This document shows positions 1 to 64,000 of a stretch of DNA of 64,000 nucleotides, piece by piece (the first letter of the stretch is position 1; each line of letters begins with the position of its first letter). Source of the stretch: an uncultured Bacteroidales bacterium (lineage in GTDB: Bacteria > Bacteroidota > Bacteroidia > Bacteroidales > P3); the NCBI GenBank assembly GCA_900314925.1, contig OMXC01000002.1, positions 1-64,000 of the forward strand, given 5' to 3'. The notes under the pieces were generated by a model, which saw only the letters and a program-made list of their open reading frames with translations, did no database searches and had not been told where the DNA came from. The position numbers were made by a program, and so were the translations under genes.

Positions 1-1
1 G

Positions 2-337
2 TACGTCAAGGCGCGCTGCCGTTTTGCGCGCGACGAGTGGACGCCGTGGGCTGGGCCGTTCAGCTTCAGCATGTCGGAGATAGGCATCGAGGATGGGCCT
101 GCCAGGGTGGAGTTCAGCGTGACGCCGAACCCGGCGCGCGGCAACGCGACGGTGCGCTGTGAGGCGGGGCTGCAGACGGTGGAGCTGCTCGGGGTGAAAG
201 GCGACTTGTTGCTGCGCCGCGAGGCGGCGGGGTCGGAGGGTTGTGTGCTCGACCTCGCGGGCCTTGCCAAGGGCATATACATAGTGCGCATCACCACGCC
301 GCGAGGCATCGCTGCGCAGAAGCTGGCGGTGGAGTGA
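2..337 (+). CDS. C-terminal end of a T9SS-exported protein (5' partial)
   Basis: The reading frame is open from the left edge of the window to a TGA at 335-337, so only the last 111 codons are present. The first ~25 residues (YVKARCRF...WTPWAGPFSFS) resemble the end of a fibronectin-III-like beta-sandwich. The last ~75 residues have the layout of a type A T9SS sorting domain: a proline-asparagine start (VTPNPARGNATV), a short mid strand, then LAKGIYIVRI and a basic AQKLAVE end. The protein would cross the outer membrane by the T9SS and be anchored or released at the surface. Its catalytic or binding part lies outside the window. A hairpin terminator follows. Confidence 0.8.
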   Translation, partial: YVKARCRFARDEWTPWAGPFSFSMSEIGIEDGPARVEFSVTPNPARGNATVRCEAGLQTVELLGVKGDLLLRREAAGSEGCVLDLAGLAKGIYIVRITTPRGIAAQKLAVE

Positions 338-368
338 GTGCGCAGGGCGCAAATGTTATAAGGCTGAA

Positions 369-409
369 AACACAAGGCTTGTCAAAGCGGCAGGCCTTGT
401 GTTGCTTTT
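369..409 (+). terminator. Rho-independent terminator
   Basis: AACACAAGGC and GCCTTGTGTT form a 10-bp stem with a 14-nt loop. The sequence GCTTTTTG follows. It ends the T9SS cargo gene and lies just before the convergent plug-type gene. Confidence 0.75.
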
Positions 410-413
410 TGCA

Positions 414-1673
414 CTAACGGTAGGCCACGGCCAGCAGGCGGTCGGCGCGGTCGGCGGGGCTGCGGTGGTAGAGGTAGACGGTGTAGCGGTTGGGGGTCTC
501 GCGGTGGTCGCCTTCGAGGCGTGCGGTAGAGGCCTCGGTGTCTGCCGCCGCCCCCGAGGGCAGGGCGAGGAGCTGGTAGGTGTAGTAGCCCTGCTTGAGC
601 AGCAGGCGCTTGGTGTAGGCTCGCCGCTGGGGGTTGTACTCCATGAGCGACAGCGAGTCGAGACGCCAGTCGGTGAGGGCGCCGACGACGTAGATGTTGG
701 CGTCGAGGAATGGCTGTTCCACGGGCAGGCTGAAGTTGACCCACACGTAGTCGGCCTCGGTGCGCGGGTTGTTGCGGTCCCATACGTTGACCTTGTAGCC
801 GCCGAGGAGGGTGGTCTCGGTGATGAAATGCTTGGCGGAGCGGTCCTGGTCGGGGCGCAGCAGGGCGAGGAGCTCGCCGCCGTATTCGGTGACGCGCAGC
901 ACGTTGTACATTGGTGTGCGCAGGTTGCTGCAGTCGAAGTAGCGGAAGGTGTTGCCGCCGTGGAAGATGTTGCACTGGCGGTGGCGGTAGGCGAGGGCTG
1001 GGCCGTCGTAGCCGCTGAACTGGAGCCAGCGGCGGCTGTCGTGGCGGCCGTTCTGCTGAGCCTCCACGCTGAGGTAGAGCTGGTTGAGGGGCAGGGTCTG
1101 CGAGCTGACGCTGACGTCGAGCTCCTGGCGCCGGTCGAGGTCTATGCCGTCGTAGGGGCGTGCAAGGTCGAGGTGCAGGGAGGCGCTCTCCTCGCTGACG
1201 CAGAAGCGGCGCGTGAGGAGGGTGTCGCCGCTGTCGTCGGTGACGGCGACGACGTAGTTGCCGGAGTGTGTGAACGAGGTGTAGCGGCCGGGCAGGGTGG
1301 TGCGGTAGTGGATGTAGTCGGTGAGGGTGGTGAAGGAGGGGTCGTAGGCGTCGATGTAGCCTTCGTGGAAGCCCATGATGAAGTCTTGCACGGCGAGGCT
1401 GTCGGGCCGCCAGTGGCGCGAGCAGTGGCCTATGGTCCAGCGCAGGTGTTCGGGCTCGGTGCCGAGGATGTCGAACTCGAGAACCAGCAGGCCGCCGCCG
1501 TCGAGGGTGAGCACGGGGGTGGCCTGTTCGTTGCGCAGGGTCTGCGAACCGCCCTCGACGTAGAGTTCTACGCTCTTGACATCGGCGCGCCATGCCGAGT
1601 CGGCCAGCGGCGCGGCCATGGCGTTCAGGGTTGTTAACAAGAACGTTACGACCAGTGATACAATGTTTTTCAT
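414..1673 (-). CDS. T9SS plug-type protein (DUF5103 family)
   Basis: A 419-residue protein. The start chosen is ATG at 1673 because it opens a clean signal peptide (MKNIVSLVVTFLLTTLNAMA); an upstream in-frame ATG at 1736 would add 21 unlikely residues. Recognisable family features are the N-terminal region with WTIGHCSRHW and the YTSFTHSGNYVVAVTDDSGD strand. A carbohydrate-binding-like C-terminal part contains IYVVGALTDW and LLKQGYYTYQLL. In the T9SS, the plug protein seals the SprA translocon channel from the periplasmic side. The assignment rests on family resemblance; whether this copy is the true plug is inferred. The gene is monocistronic and divergent from the DRTGG gene. Confidence 0.85.
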   Translation of the reverse strand: MKNIVSLVVTFLLTTLNAMAAPLADSAWRADVKSVELYVEGGSQTLRNEQATPVLTLDGGGLLVLEFDILGTEPEHLRWTIGHCSRHWRPDSLAVQDFIMGFHEGYIDAYDPSFTTLTDYIHYRTTLPGRYTSFTHSGNYVVAVTDDSGDTLLTRRFCVSEESASLHLDLARPYDGIDLDRRQELDVSVSSQTLPLNQLYLSVEAQQNGRHDSRRWLQFSGYDGPALAYRHRQCNIFHGGNTFRYFDCSNLRTPMYNVLRVTEYGGELLALLRPDQDRSAKHFITETTLLGGYKVNVWDRNNPRTEADYVWVNFSLPVEQPFLDANIYVVGALTDWRLDSLSLMEYNPQRRAYTKRLLLKQGYYTYQLLALPSGAAADTEASTARLEGDHRETPNRYTVYLYHRSPADRADRLLAVAYR

Positions 1674-1677
1674 ACTG

Positions 1678-1685
1678 CAAAGATA
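1678..1685 (-). promoter_or_regulatory. -7 box of the plug-type gene, nearly leaderless
   Basis: CAAAGATA on the plus strand reads TATCTTTG on the minus strand, the Bacteroidota -7 element. It ends only 4 nt before the ATG at 1673, which would give little or no 5' leader. No good -33 TTTG is present at the standard distance. Confidence 0.55.
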
Positions 1686-1692
1686 CAAAAAT

Positions 1693-1723
1693 TTTGTCAT
1701 GTGGAAATAAATGCGTAAATTTG
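1693..1723 (+). promoter_or_regulatory. Bacteroidota-type promoter of the DRTGG operon
   Basis: TTTG at 1693-1696 is followed after exactly 19 nt by TAAATTTG at 1716-1723. The ATG of the DRTGG gene lies 38 nt downstream. The promoter overlaps the upstream region of the divergent plug-type gene. Confidence 0.75.
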
Positions 1724-1761
1724 CACTCGGAAACAATTAATAATATATACCGCACAAAACT

Positions 1762-2103
1762 ATGACTTTACAAGCTATTGTTGACAAACTTGACGCCACG
1801 GTAGGCCTTGGCGCCGACAAGCTTGATATGGATGTGGAGCATTGCTTTGCTTCCGACCTGATGAGCGACGTGCTGACGCTCAAGGACACGCCGGTGCTGA
1901 TCACCGGCTTGTGCAATGTGCAGACCATCCGCACCTGCGACATGGCCAACCTCGACGTGGTTATCTTCGTGCGCGGCAAACGGCCGACAGAGGATATGGT
2001 GGAGCTGGCCGACGAGAACGGCATGGTGCTCATCTGCACGCAGTACTCCATGTTCAAGACTTGCGGCATCCTCTACGGGGCCGGAATGAAACCGCTATAT
2101 TAA
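1762..2103 (+). CDS. DRTGG domain protein
   Basis: A 113-residue stand-alone DRTGG-type domain: MTLQAIVDKL, then VEHCFASDLMSDVL, then LITGLCNVQTIRTCDMANLD and VVIFVRGKRP. DRTGG domains occur in HPr kinase and CBS-linked proteins and are thought to bind ligands; no enzymatic residues are evident. It is the first gene of a three-gene set with an RsbW-like ATPase and an [FeFe]-hydrogenase-like protein. That arrangement suggests it is a regulatory partner in redox or hydrogen sensing (inference). No signal peptide or membrane segment is seen. Confidence 0.8.
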   Translation: MTLQAIVDKLDATVGLGADKLDMDVEHCFASDLMSDVLTLKDTPVLITGLCNVQTIRTCDMANLDVVIFVRGKRPTEDMVELADENGMVLICTQYSMFKTCGILYGAGMKPLY

Positions 2104-2185
2104 TTAAGAGTTAAGAATTCAGAGTTAGGAGTTTTCCGGGTGCGGCAGCTTTTAACTCACAACTCAAGACTCATAACCCATAATT
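2102..2185. repeat. Inverted array of heptanucleotide repeats
   Basis: The left half reads AATTAAG-AGTTAAG-AATTCAG-AGTTAGG-AGTT. The right half, 20 nt later, reads AACTCAC-AACTCAA-GACTCAT-AACCCAT-AATT, the same kind of heptad on the other strand. The element fills the gap between the DRTGG and ATPase genes and could fold as an imperfect hairpin. Related heptads occur at 9245 and 13673. Confidence 0.7.
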
Positions 2186-2191
2186 GGAAAG

Positions 2192-2605
2192 ATGCATCAG
2201 GAATATACAGTAGTAGAGGGCGATTTCGTCAATGCCGGCAAGGCATCGAGCTCGGTGAAGAAGACGCTGAAACAGCTCAACGTGGACCCGCAGGTGGTGA
2301 AGCGTGTCGTCGTGGCGCTTTACGAGGCCGAGGTCAACGCCATAGCCCATGCCTACGGCGGCAAGGTGTTGGTGGACATAGACCCCGACAGGATTAAGAT
2401 GGTGGTGGCCGACAAGGGCCCCGGCATACCGGACATAGCGTGGGCCATGGAGGAGGGACACAGCACGGCGCGCCCCGAGGTGCGCGACATGGGCTTCGGC
2501 GCCGGCATGGGCCTGCCCAACATGCAGAAGAATGTAGACAAGCTGAATGTCACCTCCGAAGTGGGCGTGGGAACCACCGTGGAGATGGAAGTGAACTTCC
2601 AGTAG
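2192..2605 (+). CDS. RsbW-like anti-sigma/HATPase regulator
   Basis: A 137-residue GHKL ATPase of the RsbW/SpoIIAB type, without a sensor or dimerisation region. The N box is seen in LYEAEVNAIAHAYGG. The G1 box is DKGPGIPDI, and the ATP lid/G2 region is GFGAGMGLPNMQ. Such proteins bind ATP and act as switch kinases or anti-sigma factors; no partner sigma or anti-anti-sigma gene is adjacent. The gene sits between the DRTGG and hydrogenase-like genes, so it probably transmits their signal (inference). The start at 2192 directly follows a heptad repeat, with GGAAAG upstream of the ATG. Confidence 0.85.
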   Translation: MHQEYTVVEGDFVNAGKASSSVKKTLKQLNVDPQVVKRVVVALYEAEVNAIAHAYGGKVLVDIDPDRIKMVVADKGPGIPDIAWAMEEGHSTARPEVRDMGFGAGMGLPNMQKNVDKLNVTSEVGVGTTVEMEVNFQ

Positions 2606-2606
2606 G

Positions 2607-2638
2607 TAAGTAGAAAAGTAGTTAAGCAGATAAGTAGG
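2607..2638 (+). repeat. Short octanucleotide tandem repeat
   Basis: GTAAGTAG-AAAAGTAG-TTAAGCAG-ATAAGTAG: four degenerate 8-mers fill the gap between the ATPase stop and the next ATG. The array ends in AAGTAGGAA and may supply the ribosome-entry region. Confidence 0.5.
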
Positions 2639-2640
2639 AA

Positions 2641-4005
2641 ATGGCTTTTTACCACGCATTACAGGTTGAGGAACAGCGCTGCATAGGCTGCTCGCGCTGC
2701 ATGAAGATATGCCCTACCGAGGCTATACGCATACACGGCGGCAAGGCTACCATACAGGAGCACCGCTGCATCGACTGCGGCAAGTGCTATGAGGTGTGCC
2801 CGGCACAGTCTATCAGCATCAAGGACGACGACTTCGAGATGTTCCGCCGCTACCCCCATTCTGTGGCGTTGCTGCCGGCGGTGTTCATAGGCCAGTTCCC
2901 CGACGAGATAAGCGTCTCCAAGGTCTATGCCACGCTCCGCGAGCTTGGCTTCGCCCATGTGATGGAGGTGGAGAGCGCAGCCTCCATCTACCGCGACGTG
3001 AAGGAGAAATACGCCCGCGAGCATCCCGACATCAGGCCCCTCATCTCGTCGTTTTGCCCGGCTATAGTGCGTCTGATACAGATCAAGTACCCGTCGCTGA
3101 CGGAGAACATAATGCCCATCAAGGTGCCGCTGGACCTCAGCGCCATGTATGCCCTGCAGGAGCTGCTTAGCCGTGGCATACCGCGCGAACAGATAGGCCT
3201 CTTCTACATCACGCCCTGCGCCGCCAAGGTGTCGGCAGTGAAGGCCCCAGTGGGTGAGGAGAAGAGCATCATTGACGGCGTGATTAACATGAACTCGCTG
3301 TTCAACCGTGTATACAAGCAGATAAAGGACAACGGCAAGAACCACCAGTACCCGCCGCTGACGCGCCAGCGCCTGAGCGCCGACGCCATCCTCTCGACAC
3401 TCACCAACGGCGAGCGCCGTATATGTACCGCCAAGCGCAGCTATTCGATAGACGGCATAGAGAATGTTATGGACTTCCTCGAGAAGCTGGAGAACGACGA
3501 GGTGGAGGGCGTGGAGTTTCTCGAGCTGAGGGCCTGCGACCAGAGCTGCGCCGGAGCGCTGCTGAGTTGCGACAACCGTTTCCTCTGCGGCGAGCGTATG
3601 TACGCCCGCGCCCGCAAGGCCGCCGAGCGCGAGCGCAACGGCGAGATGCCGCGTGACCGTGAGATGGAGAAGTACAAGGACTACCTTGTGGCAAACTCTT
3701 TTGTGGACGAGGTGGAGCCGCGTTCAATGCTCATCCTCGACAAGGACCGCAAGAAGGCCTTTGAGAAGATGGAAAAGATAGAGAGGATGAAGGAGCACCT
3801 GCCGCAGATAGACTGCGGTGTGTGCGGCGCTCCCACCTGTGAGGCCTTCGCCACCGACGTGGTGTGCGGCCAGGCCGACCTGCACCAGTGCGTCTTCTAC
3901 CGCCTGCACCTTGAGGCCAAGGGCAAGATGACCCTCCACGAGGGCCGTACCAACATGTATGCCGTCTGGGGCGACGACCGCATCAGTGGCGAGATAGAGG
4001 TGTGA
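2641..4005 (+). CDS. [FeFe]-hydrogenase-like iron-sulfur protein, probably sensory
   Basis: A 454-residue protein. It has two ferredoxin-type clusters (Cys14-17-20-24 and Cys43-46-49-53), then an H-cluster-like domain, then a C-x2-C-x4-C-x16-C cluster (Cys392, 395, 400, 417). The H-cluster motifs are altered but keep four possible ligands. L1 is SSFCP (Cys139), where catalytic enzymes have TSCCP. L2 is TPC (Cys193). L3 is ACDQSC (Cys299, Cys303). The proton-relay cysteine of L1 is replaced by Phe138 and the L2 Met by Thr191, which argues against fast H2 turnover. This resembles the putative sensory hydrogenase groups. The neighbouring DRTGG and RsbW-like genes fit a sensing role. No PAS or kinase domain is fused. 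Confidence 0.85.
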   Translation: MAFYHALQVEEQRCIGCSRCMKICPTEAIRIHGGKATIQEHRCIDCGKCYEVCPAQSISIKDDDFEMFRRYPHSVALLPAVFIGQFPDEISVSKVYATLRELGFAHVMEVESAASIYRDVKEKYAREHPDIRPLISSFCPAIVRLIQIKYPSLTENIMPIKVPLDLSAMYALQELLSRGIPREQIGLFYITPCAAKVSAVKAPVGEEKSIIDGVINMNSLFNRVYKQIKDNGKNHQYPPLTRQRLSADAILSTLTNGERRICTAKRSYSIDGIENVMDFLEKLENDEVEGVEFLELRACDQSCAGALLSCDNRFLCGERMYARARKAAERERNGEMPRDREMEKYKDYLVANSFVDEVEPRSMLILDKDRKKAFEKMEKIERMKEHLPQIDCGVCGAPTCEAFATDVVCGQADLHQCVFYRLHLEAKGKMTLHEGRTNMYAVWGDDRISGEIEV

Positions 4006-5049
4006 TTAAATCCCCGACAGGGGTTCGTAGGTGTTGCGTATTGTGACGGTGCGCTCAACGGCGATGGTGTATGAGCTGTCGCCAACATACATTGTGCGCA
4101 CGCTGTCGGCATGCTCTACAGTGTCGGTGGCTATCCATTGCTTTTCTTCCATCAGGCGGACGGCGCGTGTGTAGTCGCGGCAACCACCGAGCATCACCAC
4201 CGTTATCTCTGCCTTGGGGTAATCCGACCACTCGTAGTCGCATTGCGTCGTGGAGCCGTTCATGTGTGCTATGGAGTTAAGAGTCTGGGCTATGTTGCCA
4301 GGGGTGCCGATGTCGGTGTAGGAGCTGTCGTCAAGCCATCCCTGCACATAGGTGTCTTTGTCGGCACTCTTCGTCAGCACCGGCCGCAGGGTGATGCGGC
4401 AGTCCTTGTTCTCGGCGGTGGTAACGGTGTCGGCGGCCATGCCGACGCCCACGCCGAAGATGACGGCCAGCACGCCGTTGTTCAGTATGTGCAGCCCCAT
4501 GGACCAAAGTATGTTGTGGTTGATGACCAAATAGGATGCCGCCAGGCCCATGCCGAATTTGTGGAGCACGGCAACGAGGAACATGGTCAGGCTGCCGCTG
4601 GGGTTATAGTTGCCTATGTGGGCCGCAGCGAAGAGCAGTGACGAGAGCAGCATGAGCGCGAAGAGCCGCCGTGTTCTGTCGTTGTGGTAGACAATCATGA
4701 CGGCTATGCCGGCACCAAGGGCTATGGCGGCAGCCAGCCAGCCCAGAGAGAGCATCCACAGAGCCATCAGCGCCACGGAGGTGTAGCCCGTCCACTGTTT
4801 GCCGTTGCCCCACAGGCGGAAACACAACTCCTCGAGAATGGGCCCGATGAGACCTATGTACAGCACTATGGGCCAGATGCCAAAGTTGTAGATGAGTTTG
4901 TAGAAAGCGCCCATTATCGGGGTGCTCATCTCGTCGGCGCCTGTTTTGTCCATGTTCATGACGGCGTCGATGACAATCACCGCCAGGCATGCAATCACGA
5001 TGCCCAGGCCCCACCACAGGGCCCAGCGGAAGAGTTTAGGCTTTTTCAT
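4006..5049 (-). CDS. CPBP-family intramembrane glutamic protease
   Basis: A 347-residue membrane protein. An N-terminal membrane anchor precedes at least five hydrophobic segments. The three CPBP/CAAX-protease motifs are present: EELCFR (EExxxR), FAAAHIGN (FxxxH) and HILNN (HxxxN). A soluble C-terminal tail of about 130 residues is not part of the usual core and is unrecognised. Family members cleave prenylated proteins or act as immunity or transport-regulating proteases; the substrate here is unknown. The start overlaps the helicase end by 14 nt, so it is the last gene of the plsC-helicase operon. It ends back to back with the hydrogenase-like gene. Confidence 0.85.
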   Translation of the reverse strand: MKKPKLFRWALWWGLGIVIACLAVIVIDAVMNMDKTGADEMSTPIMGAFYKLIYNFGIWPIVLYIGLIGPILEELCFRLWGNGKQWTGYTSVALMALWMLSLGWLAAAIALGAGIAVMIVYHNDRTRRLFALMLLSSLLFAAAHIGNYNPSGSLTMFLVAVLHKFGMGLAASYLVINHNILWSMGLHILNNGVLAVIFGVGVGMAADTVTTAENKDCRITLRPVLTKSADKDTYVQGWLDDSSYTDIGTPGNIAQTLNSIAHMNGSTTQCDYEWSDYPKAEITVVMLGGCRDYTRAVRLMEEKQWIATDTVEHADSVRTMYVGDSSYTIAVERTVTIRNTYEPLSGI

Positions 5050-6943
5050 CGGTATCGGGTTTTATCTCTATGAATTCTCCGTGTTCCTTTATGTGCTCCG
5101 TCAGCTCGCGGTAGAAGTGGTGGCGGCTCAGCGTCGCGGCGTTGCCGACGATGATGAGTTTCATGCGGGCGCGCGTCATGGCCACGTTCATGCGGCGCAG
5201 GTCGCGCAGGAAGCCTATCTGTCCTTCGGCGTTGCTTCGCACGAGGCTGATGACTATCACGTCGCGCTCCTGCCCCTGGAAGCCGTCCACGGTGCCCACG
5301 GTGATGTGGCGCCTGAGCTTGCGGAAGTAGTGTTGCATCTTCAGCAGGCGTCGCAGCAGGCGTGCCTGGCCGCGGTAGGGGGTGATGATGCCGAAGTCCA
5401 CGCGCTCGCTCTCCACCTTCTGCGGCGAGAGCATGTCTATGTAGTCGCGCAGGGTGTGTATGACCAGCCGCGCCTCGTCGGCGTTGCTGCGGCTGCTTCC
5501 GCGCACCTCGTGCTCGGCGGTGTCGAGCAGCGCGGTGTCTATCCACATCAGTGGCGTGTCCAGCGGCGACACTTGCCGTGTTGCGGCTTCGGGTGCTGCC
5601 TTCAGCTGTCCGCCGTAGAACCAGCGCGAGGGGAAGGCCATGATGTCGCTGTTCATGCGGTACTGCGTGTCGAGCAGGCTGACACATTGCGGCCACCGCA
5701 CCACCACTTTCTGCATTAGCGTCTCCGCCAGGCCTCCCTTGGCGGCGGCCATGCTCTTCACCGTCGGCGGCAGCTGCTGGTGGTCGCCGCCCATGACCAC
5801 GCGGTCGGCCTTGAGGATGGCAGCCCAGCAGGCAGGCTCCAGGGCCTGCGCGGCTTCGTCGATGAAGAGGGTGCTGAAGCGCCGCCGCTCCATGATGTGG
5901 TAGGCGCTGCCTATCAGCGTGCTGCTCACCACGCGGGCCTGCTCGAAGAGGTCGGCGTTGATCTTTATCTCCAGCTCTGTCTCGCGGTTGCGCAGACGGT
6001 GAGCCTGCTCGCCTTTGGCGCCGGAGCGCAGCGTCTTGCGTATGTTCCACAGCTCGTGGTAGTCGGGGTGCGCGGCATAGCGGCGCTCATAGCTGCAGTC
6101 GAGCATCTCGTCGCTCATGCGCAGGGGGTTGCCCACGCGCAGCACGTGTATGCCGCGCCGCATGAGCTGCTCGCTGATCCAGTCAACGGCGGCGTTGCTC
6201 GGCGCACAGACGAGCACCTGTGTCTCGCGCTGCAGGGTCTCGATGACGGCCTCCACGAGGGTGGTGGTCTTGCCGGTGCCGGGAGGGCCGTGCACTACGG
6301 CCACCTGTTGAGCTTCCACGGCGCGCTGTATGGCATCTTGCTGGCTGCGGTTGAGCCAGGGGAACGACAGCTGCGGCAGGCTGCGGAATGCCGGCGGCTT
6401 GTTGCCGACCAGTACGTCGCGCAGCCGCACGAAGCGCTCGTCGTCCTTGCGCTCGGCCTCGTGCAGCGCCTCGGTCATCACGCGGAAGCTTGTGTTGTCT
6501 ATGCCCAGCTGCACACCCAGTAGGTGGCGCGCGGCGGTGTCGACGATGCTCTGTGCCGCCGCCTTGTTGGGCACGCTGACGGTCAGCAGCCCGTCGCCCA
6601 CGTGCTCCACGTAGCATTGGTGCGGCAGCTCCTTGGCGCCGCTGTCGGTCATGTGGAAGAGTGTCACCGGCTTGCCGGGCTCAAAGTCCAGCTCCACCTC
6701 GTCTTCGCCCACGTCGTAGCGCAGCTCCAGCGTGAGCTGCCCCATTGGGTTGTAGGCTGTGTTGCCCGGCCTGACGGGGTAGCGGCACCCAGGCTCCTGT
6801 ATGGTGCCTGTGAGCGACGCCCCCTTGGCCTCAAGGCTGCGGCGGTAGCTCTGCCGCTCTTCCTCGAGCTCCAGGGCCACCAGCTCGCGCAGCCGGGCGA
6901 AGTATGCTCCCGTGTTGGTCACAGCGCTTATAGCTTGACACAC
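5036..6943 (-). CDS. SF1 (UPF1-like) DNA/RNA helicase
   Basis: About 635 residues. The N-terminal ~190 residues form a beta-rich OB-like region as in IGHMBP2/SMUBP2-type helicases. Then come Walker A (GPPGTGKT, ~219-226), Walker B (LFIDEAAQ), motif III (MGGDHQQLPP), and the C-terminal RecA domain with VGTVDGFQGQERDVI and NVAMTRAR. It unwinds nucleic acid using ATP; the biological role in Bacteroidales is not established. The start codon is GTG at 6943, overlapping the HAD gene by 16 nt; a second in-frame GTG at 6922 is the alternative. No ATG lies near the expected N terminus. Confidence 0.85.
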   Translation of the reverse strand: MCQAISAVTNTGAYFARLRELVALELEEERQSYRRSLEAKGASLTGTIQEPGCRYPVRPGNTAYNPMGQLTLELRYDVGEDEVELDFEPGKPVTLFHMTDSGAKELPHQCYVEHVGDGLLTVSVPNKAAAQSIVDTAARHLLGVQLGIDNTSFRVMTEALHEAERKDDERFVRLRDVLVGNKPPAFRSLPQLSFPWLNRSQQDAIQRAVEAQQVAVVHGPPGTGKTTTLVEAVIETLQRETQVLVCAPSNAAVDWISEQLMRRGIHVLRVGNPLRMSDEMLDCSYERRYAAHPDYHELWNIRKTLRSGAKGEQAHRLRNRETELEIKINADLFEQARVVSSTLIGSAYHIMERRRFSTLFIDEAAQALEPACWAAILKADRVVMGGDHQQLPPTVKSMAAAKGGLAETLMQKVVVRWPQCVSLLDTQYRMNSDIMAFPSRWFYGGQLKAAPEAATRQVSPLDTPLMWIDTALLDTAEHEVRGSSRSNADEARLVIHTLRDYIDMLSPQKVESERVDFGIITPYRGQARLLRRLLKMQHYFRKLRRHITVGTVDGFQGQERDVIVISLVRSNAEGQIGFLRDLRRMNVAMTRARMKLIIVGNAATLSRHHFYRELTEHIKEHGEFIEIKPDTDEKA

Positions 6944-7542
6944 TGGAAGCGCATGCCGCAGCGGCGCGCGCTCTCGCCGTCGGTGTCGTCGCGGTCGCCC
7001 ACCATGAGGGTATCAGTGGGGTCCACACCCAGCATCTTGCACAGGCTTAGGGCCGACTCCTTGCAGGGCTTCAGCCCTCCGAGGGCCGGTGCGTCGGCTA
7101 CCACGTCGACCCACGAGCAGTCGAAGCCCAGAGCCTCGAGGCGCTCGCGCAGGCATCCGTAGTCGGAGTAGACGGCGGTGCGTATGCCCCTCTGCCGCAG
7201 GTCGGCCATCATGCCTTCGGCCCACGGCTCCACGTGGTAGTGGCGCTTCAGTATGCGTTGCATCTGCGGCATGTAGCGGTCCTCGTACCAGCGGCGCGCC
7301 TTGTCGGCGGTGCTGTGGCTCATCTCCGCCACACGGGCGTAGAGGGCCTCATAGTAGGCGTGCTCGTCGCCGAACCACCGCCCCATGAGCTCCTTGCGGG
7401 CCTTGCGTTCGTTGCCCAGCATGAACATGTGTGGCACGTCGGCCGCGATAAGCCTCAACGGCAGGCCCTTCTTGTTGTAGAGCGTGCCGTCGAGGTCGAA
7501 TATCACTGCCTTGGCGGTGCCGAGAGAGAGCTCTATGCTCAT
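6928..7542 (-). CDS. HAD-superfamily phosphatase
   Basis: 204 residues. The start is ATG at 7542, overlapping the stop of the upstream GH3-type gene as ATGA. HAD motif I is FDLDGTL and motif II is VYSDYG. The K of motif III is in GLKPCKES and the motif IV acidic pair is in MVGDRDDTDG. A helical cap lies between motifs I and II, as in subclass I phosphoglycolate/beta-phosphoglucomutase-like enzymes. It probably dephosphorylates a small metabolite; the substrate cannot be read from sequence. It is translationally coupled to its upstream neighbour. Confidence 0.85.
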   Translation of the reverse strand: MSIELSLGTAKAVIFDLDGTLYNKKGLPLRLIAADVPHMFMLGNERKARKELMGRWFGDEHAYYEALYARVAEMSHSTADKARRWYEDRYMPQMQRILKRHYHVEPWAEGMMADLRQRGIRTAVYSDYGCLRERLEALGFDCSWVDVVADAPALGGLKPCKESALSLCKMLGVDPTDTLMVGDRDDTDGESARRCGMRFQCVKL

Positions 7543-9230
7543 TTCTTCACCAGATCGTTGAACTTGGCGTGGCGCACCTCGTCCTGCAGCAGCAGGTTGA
7601 GCTTGAACTGACCGTCGCGGGCGCCTTCCTTGATGCAGCGCTCCTTGAAGTGCTCGAAGCTCTCCTGCTCCAGGCGGTAGGTGACGGCGTCCTTCAGGCG
7701 CAGCGACTCGCGCTTGGCCTTGTACTCCATGTTGATGTCCTTCAGTGCGGCATCCACGGCCTCGGTGAACTTCTCCGCCTGCTCCTGCGTGGTGGCCTGG
7801 TCGGCGAACTCGTAGTAGAAGTTGTAGCGGCTCTCCGCCAGCTCGGCGAAGCCTATGAAGAAGCGTGTCTTCAGGCCGGTGGTCTCCTCGGCTTTGTGCA
7901 CGGCCTCGATGAACTGGCGCTCGTAGAGTTTCTCGCCGGTCATCGTGACGATGCCGTGGGTCTTCTGTATCATGTGCACCGTGGGCGTGGCGTTGAAGCA
8001 CGGGCCCACCTCAAGCAGGTCGTTCATGTTGTAGCGGTAGAGGCCGGCGAAGGTGGTCACGTAGGGGCAGTAGCGCTGGCCCTCGACGAGCTCGTGCAGC
8101 TGGTAGAAGGTCGGGTTGGGGTTGTCCATGTCCTCCTCCTTGATGAACTCGTAGTAGTGCATGTGGGGGAACATGACGCTGTTCAGCGTGTCGTCCATCA
8201 CCAGGCCGAAGCGGCACTCCGAGGCGAAGTAGCCGAACTCCTGGTGTAGCATGCCCTTGGGGAAGGAGTCTTTGAACTTGTCGAGGTACACCTTCGTGTT
8301 GCCGCACTTCCAGGTGTTCAGTATCTGCAGGTTGGGCCAGTAGTGCTTGGGCAGCACGTCGCCGTACTTGGCCTTCAGCGCGCGCAGCTCGGCGGCGCGT
8401 TTGGGGTTGGGCTTAAGGCAGGCCTCCAGCTCGGCGCGTATCTCGGCCGGTATGTCGAGGTCGGCCTTCAGGGTGCCGTGCTCTATGTCGTTCACATAGT
8501 CGTCGTAGTAGCGGTTCACGTTGTTCTGCAGCTCCACGATGGTCGAGGGGTTGGCGGTAACTATCAGCGTGATGTCCTGCTCGATGCCCATGCGCATCAG
8601 CACATAGTAGCGCGAGGTGTAGTCGGCTATGGAGTAGACACACTGCGGGTTGCTGTAGAGCTTCTTGACGAAGCCGGGGCAGTCCCTCTGCGTCACGCCG
8701 CTCACCGAGCCGTACACCGTCCCGTCGGGGGCGTAGCCCTCGATGACCTTGCCCACTATCGACAGTATCTTGCCGGCGAAGACCTTGTGGCGGTTCTGTA
8801 TGAAGTTGTACAGCCACACCTTCGTCATCTTGCCGTAGATGGTCTTCAGGTAGCGCTCCGTGATGGGTATCCACTTCGGCTCCGCCGTGGAGCCGCTGGT
8901 GGTGGCGTAGAGCACCGGCTTGCCGGGGAACAGGATGTCGGCCTCGCCGTGCTTGTGGCGCTCCACGTAGGGGCGGAAGTCCTCATACTCGTTGGGCTTC
9001 ACCTGCTCGCGGTAGCGGCGGTAGAGCTCGGTGTCGTCCTGGGCCTCCAGGATGTAGCTGAACTTGTGTTCTTTGCCGTAGACGGTGTCCTTGGCGTAGG
9101 TCAGTATCTCTCTCAGCGTCTTCTCCGATGCCTTGCGCGGGTTCTTCGTGGCCCTCACCAGGGCGCGGTACTGTATGCCGCCAGCCATTCCCAACAGCAG
9201 GTTCGGCACAATCATGTTGCTAGTCTTCAT
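7539..9230 (-). CDS. GH3 (auxin-responsive promoter) family acyl-adenylase
   Basis: A 563-residue protein of the GH3/JAR1 superfamily, which adenylates carboxylic acids and joins them to amino acids in plants. Seen here are the ATP-binding loop YATTSGSTAEPKWIP, the FGYFASECRFG region and MTGEKLYERQF near the C-terminal subdomain. Bacterial members are common in Bacteroidota but their acyl substrate is not known to me. The gene follows plsC by 19 nt and overlaps the HAD gene by 4 nt, so it belongs to a lipid-flavoured operon. No signal peptide is seen. Confidence 0.85.
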   Translation of the reverse strand: MKTSNMIVPNLLLGMAGGIQYRALVRATKNPRKASEKTLREILTYAKDTVYGKEHKFSYILEAQDDTELYRRYREQVKPNEYEDFRPYVERHKHGEADILFPGKPVLYATTSGSTAEPKWIPITERYLKTIYGKMTKVWLYNFIQNRHKVFAGKILSIVGKVIEGYAPDGTVYGSVSGVTQRDCPGFVKKLYSNPQCVYSIADYTSRYYVLMRMGIEQDITLIVTANPSTIVELQNNVNRYYDDYVNDIEHGTLKADLDIPAEIRAELEACLKPNPKRAAELRALKAKYGDVLPKHYWPNLQILNTWKCGNTKVYLDKFKDSFPKGMLHQEFGYFASECRFGLVMDDTLNSVMFPHMHYYEFIKEEDMDNPNPTFYQLHELVEGQRYCPYVTTFAGLYRYNMNDLLEVGPCFNATPTVHMIQKTHGIVTMTGEKLYERQFIEAVHKAEETTGLKTRFFIGFAELAESRYNFYYEFADQATTQEQAEKFTEAVDAALKDINMEYKAKRESLRLKDAVTYRLEQESFEHFKERCIKEGARDGQFKLNLLLQDEVRHAKFNDLVKK

Positions 9231-9244
9231 TGTCGTATGTTTGT

Positions 9245-9270
9245 AGTTTTCAATTTTCAGTTTTCAATTC
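9245..9270. repeat. Heptad repeat overlapping the plsC stop
   Basis: AGTTTTC-AATTTTC-AGTTTTC-AATTC: 3.7 heptads at the plsC/GH3 junction. The last coding residues of PlsC (ELKTEN) and its stop codon are written within it, so the repeat sets the C terminus. Confidence 0.6.
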
Positions 9271-10116
9271 GTCATCAGGCACCGCCTCCCAGGGGTTGTG
9301 CCTGATGCCCGCCAGGCGCACCATCGCCGTGTGGGCCTCGGCGCGCAGCCGCTCGGTCTCCTCCTTGCGGGGCTTCGTGGTGTCGGGCATCAGCGGCTCG
9401 CCCACGCGGATGGTCACCGTCGGCATCTCCTTGGGCCCGAAGAGGCGGTAGAGCCCCTTGCGCTCGCGGTAGCTGATGGCCAGCGGCACCACCGGGCAGC
9501 CCCACTTGTAGGCCATGGTGAAAGCGCCTTTGCGGAAAGGGCGTATCGGCTCGTACCAGTCCCACCGCACCTCCTCAGGGAACACCAGCACATGCTCGCC
9601 GCGGCTGTGGTAGTGGTCGAATGCCTCGTCGAACTTGCGCATGCCGCTACGCTTCTCAGGCACCGGTATGCCGCCAACATAGCGCACAAACCAGTACTGC
9701 CCGCCGTTGAAGTGCTTGGCGTACATCGGTATCCAGATGTGGCGCCACCAGCTCAGCGTCTGCTTGACGCACACCGCGTCGAACTGGTACACGTGGTTGC
9801 ACACCGCCACGGCGCCGCCCTTCAGCTCCTTGCGCCACCGGCGCAGGTTGCCGCGCCCCTCGATGCGCAGGCCGTACTTCAGCCTGTTCAAGGGGTAGAC
9901 GACCAGCCACAGGAACAGCGGCCCGATGATATTGCGCTGCAGGCGGTAGCCGAGAGAACGGTCTATGTATGGGTAGCTCTCGTCGAACACAAACTGCCTC
10001 GCGCCGGCTTTCGGAGCCTTCACCTCCACAAGGTGGCGCTGCGCGTTGTCTTGCGGATAAAGCGCTGGGTCATAGGGTATATACGTGCCTTCTTCTACTT
10101 CCAGGTGACTGTACAT
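9250..10116 (-). CDS. plsC: Lysophospholipid acyltransferase (PlsC family)
   Basis: 288 residues from ATG at 10116; an in-frame ATG at 10212 would add 32 residues that read through promoter sequence, so it is rejected. The acyltransferase motifs are NHVYQFD (HX4D catalytic pair), IPVPEKRSG (motif II-like), FPEEVRW in place of the usual FPEGTR (motif III), and VVPLAI (motif IV). It would acylate lysophosphatidate or a related lipid at the inner membrane. It is the first gene of the operon with the acyl-adenylase, HAD phosphatase, helicase and CPBP protease. Its exact acceptor is uncertain because motif III is unusual. Confidence 0.8.
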   Translation of the reverse strand: MYSHLEVEEGTYIPYDPALYPQDNAQRHLVEVKAPKAGARQFVFDESYPYIDRSLGYRLQRNIIGPLFLWLVVYPLNRLKYGLRIEGRGNLRRWRKELKGGAVAVCNHVYQFDAVCVKQTLSWWRHIWIPMYAKHFNGGQYWFVRYVGGIPVPEKRSGMRKFDEAFDHYHSRGEHVLVFPEEVRWDWYEPIRPFRKGAFTMAYKWGCPVVPLAISYRERKGLYRLFGPKEMPTVTIRVGEPLMPDTTKPRKEETERLRAEAHTAMVRLAGIRHNPWEAVPDDELKTEN

Positions 10117-10135
10117 CGCGGTCGTTTTAAAAATG

Positions 10136-10143
10136 CAAAGATA
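10136..10143 (-). promoter_or_regulatory. -7 box of the plsC operon
   Basis: CAAAGATA reads TATCTTTG on the minus strand, 20 nt before the plsC ATG. The region upstream is AT-rich; no TTTG sits at exactly the standard distance. Confidence 0.55.
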
Positions 10144-10238
10144 CAAAATAAAATCAAATATGAAGTACATTAGTAAAAATTTCTTAAAATCGACACCCCG
10201 CCGACACCGCACCCCCTACGCATCCCCTTCGGACCCGG

Positions 10239-10321
10239 TACGGCCGTTCTTCAGTAGTTCTTCAGTAGTTCTTCAGTGCTGCACTGAAGAACTACTGAAG
10301 AACTACTGAAGAACGGCCGTA
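10239..10321. repeat. Perfect 41-nt-arm palindrome (copy A of a dispersed family)
   Basis: The left arm 10239-10279 and right arm 10281-10321 are exact reverse complements around a single T at 10280. Each arm holds the word TTCAGTAGTTC tandemly repeated and ends in GGCCGT. Flanking GC-rich sequence repeats GTAGGGACTCCGTAG-like words up to about 10400. It lies between the divergent plsC and aspS promoters. Related copies are at 26557, 35980 and 58807. Confidence 0.85.
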
Positions 10322-10429
10322 GGGACTCCGTAGAAGCGGCGTAGGGACGACGACGCAACTACGCGCCCAGGGCGTGAGGGCTCCGTAGGGACACCGTCTC
10401 CGGCACCGATGTGAAAAAAGCCAAAGTTA

Positions 10430-10462
10430 TTTGCTGCGGTTAGGATATTTTTTGTAAATTTG
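10430..10462 (+). promoter_or_regulatory. Bacteroidota-type promoter of aspS
   Basis: TTTG at 10430-10433, a 21-nt spacer, then TAAATTTG at 10455-10462. The aspS ATG lies 35 nt downstream. Confidence 0.7.
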
Positions 10463-10496
10463 CACCTTGTTTAAATGTACGAAAACTTGTGTAATT

Positions 10497-12251
10497 ATGT
10501 ATAGGACTAATACTTGCGGCGAGCTCCGCCTCGCCAATGTCGGACAGACCGTGACCCTCGCCGGCTGGGTGCAGCGCTCGCGCGACCTCGGCGGCATGAC
10601 TTTCGTCGACCTGCGCGACCGCTACGGCATCACGCAGCTGGCGTTCAACATGGAGACCAACGCGCCGCTCTGCGAGCAGGCCCGCCGTCTGGGGCGCGAG
10701 TACGTCATACAGGTGACCGGCACGGTCATCGAGCGCAGCTCGAAGAACACGAAAATCCCCACCGGGGAGATTGAAATAGAGGTGGCCACCCTCACCATCC
10801 TCAACGAGGCCAAGACGCCGCCCTTCACCATCGAGGACCAGAGCGACGGCGGCGACGACCTCCGCATGCGCTACCGCTACCTCGACATACGCCGCAACCC
10901 CGTGCGCCAGAACCTCGAGATGCGCCACCGCATGGCTATGCTGGTGCGCAACTACCTCTCCGACCGCGACTTCCTCGAGATAGAGACCCCCATGCTCATC
11001 AAGAGCACGCCCGAAGGCGCCCGCGACTTCGTGGTGCCCAGTCGCATGAACCCCGGCGAGTTCTACGCCCTGCCGCAGAGCCCGCAGCAGTACAAGCAGC
11101 TGCTCATGGTGGCCGGCATGGACCGCTACTTCCAGATAGTGCGCTGCTTCCGCGACGAAGACCTGCGCGCCGACCGCCAGCCGGAGTTCACGCAGATCGA
11201 CTGCGAGATGTCGTTCGTGCACCAGGAGGATGTGCTCAACATGTTCGAGGGCCTGGCCAAGCACCTCTTCAAGGAGATGAAGGGCATTGAGTTCGACAAG
11301 TTCCCCCGCATGACATGGCACGACGCCATGCGCCTCTACGGCTCCGACAAGCCCGACATCCGCTTCGGCATGGAGTTCAAGGAGGTGACCGACGTGGTCA
11401 AGGGCCACGGCTTCGGCCTCTTCGACGGCAGCGAGCTCGTGGTGGGCATCGTGGCTGAGGGCTGCGCCGAGTACACGCGCAAGCAGCTCGACGCGCTGAC
11501 CGACTTTGTGAAGCGTCCGCAGGTGGGTGCCGGTGGCATGGTGTATATCAAATACAACGCCGACGGCTCGTTCAAGAGCTCGGTGGACAAGTTCTACGAC
11601 GCCGAGGCCCTCAAGGCCATCGCCGACAAGATGGGCGCCAAGCCCGGCGACCTGATGCTGCTCCTCTGCGGCCCCGCCATGAAGACGAGAGTGCAGCTCT
11701 GCGCCCTGCGCCTCGAGATGGGCCAGCAGCTCGGCCTGCGCGACCCGCAGAAGTTCGCACCCCTCTGGGTCATCGACTTCCCCCTGCTGGAGTGGGACGA
11801 CGAGACGCAGCGCTACTACGCCATGCACCACCCCTTCACGGCTCCCAAGCCCGAGGACGAGCCCCTGCTGGACGACCCCAGCCGCTGGGGCGACATCCGC
11901 GCCAACGCCTACGACATCGTCATGAACGGCACCGAGGTGGGCGGCGGCTCCATACGTATCCACGACCGCACGCTGCAGAACAAGATGTTCCACACCCTGG
12001 GCTTCACCGACGAGAGCGCCGCCGCGCAGTTCGGATTCCTGATGGATGCCTTCACCTACGGCGCTCCGCCACACGCCGGCCTGGCCTTCGGCTTCGACCG
12101 CCTGTGCAGCATCTTTGCCGGTGCCGACTCCATACGCGACTTCATAGCCTTCCCGAAGAACAACTCGGGCCGCGACGTGATGAGCGGCAGCCCCAGCCCC
12201 ATTGCCCAGGAACAGCTCGACGAGCTCTGCATCAAGGTGGATGTGAAGTAA
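10497..12251 (+). CDS. aspS: Aspartyl-tRNA synthetase
   Basis: 584 residues, the normal bacterial length. The start ATG at 10497 gives [11 protein letters not shown]; an earlier in-frame ATG at 10467 lies too close to the promoter. The N-terminal OB-fold anticodon domain contains [20 protein letters not shown]. Class II motif 2 is [20 protein letters not shown] and motif 3 is GLAFGFDRL. The bacterial GAD insertion domain is present in the middle. It charges tRNA-Asp (tRNA-Asn specificity cannot be judged here). Its stop codon overlaps the menA start (TAATG), so translation of the two is probably coupled. Confidence 0.97.
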
Positions 12252-13111
12252 TGGTAAAGGCTCTTGTAAAATCTATGCGTCTCCGCACATTGCCCCTGTC
12301 GCTGGCAGGGGTGGTGTGCGGAGGCCTTTTGGCCCAGGGCGAGCATGGCGACAACGGCTGGGCTTTTGCGCTTGTATTGCTGACTGCCTGTGCCCTGCAG
12401 GTGCTCAGCAACCTCAGCAACGAGATGGGCGACCACCTGAGCGGTGTGGACGGCGAGGGTAGGGAAGGCCCCAACTACAGCATGACCGACGGAGGCCTCA
12501 CCGTCAGGCAGATGTGGCGCGCAATCAACGGGACGGTTGTGGCCTGTTGCGTGATCGGCTTGGCTATGGTGCTGGTGTCCGGCAGCCCCTGGTGGGTGTT
12601 GCTGCTTGGCGCCGCCGCCATCTGGGCGGCCACGCACTACACCCTCGGCAAGAAGCCCTACGGCTATATCGGCCTCGGCGACCTGTTCGTCTTCATCTTC
12701 TTCGGCCTGGTGAGCGTGCTGGGTAGCTACTTCGTCGTGGCACACACCATAGACCTCAAATTATGGCTGCTGCTGCCAGCTGTGGGTGTAGGGCTGTTGA
12801 GTGTAGCGGTGCTGAATGTCAATAATATTCGCGACATGCAGAGCGACGAAGGTATCAGGCGCACCGTTCCTTTGCGCATCGGGGTACGCAATGCACGCAT
12901 CTACCAAACGGTGCTTGTGGTGGGTGGCTATCTGCTGATGCTGGTGGGTAGCGGCTCGTGGTGGCCTGTGGCTACCGCGGCCATCTTCGGGTGGCACCTC
13001 CACATTGTGTGGCACAGAGAGGGGCGCCAGCTCGACCCCGCATTGCCGCTGCTGGTGCTCACCACCTTTGCCACGTCGGTTATATACGCACTCTGCCGCT
13101 ATGGCCTATGA
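12251..13111 (+). CDS. menA: 1,4-dihydroxy-2-naphthoate polyprenyltransferase
   Basis: 286 residues with eight or more hydrophobic segments. It is a UbiA-superfamily prenyltransferase. The first aspartate-rich region is NLSNEMGDHLSGVD and the second is NVNNIRDMQSDEG. MenA attaches the polyprenyl tail to DHNA in menaquinone synthesis at the inner membrane. The ATG at 12251 overlaps the aspS TAA, and the next gene encodes the menaquinone methyltransferase. These last two steps of menaquinone synthesis are therefore encoded together, which strongly supports the assignment. Confidence 0.93.
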   Translation: MVKALVKSMRLRTLPLSLAGVVCGGLLAQGEHGDNGWAFALVLLTACALQVLSNLSNEMGDHLSGVDGEGREGPNYSMTDGGLTVRQMWRAINGTVVACCVIGLAMVLVSGSPWWVLLLGAAAIWAATHYTLGKKPYGYIGLGDLFVFIFFGLVSVLGSYFVVAHTIDLKLWLLLPAVGVGLLSVAVLNVNNIRDMQSDEGIRRTVPLRIGVRNARIYQTVLVVGGYLLMLVGSGSWWPVATAAIFGWHLHIVWHREGRQLDPALPLLVLTTFATSVIYALCRYGL

Positions 13112-13772
13112 TTTCGACAAGATAGCGCGCGACTATGACCGCATGAACCACCTTATGACGGCCGGCCTCGATCGCTGTTGGCGGAAGCGCGCTGTACAAG
13201 GCTTGCATGGCAAGGTGCTGGATGTGGCCTGCGGCACGGGCGATATGGTGGTGGAACTGCTGCGGACGCGGCACGCCGCGTCCCTACAGGTGACGGGCGT
13301 AGACCTCAGCGAGGAGATGATGGCCATCGCCAAGCGGAAAGCCCCTCAGGCAGAATACAGGCTTGCCGACGTTGAGCGCCTGCCCTTCGGGGAAGCCAGC
13401 TTCGACGCCGTCACTTGTGCTTTCGGCGTGCGCAACTTTGTGCACTTGGAGCAGGGCCTGCACGAGATGCTGCGGGTGCTGAAGCCCGGCGGACGCATGG
13501 TGATACTGGAGCTGGCCACGCCTGACAGCTCCCTCATACGCCCTTTCTACAACCTCTATACACGTCGCATCATCCCCTGGCTCGGCCAGCGTCTGGCTGG
13601 CAGCCGCGAAGCATATACATACCTGCCGCGAAGCATAGAGCGCTTCCCCAAGGGCGACGCCTTTCTGCAGCTAATTCAGAATTCAGGGTTCAGGATTCAG
13701 GAGTCATGTCAGCGCAAGCTGACATTCGGCGTCTGCCGCATGTATGTGATAAACAAAGAGGCCGCAGCGTAG
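13101..13772 (+). CDS. menG: Demethylmenaquinone methyltransferase (UbiE/MenG)
   Basis: 223 residues. The start is ATG at 13101, overlapping the menA end by 11 nt. SAM-binding motif I is VLDVACGTGDM, followed by GVDLSEEMM and the family signature FGVRNF. The C-terminal signature is LTFGVCRMYV. It methylates demethylmenaquinone to menaquinone. Two segments are written in repeat DNA. RTRHAASLQ comes from a GC-rich palindrome (13264-13283). IQNSGFRIQES comes from five heptads (13673-13707) and replaces the usual residues before the C-terminal signature. The frame stays open and all motifs are present, so the enzyme is probably active. Confidence 0.93.
   Translation: MAYDFDKIARDYDRMNHLMTAGLDRCWRKRAVQGLHGKVLDVACGTGDMVVELLRTRHAASLQVTGVDLSEEMMAIAKRKAPQAEYRLADVERLPFGEASFDAVTCAFGVRNFVHLEQGLHEMLRVLKPGGRMVILELATPDSSLIRPFYNLYTRRIIPWLGQRLAGSREAYTYLPRSIERFPKGDAFLQLIQNSGFRIQESCQRKLTFGVCRMYVINKEAAA
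13264..13283. repeat. GC-rich palindrome inside menG
   Basis: GGACGCGGC and GCCGCGTCC are exact 9-nt arms around AC, followed by CTAC. It looks like a dispersed REP-type unit that has settled in frame in a loop between two core segments of MenG. Confidence 0.6.
13673..13707 (+). repeat. Heptad repeat array inside menG
   Basis: AATTCAG-AATTCAG-GGTTCAG-GATTCAG-GAGTCAT: five direct heptads (consensus RRTTCAG) within the 3' part of the gene. It is the same family as the intergenic array at 2102. Confidence 0.75.
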
Positions 13773-13847
13773 TGCGTCCTCTAAGTCATTAATCCTAAAA
13801 CAAAAATGGGCTTTCTAAAGATTGTCTGTCTCTCCATTTTCTGAGTG

Positions 13848-13855
13848 CAAAAGTA
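13848..13855 (-). promoter_or_regulatory. Orphan minus-strand -7 box downstream of the UpxY-like gene
   Basis: CAAAAGTA reads TACTTTTG on the minus strand, followed by CACTCAG and an 18-codon ORF (ATG at 13837, MERQTIFRKPIFVLGLMT, stop at 13781). Nothing else on that strand follows before menG antisense. It may be a relic promoter or drive a very small peptide or RNA. Confidence 0.35.
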
Positions 13856-13887
13856 CAACCTTCTGCGTGACCCCACAATAACTATAA

Positions 13888-14448
13888 TTAGTGATTTTCA
13901 AACAAGCCTGGTTCATTGCTGGTTAGCTCCTCATTCGTTGGCGCGCGGAGTTCGCTGCGCTTTATATGCACCACAAAAGACATGTTGAGCACGCTGATCT
14001 CCACACAGAAATTGCCGTCCTTGCACTCTTTGATGAGACGCCCCTGCATGCCGGCAAACTCGCCGCTCAGTATGGTGGCCTGCGCGCCCTTGACCAGCTT
14101 GGCTGTCTCGTGCACGTGGAATTCCCTTTGGGTGGCTTCGAAACGGCGTATGGCTTCTATCTCGTTGTCAGGCACCTGTATTATGCTGTGCTGGCTGCTG
14201 ACTATGTATATGACACCCTTTGTGGTGCGTGTCTGGTAGATCTGCCTGTCGTTTATGCGTGCAAAGATATAGCATGGGAACATGGGCTTCTCGGGCAGCT
14301 CTTTGCGTTTGTAGCGCTTGTCGCGGTTGGCCAGCATGGGCAGGTAGTACTCTATCGGCGGCTCGGCCTCTTCAAAGCGCTTGGCTACCAGCAACTCGGC
14401 ATTGTAATGGGTCATGACGGCGACCCAGGAGTGTTTGGAAGTCAACAT
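13888..14448 (-). CDS. UpxY-like NusG paralog (transcription antiterminator)
   Basis: 186 residues with an N-terminal NGN domain (HSWVAVMTHYNAELLVAKRF ... FPCYIFARIN) and a C-terminal KOW segment (VKGAQATILSGEFAGMQGRL). It lacks the length and sequence of the housekeeping NusG. It matches the specialised UpxY/RfaH-type paralogs that Bacteroidales use to allow read-through of capsule operons. Here no polysaccharide operon follows: the next sequence on this strand is a lone promoter and then menG antisense. It may act on a distant locus, or be left from a rearrangement. The ComEA-like gene lies 70 nt upstream. Confidence 0.8.
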   Translation of the reverse strand: MLTSKHSWVAVMTHYNAELLVAKRFEEAEPPIEYYLPMLANRDKRYKRKELPEKPMFPCYIFARINDRQIYQTRTTKGVIYIVSSQHSIIQVPDNEIEAIRRFEATQREFHVHETAKLVKGAQATILSGEFAGMQGRLIKECKDGNFCVEISVLNMSFVVHIKRSELRAPTNEELTSNEPGLFENH

Positions 14449-14518
14449 GGTCTTGGTGTTTTTGCCTCAATAACGCTGTGGCCTTCGTAATATTGTGCGG
14501 CGCTGAATGTTTATTGCC

Positions 14519-15229
14519 CTATCTGCAGCTGTCGAAACTGATATACGGCAGCAATCTGGCCAGCGTGCTGTCGGCCATCGACGGCACGGCGCGCAGGTCT
14601 TCGGCGGTGCTGAAGCGCACACCTTTGTTCCTGAGATTCACGATGTCGCGTGCCTGGTAGTATTCTATGTACGGGTGCTTTATGAGCTCTTTCAGGCCTA
14701 TGTTGTTTATCTCGATGCGACGTATTGCGGTGGTGTCGAGCGTCAGCGAGGGCGCTATATGTGCCAGCAGTTCAGGGGTGAAGCCATAGACTTCAAGCAG
14801 CTGGCCGACGTCGGTGAAGCCGCCGAGCCTGTCGCGATAGCGCACTATGCGGCGTGCGTATGCCGGCCCTATGCCGTGCAGCAGCTGCAACGACGTTGTG
14901 TCGGCATTATTGAGCTCAACGACAAGAGGTTGACGCTTTGTCGCCGGCGTCTGGATGCCGTACATTGTGCTGTCTGTCCGGTAGTCGTCGTGGTACCTGT
15001 GTGTGGCTATGTCCTTGTGCCTGCGCGTCTTGTATCGCTGGTGATAGGCAGAGTCTTCCTTCGATGCCAATATTTTGATGTTTTCGGTGCCGACGCTGTC
15101 GTTTTGCACCGTTGTCGCACTCTTGCGCGACGAAAAAAAGCCGATGGCTGCAATGATGACTAATGATACTGATATCCAGATAATACCGACGATCTGGGAT
15201 TTGTAGAACAGTCTTTTTTTGTCGCCCAT
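14519..15229 (-). CDS. ComEA-like helix-hairpin-helix protein
   Basis: 236 residues. A transmembrane helix spans roughly residues 12-32 (VGIIWISVSLVIIAAIGFF), then a linker. Helix-hairpin-helix DNA-binding motifs follow: LVVELNNADTTSLQLLHGIG is the classic ComEA-type start. A second HhH follows in RRIEINNIGLKELIKHPYI. The domain would face the periplasm and bind DNA, as in competence proteins. A short ComEC-like channel is encoded elsewhere in this window (60272). It may alternatively be a general membrane-anchored DNA-binding protein. Confidence 0.82.
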   Translation of the reverse strand: MGDKKRLFYKSQIVGIIWISVSLVIIAAIGFFSSRKSATTVQNDSVGTENIKILASKEDSAYHQRYKTRRHKDIATHRYHDDYRTDSTMYGIQTPATKRQPLVVELNNADTTSLQLLHGIGPAYARRIVRYRDRLGGFTDVGQLLEVYGFTPELLAHIAPSLTLDTTAIRRIEINNIGLKELIKHPYIEYYQARDIVNLRNKGVRFSTAEDLRAVPSMADSTLARLLPYISFDSCR

Positions 15230-15241
15230 TGAAAGATTTAT

Positions 15242-15272
15242 TTTGCCATGTAAAAAAAATAGTGTACTTTTG
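15242..15272 (+). promoter_or_regulatory. Promoter of tRNA-Val
   Basis: TTTG at 15242-15245, a 19-nt spacer, then TACTTTTG at 15265-15272. The tRNA begins 33 nt downstream. Confidence 0.75.
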
Positions 15273-15304
15273 CAACCGCTTTAGAGAGAAAAAGCACCAC
15301 CTTC

Positions 15305-15379
15305 GGTCTGTTAGCTCAGTTGGTTCAGAGCGCTTCCTTCACACGGAAGAGGTCGAGAGTTCGAATCTCCCACAGACCA
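15305..15379 (+). tRNA. tRNA-Val (CAC)
   Basis: A 75-nt cloverleaf. The acceptor GGTCTGT pairs with ACAGACC and the D arm is TAGCTCAGTTGGTT. The anticodon stem CTTCC/GGAAG has the loop TTCACAC, so the anticodon is CAC (reads GUG). The T arm contains GTTCGAATC. The discriminator is A and CCA is encoded (to 15382). Confidence 0.93.
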
Positions 15380-15385
15380 CCAGCA

Positions 15386-15411
15386 AGCCCCTACGCAGGG
15401 GCTTTTCTTTT
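15386..15411 (+). terminator. Terminator of tRNA-Val
   Basis: AGCCCCT-ACGC-AGGGGCT stem-loop directly after the encoded CCA, followed by a T-rich run (TTTCTTTTTT). Confidence 0.85.
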
Positions 15412-15451
15412 TTCTGTCTCTCAGAGGGGTTGGTTCTTCCATGGTGTTGGG

Positions 15452-15892
15452 TCATAGTGCTTTGACGGCCTGTTCGAGCCAGCGTGCGTCGGTGTCGTCA
15501 AAGGTGTTGAGTTCGCGGCTGTCGATGTCGAGGACGGCGATGACGTCGTCGCCCTTGAACAGCGGCACCACTATCTCGCTGCGGCTCTCCGACGAGCAGG
15601 CTATGTGGCCTGGGAACTCCTCCACGTCGGGCACCACGACGGTGCGGCGTTCCTTCCACGCTGTGCCGCAGACGCCGCGGCCGTAGGCTATGTGCACACA
15701 CGCTATAGGCCCTTGGAAGGGGCCCAGCAGCAGCTCGTTGTCCACGACGCGGTAGAAGCCCGCCCACCAGAAGCCAAACTCCGTGTGCAGCAGCGCCGCC
15801 ACATTGGCCATCTTGGCAATCATGTCGTCTTCGCCCTCGCAGAGGGCTTTCACCTGCGGCAGCAGGCTTTTGTAGCGTTCTTCCTTTGTCAT
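15452..15892 (-). CDS. msrC: Free methionine-(R)-sulfoxide reductase (GAF domain)
   Basis: 146 residues, a single GAF domain of the fRMsr type. The three conserved cysteines are in PIACVHIAYG, RGVCGTAW and GHIACSSESRSEIVVP. The substrate-pocket acid is in AVLDIDS. It reduces free methionine-R-sulfoxide in the cytoplasm. The start is ATG at 15892, overlapping the fucosidase stop by 4 nt, so it is co-translated with an unrelated exported glycosidase. The gene ends convergent with the tRNA-Val unit. Confidence 0.9.
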   Translation of the reverse strand: MTKEERYKSLLPQVKALCEGEDDMIAKMANVAALLHTEFGFWWAGFYRVVDNELLLGPFQGPIACVHIAYGRGVCGTAWKERRTVVVPDVEEFPGHIACSSESRSEIVVPLFKGDDVIAVLDIDSRELNTFDDTDARWLEQAVKAL

Positions 15893-17142
15893 TTGCGTGC
15901 CTTTCCTTTTAGTTCTTTCACTGTGGCGTAGGGAGCCTCGTCGGTGAGGGTTATGGCGTACTGGTGGCGGCCGTCCTTGCTTTGCGTGTAGCGGACGCGG
16001 CCCTCGCAGTAGGGGCTCAGCGGCCGCGTGCCGTATATGGCGTGGCCGTTCTTCTGCAGCCACCGGCCTATCGCTTCCATGCGCTGCAGCGCTTCGGCCG
16101 GAAGGTTGCCGTCGGCGTCGGGCCCCACGTTGAGCAGCAGGTTGCCGCCTTTGGCCACGACGTCGCACAGCATGTGTATCAGCTCCTTGACACTCTTGTA
16201 GTTGTCGCCCGGCACATAGCTCCAGCTGTCGCCCATTGTCATGCAGGTCTCCCAGGGGTAGGGGAGCAGCGTGTCGGGCACCTGCTTCTCGGGTGTGCGG
16301 TAGTTCTCATAGCGTCCGCCGACGCTGCGGTCGACGATGATTGTCTGCGGGTTGCGCTCGCGTGCTATGCCGGCGAGGCGCCGCATGTCGAGTTCCTGCA
16401 CCTGACCGCTGCAGCCGAGCCAGGGGCGCGTCTCGTCGTTGACGCTCCACGCCGGCCTCACCCATCCGCCGTCGAGCCACAGTATGTCTATCTTGCCGTA
16501 GTTGTGCGTGAGCTCGCGTATCTGGTTGTATGTGAAGTCGCAGTAGCGCTGCCAGCGCTCCGGGTGGTCGGCTATGGAGTAGTTGACGTTGCGGTCGGGG
16601 GTGGCCCACTCGTGGGCCCAGTAGTCGTCGTTGTGCCAGTCGGGCTTGCTGAAATACAGGCCCGTCCAGAAGCCCGCCGCGCGGAAGGCCTCCACCACGC
16701 CGCGCGTGAAGTCGGTCTTGGCCGGGCACTCGCTGCCGGTGCTGCTGTAGTCGGTCTGCTTGCTGTCGAACATGCAGAAGCCATCGTGGTGCTTGGTGGT
16801 GAAGACCACATACCGCATGCCGGCCCCTTTGGCCGCCGCCGCCCACCGCTCGGGCGCGAAGTGCTGCGGGTTGAAGGTCTTGTTCAGCGCCCAGTATTCG
16901 CGCTTGTAGTCCTCGTAGTTGGCGCCGTTTCTGTTGATCCACGGCTCGTTGCAGAGGTTCCAGCTCTCCACGACGCCCCATTGCGCGTAGATGCCCCAAT
17001 GCATCATAAAGCCGAACTTCAGGTCCTGCCACTCGCCGATGCGCTGCACTATCAGCGGGTCGCGCTCCGGAATGCTGTCGTGCTGCGCCTGGCAGACGGC
17101 GAAAGCGGCCACGAGGGCCAGCGTCAAAAGAGACCTTTTCAT
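15889..17142 (-). CDS. Alpha-L-fucosidase (GH29)
   Basis: 417 residues with a signal peptide (MKRSLLTLALVAAFAVCQAQ). The GH29 barrel is clear: FGFMMHWGIYAQWG near the N terminus, YVVFTTKHHDGFCMFDS, and the nucleophile aspartate in KIDILWLDGGW. The sequence VGPDADGNLP matches the family region after the barrel. It would release alpha-fucose from host or dietary glycans in the periplasm or outside. There is no SusC/SusD pair nearby, so it is not part of a visible polysaccharide utilisation locus. No T9SS sorting domain is present. Confidence 0.93.
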   Translation of the reverse strand: MKRSLLTLALVAAFAVCQAQHDSIPERDPLIVQRIGEWQDLKFGFMMHWGIYAQWGVVESWNLCNEPWINRNGANYEDYKREYWALNKTFNPQHFAPERWAAAAKGAGMRYVVFTTKHHDGFCMFDSKQTDYSSTGSECPAKTDFTRGVVEAFRAAGFWTGLYFSKPDWHNDDYWAHEWATPDRNVNYSIADHPERWQRYCDFTYNQIRELTHNYGKIDILWLDGGWVRPAWSVNDETRPWLGCSGQVQELDMRRLAGIARERNPQTIIVDRSVGGRYENYRTPEKQVPDTLLPYPWETCMTMGDSWSYVPGDNYKSVKELIHMLCDVVAKGGNLLLNVGPDADGNLPAEALQRMEAIGRWLQKNGHAIYGTRPLSPYCEGRVRYTQSKDGRHQYAITLTDEAPYATVKELKGKARK

Positions 17143-17264
17143 GTCGTTCTTCGGTTTTTGTTGTTTCTGAGTATAAACGCGGTATGCCGCGGATTATTGT
17201 GCCGCCCCCGCCGCCGGCGGCTCAAAAAAGGGGGCTGAGTTGCCGCCGTTTGGATATTATTTCG

Positions 17265-17272
17265 TATCTTTG
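17265..17272 (+). promoter_or_regulatory. -7 box of the FISUMP lipoprotein gene
   Basis: TATCTTTG is followed by CACCCCGAA and the ATG at 17282. The leader would be only a few nucleotides. A TTTG at 17249 is closer than the usual spacing. Confidence 0.5.
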
Positions 17273-17281
17273 CACCCCGAA

Positions 17282-18022
17282 ATGAGCCATCCCGCAAGAC
17301 ATACACTGAGGGCCGTCGCCGCCGTCGCCGCCGCCGTGCTGGCCCTGGCCTTGGCCGGCTGCGACGACGAAGAGGCCGCCGACCGCCGCTCCGCCGCCGA
17401 CAACGGCTACCGGGCCGTCCCCGACGGCTGGGTGGACCTCGGCCTGCCGAGCGGCCTGCTCTGGGCCGAATGCAATGTGGGCGCGGCAACCCCCGCAGCC
17501 TATGGCGACTACATCGCCTGGGGCGAGACCGCTCCCAAGGACGTCTACGGCTGGCAGTCATACCGTCACGCCACCGCAAGCGCCGACGGGAACCTCGACG
17601 CGCTGACCCGCTACAACACCATGCCGTCCTTCGGGCCGGTCGACGGCCTGACGGCCCTCCTGCCCGACGACGATGCCGCCGCCCTGCGCCTTGGCAGCGG
17701 TGCACGCACCCCCTCCTCCGCCGACTGGCAGGAGCTCGTCGACAACAGCGCCGCCTTCTGGACGACCCTCGACGGCGTCGGCGGCTGCCGCTTCACGGGA
17801 GCCAACGGCAACAGCATCTTCCTGCCCGCCGCCGGCGGCGCGACGGAGACCGGCATGGACTCGCCAGGCACGGGGGGCTTCTATTGGTCGTCCACCCTTG
17901 CCGACGACCCCGACGGGGCGTGGTGCCTCGCCTTCACGTCGCAGGGCGGCGTGCTGTCTTATGGTATAGGCGGCTCCGACCGCTACAGGGGTCACCCCGT
18001 GCGCGCCGTGCGTCCCCGATAG
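17282..18022 (+). CDS. Lipoprotein with Fibrobacter major paralogous (FISUMP) domain
   Basis: 246 residues from ATG at 17282. The lipoprotein signal ends in LALALAGC, so the mature protein is lipidated at that Cys. The rest is a FISUMP-type domain: WVDLGLPSGLLWAECNVGA, then YIAWGETAPKDVYGW, then RTPSSADWQELVD, and a C-terminal YWSSTLADD ... GHPVRAVRP. This domain is common in Bacteroidota surface lipoproteins and its function is unknown. The gene is divergent from the fucosidase and alone in its transcription unit. Confidence 0.85.
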   Translation: MSHPARHTLRAVAAVAAAVLALALAGCDDEEAADRRSAADNGYRAVPDGWVDLGLPSGLLWAECNVGAATPAAYGDYIAWGETAPKDVYGWQSYRHATASADGNLDALTRYNTMPSFGPVDGLTALLPDDDAAALRLGSGARTPSSADWQELVDNSAAFWTTLDGVGGCRFTGANGNSIFLPAAGGATETGMDSPGTGGFYWSSTLADDPDGAWCLAFTSQGGVLSYGIGGSDRYRGHPVRAVRPR

Positions 18023-18350
18023 AACTATCCTTCTTTTTTCTGCTGCCGCCTGGCGGCATAGCGCTGCCAGTTGGCGGCACGCTATCCCCGTTGCTGCCGT
18101 TCAGGCTTTGCTGTCATAGGGGTGTTCCAGCGCTTTAACCGCTTGATTTTCACTATATATAACATATATATCACCTTACTATCACTTACATTTGTAAGCC
18201 TAATTAAAGACATACTAAAGACTAACTAAAGACCAATATAAGAGATGATGCGGTAAAAGGCTGATGTTCAGATATGAAATAATGCCTCTTCCGGGCGTCG
18301 GAAAAGGGTGGTGCGGGGATGTAAAAACCGATGGTTCGGGCGGAGGTGCG
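18023..18350. other. Intergenic region between convergent genes, with small repeats
   Basis: There is no gene here. It holds a hairpin TGCCGCC-T-GGCGGCA (about 18044-18058) and a related second one enclosed by TAGCG/CGCTA. Three direct copies of TAAAGAC lie around 18203-18231. No T-run follows the hairpins in the expected place, so a terminator is not clear. Confidence 0.5.
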
Positions 18351-20435
18351 CTACTTGCGGTTGTGATAGACGAAGGGATAGTCGAAGAGGTCGCGGTCGT
18401 CGCTGCTGAAGCCCACCTGGAGGGTGAAGCGGGTGCCGTCGGCGGGTTCCTCCATGCGGCCGGTGGCGGGGTTGTACTGGCGGAACCAGAAGGGGTCGAG
18501 CCTGATGCTGAAGGGCTTGCGGGTGGGCTCGCCTTTGCGGAAGACGACTGGGCAGAGGCCTACGAGCTGCTTGACGGGGGCGTCGGGGTCGGCGTCGTTC
18601 TTCAGGTATACCTGCACCGCGGCGCGGTGGCTCGCGGCCTCGGGGACGTCGGTGTTGCACTGGCTGATGATGCCGCTGACGGTGAAGTCGGCTTCGCTGA
18701 CGGCGGTCTCGTAGAGCTGGTAGAAGCTGTAGCTCAGGCCGTAGCCGAAGGGGAAGAGGGGCTCGGTGGCGGGGTAGCGGTAGGTGCGGCCCTGCATGCT
18801 GTAGTCGCTGAAGTCGGGCAGCTGGTCGGTGCTGCGGTAGAAGGTGACGGGCAGGTGTCCGAAGTCGTCGCGGAGGCCAAAGAGCAGCTGGCGGACGGCG
18901 GTGCCCATGTCCTGGCCGCCGTACCAGGCCACGAGGACGGCGTCGCAGTCGTCGATGACCTCCTCGAGGGCGATGGCGCTGCCGGTGCAGAGCACCAGGA
19001 CGACGCGGTAGCCCTGGGCCTTGAAGGACTTGATGTCCTCCACCTGCTCGCGCGGCAGCTCTATGCGGGTGCGGTCGCCCTTGTAGAAGCCCTCCTTCTC
19101 CACGGGCAGCTCCTCGCCCTCGAGCTGTGGGCTGAGGCCGCCGCAGTAGACGAGCGTCTTGCCGTCGCCGGCGCTGAGTGCCTGGTAGCGGCCGAGGGCC
19201 TCGCCGATGGTGACGGTGTGGCGCGGCGTGCCGTTGTAGTTGCCCAGCGGCATGAGGCTGTCCCACACGTTGGGACCTTCGAGGCGCAGGTGCTCGCCTT
19301 CGTTGAGCGGCAGCACGCCGTCGTTCTTGAGCAGCACCATGGAGGCGGGTGCGACGTCGGGGGGCTCGGCGGCGGCGATGGCGGAGCGCGACGATTGTTC
19401 TGTGGCGCGGAGGCGTGTCGTCAGGATGCGTCTGACGTGCTCGTCGACCTTGCTCTCGGGCACGAGCCCTTGCTGCATGGCCTCGCGGAGGGCCGGCCGG
19501 CCGCTGCCGCACTCGAGGTCGACCTCGCTGCCGAAGGCGTCGCCGTAGGCGAGGGCGGCGGTGGCGTGGGTGCGGTGGCGCGGGATGACGGTGTCGCGCT
19601 CGTAGGCGTCGTTCAGCGCCCAGCAGTCGGTGACGAGGATGCCGTCGTAGTGCCACTCGTTGCGCAGTATGTCGAAGAGGCGGCGGTTGGTGCAGCAGGG
19701 CTCGCCGTTGAGGCGGTTGTAGCCGCACATCACCTGCTGGACATCGCTGTTCTTGATGATGTACTCGAAGGCTGGCAGGTAGGTGGTGCGCAGGTCGCGG
19801 TCGCTGACGCGGCTGTCGAACTCGTGGCGCACCCCCTCGGGGCCGCTGTGCACGGCGAAGTGCTTGAGGCAGGCCGCCGCCGAGAGCCCGGTGGGGCCGT
19901 CGTGATGGTCGTAGGCATGCTGCAGGCCGTTGACGCAGGCCAGGCCCATCATGGCGGTGAGGTAGGGGTCTTCGCCGTAGGTCTCCATGCCGCGGCCCCA
20001 GCGCGGGTCGCGGAAGATGTTGATGTTGGGGGTGAAGAAGGTGAGGCCCGTGTAGTCGCCGGTGCCGCCGGTGTCCTGCGCCTCGCGGTATTTGAGGCGC
20101 GCCTCCAGGGCCACGTTGTTGAACACGTTGCGCACCAATTGCGGGTCGAAGGTGGCGGCGAGGGCTATGGGCATGGGGTAGACGGTGGCGTAGCCGGCGC
20201 GGCCGACGCCGTGCAGCGCCTCGTTCCACCAGCTGTAGGCCGGCAGGCCCACGCGCGGGATGGCGGGGTTCTGGTGCACCATGAGCGAGAGCTTCTCGTC
20301 GAGGGTGAGGTTCTGTATGAGCCACTCCACACGCTGGTCGAGGGGCTTCAGGGTGTCCTGCCAGGGGAAGGTCTGCGCCGCAGCGAGGCGGCACAGCATG
20401 GCAACCAGGATTGCCACTATGATGTGCTTTTTCAT
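18351..20435 (-). CDS. Glycoside hydrolase family 3 (beta-glucosidase/beta-xylosidase type)
   Basis: 694 residues with a signal peptide (MKKHIIVAILVAMLCRLAAA). The (beta/alpha)8 domain carries LTLDEKLSLM, NINIFRDPRWGRGMETYGED, CLKHFAVH and the nucleophile aspartate in GILVTDCWALND. A five-stranded sandwich domain follows (MVLLKNDGVLPL) and a fibronectin-III-like C-terminal domain (FPFGYGLSY). The TDC-type nucleophile region resembles the beta-xylosidase branch of GH3, but substrate cannot be settled. The start at 20435 overlaps the rluD stop by 4 nt. Confidence 0.92.
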   Translation of the reverse strand: MKKHIIVAILVAMLCRLAAAQTFPWQDTLKPLDQRVEWLIQNLTLDEKLSLMVHQNPAIPRVGLPAYSWWNEALHGVGRAGYATVYPMPIALAATFDPQLVRNVFNNVALEARLKYREAQDTGGTGDYTGLTFFTPNINIFRDPRWGRGMETYGEDPYLTAMMGLACVNGLQHAYDHHDGPTGLSAAACLKHFAVHSGPEGVRHEFDSRVSDRDLRTTYLPAFEYIIKNSDVQQVMCGYNRLNGEPCCTNRRLFDILRNEWHYDGILVTDCWALNDAYERDTVIPRHRTHATAALAYGDAFGSEVDLECGSGRPALREAMQQGLVPESKVDEHVRRILTTRLRATEQSSRSAIAAAEPPDVAPASMVLLKNDGVLPLNEGEHLRLEGPNVWDSLMPLGNYNGTPRHTVTIGEALGRYQALSAGDGKTLVYCGGLSPQLEGEELPVEKEGFYKGDRTRIELPREQVEDIKSFKAQGYRVVLVLCTGSAIALEEVIDDCDAVLVAWYGGQDMGTAVRQLLFGLRDDFGHLPVTFYRSTDQLPDFSDYSMQGRTYRYPATEPLFPFGYGLSYSFYQLYETAVSEADFTVSGIISQCNTDVPEAASHRAAVQVYLKNDADPDAPVKQLVGLCPVVFRKGEPTRKPFSIRLDPFWFRQYNPATGRMEEPADGTRFTLQVGFSSDDRDLFDYPFVYHNRK

Positions 20436-21448
20436 GCCAAGTCTTTGGTGTTGCTGTATTTGCGCCAGCGCTCGAGGAGCGCCTGCATGTCGCCGGGCAG
20501 GGGGCTCTCGAAGTGCATGTGCTTGCCGGTGCGGGGGTGCTCGAAGCCGAGGATGCGGGCGTGCAGCGCCTGCCGCGGACAGGCCTCGAAGCAGTTCTCC
20601 ACGAACTGCTTGTAGCGGCTGAAGGTGGTGCCTTTGAGGATGGCGTCGCCGCCGTAGGAGGCGTCGCTGAACAGCGGATGCCCGATGTGCTTCATGTGGG
20701 CGCGTATCTGGTGCGTGCGGCCGGTCTCGAGGACGCACTCTACAAGGGTGACGTAGCCGAAGCGCTCCAGCACGTGCCAGTGGGTGACGGCGTGCTTGCC
20801 GTGCTCGTCGTCGCAGACGGCCATGATGCGGCGGTCGCGGGGCGAGCGCGCCAGGTTGCCCACGATGGTGCCGTCGTCTTCGTCGAAGTCGCCCCACACC
20901 AGGGCGTTGTACTTGCGCTCTATGGTGTGGTCGAAGAACTGCTTGGCGAGCACCACCTGCGCCTCCTCGGTCTTGGCCACGAGCAGCAGGCCCGAGGTGT
21001 CTTTGTCGATGCGGTGCACGAGGTAGGGGGTGGCTTTGTCGCCGAGATAGTGGAGGAGGCCGTTGACCAGCGTGCCCGTCCAGTTGCCCACGCCGGGGTG
21101 CACCACCAGGCCGGCGGGCTTGTCGATGACCAGCACGTCGTCGTCTTCATACACGACGGGGAAGTCTATCTTCTCGGGTGTCAGCTCGAACTCGTGGGGC
21201 GGCTCGGGCAGCAGCACGCTTATGACATCCTGCGGCTTGACCTTGTAGCTCGGCTTGGCGGCTTTGTCGTTCACCTGTATGCAGCCGGCTTTGGCGGCGG
21301 CCTGTATCTTGGTGCGGGAGACGCCGCTGAGGCGCATCTGCAGGTATATGTCGAGGCGCAGCGCTTCCTGCCCGCGGTCGACGGTGAAGCGGTGGTGTTC
21401 GTAGAGCTCCTGCTCCTGCTGTTCTATCTCAAGGGGTTCCTCGTCCAT
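20432..21448 (-). CDS. rluD: Pseudouridine synthase, RluA/RluD family
   Basis: 338 residues with an N-terminal S4 RNA-binding domain (LRLDIYLQMRLSGVSRTKIQ) and a catalytic domain with HRIDKDTSGLLLVAK, where Asp is the catalytic residue. RluD-type enzymes modify 23S rRNA uridines in helix 69. The S4-plus-catalytic layout and length fit RluD; RluC or another paralog cannot be excluded. It is followed with a 4-nt overlap by the GH3 glycosidase, an odd pairing typical of compact operons. Confidence 0.9.
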   Translation of the reverse strand: MDEEPLEIEQQEQELYEHHRFTVDRGQEALRLDIYLQMRLSGVSRTKIQAAAKAGCIQVNDKAAKPSYKVKPQDVISVLLPEPPHEFELTPEKIDFPVVYEDDDVLVIDKPAGLVVHPGVGNWTGTLVNGLLHYLGDKATPYLVHRIDKDTSGLLLVAKTEEAQVVLAKQFFDHTIERKYNALVWGDFDEDDGTIVGNLARSPRDRRIMAVCDDEHGKHAVTHWHVLERFGYVTLVECVLETGRTHQIRAHMKHIGHPLFSDASYGGDAILKGTTFSRYKQFVENCFEACPRQALHARILGFEHPRTGKHMHFESPLPGDMQALLERWRKYSNTKDLA

Positions 21449-21452
21449 GGAG

Positions 21453-23339
21453 TCAATGTCTGATAATGAGTTTCTTGGTGTGCAGCGAACCGCTGCGTGT
21501 GACTATCCTCACGATGTACATGCCGTCGGGCAGGTCGGCGGTGGCCACGGTGTTGCCCTTGGTGTCGAGCAGGCGTCGGCCCTGAAGGTCGTACAGCGTC
21601 ACGAGGCTTCCGTCGCCGATGCCGTCGATGGTCACCTGCCTGTCGGCGGGGTTGGGGTAGAGGGCCACCTGCGGCGTGGTGGGCTCCGGTGTGTCGATGC
21701 CTATCGTGGCGGCCTGTCCGAAGCAGGGGCGCAGCATCAGCGAGCCGCTGAGGATGCTCTGCTCCCATTCCATGGCGGTGCGGTGGTAGATGCGGTCGGC
21801 GCTGTTGAAGCTGCGGTCGAAGCCTATGTTGATGAACTCGTTGCCCACTTGTTTAAGCCCCACGAAGATGCTGCCGCTGACCACCACGCTGCGGTCGAGC
21901 ACATAGCGGTGGAAGGCTCCGTGGCCGCCGTCGAGGGCGGCGCTGTCGGGCAGCAGGGGGCGGCGTGTCTCGCTGTCGCGGTAGATGATGGTGCCGGGGG
22001 TGCCGTTGTCGGCCTGCCACACGGTGAGGTAGAACAGTATGCCCTCGTTGGCGCCCTCGAAGGTGCGGTTGAAGGCCAGGTCTATGGCGCTGAGGGTGTC
22101 GCTGACGTTGAGGTCGAAGCGGTAGGCGAGCGATACGGTGTCGGCCGTGGAGGTGAGGCCGTAGCCGTTCTCCGCCGTGCCGTCGTCGTAGGCGTAGTAG
22201 TTGCTGAATATCTGCTGGTAGCGCACGGTGTCGTTGCATGGGTGCTCGTCGCCGGTGGCACCTTCACGGGCGTTGTGCACGATGGTGTAGGTACGCTTGC
22301 TGTCGCTCACCTCGAAGGCATAATCCACAGAGGGTGTGGCGTGCACGGGCTCCGTCTGGTAGCCTTGCGCCGGAGCGTTCTGGTAGCCTCCGTCGTAGGT
22401 GTGGAGCACGGTGCCGTTGCTGTCAAGTATGTTGTAGCTGTAGTAGGACGCTATGGGCGAGGAGTAGAGGTTGGCGATGGTCATCTGCAGGCTTTGCGCC
22501 ATGTCGCCGCTGCGATACTGGCGTGCCGGCATGGAGCGGTAGTGTCTGAGCATGGTCGGTGCCGGCTTGACGAAGGCTACGTCGCGGAAGACGCCGATGC
22601 TGTCTGCGGTGCGCCCACGGTCGATCATCACGTAATCGATGTTCCATTGGTCCACATTGCCCATCATGCCGGCTTTGCCGTTGTATTCGAGGGAGCAGTG
22701 GTTGCGGAAGCGGAAGCGGAACGTGGAGTCGAGGTAGCTGCTGTCGGCAATGGGTATCGCCACGTACTGCCAGTCGCGCCCGGTCTCCTGTCTGAGGCGT
22801 GCCGCGCTGGTGCCGCCGCGGCTCCACACGGTGTGCCATGTGCTGTCGGCGGCGCTGTAGAAGTCGAGGAACAGCGAGTCTTGTGCGTCGGGGGTGTCGC
22901 CAACAGTCTCCCAGGGGTTGGCGCCGCTGCCGCCAGGCAGGTAGCAGAAGCTCATCACCACAGAGTCTATGCTGTCAAGCCCGTCGAGGCGTATGGGCAG
23001 CGACATTGCCGTGTCGGCGGGGAATTCGTTTGTCGACGCCTGTGGGTACAGGCGTCCGTCGGCGTCGAGGGCGTCGAGGGTCATGACGCCGACGGTAGGC
23101 GGCAGCGGGCCATAGTCGACACCTACGTAGGCTCCGCCGGCGGCCCAGAGGTGGCCTGCGGGAGCGCCACGGTAGCTGGAGAAGTCGTCGAAGAACGGCA
23201 GGCTGACGCTTGCGGCGCTCTTGGCGGCTGGGGGGCGCTGCTGCCAGCGTCCGGCGGGGACAAGCATCTCTTGCGCCACCGCTGCGGTGGTGCACAGGGC
23301 TGCCAGCCCGACCAACACTATATGCTTGAATCTGCTCAC
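21453..23339 (-). CDS. Secreted protein with T9SS type A sorting domain
   Basis: 628 residues with a signal peptide (MSRFKHIVLVGLAALCTTAAVAQ is the region). A large beta-rich body has repeated FDDFSSYRG-, YVMIDRG- and YDDGTAENGYG-type segments, as in cell-surface proteins with jellyroll folds. The C terminus is a standard T9SS sorting domain: VALYPNPADRQVTI, then VTLYDLQGRRL, then DLPDGMYIVRI and a TKKLIIRH end. It is exported by the por system encoded at 47-54 kb. The molecular function is not recognisable. It lies 4 nt upstream of rluD and downstream of the PASTA gene in one operon. Confidence 0.85.
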   Translation of the reverse strand: MSRFKHIVLVGLAALCTTAAVAQEMLVPAGRWQQRPPAAKSAASVSLPFFDDFSSYRGAPAGHLWAAGGAYVGVDYGPLPPTVGVMTLDALDADGRLYPQASTNEFPADTAMSLPIRLDGLDSIDSVVMSFCYLPGGSGANPWETVGDTPDAQDSLFLDFYSAADSTWHTVWSRGGTSAARLRQETGRDWQYVAIPIADSSYLDSTFRFRFRNHCSLEYNGKAGMMGNVDQWNIDYVMIDRGRTADSIGVFRDVAFVKPAPTMLRHYRSMPARQYRSGDMAQSLQMTIANLYSSPIASYYSYNILDSNGTVLHTYDGGYQNAPAQGYQTEPVHATPSVDYAFEVSDSKRTYTIVHNAREGATGDEHPCNDTVRYQQIFSNYYAYDDGTAENGYGLTSTADTVSLAYRFDLNVSDTLSAIDLAFNRTFEGANEGILFYLTVWQADNGTPGTIIYRDSETRRPLLPDSAALDGGHGAFHRYVLDRSVVVSGSIFVGLKQVGNEFINIGFDRSFNSADRIYHRTAMEWEQSILSGSLMLRPCFGQAATIGIDTPEPTTPQVALYPNPADRQVTIDGIGDGSLVTLYDLQGRRLLDTKGNTVATADLPDGMYIVRIVTRSGSLHTKKLIIRH

Positions 23340-23349
23340 AGGAGTCCGT

Positions 23350-24234
23350 TTACCACAGCCATCCGCCGCGCTCCTCCACCTCGTCGGGCGAGGGGCGTCT
23401 GTCGTCTATGTTGTTGGGGTCTATTATCTTGCTTGAGTCTATCTTGAAGTCTTGTATCATCTTCTGCACGTCGGTCTTGTCTTCGTCGACATACCACAGC
23501 TCCACCTCCGTGCCGTAGTCGTATTTGTTCACGCCGTTATAGTCAGGTTCCTGCTTATAGACTACGGCGGTCTCTTTGTGTTTCACTCCCTTGAAGTGTT
23601 CTTTGCCCACGTTGAGTGACGCCGACAGTATGTCGCGCCGTGCCTTGTCGCTGGTCTTGCCTATCACGAAGGGCACCACGCTGCGTCCGGTGCTGTCGCC
23701 GAGGCCCACGGTGAGGTCTATCACCGAGCCGCGCGGTATCTGCTGTCCGGCATACACGGTCTTGCCCTTGCAGCTTTGGTCTATCACGCTGTTTTTGTAG
23801 CGGTCTTCCACAAACTTAAGCGTTCCTGTCTCAAGGCCTGCGTTGGCCAGCTCGCTCACCGCCTGGCGCACCGTGAGGCCTGCCAGTTCGGGCAGCACGG
23901 CGTCCTCGGGCGAGTAGGCCGTCATGGTGATGTACAGCTTGCGGCCTTTCTTCACCATGGTGCCGGCTTTCGGGTCCTGCGTCAGTATGCGGCCGCCTTC
24001 CTGCCCGGGGCGGAATATAGAGTCAAGCACGACCACGTCGAGCTCTATGGGGTTGTCAGCCTTCAGTTCGGCGATGTTGGTGCCCACCACGTCGGGCAGC
24101 TCATACTCCTGTCCTTGGCGGGCGTACAGTTTGATGATGCTGAACACCACCACCAATATCACCAGCGACACGCCTATCATGGCCAGCACGTGCGCCAGCC
24201 ACGGCCATCTCTTGAATATGTTTTCCTTGCTCAT
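23350..24234 (-). CDS. PASTA-domain membrane protein
   Basis: 294 residues. A single transmembrane helix lies near residues 13-35 (HVLAMIGVSLVILVVVFSII). Three PASTA-like repeats follow: YELPDVVGTNIAELKA, VLPELAGLTVRQAVSEL and VVPFVIGKTSDKARRDI. There is no kinase or transpeptidase domain. Free-standing PASTA proteins of this form are usual in Bacteroidota and are thought to touch peptidoglycan in the periplasm. It is preceded by miaB (2-nt gap), a linkage that suggests co-transcription. Confidence 0.88.
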   Translation of the reverse strand: MSKENIFKRWPWLAHVLAMIGVSLVILVVVFSIIKLYARQGQEYELPDVVGTNIAELKADNPIELDVVVLDSIFRPGQEGGRILTQDPKAGTMVKKGRKLYITMTAYSPEDAVLPELAGLTVRQAVSELANAGLETGTLKFVEDRYKNSVIDQSCKGKTVYAGQQIPRGSVIDLTVGLGDSTGRSVVPFVIGKTSDKARRDILSASLNVGKEHFKGVKHKETAVVYKQEPDYNGVNKYDYGTEVELWYVDEDKTDVQKMIQDFKIDSSKIIDPNNIDDRRPSPDEVEERGGWLW

Positions 24235-24236
24235 GA

Positions 24237-25550
24237 TTACATGGTTGTTAATTCTCCTATCAGCGTTGCCGCCGTGCAGTCTTTCACGCGCACCTTGCGG
24301 TAGGTGCCCGGCACGGCGTCCCCGCGGTCGAACACCAGCACCTTGTTCTGGCTGTTGCGGCCGAAGAGCTGCTCCTTGGAGCGGTGGCTCTCTCCCTCCA
24401 CCAGCACCTCGTACTCGCGCCCCACCTCCTTGCGGTTGTTCTCAAGGGCTATCTGGCCCTGCAGGGCTATTATCTCGTTCAGTCGGCGCGTCTTCTCCTC
24501 GTCGGCTATGTCGTCGGGCATGTGTTTGGCGGCATAGGTGCCTTCGCGTTGCGAGTACTTGAACATGTAGGCGTAGTCGTAGCGTACGCGGCGGAAGAGC
24601 TCCAGCGTGGCGGCATGGTCCTCGAGGGTCTCGCCGCAGAAGCCTGCTATCACGTCGGTGGTTATCGAGCAGTCGGGCATGTGGCGCCGTATGGACTCCA
24701 CGCGGTCGAGGTACCACTCCACGGTGTACTTGCGGTTCATGGCCTTGAGCATGCGGTTGCTGCCACTCTGCACCGGCAGGTGTATGCAGCGGCAGATGTT
24801 CTCGTGCGAGGCCATCACCGCCAGCAGCTCGTCGCTGAGGTCTTTGGGGTGCGACGTGGCGAAGCGCACACGCAGCAGTGGCGATATGGAGGCCACCATG
24901 TCCATCAGCTCGGGGAAGCCGACGCTCTCATGGCGGTAGCTGTTCACGTTCTGCCCCAGGAGCGTCACTTCGCGGTAGCCCTTCTCGAAGAGCCCCCGTG
25001 CTTCGGCCACTATCGTCTGCGGGTCGCGGCTGCGCTCGCGGCCGCGGGTGTAGGGCACCACGCAGTAGGAGCAGTAGTTCTGGCAGCCACGCATGATGCT
25101 GATATAGGCGGAGATGCCGTTGCTGGCAAGCCTCACCGGCTCTATGTCGGCGTAGGTCTCCGTGGTGCTCAGCTCCACCTCGGCGCCGCGCTGGCCCTCG
25201 CGCACTTGGGCAAGCAGGGAGGGCAGGCGGCGGTAGGCGTCGGGGCCGCACACGAACGAGACGTTGTCCTCCTCGGCCATCAGGCGGCTCTGCAACCGCT
25301 CGGCCATGCAGCCCAGTATGCCTATGCGCAGGCTCTTGTTGCGCCCCTGCGCGGCGCGGAGTTCGCGCACGCGGTGACGCACCCGCTGCTCGGCGTTGTC
25401 GCGTATGGCACAGGTGTTTATCAGCACAAAGTCAGCCTCGTCCATGCTGTCGGCCAGCTCGTGGCCGGCGCCGCGCAGGATAGAGCCCACCACCTCGCTG
25501 TCGGCGAAGTTCATCTGGCATCCATACGTCTCTATATATACTTTTTCCAT
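24237..25550 (-). CDS. miaB: tRNA-2-methylthio-N6-dimethylallyladenosine synthase
   Basis: 437 residues. The N-terminal UPF0004 domain has ETYGCQMNFADSE with its cluster cysteines. The radical-SAM CxxxCxxC is in GCQNYCSYCVVPYTRGRE. A C-terminal TRAM domain ends at VRVKDCTAATLIGEL. MiaB methylthiolates isopentenyl-A37 in tRNAs reading UNN codons. The length and motif order are those of MiaB rather than MtaB or RimO. It is the first gene of the miaB-PASTA-T9SS protein-rluD-GH3 run. Confidence 0.94.
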   Translation of the reverse strand: MEKVYIETYGCQMNFADSEVVGSILRGAGHELADSMDEADFVLINTCAIRDNAEQRVRHRVRELRAAQGRNKSLRIGILGCMAERLQSRLMAEEDNVSFVCGPDAYRRLPSLLAQVREGQRGAEVELSTTETYADIEPVRLASNGISAYISIMRGCQNYCSYCVVPYTRGRERSRDPQTIVAEARGLFEKGYREVTLLGQNVNSYRHESVGFPELMDMVASISPLLRVRFATSHPKDLSDELLAVMASHENICRCIHLPVQSGSNRMLKAMNRKYTVEWYLDRVESIRRHMPDCSITTDVIAGFCGETLEDHAATLELFRRVRYDYAYMFKYSQREGTYAAKHMPDDIADEEKTRRLNEIIALQGQIALENNRKEVGREYEVLVEGESHRSKEQLFGRNSQNKVLVFDRGDAVPGTYRKVRVKDCTAATLIGELTTM

Positions 25551-25577
25551 CTATCGGTTCGCGTACAAAATAAAATG

Positions 25578-25609
25578 CAAAGATACGCAAAAAGCGTCAT
25601 GTGGCCAAA
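25578..25609 (-). promoter_or_regulatory. Promoter of the miaB operon
   Basis: On the minus strand TTTG (25606-25609), 20 nt, TATCTTTG (25578-25585). The miaB ATG is 27 nt downstream. Confidence 0.75.
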
Positions 25610-25624
25610 TATTTTTTGCAAGAC

Positions 25625-25668
25625 CCTCAAAAAAAAGAGGGCCTCGCGTCTTCGCGAAGCCCTCTTTT
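25625..25668 (-). terminator. Terminator after rpmF
   Basis: AAAAGAGGGC pairs with GCCCTCTTTT, with an inner CGCG/CGCG helix. On the minus strand it is followed by a run of T (plus-strand A tract at 25629-25636). It separates rpmF from miaB. Confidence 0.8.
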
Positions 25669-25689
25669 CCTTGTTGCTCAGGCTGTAGC

Positions 25690-25875
25690 TTACTCCTCGG
25701 CGTTCTTTTCGATGGCGAGTTTTCCACGATAGTAGCCGCACTCGGGGCATACGTGGTGATACATGACCTGGGCGCCGCAGTTGCTGCAAGTGGTCAACTG
25801 GGCTGTCTCCAACGCATCGTGCGTTCTTCTCTTGGCCGTTCTGGTCTGCGAGAATCTGTGTTTTGGATGTGGCAT
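25690..25875 (-). CDS. rpmF: 50S ribosomal protein L32
   Basis: 61 residues: MPHPKHRFSQTRTAKRRTHD at the start is the typical L32 N terminus. A zinc-ribbon follows with CSNCG and CPECGYY. It is paired with the upstream DUF177 gene, the standard bacterial order. Confidence 0.96.
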   Translation of the reverse strand: MPHPKHRFSQTRTAKRRTHDALETAQLTTCSNCGAQVMYHHVCPECGYYRGKLAIEKNAEE

Positions 25876-25940
25876 ATTATTATTGTTTTTTGTTTATTAT
25901 TTCTTTTCCGTTCTCACCCTCTCCCGTTCACTCTCGCCGC

Positions 25941-26474
25941 TCATTTCTCGTCTTTCAGCTCCTTCAGCGCCGCCCATCGCGGGTCGGCCTCGCGGTTCGC
26001 CTCCCTCTCGCCCTGCAGCTCCTCTTCGCTCTTTATGTAGCTCACCGTCGCTTCGTCGCATTCGCCCTCGGCGTGGATGTGCTGCATCGGTATCCTCACC
26101 GCTACATATTCATACAGCCACTGCGCCAGGTCGATCTCGAAGGCCCCTTCGGGCAGGATGGCCACGTTCTCGTCGTCGCTCTCCTCGTCGTCGCTCAGCC
26201 TTATGTTCAGGCTCTCTTCACCCTCTATCGGCACCCTCATCTCGCCCAGGCATCGGTCGCAAAGCGTCGTCACCTCGCCGCGAAGTGTGAATTTCATCAC
26301 CATCACACGCTCCGTCTTCTCCAAAACAGCGTCGATTTCCACCTTTCCGTCGCGGATTTCCTCGTTTTCAAAACGGTCGAAGAAGTCCTTTCCAAGCTCG
26401 AAACGGTAACTGTAACGCCCTGATTTCAAGCCGCTGAAGCGCACTGTGGTGTCGTCGTTCCTGCTCATTTTCAC
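25941..26474 (-). CDS. DUF177 (YceD) protein, rpmF-linked
   Basis: 177 residues with the DUF177 features LRGEVTTLCDRCLGEMRVPIEG (a C-x2-C pair) and the acidic segment LSDDEESDDENV. In bacteria this family is almost always encoded just before rpmF and has been linked to 23S rRNA accumulation. The C-terminal end DPRWAALKELKD is the usual motif. A purine-rich AGGAG precedes the ATG. Confidence 0.92.
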   Translation of the reverse strand: MKMSRNDDTTVRFSGLKSGRYSYRFELGKDFFDRFENEEIRDGKVEIDAVLEKTERVMVMKFTLRGEVTTLCDRCLGEMRVPIEGEESLNIRLSDDEESDDENVAILPEGAFEIDLAQWLYEYVAVRIPMQHIHAEGECDEATVSYIKSEEELQGEREANREADPRWAALKELKDEK

Positions 26475-26490
26475 ACTCCTATTGAGTTTG

Positions 26491-26521
26491 CAAAGATACG
26501 AACATTTTTTAAACTGGCAAA
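26491..26521 (-). promoter_or_regulatory. Promoter of DUF177-rpmF
   Basis: Minus strand: TTTG (26518-26521), 19 nt, TATCTTTG (26491-26498). The ATG is 16 nt downstream. Confidence 0.75.
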
Positions 26522-26556
26522 AAAAAAATTAAACAAGGCCGTTTTTTGCCTCAATC

Positions 26557-26669
26557 CGGCACGGAGTCCCTACGGACCCCCTACGGACCCCCTTCGGCCG
26601 TTCTTCAGTGGAACGCCGAAGAAGGGCCGAAGGGGGGCCGAGGAGACTCCGTAGGGACTCGGTGCGGAA
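26557..26669. repeat. Dispersed GC-rich palindrome, copy B
   Basis: The outer arms, around GAGTCCCTACGGA on the left and TCCGTAGGGACTC on the right, are imperfect reverse complements. The centre carries GGCCGTTCTTCAGTGG (26596-26611), shared exactly with copy D and nearly with A and C. It lies between the divergent DUF177 and LysE promoters. Confidence 0.7.
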
Positions 26670-26700
26670 AACATGGCCCGGAGGGATTGATAAAAATCTT

Positions 26701-26731
26701 TTTGCCATATTCTTTTTTTTTGTTACTTTTG
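26701..26731 (+). promoter_or_regulatory. Promoter of the LysE-family gene
   Basis: TTTG at 26701-26704, 19 nt, TACTTTTG at 26724-26731; the ATG follows at 26751. Confidence 0.75.
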
Positions 26732-26750
26732 CATCCGCAATTCTTGCATA

Positions 26751-27515
26751 ATGGAACTCTTAACAGGCATAATCTGTGGCATTGTGCTGTCGCTGTTCTT
26801 CAGCTTCGGGCCTGCGTTCTTCGGCCTGATACAGAACAGTATAGAGCACGGCTTCCGCCGTGCCATGGCCTTTGCCGTGGGCATCAGCCTGAGCGATGTC
26901 GTCGTGGTGTTTCTGATGCTTACCGTGCTTAGAAACGTCGACATGACAGCCGTGATGCACAACGTGTACGTGGCGCTGATAGGCGGTGCGGGCATCGCGG
27001 CGATGGGTGTCTACACCTTCCGCAAGAAAGGGCACGTGCGTCGCGACAAAAACGGCCGTCTGCGGCTGATAAGCGATGGCAAGGTCGGCCGCAGCCACAT
27101 CCTTCTGCACGGCTTTCTGCTCAATTTCCTCAACCCCTTCATCTGGGTCTACTGGATTTCGCTCATCACGCTGCTTTCGGGCGAGGTGGGCCTCGACGGC
27201 ACCGAGCGCTATGTCTTCTTTGCAGGGCTGCTTGTCGCCACGCTGGGCTGCGACCTGCTGAAGTGCCGTCTGGCGTCGCTGCTGCAGCAGATGTTCACCC
27301 CGCGGGTGATGATAGGCTTCAACAAGACCACGGGTGTGGTGCTGGTGGCCTTCGGCATATACATGGTGGTGTCGATGATTGTCTACCAGACCAATCCCAA
27401 GGTGAGGGAGAAGGAACTGGAAAAGGTGCCGCAGAGCACGAAGATCATCCAGTCTCTGCACAACCAGGTGGGCAAAGACTCGGCGCGGCACACCGATACG
27501 GTTTATTTCAAGTAA
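26751..27515 (+). CDS. LysE-family exporter
   Basis: 254 residues with about six hydrophobic segments. The N-terminal pattern SLFFSFGPAFFGLIQNSIEHGFRRAM matches the LysE/RhtB family (normally PGP near this place). ISLSDVVVVFLML and LLNFLNPFIWVYW are further family regions. Members export amino acids or related solutes; the substrate is unknown here. The 3' end overlaps the convergent LRR gene by 13 nt. Confidence 0.85.
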   Translation: MELLTGIICGIVLSLFFSFGPAFFGLIQNSIEHGFRRAMAFAVGISLSDVVVVFLMLTVLRNVDMTAVMHNVYVALIGGAGIAAMGVYTFRKKGHVRRDKNGRLRLISDGKVGRSHILLHGFLLNFLNPFIWVYWISLITLLSGEVGLDGTERYVFFAGLLVATLGCDLLKCRLASLLQQMFTPRVMIGFNKTTGVVLVAFGIYMVVSMIVYQTNPKVREKELEKVPQSTKIIQSLHNQVGKDSARHTDTVYFK

Positions 27516-28561
27516 CAGACTTTCAGCGGTGCGGCGCTGCCTACGCTGACGATGTAGATGCCCGTTTCGGGCAGGGGCACGCTTGTATTGCCGCTTGCAG
27601 TGGGGGCGCTGAATATGCGTCGGCCTGCTATGTCGCTGACGAGGAGCGGCTGGCCTTCGGCGCCTCTGACTGACAGTATGTTGCCGCTCAGGGTGGCGGT
27701 GACGTTGTTTTCCTGCACGGTCGCTATCGAAACGTGCGGCGTCGGGCAGGTGTCTTCCACTATATTGAGCTGGTTCCAGTAAGGGGCGGCATTGTAAGCG
27801 GCGGCGCTGCTGCAGGGTACTACCACTGCCGCGAGTGCTGTGCAGCCTTGGAACGTGCCGCTGCTGATGCCGGGGGGCGTGCTGCCGAGCATGCGCACGG
27901 TGTCGAGCAGCGTGCAGTCCTTGAAGGCTACGTCGCCGATAAAGTGCAGTCCTTCAGGCAGTATGCACTTGGTGATGTGGCAGTAGTCGAGGGCGTCGTT
28001 GGCGATGCCGAGCGTGCTGTCGGCCACGGTGAGTGTGCCGGTGCGGGCGCTGCGTGAGGCGACGAGGTAGCGGCCGACATAAAGCACGGAGTCCTGCCAG
28101 CGGTCGTTGTCGCCTATTATGGCAGTCATGCCGAAGCATCCTGCCGCTATGCTGGTTATCGTTGTTGGAAGGCTGACAGTGTCAAGGCTTGAGCAGCTCG
28201 AGAAGACCATCATGGCGAGGGTCCGCACTCCTTCGGCCAGGAAGGCCGATGTCAAGGCGCTGCATCCGGCGAAGGCGCGCATGCCTATGGTGGTCACGCT
28301 GCCGGGGACGCTCACCGATGTGAGTCCGGTGCAGCTGCTGAAGGCTTGTGAGCCTATCTCGGTGACGTTGTAGCCCCCCGCCGTGGCCGGTATGGTGAGG
28401 CGGCCGGTGGGTTTCTGCGAGCCGGAGACCACCTTGACGGTGCTGCCAGAGGTGATGGTGTAATAGAGCGTCTGTCCCGTGGGAGCGGCCTCGCTGAAAT
28501 CAAAAGCCCTCGCCACCATGGCGGTGGCGAGGAGCATTGTGATGAGTGTCAGTCTTCTCAT
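27503..28561 (-). CDS. BspA-like leucine-rich repeat protein
   Basis: 352 residues with a signal peptide (MRRLTLITMLLATAMVARA). Repeats of the LRR_5/BspA type follow, such as VTEIGSQAFSSCTGLTSVSV, IGMRAFAGCSALTSAFL and FIGDVAFKDCTLLDTVRML. The last ~70 residues (LSVRGAEGQPLLVSDIAGRR ... ETGIYIVSVG) look like a shortened T9SS sorting domain. Such proteins are surface-exposed and often adhesive. It stands between mutB and the convergent LysE gene. Confidence 0.85.
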   Translation of the reverse strand: MRRLTLITMLLATAMVARAFDFSEAAPTGQTLYYTITSGSTVKVVSGSQKPTGRLTIPATAGGYNVTEIGSQAFSSCTGLTSVSVPGSVTTIGMRAFAGCSALTSAFLAEGVRTLAMMVFSSCSSLDTVSLPTTITSIAAGCFGMTAIIGDNDRWQDSVLYVGRYLVASRSARTGTLTVADSTLGIANDALDYCHITKCILPEGLHFIGDVAFKDCTLLDTVRMLGSTPPGISSGTFQGCTALAAVVVPCSSAAAYNAAPYWNQLNIVEDTCPTPHVSIATVQENNVTATLSGNILSVRGAEGQPLLVSDIAGRRIFSAPTASGNTSVPLPETGIYIVSVGSAAPLKVCYLK

Positions 28562-28568
28562 GATGTCT

Positions 28569-30722
<2,154 letters not shown>

Positions 30723-30764
30723 TATCAGTTGCTTATATTGTTATCGTTTATTTCTTATAGAGTG

Positions 30765-30795
30765 CAAATATAATAAATAATGTTTATATGGCAAA
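30765..30795 (-). promoter_or_regulatory. Promoter of mutB
   Basis: Minus strand: TTTG (30792-30795), 19 nt, TATATTTG (30765-30772), 42 nt before the mutB ATG. No cobalamin riboswitch pattern is seen in the leader. Confidence 0.75.
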
Positions 30796-30799
30796 ATAT

Positions 30800-31594
30800 T
30801 TATTTGCTGATGGTTGTGTATTCCGCCACGGGGCCGAAGTCGAAGCCGTCCACCATCACCCTGTTTTTTGTGGTGCGGCCGAGGAAGCAGCAGTTGAGCC
30901 GGGCTTCCGTCAGTTTAAGGATGAACTGGTCGTCCGAGGCTTCGTCGACAGCGGTGAGGTAGCGGCCTGGCTCCTCGCCGAAGAGGAATGCGTCGAGGCG
31001 CACTTCGCGCGGGGTGAGGATGTCGTAGCCAAGGGGGGCGGCGAGGCCCAGCAGCGAGCCGAAGAGGCCACCGCTGCCGATGGCGGTGCCTGCGAGAGTG
31101 ATGCCGCCGCTGTGCAGGGCGTCGAGTATCATTTCTATGTATCGGCAGTCTTCGTCGTGGCCTCCGGTGGCCATGGGTTTCTCGACAAGGTGCAGGCATT
31201 GGCGCGAATACTCGCTGTCGGCGAACTCGGTGCTGACGTTGCCCACCATGTAGAGAAGTGTTCCGGTGTTAAGCGTTGGGTGGGATGTGCTGAGCGGCAA
31301 GCCGTGGCAAAGGCGGTGGGCTATCTCGACACACTCTTTGACTTTGGGCTCCTTTATCGCTTTGTGGTCGGCGCTGCCGCTGTATAGATACTCGTTACGC
31401 TCCACGCTGTGGTGTTGGCCGCGCAGCCAGCCGTAGAGGCTCTGCTGCCGCCCGTTGCTCTCCCACATGGCAAGCAATGTTGACAGCTCCTCGATCGTGG
31501 GGATGCGTCCCACTATGTCGAGCACTTCGTCGTAGGCTTCATGGCTGATGCCCAGCGCTTCGGCCTGCTCGTAGTCAATCTGCTGCTCCTTCAT
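30800..31594 (-). CDS. PurL-like protein lacking the ATP-binding half-domain
   Basis: 264 residues. The first ~60 residues (ALGISHEAYDEVLDIVGRIP, then ELSTLLAMW) resemble the linker region of FGAM synthase (PurL). The rest resembles an AIRS C-terminal domain: GGITLAGTAIGSGGLFGSLL, LDAFLFGEEPGRYL and NCCFLGRTTKNRV. The AIRS N-terminal ATP-binding domain and the glutaminase domain are missing, and the WSEHCS motif of PurL is replaced by WESNGRQ. It therefore cannot be a complete FGAM synthase. A regulatory or moonlighting role is possible. Its start overlaps the phosphatase gene by 20 nt. Confidence 0.6.
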   Translation of the reverse strand: MKEQQIDYEQAEALGISHEAYDEVLDIVGRIPTIEELSTLLAMWESNGRQQSLYGWLRGQHHSVERNEYLYSGSADHKAIKEPKVKECVEIAHRLCHGLPLSTSHPTLNTGTLLYMVGNVSTEFADSEYSRQCLHLVEKPMATGGHDEDCRYIEMILDALHSGGITLAGTAIGSGGLFGSLLGLAAPLGYDILTPREVRLDAFLFGEEPGRYLTAVDEASDDQFILKLTEARLNCCFLGRTTKNRVMVDGFDFGPVAEYTTISK

Positions 31595-32039
31595 TGAGCT
31601 TGTCGAAGATGGCTGTGCAGCCGGCGTAGATGTCTTTCCAGGCGGCTGTGAAGTTGCGCGTGTACCATGGGTCGGCGATGTCGCGCGGATGCTCTGTGTG
31701 GTCGAGCAGCAGCGAGAGTTTGCCTTCGGGGTCGCTGCCGAGGATGGCGAGCATGTTCTTCATATTCTCGCTGTCCATGCCTATTATCATGTCGTAGCGG
31801 TTGTAGTCGTCAGCCGTGAGCTGGCGAACCGCATGCCCCGGGCAGCCGATGCCGTGCTTGGCCAGTTCCTGCCGCGCCATTGGGTACACGGGGTTGCCTA
31901 TCTCCTCGGTGCTTGTCGCCGCCGAGGCTATTTCAAAGTCGGCTTCACGCTCTGCCGAGCGCACCAGTTTTTTCATAATAAACTCAGCCATTGGGCTGCG
32001 GCATATGTTGCCATGGCAGACAAAAAGTATTTTTTTCAT
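31575..32039 (-). CDS. Low-molecular-weight protein-tyrosine phosphatase
   Basis: 154 residues. The P-loop is VCHGNICRSP (Cys8, Arg14) at the N terminus. The general-acid loop is DPWYTRNF and the family region DNYNRYDMIIGMD-like is present (DDYNRYDMIIGMDSENM). It dephosphorylates phosphotyrosine proteins; in bacteria these are often paired with polysaccharide kinases, but none is nearby. The ATG begins 5 nt after the -7 box, so the mRNA is probably leaderless. Confidence 0.93.
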   Translation of the reverse strand: MKKILFVCHGNICRSPMAEFIMKKLVRSAEREADFEIASAATSTEEIGNPVYPMARQELAKHGIGCPGHAVRQLTADDYNRYDMIIGMDSENMKNMLAILGSDPEGKLSLLLDHTEHPRDIADPWYTRNFTAAWKDIYAGCTAIFDKLNEGAAD

Positions 32040-32043
32040 GGTG

Positions 32044-32074
32044 CAAAGATATGACTTTTTCCTGAAACGGCAAA
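32044..32074 (-). promoter_or_regulatory. Promoter of the LMW phosphatase, leaderless arrangement
   Basis: Minus strand: TTTG (32071-32074), 19 nt, TATCTTTG (32044-32051). The ATG is at 32039, about where transcription should begin. Confidence 0.75.
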
Positions 32075-32083
32075 ATATTTCTT

Positions 32084-32122
32084 AAAAAAAGCACGACACC
32101 CGCACTTGTGTGCAGGTGTCGT
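32084..32122 (-). terminator. Terminator of the rplS operon
   Basis: ACGACACC(C) ... (A)GGTGTCGT stem at 32093-32122, with a T tract on the minus strand (plus-strand A7 at 32084-32090). It ends the thrS-rplS run. Confidence 0.8.
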
Positions 32123-32157
32123 ACGTATATCCAAGCCGTATCGCCAAAGCGACAGGA

Positions 32158-32511
32158 CTAGTGTCTTTTCTCTTTGATACGGGCTTTCTTACCGGTGAGG
32201 TCGCGCAGGTAGAAGATGCGGGCGCGGCGCACGGCACCGTGCTTGTTGACATCAATCTGCTCGATGAACGGGCTGGCGATGGGGAAGATGCGCTCCACAC
32301 CCACGCCGTTGGCGATCTTGCGGACAGTAAAGGTCTCGGTAGCTCCGCTTCCGCTGCGCTGCAGGACAACGCCCTGGAAGTTCTGGATTCTCTCTTTGTT
32401 ACCTTCTTTAATCTTGTAATGGACGGTGATGGTGTCGCCAGCTTTGAACTCGGGGAACTCCTTGCGCTCGACAAGGGTCTCAACGAACTGCATTATCTGA
32501 TTTTTTCCCAT
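32158..32511 (-). CDS. rplS: 50S ribosomal protein L19
   Basis: 117 residues with the L19 features [35 protein letters not shown] and [13 protein letters not shown]. It ends in the lysine/arginine-rich [10 protein letters not shown]. It sits at the interface of the two subunits. It is last in the thrS-infC-rpmI-rplT-rplS run and is followed by a terminator. Confidence 0.97.
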
Positions 32512-32538
32512 GACTTTTAGTTTCTTTAGCGGTTAGAC

Positions 32539-32886
32539 TTATTTCTTGACCATCTTGACAACAGCGGTGAAGGCCTCGGGATTGTTCATGGCGAGGTCGG
32601 CAAGCACCTTGCGGTTGAGCTCGATGTTGTTTTTGTGAAGTTCGCCCATAAAGACGGAGTACGAGATACCGTTGATGCGGCAACCGGCATTGATACGGTT
32701 GATCCACAGCGAGCGGAACTCGCGCTTCTTGTTCTTACGGTCACGGTATGCGTAGGTCTGACCTTTTTCCCATTTGTTCTTGGCAACGGTCCATACGTTT
32801 TTACCTCTGCCCCAATAACCTTTGGTGCGGTTGAGGATTTTCTTTCTGCGGGCTCTGGAGGCCACAGCATTGACTGATCTTGGCAT
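32539..32886 (-). CDS. rplT: 50S ribosomal protein L20
   Basis: 115 residues: [20 protein letters not shown] at the start and [20 protein letters not shown] are typical L20. It binds 23S rRNA early in assembly and in many bacteria represses its own operon. Whether that control exists here cannot be seen. It follows rpmI. Confidence 0.97.
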
Positions 32887-32984
32887 AATTCAATTTGTTT
32901 TTCGTTCAGGCGGCAGCCTGGTGCTTTGCTTTTTTAACCTGCTGCTCTTGTCGGCACTGAACAATGGTTAATAACTCCGTTTCT

Positions 32985-33179
32985 TTACGCGAGAAGCATT
33001 CTCTTGACGCGGGCCTCGTCGTCGCGGCTCACAAGGGCGGTGTGGTCGAGGTTGCGCTTCTGGGTCGTCTCCTTTTTGGTCAGGATGTGACTGTGGTAAG
33101 CATGCTTTCTCTTGATCTTGCCGGTGCCGGTGAAGGTGAAACGCTTCTTGGCAGCGGCCTTGGTTTTCATTCTTGGCAT
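32985..33179 (-). CDS. rpmI: 50S ribosomal protein L35
   Basis: 64 residues: [20 protein letters not shown] and [11 protein letters not shown] are L35 signatures. It is placed between infC and rplT as in most bacteria. Confidence 0.97.
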
Positions 33180-33233
33180 TACTTTACTGTTTTTTAAGTT
33201 AGACTATATTGATACGGTTTGGATAATCCTTTG

Positions 33234-33803
33234 TTATTTCTTCGGCGCTATGATCATCAGCATCCTTTTGCCTTCCAGGCGCGGCATCTGCTCCGGCTTG
33301 CCGTATTCGAGCAGCGCTTCGGCGAACTTCAGCAGCTGCTGCTCGCCCTGCTCTTTGTACACAATGGAGCGTCCGCGGAAGAACACGTCCACCTTCACCT
33401 TGTTGCCCTCCTTGAGGAAGCGGATGGCGTGGTTGAGCTTGAACTCGAAGTCGTGGTCGTCGGTCTGCGGGCTCAGTCGTATCTCCTTGATGACAATCTT
33501 CGTGGAGTTGGCCTTGCGCTCTTTCTCGCGTTTCTTTTGCTCGTAGAGGAACTTCTGGTACTCGATGATTTTGCACACCGGCGGGTTCGCCGTCGGCGAT
33601 ATCATCACCAGGTCCAGACCTTCGTCGTAGGCGCGGCGCAGAGCCTCCTTGGTGTTCATGATGGTGGGCTCCATGCCCTCGCCGACCACACGCACCATCG
33701 GCGCGTCGATACGCTCGTTGATCAGGTGTTCAGGCTCCTTTTTGACAGGCCCGCGACCTCTCTGCGGCATGCGCGGCCCGTTGGGGTTGAATGGTGTTGC
33801 TAT
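33234..33803 (-). CDS. infC: Translation initiation factor IF-3, probable AUA start
   Basis: The protein core is clear: EHLINERIDAPMVRVVGEGM, then LVMISPTANPPVCKIIEY and RLEGKRMLMIIAPKK. The first ATG in frame (33770) has no ribosome site. Eleven codons upstream an ATA at 33803 is preceded, 9 nt away, by AGGAG (33813-33817), and an in-frame stop lies at 33816-33818. The frame from ATA reads ATPFNPNGPRMPQRGRG after the initiator. infC is known for non-AUG starts that IF-3 itself discriminates against, giving autoregulation. With the ATG start the protein would be 178 residues; with ATA it is 189. Confidence 0.85.
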   Translation of the reverse strand: MATPFNPNGPRMPQRGRGPVKKEPEHLINERIDAPMVRVVGEGMEPTIMNTKEALRRAYDEGLDLVMISPTANPPVCKIIEYQKFLYEQKKREKERKANSTKIVIKEIRLSPQTDDHDFEFKLNHAIRFLKEGNKVKVDVFFRGRSIVYKEQGEQQLLKFAEALLEYGKPEQMPRLEGKRMLMIIAPKK

Positions 33804-33923
33804 AACTTGGTTCTCCTATTTTAGGTTTTAACTACTTGTTTCTCTCGCTTTTAGCGCAAAAACGCCACGTTGGTTCCGGTCGGCAAAAATACAACTTTTT
33901 ATTATTCTGACAAAAATATTTTC

Positions 33924-35867
33924 TTATGCCTCAGGGCTTAGCGCCTTGGTGTCTATGTCGCGGCGTATCTCGGCGATGAAGTCGGCAAGCTTGGCGGCAC
34001 CCTTGTCGCCGGCCTTGCGGTTCCACACCGAGACGACGTTCTCGTCCTGCTCCTTCTGGCCCACGATGAGGGCGTAGGGGATGCGCTGCAGGCGCAGGTC
34101 GCGCAGCTTGTAGCCTATCTTCTCGGAGCGCTCGTCGACGGAGGTGCGCACGCCGGCCTTCTTCAGCTCGGCGTTGACGGCGTTGGCGTAGTCCATGAAC
34201 TTCTCGGAGATGGGCAGCACGCGCACCTGCTCCGGCATGAGCCATGTCGGCAGGGCGCCCTCGTACTTCTCGATCAGCCACGCCAGCGTGCGCTCGTAGC
34301 AGCCTATGCTCGTGCGGTGGATGACGTTCGGGCGCACCTTGTTGCCGTTCTGGTCGATGTAGAACATGTCGTAGCGCGGCGCCAGCAGGGCGTCCCACTG
34401 CACGGTGATCATCGTGTCCTCCTTGCCGTAGACGTTCTGGGCGTTGATGTCCACCTTGGGGCCGTAGAAGGCGGCCTCGTCGTCGTCCTCCACGAAGGGG
34501 ATGTTAAGCTCGTTGAGGATGTTGCGGATATGGTTCTGGCTGTCTTCCCACTCCTCGGCGGTGCCGATGTACTTCTTCGTGTTGTTGGGGTCCCACTTCG
34601 AGAGGTGGTAGGTCACGTCGTCCTGCAGACCAAGGGTCGTCAGGCAGTACTTGGCCAGCGCAAGGCACTTCTTGAACTCCTCCACCATCTGGTCGGGGCG
34701 CACGATGAGGTGGCCTTCCGAGATGGTGAACTGGCGCACGCGCGTCAGGCCGTGCATCTCGCCGCTGTCCTCGTTGCGGAACAGGGTAGACGTCTCGCTG
34801 TAGCGCTTCGGCAGGTCGCGGTACGACTTGGGGCTCGCCTTGTAGACGAAATACTGGAACGGGCAGGTCATGGGGCGCAGCGCCAGCACCTCCGGGTCCT
34901 CGGGGTCGCCGATGACGAACATGCCGTCGCGGTAGTGCTGCCAGTGGCCGGAGATCTCATACAGGTCTTTCTTGGCCATCAAGGGCGTCTTGGTGCGGAT
35001 GTAGCCCCACTCGTTGTCCTCCAGGTCCTCAATCCAGCGCTGCATGGTCTGCACGATCTTGGCGCCCTTGGGCAGCAGCAGCGGAAGGCCCTGGCCGATG
35101 ACGTCGACCGTCGTGAAGAGCTCCAGCTCGCGGCCCAGCTTGTTGTGGTCGCGGTTCTTGATGTTCTCCAGGTATTCCATGTGCGCCTCGAGGTCCTCCT
35201 TGCTGAAGAAGGCCACGCCGAAGATGCGCGTCAGCGACTTGCCGTTGCGGTCGCCGCGCCAGTAGGTGTTAGAGTTGGATATCAGCTTGAAGCCCTTGAT
35301 GGGGCGCGTGTTGAGCAGGTGCGGACCCGAGCAGAGGTCGACAAAGTCGTCCTGGCTGTAGATGGTGATGCGCTCGTCGGCGCCGATGGCGTCAAGCAGC
35401 TCCAGCTTGTAAGGCTCGTTCTTCTCCTCGAAGATCTTGCGTGCCTCGTCGCGCGACACAATCTTGCGCTCCAGGCGGGTGGCTTTCTTTATGATGGACT
35501 TCATCTCCTTCTCGATGGCGTCGAGGTCCTCGCGGTTGAACGGGCGGAAGTCGAAATCGTAGAAGAAGCCCTTGTCGGTCGAGGGGCCAATGGTCAGCTT
35601 GGCCTCTGGGAAGAGGTGCTTGACAGCCTCGGCCATGATATGCGCGGTGGTGTGGCGAAGTATGGGCAGCGACTCGGGAGCCGTCTTGTCCAGCAGCTCA
35701 ATCTCGCAGTCCTTCTCGACCACATCCCTCAAATCCACCACATTGCCGTCGATCATGGCTGCGCAAAACTCATTCAGCATTTCGGGCTTTTTCTGCAATA
35801 TCAGGTCAATGATAGAGCATGGTGAAGCCACTTCGACCAAACCTAATTGCTTGATGTTCACGTTCAT
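33924..35867 (-). CDS. thrS: Threonyl-tRNA synthetase
   Basis: 647 residues, full-length. The order is: N-terminal TGS domain; the editing domain with HTTAHIMAEAVKHLFP (HxxxH); a class II core with MTCPFQYFVYK and RNEDSGEMHGLTRVRQFTI; and the anticodon domain ending VVSVWNRKAGDKG. It charges tRNA-Thr and clears Ser-tRNA-Thr. It is the first gene of the operon with infC, rpmI, rplT and rplS. No leader resembling a T-box is seen in the 43 nt between the -7 box and the ATG. Confidence 0.97.
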   Translation of the reverse strand: MNVNIKQLGLVEVASPCSIIDLILQKKPEMLNEFCAAMIDGNVVDLRDVVEKDCEIELLDKTAPESLPILRHTTAHIMAEAVKHLFPEAKLTIGPSTDKGFFYDFDFRPFNREDLDAIEKEMKSIIKKATRLERKIVSRDEARKIFEEKNEPYKLELLDAIGADERITIYSQDDFVDLCSGPHLLNTRPIKGFKLISNSNTYWRGDRNGKSLTRIFGVAFFSKEDLEAHMEYLENIKNRDHNKLGRELELFTTVDVIGQGLPLLLPKGAKIVQTMQRWIEDLEDNEWGYIRTKTPLMAKKDLYEISGHWQHYRDGMFVIGDPEDPEVLALRPMTCPFQYFVYKASPKSYRDLPKRYSETSTLFRNEDSGEMHGLTRVRQFTISEGHLIVRPDQMVEEFKKCLALAKYCLTTLGLQDDVTYHLSKWDPNNTKKYIGTAEEWEDSQNHIRNILNELNIPFVEDDDEAAFYGPKVDINAQNVYGKEDTMITVQWDALLAPRYDMFYIDQNGNKVRPNVIHRTSIGCYERTLAWLIEKYEGALPTWLMPEQVRVLPISEKFMDYANAVNAELKKAGVRTSVDERSEKIGYKLRDLRLQRIPYALIVGQKEQDENVVSVWNRKAGDKGAAKLADFIAEIRRDIDTKALSPEA

Positions 35868-35909
35868 ATTTTTGTCTCTGTATAGTTTACTCTATAAAGT
35901 TTCAAACTG

Positions 35910-35940
35910 CAAAGATACAATTTTTTTACATAGTGGCAAA
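35910..35940 (-). promoter_or_regulatory. Promoter of thrS operon
   Basis: Minus strand: TTTG (35937-35940), 19 nt, TATCTTTG (35910-35917). Confidence 0.78.
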
Positions 35941-35979
35941 ATTTATTTTCGCGCCCGCAGGCTGTCCGCCGCCCCTGGC

Positions 35980-36098
35980 TCCGCACCCTCCCCCTACGGC
36001 CCCTCCTCGGACCCTCTACGGCCGTTCTTCAGTAGTTCTTCAGTGCCGCACTGAAGAACTACTGAAGAACGGCCGTAGGGACTCCGTAGGGGGTGCGA
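35980..36098. repeat. Dispersed GC-rich palindrome, copy C
   Basis: The core 36016-36078 has perfect 31-nt arms around one C (36047). The arms are those of copy A with one fewer TTCAGTAGTTC unit. Outer flanks repeat CCGCACCC / GGGGTGCG and CCTACGG / CCGTAGG words. It lies between the divergent thrS and radical SAM genes. A separate nested hairpin (TTTCCGCCCC / GGGGCGGAAA) lies at about 36125-36187. Confidence 0.85.
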
Positions 36099-36247
36099 AG
36101 GAACGGGGTGTTAACCGGCGGGTGTTTCCGCCCCGGTACGGCAGCGATTGGCGCCGCGAAACGGCGGTGTGGCGAGGGGCGGAAAAATAGTGTCTGTGCC
36201 CACACAATATTCCGCCGCACGTGGACGTTATCCTGAAAAACTCTGTT

Positions 36248-37003
36248 ATGCTTAGAGAAGAGACTGTTTTTGGACCCATATTTAGCCGGCGGCTGGGCAG
36301 CTCGCTGGGCATCAACCTGTTGCCTGAGAAGGGCAAGATATGCAACTTCGACTGCGTCTATTGCGAATGCGGCTGGAACCGCGACGGCCGTGACGACACG
36401 GTGCTGCCTACGGCGGCCAAGGTGCGCGGCGACCTGGAGCGGATGCTCAAGCGGCTCGCCGCCGAGGGCACACCGGTGGACAGCATCACCTTCAGCGGCG
36501 ACGGTGAGCCGACGCTCAATCCTGATTTCCCGCAGATTATAGACGACACACTGCGCCTCAGGGGCGAGTATTACCCCCAGGCCAAGGTGTCGGTGCTGAG
36601 CAATGCCACGCGTGTGCATCTGCCACAGGTGTTCAATGCGTTGCGCAAGGTCGACAACCCTATCATGAAGATCGACGCGCCCACCAACGCGCTGGTGAAG
36701 CTTATCAACCAGCCGGCGCCGGGCTACGACGTGGACCGTGTGGTCGATGCGCTCAAGGCCTTCAACGGCGATTTCGTGCTCCAGACCTGCATGCTGCGCT
36801 ACGACAAATTCGACTCGGCATGGCCCGAGGTCATTGACGGCATGCTGGAGATTGTCAGGATGTTGCACCCCCGCGAGTGGATGGTCTACACCATCGACCG
36901 CCCGACACCCATGCTGGGGCTGCAGAAGTTCACGCCCGACGAGATGCGGGCGCTCGTTAAGCCCCTCCTGGACGAAGGCTTCTGCATACAGATAAAAGGT
37001 TGA
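36248..37003 (+). CDS. Radical SAM protein (COG0731-like)
   Basis: 251 residues from ATG at 36248, which gives MLREETVFGPIFSRRLGSSL, the usual N terminus of this group; an in-frame ATG at 36221 would add nine residues. The radical-SAM cysteines are in CNFDCVYCECGW, and TFSGDGEPTLNPDF is the GGE-like SAM motif. It resembles the wyosine-synthase-related COG0731 family common in anaerobes; its substrate is not known. The gene is alone, divergent from thrS, and ends at a strong bidirectional terminator. Confidence 0.88.
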   Translation: MLREETVFGPIFSRRLGSSLGINLLPEKGKICNFDCVYCECGWNRDGRDDTVLPTAAKVRGDLERMLKRLAAEGTPVDSITFSGDGEPTLNPDFPQIIDDTLRLRGEYYPQAKVSVLSNATRVHLPQVFNALRKVDNPIMKIDAPTNALVKLINQPAPGYDVDRVVDALKAFNGDFVLQTCMLRYDKFDSAWPEVIDGMLEIVRMLHPREWMVYTIDRPTPMLGLQKFTPDEMRALVKPLLDEGFCIQIKG

Positions 37004-37016
37004 AAATGTACAGCAT

Positions 37017-37055
37017 AAAATAAGAGGCTCCCCGATGGGAGCCTCTTATTTTATT
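37017..37055. terminator. Bidirectional terminator
   Basis: A 16-bp perfect stem: AAAATAAGAGGCTCCC and GGGAGCCTCTTATTTT around CGAT. A and T tracts on both sides allow termination of both the radical SAM gene and the convergent C10 protease gene. Confidence 0.9.
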
Positions 37056-37070
37056 GTTGTTTCAGGCCGG

Positions 37071-38585
37071 TTAGCGGACGACGAACTTGGAGGTGGCGCC
37101 GCCGATGCGGTAGATGTAGATACCGGCAGGCATGCGGTCGGTGTCGATGACGACGTGGCTGTCGCCGGGCTGCAGTGCCACCTGCTCGACGAGCTCGCCC
37201 TTGATGTTGTACACTGCCAGAACATCAGCGTTCTTGATAGAGTAGGGGATGGTGACGCTGTGCGTGGCGGGGTTGGGGTAAGCGGCGCGGAGTTCGGTGT
37301 TGTTGACGTCGGTGATCGAGAGGTGGTCCCAGAAGTCGACGCTCGACGAGTCGGGGTGAGGCGGTATGAGGCCTATCATGGCAGTCTGTTCGTTGGTGAA
37401 CGTATAGCCATAATTGTCTATGCGCATGCTGTTGGCCGTGTTGTCGTAGAGGTTGAACCAGCCGTTACCACCGCCGTTCCAGCCCCAGTTCATATAGTAC
37501 TGCTTGAACGTTGTCGTACCGGTGCTGTCCTTGTAGCCACAGCAAACCCATGCATGGCGGTCGTCGTTGCCGACGTGGTTCTGCGATGCGCCAGACATGT
37601 ATACGGGTCGGTTGAGCTTGAGTTCGTTGCGGAGTTTTGACATGAAGGTGGCGTCACCAACGCTTGCACGCACAATTTGGTTGCAGCGGTTGTATTTGAA
37701 GTAGGCGAACATCGTTCCGGGTACCAGCGATGACTGTGCGCCGCTGCCGCCCGATGCGATGGTGCCGTAATTCATCTTCATGGCCACGCCTACAGCGTAG
37801 CATAGACGTGATACTTCGCGGCGGCTGGCGGTTGGTGTGGTACTGACTATTTTATTGGGCATGATGGAGTAGTCGAAGTGCATGGTGTCAAACCCGAGGC
37901 TTATATTTACCGGTTGGCTCATGTCGAGTTCGTCGTTCTGCCAGTAGTAGCGTTGCGAATTCTGGCCAACTTTGGGAAACTGATAGTAATGTACAATCTG
38001 AGAAAGCGCTGTGGCTACGCATCCCGTAACGGTGGAAACGCCGTTGTGTTTCGGGCAAAATATGTTGTACGTTGTTCCGTTGTTGTCGCCTTGGTCCCAC
38101 TCGTCCCAAAAAAGTATATGCGACGCTTTGGTGCTGTTGTCTGAGGGGTTGGTCCCTTCGAGCAGCTCCGTCCATGTTTTATTGTCTTCAATTGGATTGT
38201 TGGCGTCCTCAACCTGCATGGCGCTGACGATACCGGCAAAACTCTCGACCCACGACATCATGTTTTCGGGGGCGTTTTTGATGTCGAGGTTGCGGCCGTT
38301 GTCGTTGTATCCAATGATGGGATCCATGGTTGTGCTGGCCGACACAATGACCCAACCCCAGTCAGAGACATTAAAGAAGTAGCAGGCGGGTATCTTGAGC
38401 TCGGGATTGTTGATTTGGTGTATCAGATTGATGTCGGACAACTCCGCCTTCATGCCGCTTCCGGCGGCGTTCATGAAGCGCATCGCCGCTGTTTTGGCTT
38501 CGTCAACCGACACGTTGCGGGCAAACGACACATTGACGGAAAGTATTAGCGTCAAGGCTGTTAGGACGAAAATTGACTTTTTCAT
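37071..38585 (-). CDS. Streptopain-like C10 cysteine protease with T9SS sorting domain
   Basis: 504 residues from ATG at 38585 (MKKSIFVLTALTLILSVNV is the signal peptide). A propeptide of the Spi/streptopain type follows (VDEAKTAAMRFMNA). The C10 catalytic domain has the nucleophile Cys in VTGCVATALSQIVHYYQFP and the His in DDRHAWVCCGY. WNGGGNGWFNL is the usual later motif. The C terminus is a T9SS sorting domain (AAYPNPATHSVTIPY ... MPAGIYIYRIGG). It would be secreted and degrade proteins or peptides outside the cell. Confidence 0.93.
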   Translation of the reverse strand: MKKSIFVLTALTLILSVNVSFARNVSVDEAKTAAMRFMNAAGSGMKAELSDINLIHQINNPELKIPACYFFNVSDWGWVIVSASTTMDPIIGYNDNGRNLDIKNAPENMMSWVESFAGIVSAMQVEDANNPIEDNKTWTELLEGTNPSDNSTKASHILFWDEWDQGDNNGTTYNIFCPKHNGVSTVTGCVATALSQIVHYYQFPKVGQNSQRYYWQNDELDMSQPVNISLGFDTMHFDYSIMPNKIVSTTPTASRREVSRLCYAVGVAMKMNYGTIASGGSGAQSSLVPGTMFAYFKYNRCNQIVRASVGDATFMSKLRNELKLNRPVYMSGASQNHVGNDDRHAWVCCGYKDSTGTTTFKQYYMNWGWNGGGNGWFNLYDNTANSMRIDNYGYTFTNEQTAMIGLIPPHPDSSSVDFWDHLSITDVNNTELRAAYPNPATHSVTIPYSIKNADVLAVYNIKGELVEQVALQPGDSHVVIDTDRMPAGIYIYRIGGATSKFVVR

Positions 38586-38626
38586 AATATGCATTTATGC
38601 TTTATTTGTTCTACTATTTTGAAGTG

Positions 38627-38657
38627 CAAAATTACACTTTTTTCTTGAACTGACAAA
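38627..38657 (-). promoter_or_regulatory. Promoter of the C10 protease gene
   Basis: Minus strand: TTTG (38654-38657), 19 nt, TAATTTTG (38627-38634). Confidence 0.72.
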
Positions 38658-38985
38658 ATTTTGTTTGTCGCCGTAAGTTTAGTACCGCCGAAACGCGATT
38701 ACTTGCAATTTGGTAAACTACATTTTTCACTCTTCGGAAGTGCCGTTTGGAAAAAAACACCATCCAAATGGGGAGAAAGGGTAAAATTTTGCGACGATGA
38801 TATGTGTGCCAAGTAGGGAGGAAAGTGTCGGAACGAGGTGTTTTTTGTCAATTTTGGGGCAAAAAAAGATGTGTATTTTGATGTAAACTGTCACAATTTG
38901 AGGGTTGAAAAAGCTAGTGAACTACGCTATGTGGTATTGTAATTTGTTGTCTATTTGCCTTTTAGGAGAAAGGGACTTGTGCAAG
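38658..38985. other. Gene-free AT-rich stretch
   Basis: No open frame of coding quality is seen on either strand. The only structure noted is a small inverted repeat TTTGGA/TCCAAA near 38748-38770. It forms the left part of a gene-free region running to 39745. Confidence 0.6.
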
Positions 38986-39156
38986 TGTGACAGATGACAG
39001 TTGTGACAGTTTGTTTTTAAGGGGTATCCATTTCTCATTTTACCCCCTTTCTTATTTATATATATCTTATTATTAATTAATTATAAATATTATAAAGGGT
39101 GGATATCTGGAAATAGGTGGTGCCTTTTTTAATTGTCACAACTGTCATCTGTCACA
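38986..39156. repeat. Long-arm inverted repeat element 1
   Basis: Perfect 23-nt arms (38986-39008 and 39134-39156) made of tandem TGACAG units enclose 125 nt. The core contains AGGGGT, an AT-only stretch with ATTATTAATTAATTATA, ATAAAGGG and CCTTTTTTAATTG. The same core words in the same order recur in element 2. Confidence 0.85.
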
Positions 39157-39213
39157 GGGGTGTAATGGTTGCTCCCTACAAGGCTTTGGTCTTTAGCTTG
39201 TTAAGTTTATTGG

Positions 39214-39359
39214 CGTTCCAGTTCCAGTTGTTCCAATTGTTTTTTGAAGGGGTGACAATTCTCTTATTTCTTATATATATCATTAATTAATAATTAGTTA
39301 TATAGCATAAAGGGAGAACTGGTACTCCTTTTTTAATTGGAACAACTGGAACTGGAACG
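39214..39359. repeat. Long-arm inverted repeat element 2
   Basis: Perfect 25-nt arms (39214-39238 and 39335-39359) made of GTTCCA(G) units enclose 96 nt. The core shares TGTTTTTT.AAGGGGT, TATATATATC, ATTAATTAAT and ATAAAGGG with element 1, though the arms differ in sequence. Confidence 0.85.
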
Positions 39360-39384
39360 GACGTTGAGGTTGTCGAAATTCCCA

Positions 39385-39434
39385 GTAGGTCTACTAGCCG
39401 TTTACTAGCCGTCTAGGAGCCGTTAAGGACCTAC
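39385..39434. repeat. 11-nt tandem repeat inside a 7-bp inverted repeat
   Basis: GTAGGTC (39385-39391) and GACCTAC (39428-39434) enclose TACTAGCCGTT-TACTAGCCGTC-TAGGAGCCGTT, three 11-nt units. Confidence 0.7.
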
Positions 39435-39531
39435 AGAGTCAGTAAAAATGGGCAACAGCGGATTTTTGCCTTTGGTAATGGCTGTATGACAGCGGGTTAT
39501 CGGTCGGGATTGTGTGAGGCTGCTGGCGGGG

Positions 39532-39684
39532 CGTTACAGCGTTACAGTTCGAAATATGGTTACCCATAAAAGGCAAAAATGGATTAAAATTTATATAACT
39601 AATTATATATTATATAGTTATATATAATTATGTAGATAAATGAAGATTATGGATACCTTCAAAATGAACTGTAACGCTGTAACG
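39532..39684. repeat. Long-arm inverted repeat element 3
   Basis: Perfect 19-nt arms (39532-39550 and 39666-39684) made of CGTTACAG units enclose 115 nt, again with an AT-only centre (ATTATATATTATATAG). An extra half unit (TGTAACGC) follows the right arm. Confidence 0.85.
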
Positions 39685-39745
39685 GTGTAACGCTTGAGGT
39701 CCATTATCCTGTAGAGGAGACAAATTGTCAGATGATTACATTATT

Positions 39746-39777
39746 TTTGGCCATATCGGGAAAAATGTGTATCTTTG
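39746..39777 (+). promoter_or_regulatory. Promoter of the structured leader / methyltransferase cassette
   Basis: TTTG at 39746-39749, 20 nt, TATCTTTG at 39770-39777. Transcription should begin near 39784, about 300 nt before the first start codon. Confidence 0.75.
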
Positions 39778-39783
39778 CATTCC

Positions 39784-40020
39784 GAAAACAAGTCGCGAGA
39801 GTGGCGGCTTTAGTATAGAATAATAACAAAGCATTACTATTATTTCGCATTCAAGAAAAAAGTCCGCTAAACAGATTTCAAGAAATCGGAATAATACATT
39901 GACGGGATAGCCATCAAGAAATCCCAATGCTAAACGTAATTGTAATGTTCGCACTTATAGGTGTGAACTTTCTACGTTTAGCAGCGGTTTTTCTTAGCGG
40001 ACTTTCCGTGAATGCGAGTA
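39784..40020 (+). ncRNA. Candidate structured RNA or leader upstream of the methyltransferase
   Basis: By hand, nearly the whole segment folds. H1: AAGTCGC/GCGGCTT (39790-39810). H2: AATAATA/TATTATT (39819-39844). A long-range stem P1 pairs TCGCATTCA with TGAATGCGA (39845-39853 / 40009-40017) and AAAGTCCGCTAA with TTAGCGGACTTT (39859-39870 / 39994-40005). P1 encloses three hairpins. P2 is GATTT/AAATC (39874-39887). P3 is CATT-gac-GGGAT / ATCCC-AATG (39897-39929). P4 is TGCTAAACGTA/TACGTTTAGCA (39928-39938 / 39973-39983), topped by GTTCGCAC/GTGTGAAC. It matches no RNA family I know. It could be a free ncRNA or a cis-acting leader. Confidence 0.6.
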
Positions 40021-40056
40021 GATTAGCTCACGCCTTTCTTCTTTTTCCGAAGCCGA

Positions 40057-40087
40057 TTGGTAGCAATGCACAAAGAATAACTACCAA
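40057..40087 (+). promoter_or_regulatory. Hairpin abutting the methyltransferase start codon
   Basis: TTGGTAG (40057-40063) pairs with CTACCAA (40081-40087); the last A is the first base of the ATG. No Shine-Dalgarno sequence lies in the loop. The fold could limit ribosome entry. Confidence 0.5.
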
Positions 40088-41133
40088 TGGCAGGAAACCA
40101 AAGTCTCAATAGAGCATTGAAGGCCAAACAGGATGAGTTCTACACACAGATGGACGACATCAGCAACGAACTGAAGCACTACCGCGAACACTTTCACGGG
40201 AAAAAGGTTCTGTGCAACTGCGATGACCCTTACGAAAGCAATTTCTTCAAATACTTCGCGCTTAATTTCAATACACTTGGGTTAAAAAAATTAATCGCTA
40301 CTTGCTACTGCGGTTCTCCTGTGGTAGGTAGTGAAATGTTATTCGAAATAGACGGAGAAGGAAAGTTATTACGCAAGAAGGCTTATATGGTGGAGATTAC
40401 CGAAGTAGACGACTACAATGGTGACGGGGCAGTAAACCTTTCCGATGTTCAATATCTCATACAGAACGATAAGAATGTATTGACGGTGTTACATGGCGAC
40501 GACCGATATGGTGCCGGTGATTTCCGCTCTACGGAGTGCGTTGAGTTGTTAAATGAGGCAGATATTGTCTGTACAAACCCGCCATTCTCCCTCTTCCGCG
40601 AATATGTAGCACTTCTGATGAAGTATGAGAAAAAGTTCCTGATAATCGGAGGGCAGAACGCATTAAAGTATAAAGAGATATTCCCTCTTTTGATGCACAA
40701 TAGTATGTGGCTCGGATACAAGAGTGGAGACATGAGTTTTCAAGTTCCAGAATACTATGAGGCAAGGGAAACAAGATACTGGCAGGATGAAACTGGGCAG
40801 AAATGGCGTAGCCTTGGAAATATTTGTTGGTACACCAATTTAGACATTGCAAAACGTCACGAGCAGATGGATTTATGGAAACACTACGATTCTAACAACT
40901 ATCCTCATTATGATAATTTTGATGCAATCAATGTCGACAAAGTGATAGACATCCCTTGTGATTACTATGGCCTTATGGGTGTGCCCATCACATTCATGGA
41001 TAAATACAGCCCTGACCAATTTGAAATAGTCGGCGTTCTGAACCACGGCTGTGATTCGGCGTTTGACCTTGCTAAACCGACTCTAAATGGCAAAGACCTT
41101 TATTCACGCATATTAATCCGCAGAAAGAAATGA
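40087..41133 (+). CDS. EcoRI-family adenine-specific DNA methyltransferase
   Basis: 348 residues. The family start is seen in LKAKQDEFYTQMDDISNELK and VLCNCDDPYESNFFKYFALN. The catalytic NPPF is at residues 164-167 (IVCTNPPFSLFREYVALL). It would N6-methylate adenine in a short DNA site. Residues 109-120 (DYNGDGAVNLSD) form a perfect EF-hand-like calcium loop before the catalytic motif. No EcoRI-type endonuclease is next to it; instead its stop overlaps the start of a DUF262-HNH nuclease gene (ATGA). Base composition is AT-richer than the surroundings, which suggests transfer. Confidence 0.9.
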   Translation: MAGNQSLNRALKAKQDEFYTQMDDISNELKHYREHFHGKKVLCNCDDPYESNFFKYFALNFNTLGLKKLIATCYCGSPVVGSEMLFEIDGEGKLLRKKAYMVEITEVDDYNGDGAVNLSDVQYLIQNDKNVLTVLHGDDRYGAGDFRSTECVELLNEADIVCTNPPFSLFREYVALLMKYEKKFLIIGGQNALKYKEIFPLLMHNSMWLGYKSGDMSFQVPEYYEARETRYWQDETGQKWRSLGNICWYTNLDIAKRHEQMDLWKHYDSNNYPHYDNFDAINVDKVIDIPCDYYGLMGVPITFMDKYSPDQFEIVGVLNHGCDSAFDLAKPTLNGKDLYSRILIRRKK

Positions 41134-42230
41134 AGATAGAACTAACACAAGTGACCATCCGCGATTTGGTGGATGGCTATGCAGACAACAGCGCCAATGA
41201 AGAAGGCATCGTTGGCTATGGAGGAAGGCTGAATATCAGGCCTAAATACCAGCGCGAGTTCGTCTACGACGATAAGAAACGTAACGCCGTCATGGATACC
41301 GTCTGGAAAGGATTTCCTCTTAATGTGATGTATTGGGTACGAAACGATGATGGAAACTTTGAACTACTCGACGGGCAGCAACGTACCATCAGCATCTGTC
41401 AATACGTGTGGGGTGAATACATGATGCACTTAGATAATGACTTACGCGGATTCGAAAACCTAAGCAAGGAACAGAAAGATCGTATATTGGATTATGAGTT
41501 GCAGATATACATTTGCGAGGGTACCGCTGATGAGCAACTCGACTGGTTTCGCATTATCAACATCGCAGGCGAGAAACTCACCGACCAAGAACTGCGCAAC
41601 GCCATTTACAGCGGACCTTGGGTAACACAGGCAAAAAGACGTTTCAGTAAGACGAGGTGTGTTGCATGGCAGTTAGGATGCGACTATATGAGTGGCACAC
41701 CGATACGACAGGATTATCTTGAAACTGTACTGAGGTGGATGAGTGATAAAAAAATAGAGGAGTATATGGCCAAACACCAGCACGACGAAGACTGTGACGA
41801 ATTATGGCAGTATTACCAGAACGTTATTCATTGGGTGCAGACACATTTTACTGAAAAACGCAAGGAGATGAAGGGCGTACAGTGGGGAGATATGTACAAC
41901 AAGCACCGTGATGACCCATTCAAAGAGACCGACCTACGAGAACAAGTTAAGCGGCTGATGAAGGACAGCGATGTAAAGAACAAGGGTGGCATATATTGGT
42001 ATGTGATGGACGGCGATGAGCGACACCTTGACCTGCGGGCTTTTGATGACAACACCAAGCGAGAAGTCTATGAGCGTCAGCTGGGCATCTGCCCTATCTG
42101 TGGGCAGCACTTCGCCATAGAACAGATGGAAGCCGACCATATCACCCCTTGGTGTCAAGGAGGCCGAACGGTGGCTGACAACTGTCAGATGCTATGTCGC
42201 GACTGCAACAGGCATAAATCAGGGAAATAG
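41130..42230 (+). CDS. DUF262-HNH nuclease
   Basis: 366 residues. The N-terminal DUF262 domain has RPKYQREFVYD (37-47) and the nucleotide-binding/hydrolysis motif DGQQR (81-85), as in GmrS-type subunits. A helical middle follows. The C-terminal HNH domain has CPICG (Cys321, 324), DH (336-337), N351 and CRDCN (Cys356, 359), a zinc-stabilised beta-beta-alpha nuclease. DUF262 proteins often cut foreign or modified DNA using NTP. The 4-nt overlap with the methyltransferase indicates coupled translation, so the pair probably works as a restriction-modification or modification-sensing unit (inference). Confidence 0.9.
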   Translation: MKIELTQVTIRDLVDGYADNSANEEGIVGYGGRLNIRPKYQREFVYDDKKRNAVMDTVWKGFPLNVMYWVRNDDGNFELLDGQQRTISICQYVWGEYMMHLDNDLRGFENLSKEQKDRILDYELQIYICEGTADEQLDWFRIINIAGEKLTDQELRNAIYSGPWVTQAKRRFSKTRCVAWQLGCDYMSGTPIRQDYLETVLRWMSDKKIEEYMAKHQHDEDCDELWQYYQNVIHWVQTHFTEKRKEMKGVQWGDMYNKHRDDPFKETDLREQVKRLMKDSDVKNKGGIYWYVMDGDERHLDLRAFDDNTKREVYERQLGICPICGQHFAIEQMEADHITPWCQGGRTVADNCQMLCRDCNRHKSGK

Positions 42231-42262
42231 AGATAAAGTTTTTTCAATTAATAATATGAAGC

Positions 42263-42291
42263 GGGGCGGCCATGCGTGGTCGCCCCTGTTT
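42263..42291 (+). terminator. Terminator of the methyltransferase-nuclease cassette
   Basis: GGGGCGGCCA / TGGTCGCCCC (one G-U pair) around TGCG, followed by TGTTTTGTG. Confidence 0.75.
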
Positions 42292-42325
42292 TGTGTCGCT
42301 TCTGGATGGAGGAACGACGCACTTC

Positions 42326-42523
42326 TTATTCCTTGTCTTCTTTGCCGGTGCCGTCCAGGAGCCACCAGAGGCCGGTGAAGATTACTCCGCTGACGAGGCC
42401 TTGGATGATGGAATGGCGCAGGTTGTGCTGGTCAATCACCAAAGAGACGACTATGTCTGCCACCGTGAAGATTGAGAAAATCATCAGATAGTGGGGCCAT
42501 TTTCTTTTCTTAGGGAGTTTCAT
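42326..42523 (-). CDS. Small two-helix membrane protein
   Basis: 65 residues: a basic start (MKLPKKRKWPHY), a first hydrophobic helix (LMIFSIFTVADIVVSLVI), a short loop, a second helix (GLVSGVIFTGLWWLL) and a charged tail (DGTGKEDKE). The length, topology and a clear lysine-rich start argue for a real gene. No function is recognisable. It is alone between the nuclease cassette terminator and the rplI terminator. Confidence 0.65.
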   Translation of the reverse strand: MKLPKKRKWPHYLMIFSIFTVADIVVSLVIDQHNLRHSIIQGLVSGVIFTGLWWLLDGTGKEDKE

Positions 42524-42591
42524 GCTGCAATAGTATTAATCGATTCCCACTATAATAACGCCGGGGAAGCCATAATCTTACACTCGAATGT

Positions 42592-42626
42592 AAAAAAAGC
42601 ATCCACAAGAGTAGTGGATGCTTTTT
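42592..42626 (-). terminator. Terminator of rpsF-rpsR-rplI
   Basis: GCATCCAC/GTGGATGC stem extended by A5/T5, loop AAGAGTA. The T tract on the minus strand comes from the plus-strand A7 at 42592-42598. Confidence 0.85.
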
Positions 42627-42680
42627 ATAGAGATTAACTCGCGGTTTGGCGGCAAGGCTTTCCCCGCCGCGGGGACGCGG

Positions 42681-43124
42681 TTATTCGGCGACGACCTCGA
42701 TGTTGAGTTCGGCTTTGATCTCTTTGTAGACGTTGACCTTGGCGGTGTAGTTGCCAACGGTCTTGATGGCGTCGACGGTGATCTGTTTGCGGTCGATGTC
42801 GTAGTTGTGCTGTTCCTTGAGGGCCTCGGCAACCATGATGTTGTTGATGCCGCCGAAGAGCTGGCCGTTCTCACCGACCTTGACGATGAGTTTGACGGTC
42901 TTGCCGTTGAGTGCAGCCTGCTGCGTCTCGGCGTTCTTGCGGAGGGCTTCCTCCTTGTGGGCGCGCTGGCGCAGGTTCTCGGCATGGATCTTCTTGTTCA
43001 CGGGAGTGGCAATAATGGCCATTCCTTTGGGAAGAAGATAGTTGTTGGCATAGCCGTTCTTAACGTTGACGATTTCGTCTTTGTAGCCCAAGTTGGCCAC
43101 ATCCTGTTTCAGTATGATTTCCAT
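42681..43124 (-). CDS. rplI: 50S ribosomal protein L9
   Basis: 147 residues. The N-terminal RNA-binding lobe is present (MEIILKQDVANLGYKDEIVN and YANNYLLPKGMAI), then the long central helix, then a C-terminal domain. It is last in the rpsF-rpsR-rplI operon and followed by a terminator. Confidence 0.97.
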   Translation of the reverse strand: MEIILKQDVANLGYKDEIVNVKNGYANNYLLPKGMAIIATPVNKKIHAENLRQRAHKEEALRKNAETQQAALNGKTVKLIVKVGENGQLFGGINNIMVAEALKEQHNYDIDRKQITVDAIKTVGNYTAKVNVYKEIKAELNIEVVAE

Positions 43125-43143
43125 CTATTCTTCCTCCTAATGA

Positions 43144-43410
43144 TTATTTGAGACAATCGGCGACGTAGGGCATCAGGGCGATGTGACGGGCGCGTTTGAT
43201 GGCCTGCGAGACTTTCTTCTGGTATTTGTTCGAGGTACCGGTGATGCGGCGGGGCAGTATCTTGCCCTGCTCGTTGACAAACTTCAGCAGGAAGTCGGCA
43301 TCTTTATAGTCGATATATTTTATACCGAGTTTTTTGAAACGGCAATATTTCTTACGCTGAGTCTCCACAGCGATAGGAGTCAAATATTTGATTTCGCTTT
43401 CGTTAGCCAT
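43144..43410 (-). CDS. rpsR: 30S ribosomal protein S18
   Basis: 88 residues with [20 protein letters not shown] and [20 protein letters not shown], then [12 protein letters not shown]: all S18 signatures. It pairs with S6 on the ribosome and is encoded next to it. Confidence 0.97.
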
Positions 43411-43437
43411 TTTCTTGTACTTTTAAGTGGTTAAACA

Positions 43438-43806
43438 TTATGCCTCGGCGGGAGCCTCGGTGTTCTCGGCAGCTGCTTTCTTGGCGTTACGTTTCTTCTC
43501 GTTGTAGGCCACGGCGTGTTTGTCAAGGCTGACGGTGAGGAAGCGGAGCAGGCGTTCGTCGCGTTTGTATGCAACCTCGAGGTCGTTAATGACGCTGCCT
43601 TCGGCCTTAAACTCTATAAGATAATAGAAGCCGGTGGTTTTTTTGCGGATAGGATAGGCGAGCTTGCGCATGCCCCAGTTGTTCTCGTACACGATTTCAG
43701 CACCCTTGGAGGTGAGCAGGTCGGTGTACTTTTTTACCGTTTCCTTCATCTGTTCTTCAGACAAAACGGGAGTTGCAATGAAAACGGTTTCGTACTGTTT
43801 TACCAT
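43438..43806 (-). CDS. rpsF: 30S ribosomal protein S6
   Basis: 122 residues: QYETVFIATPVLSEEQMKET, then NWGMRKLAYPIRKKTTGFYY and the RDERLLRFLTV strand are S6. The C-terminal tail is alanine/lysine/glutamate-rich (NAKKAAAENTEAPAEA), as in many Bacteroidales. First of three r-protein genes. Confidence 0.97.
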   Translation of the reverse strand: MVKQYETVFIATPVLSEEQMKETVKKYTDLLTSKGAEIVYENNWGMRKLAYPIRKKTTGFYYLIEFKAEGSVINDLEVAYKRDERLLRFLTVSLDKHAVAYNEKKRNAKKAAAENTEAPAEA

Positions 43807-43837
43807 TGGTTTGTGTTGTTTTGTTGTTTGTTTGACA

Positions 43838-43867
43838 ATAAAAAAGGCAGAACACCATGTTCTGCCT
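43838..43867 (-). terminator. Terminator of the tRNA operon
   Basis: AGGCAGAACA / TGTTCTGCCT stem with loop CCA, followed on the minus strand by a T-rich run. It lies between tRNA-Thr and rpsF. Confidence 0.85.
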
Positions 43868-43877
43868 AAGTTTTTTG

Positions 43878-43950
<73 letters not shown>

Positions 43951-43978
43951 GGCTGGGGTCACACGAGCGACTGCTGTG

Positions 43979-44052
43979 TCGGGGTGAGAAGACTCGAACT
44001 TCCGGCCTCCACGTCCCGAACGTGGCGCGCTAGCCAACTGCGCTACACCCCG
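43979..44052 (-). tRNA. tRNA-Pro (CGG)
   Basis: A 74-nt cloverleaf: acceptor CGGGGTG/CACCCCG, anticodon stem CCACG/CGTGG with loop TTCGGGA, anticodon CGG (reads CCG). Confidence 0.92.
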
Positions 44053-44058
44053 CGATAG

Positions 44059-44131
44059 TGTCCTGGCAGGGATTCGAACCCTGGACCCATTGATTAAGAG
44101 TCAATTGCTCTACCAGCTGAGCTACCAAGAC
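44059..44131 (-). tRNA. tRNA-Lys (CTT)
   Basis: A 73-nt cloverleaf: acceptor GTCTTGG with CCAGGAC, anticodon stem ATTGA/TCAAT with loop CTCTTAA, anticodon CTT (reads AAG). Confidence 0.92.
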
Positions 44132-44247
44132 GTTTTCTTTATTCTCTCGCTTGTGTTTTCGGCAACTTCATCGGCCCTGATTTAGGGCGTTTTGAACATG
44201 GACTTTGATGTTGCCTCACATTATTTCAAGTTACTCTCTTTCTATGG

Positions 44248-44320
<73 letters not shown>

Positions 44321-44331
44321 ATTGCCATTTG

Positions 44332-44414
44332 TACTCCGGGTGGGACTTGAACCCACACGCCCTTGCGGGCAAGGGATTTTAAGTCCCTCGTGTCTACCAT
44401 TCCACCACCAGAGC
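44332..44414 (-). tRNA. tRNA-Leu (TAA)
   Basis: 83 nt with the long variable arm of tRNA-Leu (TGCCCGCAAGGGCG). The anticodon stem AGGGA/TCCCT has loop CTTAAAA, anticodon TAA (reads UUA). Confidence 0.92.
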
Positions 44415-44440
44415 TTCTCTCTCTGATTTAGGAGCCTTTG

Positions 44441-44513
<73 letters not shown>

Positions 44514-44549
44514 GTTGTTTTGGTACACTTTTTCTCTCAAAAGCGGGTG

Positions 44550-44580
44550 CAAAAGTACATACTTTTTTGAAACTGGCAAA
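44550..44580 (-). promoter_or_regulatory. Promoter of the six-tRNA operon
   Basis: Minus strand: TTTG (44577-44580), 19 nt, TACTTTTG (44550-44557). The first tRNA begins 37 nt downstream. The mutS stop codon lies just upstream (44588). Confidence 0.78.
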
Positions 44581-44587
44581 ATTTTTT

Positions 44588-47224
44588 TTAATTCTTTGTT
44601 ACAATTTTTTTGATTTCGTTAAGCTTCAGTAAAGCCTCTATTGGGGTAAGTGTATCTATATCAATGTCTAATAATTTACTGCGTATTTCAAGTAAAGTGG
44701 GGTCGTCAAGTTGTATAAAACTGAGTTGGAGACCGTCAAAATTGTCTTTTGTGTCGCTCTTTTTTGCTTTTTTTGTATTTTTTTCAGCATCTGAAATGGT
44801 TCGTTTGTTTTTGGCTTCGAGCACTTGCAACATCGAGTTGGCTCGGTTGACGACAGTTGGTGGCATACCTGCAATTTTTGCCACGTGGATACCAAAACTG
44901 TGTTCGCTGCCACCCGGCATTAGTTTTCTTAAAAAGATGATACGTCCGTCTATTTCCTTTACGCTGACATGGTAGTTTTTTATTCGTTCATATTGGTCAG
45001 CCATTTCAATTAGTTCGTGGTAATGGGTGGCAAATAGGACTTTTGGACGTACAGATTTGTTATTGTGCAGGTATTCTGTAATAGCCCATGCGATGGATAT
45101 ACCATCGTAAGTGGATGTTCCGCGGCCGATTTCATCAAGTAGAACGAGGCTTCTGTCTGTTATATTGTTGAGAATACTTGCTGTCTCGTTCATCTCAACC
45201 ATGAAGGTTGATTCTCCGCTGCTGATGTTGTCGCTTGCGCCGACGCGTGTGAATATTTTATCGACAATACCGATTTCTGCGCTTTTTGCAGGACAATAGC
45301 AACCCATTTGGGCCATTAAAACGATTAGTGCAGTTTGTCTCAGTAATGCAGATTTACCCGACATATTGGGGCCTGTTACTATGATTATTTGTTGAGTGTC
45401 CCTGTCAAGATATATATCATTGCTTATATATTCGTTGCCAGGAGTCATTTGGCTTTCTATGACCGGATGCCGTCCTTCTTTAATGTCAATTATTCCGCCA
45501 GTATTAATGACAGGTCGGCAATAGTTGTTTTTTAGAGACAGTTCAGCAAAACCCAGAAGACAGTCGATTTTTGCGATAATATGAGCGTCATGCTGAATTG
45601 TATGAACATACTCTGTGATTGTAGAAATTAATTTGTTGTATAATTCAATTTCCAGAGATTGTATTTTCTCTTCAGCTCCGAGGATTTTTTCTTCATATTC
45701 TTTCAGTTCGGGTGTGATATACCGTTCTGCATTGGTTAGAGTTTGTTTTCTGATCCATTCATTAGGAACCTTGGATTTGTGTGTGTTATATACTTCGAAA
45801 TAATAGCCGAAGATGTTGTTGAACCCTATTCGTAGAGAAGGTATCCCTGTTGATTCGCTTTCTTTTTGCTGTAGGCTGATTAAGTAGTCTTTACCTGAAC
45901 CTGCCATTGAGCGTAGTTCATCAAGTTCATCGTTAACACCATCTGCAATCACACCTCCTTTCTCAATCTTAGCTGGCGGTTCATCTGTAATTTCGCGATC
46001 AATTCTTTCCGTAAGATTTTTGCAAGGATTTATTTTTTCGCTTAGTCGTTTTAGATGTTCTGACTTGCTTTCATTACATATATTCTGTACTTGTTCAACA
46101 GCGAGTAACGAACGTTTAAGTTGTTGCGTTTCTCGAGGGTTGATACGGCCAACCGCTGCTTTTGTTATAAGTCGTTCCAAGTCTCCTATTATCTTGACGC
46201 TCTGTGCAAGTTTTTGTCTCGTTTCCTCGTCTCGTATAAGAGCATCAACGACTTGTAGGCGCTCTTCAATTGGCTCGACTTCCTTTAATGGCATAAGGAT
46301 CCACCTGCGCAATAGGCGAGACCCCATGGGGGTGAGTGTTTTGTCTATGACATTCAGTAGAGTCCTTGCGTTGTCATTATTGGAACCAATTATTTCAAGG
46401 TTACGAATTGTGAACCGGTCTAACCACACATATTTGTTCTGCTCGACTCGATTTATTCGCGTTATATTTGCGGTTTGTGTATGCTGAGTGTCTTGTAAAT
46501 AATAAAGGACTGCACCAGCAGCTATTATGCCCATTTCAAGATCTTCCACGCCAAACCCCTTTAAAGAGTTTGTCCCAAATTGTTTTAAAAGCAATTCGTT
46601 GGCGAAATCAGGGGCAAAAACCCAATCGTCAAATGTGTTGCAATAGTATTTCTCTGCAAATTGATCTTTAAACCAGTGCATTTTTTTTCGCTGCAACACA
46701 ACTTCTGCAGGATGAAAGTCTGTAAGTAGTTTATCAATATATTTTAAATCGCCTTCAGCTAAATAGAACTCTCCTGTAGATACGTCGAGAAAACTTATGC
46801 CATGTATTTTATCGGTCAGGTGTAAGCCACATAAGAAATTGTTTTCTTTGACTTCGAGCACCATATCATTATATGCAACCCCCGGAGTAACTAGTTCCGT
46901 AATTCCTCGCTTAACAAGTCCTTTTGTCGTCTTTGGATCCTCAAGTTGTTCGCAAATTGCAACACGAAGACCAGCACGCACTAAACGGGGTAGGTATTGC
47001 TCGACAGCATGATATGGTATTCCGGCCAAGTCACAGTATGTTCCATGTCCGGCAGCCTTACGAGTGAGAGTAAGTCCAAGAATTTGTGATGCTGTTCTAG
47101 CGTCTTCTCCAAATGTTTCGTAGAAATCACCTACTCTGAACAACAAAATTGCATCTGGGAACTTTTTTTTAAGTTCCGCGTGTTGTTTCATGAGAGGCGA
47201 GTCGTTGTCCGTCGTTTTTGCCAT
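44588..47224 (-). CDS. mutS: DNA mismatch repair protein MutS
   Basis: 878 residues from ATG at 47224 (MAKTTDNDSPLMKQH). The mismatch-binding motif is FRVGDFYETFGEDA (Phe-x-Glu). The lever and clamp regions follow, then the ABC ATPase with TGPNMSGKSALLRQ (Walker A), SSGESTFMVEMNE and LVLLDEIGRGTSTYDG. It recognises mismatches and recruits MutL. It starts 10 nt after the second porN-like gene, so it is probably transcribed with the T9SS operon. It is markedly AT-rich compared with most of the window, an unusual composition for a core gene. Confidence 0.96.
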   Translation of the reverse strand: MAKTTDNDSPLMKQHAELKKKFPDAILLFRVGDFYETFGEDARTASQILGLTLTRKAAGHGTYCDLAGIPYHAVEQYLPRLVRAGLRVAICEQLEDPKTTKGLVKRGITELVTPGVAYNDMVLEVKENNFLCGLHLTDKIHGISFLDVSTGEFYLAEGDLKYIDKLLTDFHPAEVVLQRKKMHWFKDQFAEKYYCNTFDDWVFAPDFANELLLKQFGTNSLKGFGVEDLEMGIIAAGAVLYYLQDTQHTQTANITRINRVEQNKYVWLDRFTIRNLEIIGSNNDNARTLLNVIDKTLTPMGSRLLRRWILMPLKEVEPIEERLQVVDALIRDEETRQKLAQSVKIIGDLERLITKAAVGRINPRETQQLKRSLLAVEQVQNICNESKSEHLKRLSEKINPCKNLTERIDREITDEPPAKIEKGGVIADGVNDELDELRSMAGSGKDYLISLQQKESESTGIPSLRIGFNNIFGYYFEVYNTHKSKVPNEWIRKQTLTNAERYITPELKEYEEKILGAEEKIQSLEIELYNKLISTITEYVHTIQHDAHIIAKIDCLLGFAELSLKNNYCRPVINTGGIIDIKEGRHPVIESQMTPGNEYISNDIYLDRDTQQIIIVTGPNMSGKSALLRQTALIVLMAQMGCYCPAKSAEIGIVDKIFTRVGASDNISSGESTFMVEMNETASILNNITDRSLVLLDEIGRGTSTYDGISIAWAITEYLHNNKSVRPKVLFATHYHELIEMADQYERIKNYHVSVKEIDGRIIFLRKLMPGGSEHSFGIHVAKIAGMPPTVVNRANSMLQVLEAKNKRTISDAEKNTKKAKKSDTKDNFDGLQLSFIQLDDPTLLEIRSKLLDIDIDTLTPIEALLKLNEIKKIVTKN

Positions 47225-47234
47225 TGTTTGTTTT

Positions 47235-48101
47235 TTAGTACTCCCACATATCGCTACCAATATTGAAAATTCTTTCTTCTATTGCTGCTGCTTCAAGCAG
47301 GGCGTCTTCCCCTGTTAAGTATTTGCTTATGGATCGAGTGTATTTGTTGCTCTCTTTGGTTATATATGCACTATACATTTGGGATATGAATATGTTGTCC
47401 CAAGTTGGTTGCCCAATAGAATTCTGATCGTCAAAATTAGAACTATTCCTTGACAACAAAGAACGAACGGTAGGATTTTGCATTGGTATCCAGAATATAG
47501 GTTGTATTCCGAGGTTTATTAATTCATCTGTATCGCCAAATTTTACTTTCATTTCCTTTAGTGGAGCCAAAGCTAAACGTCGAGAGTCCTGTCGTGATTC
47601 TTGTTTGCCGATGAACCAAGCTTCTCTCAAGGCATATTTGAATATTTCTGCCCCGTCGAAATCATTTGGTTGTATTATCGTTTGGTATAATTCATTGTCA
47701 TCGTCGTCATACCCAATTTCAAGCATGATTGTATCCGCTTTGGTATACTTTTCTACGAATGCCATGTTATCAATAGGAATCTTTAATTCATCATCTTCGT
47801 AGATCGGTATCTCATTTGATGCAACGGCATTCCATATTATGTATGCGAGACTTATTTTGCCGCTTTTGTCATTTTCATCTATAGGGAAATAAATGTATTG
47901 GTTGTATTCCTCATTTAAGTCAATCGTTTTCCATATCATTGTTGACCATACAACGTCACTCTCTCTTAGAAAAGGATATGGTATATATCTTTGTTGGGAC
48001 ACCAGTGTTTCTGAATGTATCTCGTTAGGCGTATCTGCTACATTCTGTGCAAATAAACACAATGGTGCACAAATGATAAATATTAATGCAACCTTTCTCA
48101 T
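47235..48101 (-). CDS. Second GldN/PorN-family protein (GldO-like duplicate)
   Basis: 288 residues with a signal peptide (MRKVALIFIICAPLCLFAQ). It shares with the upstream PorN the blocks PYPFLRESDVVW, the WMIW/TIW-K-D-N-E segment, YLTGEDALLE and the end DMWEY, but otherwise has diverged. Tandem duplication of this gene recalls gldN-gldO of Flavobacterium, where the two are partly redundant. It is AT-rich like mutS. PorN forms the periplasmic ring with PorK; whether this copy joins the ring is unknown. Confidence 0.88.
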   Translation of the reverse strand: MRKVALIFIICAPLCLFAQNVADTPNEIHSETLVSQQRYIPYPFLRESDVVWSTMIWKTIDLNEEYNQYIYFPIDENDKSGKISLAYIIWNAVASNEIPIYEDDELKIPIDNMAFVEKYTKADTIMLEIGYDDDDNELYQTIIQPNDFDGAEIFKYALREAWFIGKQESRQDSRRLALAPLKEMKVKFGDTDELINLGIQPIFWIPMQNPTVRSLLSRNSSNFDDQNSIGQPTWDNIFISQMYSAYITKESNKYTRSISKYLTGEDALLEAAAIEERIFNIGSDMWEY

Positions 48102-48185
48102 ATCCTTTGTTAAGAAAGAGAGTTAAGAGACCTTTTGCTCTTAACTCTCTTTCTGTTGTGTTGTTAATTACCTATCTCAGATTGT

Positions 48186-49064
48186 TTAATATTCCCACAT
48201 GTCATTTTCGATGTCATATATGCGCTCTTCGATTAGTTGTGATTCTAACATGGCATCCTCACCAGTTAGGTAGTCAACGATCTTTCTGTTAAACTTGTTA
48301 GACTCACGAGTGACGTAACTATCAAAATAGCGCTGTATAAAGACATCGTCGTATGAACGTTCTGCAACATCGTTGTTTTCGTCAAATGCATTGGCGTTCA
48401 CCAAAACCTGACGAACTCGCATATCGTCCATGGGTACCCAGAATGTCCAGTCGGTGACTTCTTCAGATTGCCCAGCCCGGAGGACATTCTTGGAGAATTT
48501 GAATGACATTCCCACAATGCGTACTTTTTGACGAGTGTCCTGTTTGTCAATATACCAATATTCTTTAAGCTGAACCATTTTTGCGGTGGCAGGATCAAAG
48601 TCCTCAGGAATGGTGTCAATAAACTCTTCAATGTCACCAAATTCATCTTCTTCTCCGAGTCTTGTGCGGAGCTGCTTTCCTTGAAGGAATGAGTATGCTT
48701 TCGCCCATTCCTGCGGCACCTTCATGTCATCGTTCTCGTATACATCAAACTCTCCGTTTGAAGCGGCGTTCACAATCAGGTTGACAAGATTTATTCTACC
48801 CTGAGTGTTTTTCTCTTGCTCAAAGGGGAAATAGAAGAACTGGTTAAAACTCTCATTGAAGTCTATTTGGCGCCAGATTGTCGTCTTCCATACCACGTCG
48901 CTTTCTCTAAGGAATGGGTATGGCATGGCTTTCTTTCCAACGACAATGCCTTGCTGGTAAAAGTCATTTGGATTGTGACCTTCTTCGGCGTCAATAACGC
49001 TTTGTGCATTGCCGGCAAAGGCAAAGGCAGCAATTGTGAAGATACTTAACAAAACCTTTTTCAT
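48186..49064 (-). CDS. porN: T9SS periplasmic ring protein PorN/GldN
   Basis: 292 residues with a signal peptide (MKKVLLSIFTIAAFAFAGNA). The family blocks are PYPFLRESDVVWKTTIWRQI, FNQFFYFPFEQE, LKEYWYIDKQDTRQ and YLTGEDAMLESQLIEERIYD. PorN binds the PorK lipoprotein to form the outer-membrane-associated ring. It follows porM by 15 nt in the usual order. Confidence 0.95.
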   Translation of the reverse strand: MKKVLLSIFTIAAFAFAGNAQSVIDAEEGHNPNDFYQQGIVVGKKAMPYPFLRESDVVWKTTIWRQIDFNESFNQFFYFPFEQEKNTQGRINLVNLIVNAASNGEFDVYENDDMKVPQEWAKAYSFLQGKQLRTRLGEEDEFGDIEEFIDTIPEDFDPATAKMVQLKEYWYIDKQDTRQKVRIVGMSFKFSKNVLRAGQSEEVTDWTFWVPMDDMRVRQVLVNANAFDENNDVAERSYDDVFIQRYFDSYVTRESNKFNRKIVDYLTGEDAMLESQLIEERIYDIENDMWEY

Positions 49065-49079
49065 AGCAATATATATTTG

Positions 49080-50753
49080 TTATTTTGTAATCGTGAGTAC
49101 GCAGTTGGCATTTTGAGGAACACCATCAGGCATCATGACCTTGGCTGTAATGTAAATATTATCACCACGGTTAGCATTTCTTATAGCGGAAAGACCGTCA
49201 GGTTCAAAGGTGCTACCATTGAAATTAAACGGTTTGTTGCCAACGAATACCTCTAAACTCATCACACGTATAGATCCTCTTGGTATTTTGAACTCAAATC
49301 CTTCTTGTGCGCGTGCTGTCACAGTAACACCTGATGTCAAACTCTTTCTTGATACTTTTGCGCCATTCTTAAATCCGGCGACGGTAATCTCTGGAGCAGG
49401 TATCGGTTTTACCTTAAATGTCAAGGTGTTCATGCGTGTCGTTTTCCCTTTTTCTATAGTGGCATCAACACCCAAGACGATTTTCTTGCATCCATTAGCT
49501 GGCGTAATCATGTATTTGCCGTTACCTTCAACTTTATTCAGCTTTCCTTGACCTTCGAGAATCTTCACTTCTACATTGCGGCCATCAACGCCAGGAACAG
49601 ATGCTGTAAGGGGGTTCTCAATGCCGGAATACATAACCTGCATGTTGTCAAGCGAAATCACACCCACAGGCTCAGCGACGAAATAATTGTCAGAATATGT
49701 ATACTCTTTTGTGCCACCGTCCGGGCTGGTAACATAAGCTGTGACATTTACTTTCTGTTGGCCTACATTGTTACATACTGTACGATAATGTACAGAGCCA
49801 CTGTCGTTGCTTATCAGTTGTTGACCGTTAACAGTTGCGTTGAACTTCTGGCGAGAGTCATAGGCTGCCACATTGATGTCGGTTTCATATACACCGCCAC
49901 GAATAATGTATGTGGATTTCGGTCTTGAGATAAGTGCAATCTTGTCAAACGAGAAGTCGCCCTTGCTAACCTGCTTGTATAGCATGTTAACAGCGTCGAA
50001 TTCTGCGTTCATGGTCTCCGCCTTCATTCGAATCAGTGTTACAAGACCAGCACCGGCAACAACCTCGTCGAAGTTCTTCTGTTCCCAGGTGACTTCCTTT
50101 TTGTCTTTGTTGAGGAATGTCTGTTCCACGTCAAAGGGGAAGTTCACTTTTGCAGAGTCCTCACCAAGAATTTCTTTGACCTTCTGGCGATAGGCAATCA
50201 CTTTTTCTTTAAGATGAATAGCACTGCCTATTCCATCGGCTGTTGTTGTGCCTTGCAGGAAGAATTTTGGAGCTTCGTGTGTATCATCAAGACCTTTCTC
50301 CATCCAGGTGAAACCACCAAGCTGCAGAGCTACTTTGATGCTGTCATGGTTAAGTGTCCCGTCGGAATTGCGGAAGCTGATTGTTCTTGTCGCTTTAGGA
50401 TTGTGTTTGTCCAGGATAACATCGGCCTTGTCTGTCAGTTTTCCAATAAATTCGTACTCAAGGCTGTCAATATATGATTCAAGTTGATGCGACAATGCTT
50501 TCACTTCCTGAGCCTTGTCGTACTGCAAACGAACCTTGTCCTCGCTGTTCTGAAGTGCCATGTCGAAGTTGGCGTAGGTGTCGTCCAGTTTGGTCTGTAG
50601 GTTGATGTTGGAGTTCGTCATTGCTGTACCAACCGACCTAAAACCTTCAACGACCTCGGCCGAAACGTTCAAAGCAAGCATAGCGGTGTACACGAGGTAC
50701 ATCATTGTAATCATCCTTTGTCTCGGGGTTTCCGGACAGTTTGTTGCACCCAT
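49080..50753 (-). CDS. porM: T9SS motor/shaft protein PorM/GldM
   Basis: 557 residues. The N terminus has PRQRMITMMYLVYTAMLALN, a single transmembrane helix conserved in GldM with a membrane Glu further on (SAEVVEGF). A long periplasmic part follows, made of a helical D1 and beta-sandwich domains (VGVISLDNMQVMYSGIENPL, then EITVAGFKNGAKVSRK). PorM spans the periplasm and transmits energy from PorL to the outer-membrane ring. Confidence 0.95.
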   Translation of the reverse strand: MGATNCPETPRQRMITMMYLVYTAMLALNVSAEVVEGFRSVGTAMTNSNINLQTKLDDTYANFDMALQNSEDKVRLQYDKAQEVKALSHQLESYIDSLEYEFIGKLTDKADVILDKHNPKATRTISFRNSDGTLNHDSIKVALQLGGFTWMEKGLDDTHEAPKFFLQGTTTADGIGSAIHLKEKVIAYRQKVKEILGEDSAKVNFPFDVEQTFLNKDKKEVTWEQKNFDEVVAGAGLVTLIRMKAETMNAEFDAVNMLYKQVSKGDFSFDKIALISRPKSTYIIRGGVYETDINVAAYDSRQKFNATVNGQQLISNDSGSVHYRTVCNNVGQQKVNVTAYVTSPDGGTKEYTYSDNYFVAEPVGVISLDNMQVMYSGIENPLTASVPGVDGRNVEVKILEGQGKLNKVEGNGKYMITPANGCKKIVLGVDATIEKGKTTRMNTLTFKVKPIPAPEITVAGFKNGAKVSRKSLTSGVTVTARAQEGFEFKIPRGSIRVMSLEVFVGNKPFNFNGSTFEPDGLSAIRNANRGDNIYITAKVMMPDGVPQNANCVLTITK

Positions 50754-50806
50754 TGTCTATTCCTTTCTTTAGTTATTGTAAGAGATTTGGTTAGACGTAT
50801 GGTCGA

Positions 50807-51667
50807 TTACAGGCGTGTTTGCATAGCGGCAAGCATATTGCCATATACATTGTTGAGTTCAGCAACTTTGCGGGTGAGGGCGTCAACCTGCTCTTTGTAC
50901 TTGGTGATACCTTCGGCGCTGTCGCTGAAGTTGGTGAGCATCGTTGCCATCTTCTCTTCGAACTCTTTGTTCAGGTTCATCTGTGTCGAAGCGTTGTTGA
51001 TCTGCATCTCGTACATGGCGTTGATGCTGCTTAAGCTGGCTGACATTTTCTTCATCTCTTCAACATAGCTCACTTCGCCACCGAGCGATTCGGCGGTTTC
51101 GCGATATATGGCGGAGAGTGTTGAAATGGCCTCGGGGGCACCCTGCATGCTCTCAAGCAGCTTGCCAGCCTGGCCGGCGACTCCGTCCATATTGCTGACG
51201 AATTTGTCGGTGGCTGCTGTCACGTTGGCCATGTTGTTCATTGAATTGGCACTCTCTGCCAAGTTCTGCATGCCCTGACCGAGACGATCCATAAGTTCGG
51301 GGCTGATGTTGGCGTCTTCAAGCATTTTGTCGAGTTTTGCCGTCAGCGGATCTTTGCTTACGGGCGTGACTTCTATAGGATTGCCGTTCTCGTCAAGTTC
51401 AGGCTCCAGCATATTCTCTTCGGCCAGACCTGCAAGTTCTGGATACACAAGGCTCCAGTCCCACTCTTTGTGAGGCGGTTCAAAAGCCGACAGGAAGAAG
51501 ATGACGGTCTCGGTACCCATACCGGCAATAAGCATGATATTTGCACCAGGCCAGTGCATGATTTTGAATAGTGCGCCAATGATAACGACTGCAGCGCCCC
51601 AGCCATACAGCTTGGCCATGAAGTTCTTATACGCTTTACTGCGAACGAGATTGTCTATGAAGCTCAT
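50807..51667 (-). CDS. porL: T9SS motor protein PorL/GldL
   Basis: 286 residues. Two transmembrane helices lie in the first ~65 residues (AAVVIIGALFKIMHWPGANI and MLIAGMGTETVIFFLSAF). Charged residues Lys35, His38, Glu53 and Glu63 lie in or beside them, as expected for a proton-driven motor. The remaining ~200 residues form a cytoplasmic helical region with coiled-coil character. PorL and PorM form the inner-membrane motor. Confidence 0.95.
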   Translation of the reverse strand: MSFIDNLVRSKAYKNFMAKLYGWGAAVVIIGALFKIMHWPGANIMLIAGMGTETVIFFLSAFEPPHKEWDWSLVYPELAGLAEENMLEPELDENGNPIEVTPVSKDPLTAKLDKMLEDANISPELMDRLGQGMQNLAESANSMNNMANVTAATDKFVSNMDGVAGQAGKLLESMQGAPEAISTLSAIYRETAESLGGEVSYVEEMKKMSASLSSINAMYEMQINNASTQMNLNKEFEEKMATMLTNFSDSAEGITKYKEQVDALTRKVAELNNVYGNMLAAMQTRL

Positions 51668-51735
51668 AATGGTTGTTTTTTTGTGTTTGCTTATTATAAA
51701 TGTGTTTCTATTTTATTTATTGGGTCAGAGAAATG

Positions 51736-53106
51736 CTATCTTGCCACGTTGCTGGCGGTGCGCAGGTTGTCACCCTTCACACGGCCCAGGTAAGGCTGCA
51801 CGCAGCGGAAGCCGATGTAGCACTTGGCGGTGTCCATGAATTCGTAGGTACGGGTCTGTACCTGAATAAAGTATTTCTGGTCTTTCCAGCTGCCGCCACG
51901 AACCACTTTGCGTTTCATGGCCAGCGGGTCATCGTCCTTGGCATTGTAATTGTAGTAGGGGGTCTGTGCGTTGGCAACCTGATAGGTGGACTCGTTGAAG
52001 GCGTCCAAGCACCATTCGCTCACGTTGCCAGCCATGTCATACAGGCCGTAGTCGTTAGGAGCGTAGTGTCCGACCATCAGAGTCTTAACGCCGCCGTCGT
52101 CATCGTATGCACCTTTCAGAGGCTCGTAGTTGGCCAGGAAGCATCCGTTTGGGTTGCGCACATAGGGACCGCCCCAAGGATAACTCTGGCTGGCGATGCC
52201 GCCGCGGGCGGCAAACTCCCATTCGCTCTCGGTGGGCAGACGGAAGTCGTTGAGCTGCGAATAGTCAATGCTTTCCAAGTACTGGTTCAGCATGTTGCTA
52301 CGCCATACGCAGAATGCTTTTGCCTGGCGCCAGCTCACGCCCACCACGGGATAGTTGTCGTAGGCAGGCGACGAGAAGTAGCTGCGGGTGAAGTCCTCGT
52401 TCATGCTGTATGCATAATCATGCACCCAGCACAGCGTGTCGGGGTAGATGTTTATGAATTCGCGCTGTATCTGCGTAGAGCGGTTGTTGAGGCCTTTCGG
52501 ACGCACGGCAAATGATGTGCCGCGGTGTTCGCTCTTCGTGGCAATGCCGTTCTCTTTTCTGGAGATGTTGTCGTAATCTATATAATAGTATTCATAATTA
52601 AGTTTAGACACATCCATAACGCGGCGGTGGTTGATGTCGATGATATAGTAGCCGCCGTCAATCAAAGCCTGACGTACATCGGCATCCTTGAAGTCGATCT
52701 TGGTCTTCTTGTTCAGGATGGGAGGATCGAGAGGTTCACCGTAGGAGTCCTCTTCAACCAGAAAGCCCTCTATGCCGGCTTCGCCAAGCATGCGGCGGGC
52801 CACCGAGTCGCGTACTGCAGCCACGAACTGGCGGTATTCATTGTTGGTAATCTCCGTCTCGTCCATGAAGAACGAACCAATCTGCATCTTTCGGGGTTGT
52901 GTTGTCGTAGCGTCGCCGTAGGTGACGTTCTGCACACCAGCCCCCATTGTGTAGTTGCCTTGGTTGATGAAGACCATGCCTTTCAGGTCAATGTCCTCAA
53001 AGTATGGACGGTCGTTGACGCCGACCAGTTCACCTTTGTTTGACGAGCCGCAGCCAGCCATGATGATGGCGGTGGAGGCGGCGAGCAGGATAAACAGCTT
53101 CTTCAT
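51736..53106 (-). CDS. porK: T9SS ring lipoprotein PorK/GldK
   Basis: 456 residues with a lipobox ending at Cys19 (AIIMAGC). The body is an FGE-sulfatase (SUMF1)-like domain: GMVFINQGNYTMGAG, DETEITNNEYRQFV, VVGVSWRQAKAFCVW, RLPTESEWEFAARGG and VVRGGSWKDQKY. PorK anchors the PorK-PorN ring to the outer membrane. It follows porP. Confidence 0.95.
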   Translation of the reverse strand: MKKLFILLAASTAIIMAGCGSSNKGELVGVNDRPYFEDIDLKGMVFINQGNYTMGAGVQNVTYGDATTTQPRKMQIGSFFMDETEITNNEYRQFVAAVRDSVARRMLGEAGIEGFLVEEDSYGEPLDPPILNKKTKIDFKDADVRQALIDGGYYIIDINHRRVMDVSKLNYEYYYIDYDNISRKENGIATKSEHRGTSFAVRPKGLNNRSTQIQREFINIYPDTLCWVHDYAYSMNEDFTRSYFSSPAYDNYPVVGVSWRQAKAFCVWRSNMLNQYLESIDYSQLNDFRLPTESEWEFAARGGIASQSYPWGGPYVRNPNGCFLANYEPLKGAYDDDGGVKTLMVGHYAPNDYGLYDMAGNVSEWCLDAFNESTYQVANAQTPYYNYNAKDDDPLAMKRKVVRGGSWKDQKYFIQVQTRTYEFMDTAKCYIGFRCVQPYLGRVKGDNLRTASNVAR

Positions 53107-53171
53107 ATTGTCATTGTTTTATTTTGTTCTATAACGTGATTTCCTTAAAAATGTTTCGCGGTTAATTATAT

Positions 53172-54179
53172 TTAACGTAAGTATAGAGTATTGCCTGATA
53201 CCGTTGGCGGGCGTTTGGAAGTGCTGAACTGGAACGCTGCGTTGAGGTATATCTCTATGGAGCCGAAACTGCGCCCGTTGGCGAAGCCGAGCTTTGAGGT
53301 GGTGAGGTCATAGGCGACGCCGACTTGCATTATCTTCAGGAAGTTGACGCCAGCAAGGAAGGTGACGGCATCACCAAGACGATAGCCGAGACCTCCCCAG
53401 AATATGTTCTCATAGTCGAGCAGGCATGCAAAATCGGCCTGGAATATAGAGAAGTTGGCCGTCTTTAACAGTGCCGAAGGCTTCAGTTTCAGTGAGGGAT
53501 TGTAGGGGAATGTGTACTCATAGCCGCCCATGAGGTAGAATGTGCGTGTGTTCTGGATGTTCAGGTTTTCGCTTTTCGACCCCAGCAGGTTCTTGGCGGC
53601 AAGGCTGACATAATAGACTCCGGGCACCTGATAGTACAGGCCGGTAGAAACGTCAATCAGAAAGTCAGACACATCCTCTTGGCTCACCAGCGGGTCGTTG
53701 GCCGAGCTTGTTGGGTTGGTCGGGTCGCCGCTCATGTCGTTAGTGCCAAACAGGCTTGATGTCTTGAACTTATAGTTTTGGAGGTCGGCTTCGATACCTG
53801 CTGCCAGCGTGCCGGGACCCCAGAAGATGCGGAAGGCATAGTCAATGGCAAAGGTCGAGTTGTCGTGGTAGCCGACTTTCTCGGAGGTGAAGGTGCCGCC
53901 GAGGCCACCGTGCAGCCAACTCACAGGAAGGTCGAAGCTGAACAGCAGGTTCGTGGGCTTGGAACCGGCCTCGCCGGTGGGTGTCGGAGCCTGCAGCTGG
54001 AGGCCCATCCACTGGCTGCGGTACAGTATTGTGGCCGAAATGTTGCCGGAGCTTCCTGCATAGGCAGGGTTATAGCTCAAGCGGTTGAACATAAAATGTG
54101 TGTACTGCCCCTCGTTTTGTGCCGTTGCAGACGACAAAAACAGCACCAAAGCCACCAAAAAAACGATGGTTTTTGGCAT
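53172..54179 (-). CDS. porP: PorP/SprF-family outer-membrane protein
   Basis: About 335 residues; ATG at 54179 is favoured because it opens a compact signal peptide (MPKTIVFLVALVLFLSSATA). An in-frame ATG at 54215 would add 12 polar residues. The PorP_SprF signature is present: GQYTHFMFNRLSYNPAYAGS. Membrane-strand pattern and the family's glycine-rich C-terminal half follow. It is first in the porP-K-L-M-N operon, as in Porphyromonas. PorP is needed for T9SS assembly or substrate anchoring. Confidence 0.92.
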   Translation of the reverse strand: MPKTIVFLVALVLFLSSATAQNEGQYTHFMFNRLSYNPAYAGSSGNISATILYRSQWMGLQLQAPTPTGEAGSKPTNLLFSFDLPVSWLHGGLGGTFTSEKVGYHDNSTFAIDYAFRIFWGPGTLAAGIEADLQNYKFKTSSLFGTNDMSGDPTNPTSSANDPLVSQEDVSDFLIDVSTGLYYQVPGVYYVSLAAKNLLGSKSENLNIQNTRTFYLMGGYEYTFPYNPSLKLKPSALLKTANFSIFQADFACLLDYENIFWGGLGYRLGDAVTFLAGVNFLKIMQVGVAYDLTTSKLGFANGRSFGSIEIYLNAAFQFSTSKRPPTVSGNTLYLR

Positions 54180-54292
54180 CTGCAAAGTGGTTTTCTGTTT
54201 TCTGTCTATTACCACAATGGCTTGTTTTTTAGTTCGCTATGTGCAGTTTTTCAATAGTTGCACGCCTTTTGTGCGTGTCAAGTTTGATTGTG

Positions 54293-54300
54293 CAAAGATA
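54293..54300 (-). promoter_or_regulatory. -7 box of the por operon
   Basis: CAAAGATA reads TATCTTTG on the minus strand. A weaker CGAA (TTCG) lies at the -33 distance (54320). The leader to the porP ATG would be about 105 nt. Confidence 0.55.
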
Positions 54301-54340
54301 ATAATATTTATTTATATGGCGAAAAAAAGTTTGTTTTTTT

Positions 54341-55081
54341 TTATTCACATGGTGTCACGGCGATGTCTTTGAAGGAGTGTCGCAGTGCCCTGCCGAGGTC
54401 GTTTGCGTTGTCGGCGGGAAGTCTCACGTCAAGTATCATCCTGACTTTCCCGCTGTCTTCCGTGGGTTCTATTATCACGTTGTCGCGATAGGGCCGTGGC
54501 AGCAGCTCTATATGCTCAAAGGCCTGTGTATGTGTCACGCTTTCAGACAGTATCAGGTTGTAACGTTCGACGGTGGCTTTCTTGCTGTCGATCTTCTTCG
54601 GGGCTTGGGCGATGTTCTCTTTTGGCGATGGCGGTTCTGGCGCTGCCTTGTTTACAAGCTTCGAATACACCGAGTCGAACATCGTCTCCTGTTGTGCCCA
54701 CCGCTCCTCGTATCCGTCTGGCAGAATGCGCACTGTCACTGGTTGGCAGCCTTTGATGCCTATTGCTGTCGCGGCGCGGTGGCTCAGGTCGAACACGCCG
54801 CGCTTGGGGCAGCGGTCGTTGACCTTGACAATCACCTGGAGCCCTGTGTTGCGGTTGGTCACCATCACCATGGTGCCGAGCTTTATTTTCCAGTGTGCGG
54901 CTGTGAACTTGTTCTGGTCGAATATCTCGCCGTTGGCGGTCTTCCGTCCCTCGAACCTGTCGTGATAGAAGGTCCCTTTGTTGTGGTATTCGGTCACAGT
55001 GTCGGTCACGGCGTAGTTCTGCGCCGTTGCCCATAGCGGCCAGAGGACCAGCACGATGGTTGCTATCTGTCTCTTTACCAT
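54341..55081 (-). CDS. RlpA-like double-psi beta-barrel protein
   Basis: 246 residues with a signal peptide (MVKRQIATIVLVLWPLWATA). An RlpA/DPBB domain follows: GTFYHDRFEGRKTANGEIFD, then GTMVMVTNRNTGLQVIVKVN and DLSHRAATAIGI. RlpA proteins are septal or cell-wall lytic transglycosylases in some bacteria. The long C-terminal part (about 100 residues) is not clearly a SPOR domain. The start overlaps the kdsC end by 7 nt; last gene of the envelope operon. Confidence 0.85.
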   Translation of the reverse strand: MVKRQIATIVLVLWPLWATAQNYAVTDTVTEYHNKGTFYHDRFEGRKTANGEIFDQNKFTAAHWKIKLGTMVMVTNRNTGLQVIVKVNDRCPKRGVFDLSHRAATAIGIKGCQPVTVRILPDGYEERWAQQETMFDSVYSKLVNKAAPEPPSPKENIAQAPKKIDSKKATVERYNLILSESVTHTQAFEHIELLPRPYRDNVIIEPTEDSGKVRMILDVRLPADNANDLGRALRHSFKDIAVTPCE

Positions 55082-55596
55082 ACCACTGCGTCTTCGTGGA
55101 ACCATTGTCCATGGAGCCGTAGCACCTGTTCTATCACGTCGCGCACGCATCCTTTGCCGCCGTCGCAGTGCGATACGTAGTCGCACATATCCTTGATTTC
55201 CACCGCCGCGTCGGCAGGGCAGGTGCTGACGCCGGCGCGCTTCAGCATGGGGTAGTCGGGCAGGTCGTCGCCCATGCACAGAACCTCCTCGTCCGTCAGC
55301 CCGTTGTCGGCCAGGAACTTGTTGTAGGTGTGTATCTTGTCGCCGCAGCCCGTATAGCACTGCGTTACACCCAGCATCGCCATGCGGTTGTCTATGCTTG
55401 CCGACGTGGCTCCGCTGATGACGGCCACGATGTAGCCTTTCTTCACGGCATACTGCACGGCGTAGCCGTCCTTGATGTTGCCGCAGCGCACCGTCTCGCG
55501 GTCGGCGTAGACCCACACGTCGCCGTTGGTCATCACGCCGTCGAAGTCAAAGACGAAAGCGCGGATTTTGTCCAGTTTTTCCTTGTAGTTTATCAT
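55075..55596 (-). CDS. kdsC: KDO-8-phosphate phosphatase (KdsC-like HAD)
   Basis: 173 residues from ATG at 55596 (MINYKEKLDKIRAFVFDFDG). HAD motif I is FDFDGVMTNG, motif II is VISGATS, and motif IV is CMGDDLPDYPML. There is no cap domain, as in the KdsC tetramer. It releases phosphate from KDO-8-P in lipopolysaccharide synthesis. The other kds genes are not in the window. It lies between the deacetylase and RlpA genes of an envelope operon. Confidence 0.88.
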   Translation of the reverse strand: MINYKEKLDKIRAFVFDFDGVMTNGDVWVYADRETVRCGNIKDGYAVQYAVKKGYIVAVISGATSASIDNRMAMLGVTQCYTGCGDKIHTYNKFLADNGLTDEEVLCMGDDLPDYPMLKRAGVSTCPADAAVEIKDMCDYVSHCDGGKGCVRDVIEQVLRLHGQWFHEDAVVW

Positions 55597-55604
55597 TGTT
55601 TTGT

Positions 55605-56918
55605 CTATGGTTTGGCTATGTCGAGCATCTTTTCGTATACGTCGCGCCACCCCTGCCATCCGAAGAGCTCGCTGAGGTTCTGGTTGTGCATTATGCAGCA
55701 GAAGTCGCCGCCCACTTTGCGTACGGCTTCCACAAGCCTGCCGTAGGTCTCCACGGCCTCTTCCGGGGTCTGTCGCATGTACTTCTGCAGGGTGGTGTCC
55801 ATGACGCAGAAGGGGTGTATCGTGAGCACCGTCTCTGTGTCGCGGTCGAGGTCGTAGAATGGGTACGGCACACTGATGCCTGCCCGGAATCCGATGGTCT
55901 CCGAGTAGCCCATGGTGTAGTCGTCCTTGATGCCTGCGTGGAGCAGCATGCGGTAGCTCGCCGGCAGCTTCAGCCGCAGGAAGTGGTAGCGCGACCTGAA
56001 TATCGGGTGGTGAAGTATCTCTTCGAGCCGTTTGCTTTCAATGTCTATCTTGCGAGGCTCCTCCGGTGAATAGTAGCCGGGGTGTATGCCCATGTGTGCG
56101 TAGTCGTCGAGGTGCTGCAGCAGGTCCCTCGTGTGGGGGTTCAGGTGGTTCGACGGCTTGTCGTACTGGCCGTAGTCGGCCAGCAGTGCGAAGAACTGCA
56201 GCCGTGAGCCGGGCACCTTCTTACGCTGCTCCAGCATGTAGTCGAAGGTGTCGAAGGGGTCGTCCTCGCGGTGGCACAGTACCCTTATGCGGCGCTTCAC
56301 TTCCGTGTAGTCGCGTCTCCCGAAGAGGTCGCGCAGCAGGCCCATCACGGTGCGGAACAGTCCCTTGTGCAGGTAGCACCATGCCGCGTCGATGTCCACC
56401 GTCTGCACCAGGTGGTAGCTCCTCGGTGTCAGGCCGATGCCGGGGTAACGCTCCGTCAGCTTGTTGCGCAGCATGACGGCCCACTGGTCCACCACGGGCT
56501 GGTCTATGAATCCGGCCTGCACCGCCAGGCTCTGGTCGGCGGTGTAGCGTCCATGCTCGTCCTCGCTGTGCGGCAGGTATTCCTCGTAGCGGCTCACCAT
56601 GTAGAAGGTCGCCGCCAGCAGGTCGAAGCTGAAGTCTATGTCGCGTCCGTGCACGGGGAACAGCGTCCATTGCCCGTCGGTCAGCGTCGGCCGTGGCTCC
56701 TGGTCTTCTATCGACGTGCTCGTCAGCAGGCCGCAGCTCTTGATGAACAGGCCGTCGCCCACGCGTTTCGGGCCGTAGCACAGCTTCGGGCCGTCGTGCT
56801 GCTCGAAGTAGGCGGCGTCGGTGGTGATGCTGAACTCGGTGCGCAACAGATGCTTGAACAGCACGTTGAGTGTATATCCCGTCCTGTTCGTCAGCCGTGG
56901 TGTGTATATCAGTAGCAT
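55605..56918 (-). CDS. Polysaccharide deacetylase-like protein
   Basis: 437 residues. The N-terminal ~170 residues are a Bacteroidota-specific region. Then come VDIDAAWCYLHKG (the TFDDG-like first motif is altered), LDDYAHMGIHPGYYS (the H-x-H-like metal site) and RAGISVPYPFYDLDRD. It belongs to the NodB-like deacetylase superfamily used on surface glycans. Substrate unknown. Immediately downstream of the LD-carboxypeptidase gene with no gap. Confidence 0.8.
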   Translation of the reverse strand: MLLIYTPRLTNRTGYTLNVLFKHLLRTEFSITTDAAYFEQHDGPKLCYGPKRVGDGLFIKSCGLLTSTSIEDQEPRPTLTDGQWTLFPVHGRDIDFSFDLLAATFYMVSRYEEYLPHSEDEHGRYTADQSLAVQAGFIDQPVVDQWAVMLRNKLTERYPGIGLTPRSYHLVQTVDIDAAWCYLHKGLFRTVMGLLRDLFGRRDYTEVKRRIRVLCHREDDPFDTFDYMLEQRKKVPGSRLQFFALLADYGQYDKPSNHLNPHTRDLLQHLDDYAHMGIHPGYYSPEEPRKIDIESKRLEEILHHPIFRSRYHFLRLKLPASYRMLLHAGIKDDYTMGYSETIGFRAGISVPYPFYDLDRDTETVLTIHPFCVMDTTLQKYMRQTPEEAVETYGRLVEAVRKVGGDFCCIMHNQNLSELFGWQGWRDVYEKMLDIAKP

Positions 56919-57833
56919 CTATCTCGTTATTGGACTGATTGTGTTTCTGTTGCCAACTGCCAGCCGTAGCTTCGTGCCCAGCTGCAGGGCGCGGTTGGCG
57001 GGGCCGAGGTGGCCTATGGGGGCGCCGAAGGCCACAGGGTAGTGTTTGTCGGCAACGGCCTCCATCACAATCTCTTCTGCCGTGTGGCCCCAGGGGGTGG
57101 TGTTGTCGTGCATGTCCGTCAGGCCTCCGACGACGAGCGCCGCCAGGCCGTCGAGCATGCCGGCGCGCCGCAGGGCCTGCATCATGCGGTCGATGTGGTA
57201 GAGGTACTCGTCGAGGTCTTCGATGAACAGTATCTTGCCGTGTGTATCTATCTGTGAACGTGAGCCGAGCAGGCTGTACAGTATGCTGAGGTTGCCGCCC
57301 GTCGCAACCCCTTCGGCCGCGCCTTGGCGGTCCATCGGGTGGCTGTCCCAGACGATGGCCTGCGGCTCGCCGAAGAGGGCCTGTCGCAGGCTCTCGGTGG
57401 CGGGGCAGGGGCTGCCGTTGGCCGGGAAGTTGATGGGCATGGTGGCGTGGAGCGTCGGCAGGCCGAGGGTGGCCTGCACATGGCTGTGCAGCACCGTGGC
57501 GTCGCTGTAGCCCACTATCCACTTGGGCTGCAGGGCGAAGCGCGAGAAGTCGAGCTTGTCGATGATGCGTACTGTGCCGTAGCCGCCGCGGGCGCAGAGG
57601 ATGGCCTTCGTCGACGGGTCGTCGAGCAGCCCCTGCAGCAGTGCCGCGCGGTGTATATCGCTGCCCGCCAGCTGGTTATGCCGTTCGTAGAGCCCGTCGG
57701 GCACCACTACCTCAAGCCCCCACGCCTGGAGTGTCCTTATGGCCGGGGCCATCTCCTCGGGGCTCACGGCGCGCGCCGGTGCCGCCAGGGCCACACGGTC
57801 GCCCGTCCGCAGGTATGGTATTGCAGGCTGCAT
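56919..57833 (-). CDS. ldcA: LD-carboxypeptidase (peptidase S66)
   Basis: 304 residues from ATG at 57833. The S66 catalytic Ser is in VGYSDATVLHS, with CARGGYGTVRIID before it. The Glu region is LFIEDLDEYLYHIDR, and the His is in the PIGHLGP region. It removes the terminal D-Ala from recycled murein tetrapeptides in the cytoplasm; no signal peptide is present. A second, lipidated S66 protein is encoded at 62979. Confidence 0.88.
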   Translation of the reverse strand: MQPAIPYLRTGDRVALAAPARAVSPEEMAPAIRTLQAWGLEVVVPDGLYERHNQLAGSDIHRAALLQGLLDDPSTKAILCARGGYGTVRIIDKLDFSRFALQPKWIVGYSDATVLHSHVQATLGLPTLHATMPINFPANGSPCPATESLRQALFGEPQAIVWDSHPMDRQGAAEGVATGGNLSILYSLLGSRSQIDTHGKILFIEDLDEYLYHIDRMMQALRRAGMLDGLAALVVGGLTDMHDNTTPWGHTAEEIVMEAVADKHYPVAFGAPIGHLGPANRALQLGTKLRLAVGNRNTISPITR

Positions 57834-57835
57834 GT

Positions 57836-58687
57836 TTACAGTTGGTTGTAGTTCTGCGAGAAGGTGTCGCCGCCGCGCAGGTCGCCCGTGGTGAGGCCTT
57901 TGCGCAGCCATTTCACACGTTGTGCCGATGTGCCGTGGGTGAAGCTCTCGGGCATCACCTGGCCGCGGGCGCGTTTCTGCAGGTAGTCGTCGCCAATCTT
58001 CTGCGCCGCGCCTATGGCCTCCTCGAGGTCGCCGTCCTCCAGCGAGCCGAACATCTTGTTCTCGTGGTAGCCCCACACGCCGGCGTAGTAGTCGGCCAGC
58101 AGTTCGATGCGCACGCTCATGCGGTTCTTCTCGGCGTCGCCCATGCGCGCCATCTGGCTGTGGGCCTGGTCGAGGGTGCCCAGCAGGTGCTCCACGTGGT
58201 GGCCCACCTCGTGGGCTATGACGTAGGCGTAGGCGAAGTCGCCGCCGGCACCGAGGCTCTTGGGCATCTCGTTGAAGAAGTCGAGGTCGAGGTACACGCA
58301 CTCGTCGGCCGAGCAGTAGAAGGGACCCACCGAGGAGCTGGCGCTGCCGCAGCCGCTCTGCACCGAGCCCTTGAATATCACCAGCTTGGGTGCGCGGTAG
58401 GTGAGGCCCATGCGCTTGAACTGGTCTGCCCAAACGTCCTCAGTCGATGCCAGTATCTGCAGGGCGAAGGTCTTGAGCTGCTCTTCTTGTGCCGTGGGGG
58501 TATATTCCTCGGTCTGTGTGCTTTGGCTGCCGAGCTGCTGTATCACCTCGGTGGGGTTGCCGCCGAGGAGCAGGGCTATCAGGCCTGCAATGATCACGCC
58601 GCCGATGCCAAGGCCGGCTATCTTGCCGCCGCCTTTGCCGCGACGGTCTTCGTAGTTGCTGCTCTGTCGTCTTCCGTTCAGGTTCAT
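57836..58687 (-). CDS. Neutral zinc metallopeptidase (YpfJ family)
   Basis: 283 residues from ATG at 58687, which gives MNLNGRRQSSNYEDRRG, the family N terminus; the ATG at 58714 is further from the pattern. A transmembrane helix follows (IAGLGIGGVIIAGLIALLL). The zinc motif is AHEVGHHVEH (HExxH). The family residues GPFYCSADECVYLDLDFF precede it. Function of YpfJ proteins is not established. First gene of the envelope operon. Confidence 0.9.
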   Translation of the reverse strand: MNLNGRRQSSNYEDRRGKGGGKIAGLGIGGVIIAGLIALLLGGNPTEVIQQLGSQSTQTEEYTPTAQEEQLKTFALQILASTEDVWADQFKRMGLTYRAPKLVIFKGSVQSGCGSASSSVGPFYCSADECVYLDLDFFNEMPKSLGAGGDFAYAYVIAHEVGHHVEHLLGTLDQAHSQMARMGDAEKNRMSVRIELLADYYAGVWGYHENKMFGSLEDGDLEEAIGAAQKIGDDYLQKRARGQVMPESFTHGTSAQRVKWLRKGLTTGDLRGGDTFSQNYNQL

Positions 58688-58806
58688 GGTGATATTTTTA
58701 GTGTTTGTTGACAATAACGGACGTCGTTTTTTTTTATTGCCTTGTCGCGGAGATTATTTTTAGATTGAATATATTTACGTCCCTTTTCCGCCATGCCGCC
58801 GCCATG

Positions 58807-58903
58807 GAGTCCCTACGGCCCCCCTACGGACCCCCTTCGGCCGTTCTTCAGTGGAAGGCCGTAGAAAGGCCGAAGGAGGGCCGAAGGGGGGCCGTAGGGA
58901 CTC
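58807..58903. repeat. Dispersed GC-rich palindrome, copy D
   Basis: Perfect 18-nt outer arms (58807-58824, GAGTCCCTACGG..., and 58886-58903). The centre has GGCCGTTCTTCAGTGG at 58839-58854 and several inner GGCCGAAGG/CCTTCGGCC pairs. It lies between ypfJ and the tRNA-Val terminator. Confidence 0.8.
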
Positions 58904-58930
58904 AGGGGAGGCGGCGAAAGGCGGGGGCGG

Positions 58931-58967
58931 TAAAAAAGAAAACCCTGCAACCGCTACGGTTGCAGGG
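58931..58967 (-). terminator. Terminator of tRNA-Val (GAC)
   Basis: CCCTGCAACCG / CGGTTGCAGGG (11 bp) with loop CTA, then a T-rich run on the minus strand. Confidence 0.87.
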
Positions 58968-58971
58968 GTGG

Positions 58972-59046
58972 TGATCTGTACAAGATTTGAACTTGTGACC
59001 TCTTGCCTGTCAAGCAAGCGCTCTAAACCAACTGAGCTAACAGATC
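58972..59046 (-). tRNA. tRNA-Val (GAC)
   Basis: A 75-nt cloverleaf: acceptor GATCTGT/ACAGATC, D arm TAGCTCAGTTGGTTT, anticodon stem CTTGC/GCAAG with loop TTGACAG, anticodon GAC (reads GUC/GUU). Confidence 0.93.
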
Positions 59047-59082
59047 ATTTTTGGTGTCGGATTTCGCTCGTGAAATCGGGTG

Positions 59083-59113
59083 CAAAAGTACACACATTTT
59101 TCAAACTGGCAAA
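59083..59113 (-). promoter_or_regulatory. Promoter of tRNA-Val (GAC)
   Basis: Minus strand: TTTG (59110-59113), 19 nt, TACTTTTG (59083-59090). Confidence 0.77.
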
Positions 59114-59132
59114 ATATTTTTTCATTTTTTTG

Positions 59133-59140
59133 TATCTTTG
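59133..59140 (+). promoter_or_regulatory. -7 box of the DUF2147 operon
   Basis: TATCTTTG, 20 nt before the ATG at 59161. It is preceded by a T-rich run; no TTTG at the exact distance. Confidence 0.6.
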
Positions 59141-59160
59141 CAGCAACAAACGACAACGAA

Positions 59161-59625
59161 ATGAAAGGAATCAGACTTCTGATGTTGCTGGCTGTCATGC
59201 TGTTGGGTGGCCAGTCGGCACTGGCGCAAAATGCGCTCAACAACAATGGCGACAACATCGTCGGCGAGTACGAAGGCATGCAAAACGACGACCGTTTCAA
59301 GGCCAAAATCGTAAAATTGACCGACGGCACCTACCGTGCGCAGATAACCTGGCTGGAGCGCGACCGCGATGCCAAGGGCAACAAAATACTCGACACCAAG
59401 AATCCCGACAAGAGCCTCCGCAGCACGCCGGCCGACCGCATCGTGATATTCTCCGGCCTCAAGTACGATGCCCGCAAGCACGAGTGGAACGGCACCAAGA
59501 TCTACGACCCGCAGCGCGGCGTGCGCGCCAAGCTCGTGGCCGAGTTTGCCGACGACGGGCGCCTGGCGCTCACGGGCTCCGTGCTGGTCATCAGCGAGAC
59601 TGTATACTGGAAGAAAATCAAATAG
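59161..59625 (+). CDS. DUF2147 exported protein
   Basis: 154 residues from ATG at 59161. A signal peptide (MKGIRLLMLLAVMLLGGQSA) precedes a small beta-barrel-like domain: IVGEYEGMQNDDRFKAKIVK, YRAQITWLERDRDAKGNKIL and VFSGLKYDARKHEWNGTKIY. The pattern WxxGxIYDPxxG typical of DUF2147 is seen as WNGTKIYDPQRG. Function unknown. First of a run with the nitroreductase and ComEC-like genes. Confidence 0.85.
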   Translation: MKGIRLLMLLAVMLLGGQSALAQNALNNNGDNIVGEYEGMQNDDRFKAKIVKLTDGTYRAQITWLERDRDAKGNKILDTKNPDKSLRSTPADRIVIFSGLKYDARKHEWNGTKIYDPQRGVRAKLVAEFADDGRLALTGSVLVISETVYWKKIK

Positions 59626-59634
59626 CCCTGCACT

Positions 59635-60279
59635 ATGGCCGACAACTACCTGGAGAAACGCTACGAGGAGACCCTCGGCTCCGCGCGCCCCAAGGTGAAG
59701 CGCGTGGGCAACACCGTGGACTCCCTCCTGCTGCGCAGCCGCAGCCATCGCGGCTACAACAAGAACTATGTCGTCTCGCGCGCCGAGCTGGAGCGCATCG
59801 TGGGTGTGTGCACCAAGCTGCCTTCGGGCTGCAACCAGCAGGTGCTCCGCTACTGGCTGGTGACCAAGGACACCGGCGCCGACCGTGTGCTGCCGCTCAT
59901 CAAGGTCGGCGCCGCCCTGCCGGAGCTGCACCTGCCACTGCCGGGCACCGAGCCGGAGGCTTTCATCGTCTGCTGCTCCGCGGCGCCGGAGGGCAAGCTC
60001 GTCGACATAGACCTCGGCATAGCCCTGCAAAGCATGGCCCTCAAGGCCGTGGAGATGGGGCTCAACACCCTGATGATTGGCGCCTTCAACCGCGAGAAGC
60101 TGCGCGAGGCGCTGGCGCTGCCCTGCGAGCCGCTGATGCTTTTGGCCGTGGGCAAAGGCACCGACCGCATTGAGCTGGTGCCCACAGCCGCCGACGCTCC
60201 GCGCGCCTACTACCGTCGCGGCGGCGTGCACTATGTGCCAAAGGTGCGTCTCGACGACCTCATCCTCAACCATGCGTAG
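59635..60279 (+). CDS. Nitroreductase-family protein
   Basis: 214 residues. An FMN-binding nitroreductase fold: the N-terminal RSRSHRGYNKNYVVSRAELE, then PSGCNQQVLRYWLVT, and DIDLGIALQSMALKAVEMGL, the central helix of the family. These enzymes reduce nitro compounds, quinones or flavins with NAD(P)H; the true substrate is unknown. Its stop codon is overlapped by the ComEC-like start (8 nt). Confidence 0.88.
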   Translation: MADNYLEKRYEETLGSARPKVKRVGNTVDSLLLRSRSHRGYNKNYVVSRAELERIVGVCTKLPSGCNQQVLRYWLVTKDTGADRVLPLIKVGAALPELHLPLPGTEPEAFIVCCSAAPEGKLVDIDLGIALQSMALKAVEMGLNTLMIGAFNREKLREALALPCEPLMLLAVGKGTDRIELVPTAADAPRAYYRRGGVHYVPKVRLDDLILNHA

Positions 60280-61519
60280 GGCTCCGCTGGTGCCTGTGGC
60301 GCTGGCGTTCATGGCCCTTTTGGCTCTCACCGGCGCTCTCGGTCGCGCCGACCGACTGTGGCACCGCCACTGCCCGCCGCAGGCCTACATGACCGTGTGT
60401 GTGAGCGACATGCCCGCCAATTGGGGCGATGTTGCTGGGGTGGGGGGGGGTAAAGTGCTGAAAATTAATAACATACAGATGTGTGGCGACATCAGGATGT
60501 TCTTCCGCGACGACTCGTTGGCACACACTCTGCGCTACGGCGACACGTTGCTCCTGCACGGCTACCCCGACACGCTGCGCCGCAGCATCTACCTGACGGC
60601 TGACCATTACATCGTCACTGGGCGCGACAGCACGTCGTTCCGTGCCCGCAGCGAGGCTATTCGCATGCGCCTGCTGCACCGCATGCAGCGAGGGCCACTG
60701 GTGGACGGCGCCGTGGCCGAGGCGCTGGCGCTGGGGTGGAAGGGCGGCATCGGCCGCGACACGCGGGCGCACTACCGCGATGCCGGTCTGGCGCATCTGC
60801 TGGCGGTCAGCGGACTGCATGTGGGCCTGCTGGCGGCAATGGTGGGGGCGGCATTCTTCTGGACGGGGCGCGAACGGCGCGGGCGCGTGGTGCGCGGCGG
60901 CGCACAGCTCGCGGCGGTGTGGCTCTTCGCTCTGGTTACGGGGCTTGCGCCGTCGACGCTGCGCGCGGCGCTTATGTTTTCCATGTTCATCGTCAACAGC
61001 ATGGCGGCCCGGCGCGTGGTGCCGCTCAACCTGCTGGCTTTGGCGGCCATCGTGATGCTCTGCGCCGACCCGCTGCTGCTCTACGACGTGGGGTGGCAAC
61101 TGTCGTTCAGCGCCGTGGCGGGCATCCTGTTGGCGCAGCCTGCCATCAGCGCGTTGCGCACACCCGTGGGCCAGGCGGCGGCCGTGAGCACGGCGGCCAC
61201 GCTGGCCACGATGCCCGTGGTGGTGGCCACCTTCCACCGGCTGCCGCTCTACTTCCTGGTGGCCAATGTGGTTGTGGTGCCAGCGGCGGGCTTCATACTT
61301 GGACTCTCTTTGTTGTATATGCTGCTGCCCTGCGCCGTCACGGCGTGGCCGCTGGGGCTGCTGCTGCGTGGCGTCGACGCGCTTACGGCGTGGGTGGGCT
61401 CGCTGCCCTACGCCGTCGCCGAGGACATACACCTCTCAACGCCGCTGTTGCTGGCGCTGACGGTGGTGGTCGTTGTGATGTTGCTGTTGCCGCAGATGAT
61501 TCTGCGCCGCAGCGACTAA
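60272..61519 (+). CDS. Short ComEC/Rec2-like membrane protein
   Basis: 415 residues from ATG at 60272. The competence domain is clear: AGLAHLLAVSGLHVGLLAAM, then LVTGLAPSTLRAALMF and YDVGWQLSFSAVAGILLAQP. There are about ten hydrophobic segments. The metallo-beta-lactamase-like C-terminal domain found in longer ComEC proteins is absent. A run of nine G (60442-60450) lies in the 5' third and encodes a glycine stretch. ComEC imports single-stranded DNA. The 3' end overlaps the convergent ung gene by 4 nt. Confidence 0.85.
   Translation: MRRAPLVPVALAFMALLALTGALGRADRLWHRHCPPQAYMTVCVSDMPANWGDVAGVGGGKVLKINNIQMCGDIRMFFRDDSLAHTLRYGDTLLLHGYPDTLRRSIYLTADHYIVTGRDSTSFRARSEAIRMRLLHRMQRGPLVDGAVAEALALGWKGGIGRDTRAHYRDAGLAHLLAVSGLHVGLLAAMVGAAFFWTGRERRGRVVRGGAQLAAVWLFALVTGLAPSTLRAALMFSMFIVNSMAARRVVPLNLLALAAIVMLCADPLLLYDVGWQLSFSAVAGILLAQPAISALRTPVGQAAAVSTAATLATMPVVVATFHRLPLYFLVANVVVVPAAGFILGLSLLYMLLPCAVTAWPLGLLLRGVDALTAWVGSLPYAVAEDIHLSTPLLLALTVVVVVMLLLPQMILRRSD
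60442..60450 (+). repeat. Poly-G tract (G9) in the ComEC-like gene
   Basis: GGGG-T-GGGGGGGGG-TAAA. Loss or gain of one G would shift the frame before any membrane segment of the channel domain. Confidence 0.85.
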
Positions 61520-62193
61520 CCGATGCGTGTCCAGTCTATGGGTGTCTGGCCGGTGCTGCGCAGGTAGTCGTTGGCACGGCTGAAGTGGCGGCAGCCGAAG
61601 AAGCCCCGGTAGGCCGACAGCGGCGAGGGGTGCGGCGCCGTGAGGATGCAGTGGTGCAGAGGGTTGATGAGCTTGCGCTTGCCGATGGCGTAGCTGCCCC
61701 AGAGGAGGAAGACGATGCCTTGGCGGCGCTCGGCGAGGGCCTGGATGGCGGCGTCGGTGAACTGCTCCCAGCCGTGGCGCTGGTGGCTGCCGGCGGCGTG
61801 CTCGCGCACCGTGAGGGTGGCGTTGAGCAGCAGCACCCCCTGCGCGGCCCAGCCGCTGAGGTCGCCTCTGGTGGCGGGGATCTGCGTGCCCAGGTCGTCG
61901 TTGATCTCCTTGATGATGTTCACCAGTGACGGCGGCACCGGTACCCCTTGCGGCACCGAGAAGCAGAGGCCCATGGCCTGCCCCGGCTCGTGGTAGGGGT
62001 CCTGCCCGATGATGACGGCCTTCACTTTGTCGAAAGGCGTGCTGTCGAACGCCGCGAATATCTTGCTGCCCGGCGGATAGCAGGTGTGCTGCTGCCGCTC
62101 GGCCACGAGGAAGTTCTTGAGCTCGGCGAAGTAGGGCGCCTCGAACTGCGGCCGCAGCACCTCGTACCAGCTGGGGTCTATCTTTACCGCCAT
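61516..62193 (-). CDS. ung: Uracil-DNA glycosylase, family 1
   Basis: 225 residues. The water-activating motif is GQDPYH (VKAVIIGQDPYHEPGQAMGL), and the intercalation loop is HPSPLSAYRGFFGCRHF. LLLNATLTVREHAAGSH is the family middle segment. It removes uracil from DNA. Last gene of a pair with the MBL hydrolase gene 12 nt upstream. Confidence 0.97.
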   Translation of the reverse strand: MAVKIDPSWYEVLRPQFEAPYFAELKNFLVAERQQHTCYPPGSKIFAAFDSTPFDKVKAVIIGQDPYHEPGQAMGLCFSVPQGVPVPPSLVNIIKEINDDLGTQIPATRGDLSGWAAQGVLLLNATLTVREHAAGSHQRHGWEQFTDAAIQALAERRQGIVFLLWGSYAIGKRKLINPLHHCILTAPHPSPLSAYRGFFGCRHFSRANDYLRSTGQTPIDWTRIG

Positions 62194-62205
62194 AATACTT
62201 AAGCT

Positions 62206-62844
62206 TTAAACCAAGAAAGAGTTGTATTTCCGTTCCTTGCCGATGAGGCTCTCTATGCCGTGGCCGGGGAGCACGCGGTAGTCGTCGGGCAGGGTGAGGA
62301 TGCGCGTCTTGAGCTTCTCGATGAGGGTGGGGTAGTCGCCACCCGGCAGGTCGGTGCGGCCGATGCTGTAGTGGAAGAGGGCGTCGCCGGTGATGACGGC
62401 CTTCTCGCTCGGCAGCACGAAGCAGAGGCTCCCCGGGCAGTGCCCCGGCACATAGCGGCACTCCACCTCGATGCCACCCACCTTCAGCACGTCATTGTCG
62501 TTGAGCTCCACCACCTCCAGGTCGCCCATGTTGTCTACCGCGAAGCCCATGATAGAGCCGTAGGCCTCGGCCTGCTGCAGCAGCTTGCGCCCCTCGGCGT
62601 GCATGCTGACGGGCAGGTGGTAGTGCTCGCAGCATTGGCGCAGCCCCGCGATGTGGTCCACGTGGGCGTGGGTGAGCAGTATGTGCGTCACCGTCAGCCC
62701 TTGTTGCTCTATATACTGCGTCAGCTGCACGTCCTCGAACGACGCCTCCGGTGCGGGGTCTACGATGGCGCACTGCCGCGACGCCGTGTCGGCGACGAGG
62801 TAGCAGTTGACCTCAAAATGGTTGAACTGGAATTGCTTTATCAT
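62206..62844 (-). CDS. MBL-fold metallohydrolase (glyoxalase II-like)
   Basis: 212 residues with the metal motif LLTHAHVDHIAG (HxHxDH). Further ligands are in VPGHCPGSLCF and VLPGHG. The short length and lack of the glyoxalase II C-terminal domain place it in the GloB/YcbL-like group of hydrolases. Substrate unknown; a hydroxyacylglutathione role is unlikely in this phylum. Precedes ung. Confidence 0.87.
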   Translation of the reverse strand: MIKQFQFNHFEVNCYLVADTASRQCAIVDPAPEASFEDVQLTQYIEQQGLTVTHILLTHAHVDHIAGLRQCCEHYHLPVSMHAEGRKLLQQAEAYGSIMGFAVDNMGDLEVVELNDNDVLKVGGIEVECRYVPGHCPGSLCFVLPSEKAVITGDALFHYSIGRTDLPGGDYPTLIEKLKTRILTLPDDYRVLPGHGIESLIGKERKYNSFLV

Positions 62845-62978
62845 TGCCTGTGGTTTCTTTCCTCACTAAAAACGCAACTTGCTTATAAATATTGTTTGCG
62901 GTATCAGTATCCTTGGTCTGTACAATATTCTTTGAGGTACGTCGTTAATGAGTAGTAAAGGACAAAACTAATACAATA

Positions 62979-64000
62979 TGAAGAGAACGATACTTTTGCT
63001 CACTGTTGCGGCGCTTGTCTTTGCGTCGTGTGGAAAAGAAACGGTTGCCCCCACGCCGACGCCTGAGGGGAAGCTGACGCTGAACTGTGTACGCCCCGCC
63101 CACCTCAAGGCTGGCGACACAATAGCGCTTATATCGCCCGCCTACTACACGGCGATGGAGAATGTGGAGGCCACAGCCGACCTGCTGCGGTCGTGGGGTT
63201 TCGTGCCCGTCATCGGCCCCAATGTGGGTAAGCTGGTCGACGGCAAGTATGCCGGCACCGTGGCTGAGCGCGTCAGCGACCTGCTCTGGGCCTTCGGCGA
63301 CCCGAGCATCAAGGCTATCATCTGCAACCGTGGCGGCTACGGCACCATACAGCTCATCGACCAGATTCCGCTCTCGGCGCTCTCGGCCTCACCCAAGTGG
63401 CTCGTCGGCTTCAGCGACATCAGCACCTTGCATGGTCTGCTGAACCGCGCCGGTGTGATGAGCGTGCACGGCACCATGAGCTCGTTCCTGGCTGCCGGTG
63501 GCACCGACGAGACCAGCACCCTGATGCGCGACCTGCTGAAGGGAGAAGTGCCCTGCTACCGTCTGCTGCCCCATGCCCAGAACATCGAGGGCACCGCCAG
63601 CGGCGTCCTGGTGGGCGGCAACCTCTGCACCGTGGCGCCTAATGTGGGCTCGCAGGCCGATGCCACGATGGGGCATGACATCATCCTCTTTGTCGAGGAA
63701 GTGGGTGAGTCGATGCACAACATAGATCGCCAGATGCGCATCCTTCAGATGAACGGTGTGCTGGATCGCTGTAAGGGTGTCGTGCTGGGCGAGTTCTCCG
63801 ACTGCGGCTCGGAGTTCACCTACGAAAATGTCGAGGCTATGATACGCCAGATAGTGGAGCCCTACGGCATCCCGATGCTCTGCGGCTTCCCCGCTGGCCA
63901 CGGCGACGTCAATTTGCCCCTCGTCATGGGAGCCCCCGTCACCATCGATGTGAGTGGCGACGGTGCCACCCTGCAGTTCAATATCGGCGGTAATCAGCAC
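62979..64000 (+). CDS. S66-family LD-carboxypeptidase-like lipoprotein (3' partial)
   Basis: The frame begins with ATG at 62979 and runs open to the right edge (340 codons seen). A lipoprotein signal ends in ALVFASC, so it is anchored in a membrane facing the periplasm or surface. The S66 features are CNRGGYGTIQLID, the catalytic Ser in LVGFSDISTLHG, the Glu region ILFVEEVGESMHNIDRQM and the His in GFPAGHG. It is the exported relative of the cytosolic S66 enzyme at 56919 and may trim murein peptides outside the cytoplasm. Confidence 0.87.

Follow-up and report, generated by a model that had tools for sequence, protein, structure and literature searches.

A folded RNA upstream of a methylase–nuclease pair belongs to a conserved Bacteroidales RNA family and may act as an attenuating leader

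Restriction–modification (R-M) systems must be held in check on entering a new cell. C proteins control Type II R-M systems, and the EcoRI system is under antisense RNA control; to our knowledge, the controllers of R-M systems are mostly proteins or antisense transcripts. Among RNAs, EAR and put RNA are processive-antitermination elements.

The locus described here lies in a 64,000-nucleotide stretch of DNA from an uncultured Bacteroidales bacterium, which as a whole we call the window. In it, a folded RNA precedes an EcoRI-type adenine methyltransferase gene and a restriction endonuclease gene that overlaps the methylase stop, and this RNA belongs to a conserved family without an Rfam match. 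Judging from sequence, we lean towards reading it as the leader of the methylase–nuclease operon, one member of a modular Bacteroidales family, with transcription attenuation by a swap between readthrough and terminator strands as its likely mode of action.

The folded element and its extent

Positions 39784-40020, which the initial annotation had described as densely folded, have a minimum free energy of -77.1 kcal/mol (RNAfold). This lies 7.2 standard deviations beyond 200 dinucleotide shuffles (mean -46.7 kcal/mol, sd 4.2; z = -7.2), none of which reached it (0/200). The two-part long-range stem reported there is present as helices P1 and P2, with several hairpins enclosed, and the large inner hairpin corresponds to P5 (GCTAAACGTA/TACGTTTAGC) with P6 as its cap. 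P6 has a competitor, the E2:E3 pairing, which covaries more and was missing from the initial annotation. An end at 40020 proved too short, as E3, the U-rich tract and the start hairpin are also part of the element (Table 1). The promoter placed upstream reads as one of Bacteroidota type, the Bacteroidota consensus being TTTG / TAnnTTTG. It had also been stated that no coding frame explains the fold; a 61-codon frame does cross the region, and we take it for chance.

A genome search found the full RNA to be single-copy in its own genome. Another 16 short matches there cover query bases 1-53 only, that is, the promoter and start, and one of these is the RNA against its own reverse strand. Elsewhere in the window, positions 38986-39690 hold three long inverted repeats in a row, each AT-rich at its centre; their arms are 76-100% complementary and are built of tandem 8-9 nt words such as GTTCCAGTTCCAGTTGTTCCAATT.

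Table 1. Features of the element and of the two genes behind it, in window coordinates
Feature	Position	Strand	Description
Promoter of leader	39744..39778	+	TTTTTGG, 20 nt, TATCTTTGC; from sequence and box enrichment across copies
H1, 5' hairpin	39790..39811	+	Sequence variable; folds
H0/S1 strand, AGCATTACTATTATTTCG	39830..39847	+	Highly conserved; complements S1' and, in part, the strand after P1'
P1, TTCGCATTCA with TGAATGCGAG	39844-39853 with 40009-40018	+	Long-range helix
P2, AAGTCCGCTAA with TTAGCGGACTT	39860-39870 with 39994-40004	+	Long-range helix
P3, local hairpin	39874..39887	+	Window subtype; 4/6 pairs changed on both sides in A4
S1', CGGAATAATA	39887..39896	+	10 bp complementarity to S1
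Q strand	39897..39905	+	Complementary to Q' (40006-40014); candidate second pseudoknot
P5-P6 hairpin	39929..39982	+	P6 = E1 (39947-39954) with E2 (39959-39969)
E2, 3' arm of P6	39959..39969	+	Mutually exclusive partners E1 and E3
P2', Q' and P1' strands	39994..40018	+	
E3, AGCTCACGCCT	40025..40035	+	E1-like; complements E2 at 10/11 positions; ends at U-tract
U-rich tract	40035..40046	+	Predicted termination site, from sequence
Start hairpin, GATTGGTAG...CTACCAATG	40055..40089	+	Ends at methylase start codon
EcoRI-type adenine methyltransferase	40087..41133	+	PF13651, 3.1e-140 (Pfam); PADLOC Type II MTase
GmrSD_N-HNH restriction endonuclease	41130..42230	+	Overlaps methylase stop; PADLOC Type II REase

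Family members, covariation and partner genes

The RNAs fall into four subtypes, the window-like D followed by A, C and B. By eye, they have in common an S1-like strand (AGCATT-nn-CTATTATTTCGCG in A, C and D), the long-range stem, a GAAA-rich stretch 3' of P2, the P5-P6 hairpin and a U-tract ahead of the gene. A covariance model, R1, trained on 14 D-type sequences including that of the window, matched C- and A-type RNAs outside the training set with E values from 1.7e-12 to 3.5e-4, and D, C and A therefore form one family. At E values up to 1, R1 did not match B-type loci L020, L033, L034, L036 and L160 or clostridial/verrucomicrobial loci L049, L058 and L096; for L026 the E value was 0.13. 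Among genomes of the same family, a hand count of rows put the R1 matches at 107 copies, spread over 60 of 190 genomes, the window's own included, with up to 10 per genome, and 20 of 344 order-level genomes were positive, again including its own. In a class-level search the window's own genome was the one positive among 395, and this is weak evidence of absence since six candidates per genome were scored.

B-type RNAs were seen at L017, L020, L021, L022, L035, L042 and L104. In these the strand after P5 complements a strand beyond the terminator (TTACGGGCA/TGCCCGTAA, TAATGGTCT/AGACCATTA), which gives a further long-range pairing. Folded regions with S1-like complementary strands, by eye, lie upstream of the same methylase at L049, L058, L059, L081, L084, L096 and L100, whose records are labelled Clostridia, Pseudoflavonifractor, Lentisphaerae, Verrucomicrobia or uncultured bacterium. 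One element copy has a tmRNA gene nearby (L249 3844-4243, minus strand).

That the RNA falls outside the known families is borne out for Rfam 15: neither the window nor 29 related loci match an entry there over the RNA, and the highest score below threshold was 15.9 bits against a cut-off of 95. Literature searches found no description of this RNA, including in passages of PMC8040213 and PMC2864571. The RNA had no match in phage or plasmid records, and pattern scans of viral contigs were empty in three cases and elsewhere gave the truncated copies at L283 and L284. These two IMG/VR viral contigs carry a truncated 5' half of the RNA, from S1 to E1, on the reverse strand (at about 3715 in L283 and about 971 in L284), together with a GATTGATAG-like motif and, by eye, without the P1'/P2' strands. 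R1 matches the L284 record (E 5.6e-5) and leaves the L283 record unmatched. The viral copies are possibly decoys or remnants.

Base pairing was assessed in alignments A4, of D-type sequences, and A9, of 41 copies of which none was used in R1 and none precedes a recognised EcoRI-type methylase gene, so that A9 is the stronger covariation test. The proportion of pair cells that are paired is 92.9% in A4 and 94.4% in A9, values favoured by the helix columns having been found by scanning those same alignments (the A9 helices were already known from A4 and A5 before the A9 scan). In A4, both sides changed at 20 of 36 pairs, and four of five measures were unreached in 500 shuffles (0/500). A9 has 162 compensatory cells against 42.5 in shuffles; all five measures were unreached (0/500), and slid controls were at most 51% paired. 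P1 is 99.4% paired in A4 and 98.1% in A9, where 4 of its 7 pairs changed on both sides, and P2 shows such changes at 7 of 10 pairs in each alignment. Homologues with compensatory changes, on which the initial annotation had made its fold depend, were thus looked for and found, with both A4 and A9 covarying.

The rows of A4 and A7 were picked by eye among loci of the window subtype. A9 was drawn from 55 sequences, with L235, L247, L265, L266, L269, L272, L273 and L277 excluded (other layout or EcoRI type); it also leaves out L285 and L290-L294, which precede EcoRI-type methylases. Before A9, up to thirteen sequences were dropped by name, as near-duplicates or for poor U-tract calls.

Split by coordinates, the 107 copies comprise 51 before EcoRI-type methylases, one at a contig end and 55 others, which were retrieved. 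A sense downstream frame is present in 52 of these 55, and the other three run into contig edges. In 21 of the 52 this frame is a DNA methylase or restriction gene, with seven Pfam types above the cut-off. The partners are Eco57I-like (6), C5 (5), Type ISP (3) and D12 (2), with one each of HsdR, a C5+Eco57I fusion, an MmeI-like enzyme (under the Pfam cut-off, PADLOC MTase_II), an EcoRI-type methylase (L277, also in the methylase search) and a ResIII helicase. Behind the remaining copies stand four acyltransferases, two GDSL proteins, two proteins of one 770-aa family and 23 others, of which a single genus contributes 17. The 770-aa proteins are encoded at L272:741-3050 and L273:826-3135, and that of L272 has no Pfam or PADLOC match. 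Order-level partners include a Tsp45I endonuclease, an MmeI-type enzyme, an N6_N4 methylase that to our eye is Type III Mod-like, a D12 methylase and a ResIII helicase, as well as sulfatase-fold membrane proteins and an acyltransferase. The link to EcoRI-type methylase genes drawn at the outset is therefore not specific, with R-M genes of many types and non-defence genes following the RNA. The idea that it is an RNA part of a defence cassette is likewise not supported, since R-M enzymes whose folds are unrelated, and genes outside defence, have this RNA in front of them too.

The EcoRI-type methylase is present in 80 of 190 same-family genomes and at 160 further loci (a few of these being repeats), and the named relatives bearing it are, among the top matches listed, mostly labelled Bacteroidales, Prevotella or Paludibacteraceae. 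An R-like frame occurs somewhere in 161 of 190 loci (hand count). The regions upstream of the methylase form two fold groups by eye, with z < -4 at 67 of 104 genome loci and at 4 of 77 viral loci. From motif and layout, the RNA was assigned to 69 of 181 methylase loci, a number that includes 14 of other layouts added by eye. A small HTH frame lies just upstream of the methylase in 10 of the 112 RNA-less loci (three genome and seven IMG/VR loci, selected by eye among 40 small frames, ahead of the Pfam scan), and none was seen at the 69 RNA-bearing loci, where small frames were judged by eye only. The frames, at L030, L051, L071, L120, L129, L149, L173 and three more loci, are mostly HTH_26/HTH_3 and may serve in the manner of controller proteins.

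Leader position and competing pairings

Where enough sequence was present, 44 of 47 copies have a sense ORF of at least 150 aa beginning 170-480 nt past the RNA start. These copies came from the 52 of 55 retrieved that have a sense frame of at least 50 aa; the three without a frame (L233, L256 and L271) run out within 800 nt and would have fallen outside the count. In the mirror control, a divergent frame of at least 100 aa occurs in 10 of 51, which is a lower bound. The distance from RNA start to start codon is similar among copies, about 220-460 nt. Upstream of the RNA, the box TAnnTTTGC is found in 67 of 108 copies against 2.8 expected (the exact box is missing in 41/108); between the U-tract and the ATG it shows no excess, with 3/108 against 1.9 expected. 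The motif GATTGATAG-N-TGC is conserved, mostly 8-16 nt past the U-tract, and belongs to a hairpin ahead of the start codon (GATTGATAG...TGC...CTATCAATC) whose longest stem averages 10.7 bp against 6.5 bp in shuffled sequence (n = 85). To the eye, its arms change in a compensatory way and its loop varies, as a transcribed hairpin would, and this start hairpin appears to be transcribed. A promoter at the GATTGATAG-TGC motif was considered and rejected: the TAG-TGC and loop spacings vary, and promoter boxes are not in excess there.

The sense orientation, the promoter boxes confined to the upstream side and the start hairpin together favour one transcript that begins at the upstream promoter, crosses the RNA and continues into the gene. 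Because the gene types vary, the position is sense and the promoter boxes stand upstream only, we read the element as a cis leader. Of the options first offered, that of a leader gains from this orientation, the similar spacing, the upstream-only boxes and the start-codon hairpin, and that of a trans-acting RNA has less support.

Within this leader, E1:E2 and E2:E3 are mutually exclusive because both use E2. In the helix scans E2:E3 ranked first in A4 and second in A9, behind P2, and it covaries in both; E1:E2, of whose seven pairs two have changed on both sides, is 91% paired. In 105 of 109 loci, the strand ahead of the U-tract finds its best duplex partner in the 3' arm of P6, with about 9-18 pairs. 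A locus's own E3 outperforms those of other loci in pairing, ranking in the best 10% in 74 of 109 (median 5.6%), in a test from which 12 other-layout loci were excluded by name and duplicates and loci lacking a U-tract by rule. In the window the own E3 is in the best 20% only, and at L258 it pairs worse than most foreign E3 strands. The predicted E2:E3 stem adjoins the U-tract and has a loop of about 55 nt; on the plus strand, no short-loop terminator was found in 39700-40150.

For S1, too, there are two candidate partners: S1', which lies within the P2 domain, and the strand that follows P1'. The first pairing, S1:S1', reaches 93% in A5 and in A9 but is mostly invariant; in A9, one of its four pairs shows a double change. 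The second, between S1 and the 3' strand, is 89% paired, without covariation. For Q:Q', 94.6% of cells are paired in A4, and just one of its seven pairs has changed on both sides. Outlying loci carry other complementary sequences in place of S1:S1'. A cross-locus test gave a perfect 7-11 bp helix between an S1 segment and the loop in all 21 chosen representatives, in at least three of which (L038, L094 and L096) it is not the expected one; as S1 is common to many loci, the own loop took first rank in only 4 of 21. For the S1 pseudoknot, a thermodynamic duplex test proved too permissive (14/73 at p <= 0.05) and was set aside.

With E2:E3 forced in the window, S1:S1' forms by itself. The nested fold energy is then -70.8 against -92.6 kcal/mol, a cost of about 22 kcal/mol, and the terminator state would therefore need a pseudoknotted P2, kinetic folding or a ligand.

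Readings of the element and comparison with known systems

Since E2 can pair either with E1 or with a strand that ends at the U-tract, an attenuation switch is implied. As in attenuators, mutually exclusive helices are backed by covariation, with E2 common to both, and the element lies in sense in the 5' leader, by position and orientation. We picture a single transcript that would run from the promoter into the gene. In the readthrough state, P1, P2, P5 and P6 (E1:E2) would be formed and the polymerase would pass; in the stop state, S1:S1' and E2:E3 would form, and the stem abutting the U-tract would halt it. The start hairpin may add a translational layer, and a small molecule, a protein or an infection signal are candidate triggers. 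Against attenuation, nested folding favours the readthrough state by the roughly 22 kcal/mol given above, and the tracking of E1 by E3 could also mean a shared trans target.

We think it unlikely that the element is instead an independent small RNA acting in trans, with its own promoter and terminator and with a separate promoter for the gene near the GATTGATAG-TGC motif. Such an RNA would account for the U-tract ahead of the gene, the conservation of GATTGATAG-N-TGC past it, the up to 10 copies per genome and the occurrence of the 5' half alone in two viral contigs. However, the copies are in sense orientation, the TAnnTTTGC box is without excess between the U-tract and the ATG, and the TAG-to-TGC spacing and palindrome loop vary by eye, unlike those of a promoter box or dimer operator.

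Processive antitermination, in which the folded RNA would modify RNA polymerase to pass terminators further down, is improbable in our view. A single complex conserved RNA ahead of unrelated operons, the highly conserved S1 sequence and the candidate pseudoknots would suit it, but competing strands beside the element's own U-tract point to local switching. Far less probable still is that the RNA serves the restriction enzyme as a subunit or guide, as the omega RNA does for IscB: there is an HNH nuclease in the operon with the RNA directly upstream, yet the same RNA also stands before C5, Eco57I, D12, HsdR, ISP and surface genes, the methylase–nuclease pair is also found without it, and a guide-like variable 5' end was not seen by eye. 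An omega RNA would have a constant partner nuclease, and the partners here are unrelated proteins. A retron msr-msd was likewise rejected, as the two window genes behind the RNA are a methylase and a nuclease and not a reverse transcriptase. That the sequence is a DNA element such as a MITE, or another mobile palindrome, and folds only incidentally is scarcely credible, for although some genomes hold several copies, the compensatory changes in separate long-range helices contradict it, as do the one orientation to genes, the divergence of copies and the single full copy in the window's own genome. The near-identical, multicopy and orientation-free copies of a MITE or transposon repeat were not found.

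A broader version of the attenuating leader, which we hold to be rather doubtful, is a general anti-phage riboregulator of restriction Types I, II, ISP and likely III and of surface genes, with L283 and L284 as phage decoys. If this were true, a common infection or cell-state signal would be sensed, and restriction and surface-modifying genes would be switched together. A single structured RNA leader across R-M types and surface genes would be a new layer of bacterial immunity regulation and makes a testable statement on the joint control of defence and phage-receptor genes. The copies at hand (107, in 60 of 190 genomes) also offer a large orphan RNA class.

Several described systems resemble this element in part. 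It resembles C-protein control of Type II R-M systems in that a small control unit immediately precedes the methylase, a place where some loci of this methylase family have an HTH frame instead; it differs in being RNA, not protein, and in that one RNA family serves many R-M types. The EcoRI antisense RNA is also a case of an R-M system regulated at the RNA level, but it is an antisense transcript inside the genes, whereas the RNA here is sense and upstream. EAR (epsC) RNA and JUMPstart-type elements are likewise structured 5' elements ahead of operons of varied content; this RNA has no Rfam match at gathering score. Membership among the riboswitches cannot be claimed, because a ligand would be needed. 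Attenuators and riboswitch platforms share with it the leader position and mutually exclusive pairings, among them a stem, here a predicted one, that runs up to a U-tract; different here are the two candidate pseudoknots, the R-M systems of many types and the lack of an Rfam 15 match. An attenuating leader is of a known kind, and what is new, as far as we could see, is a single RNA leader family common to many R-M types.
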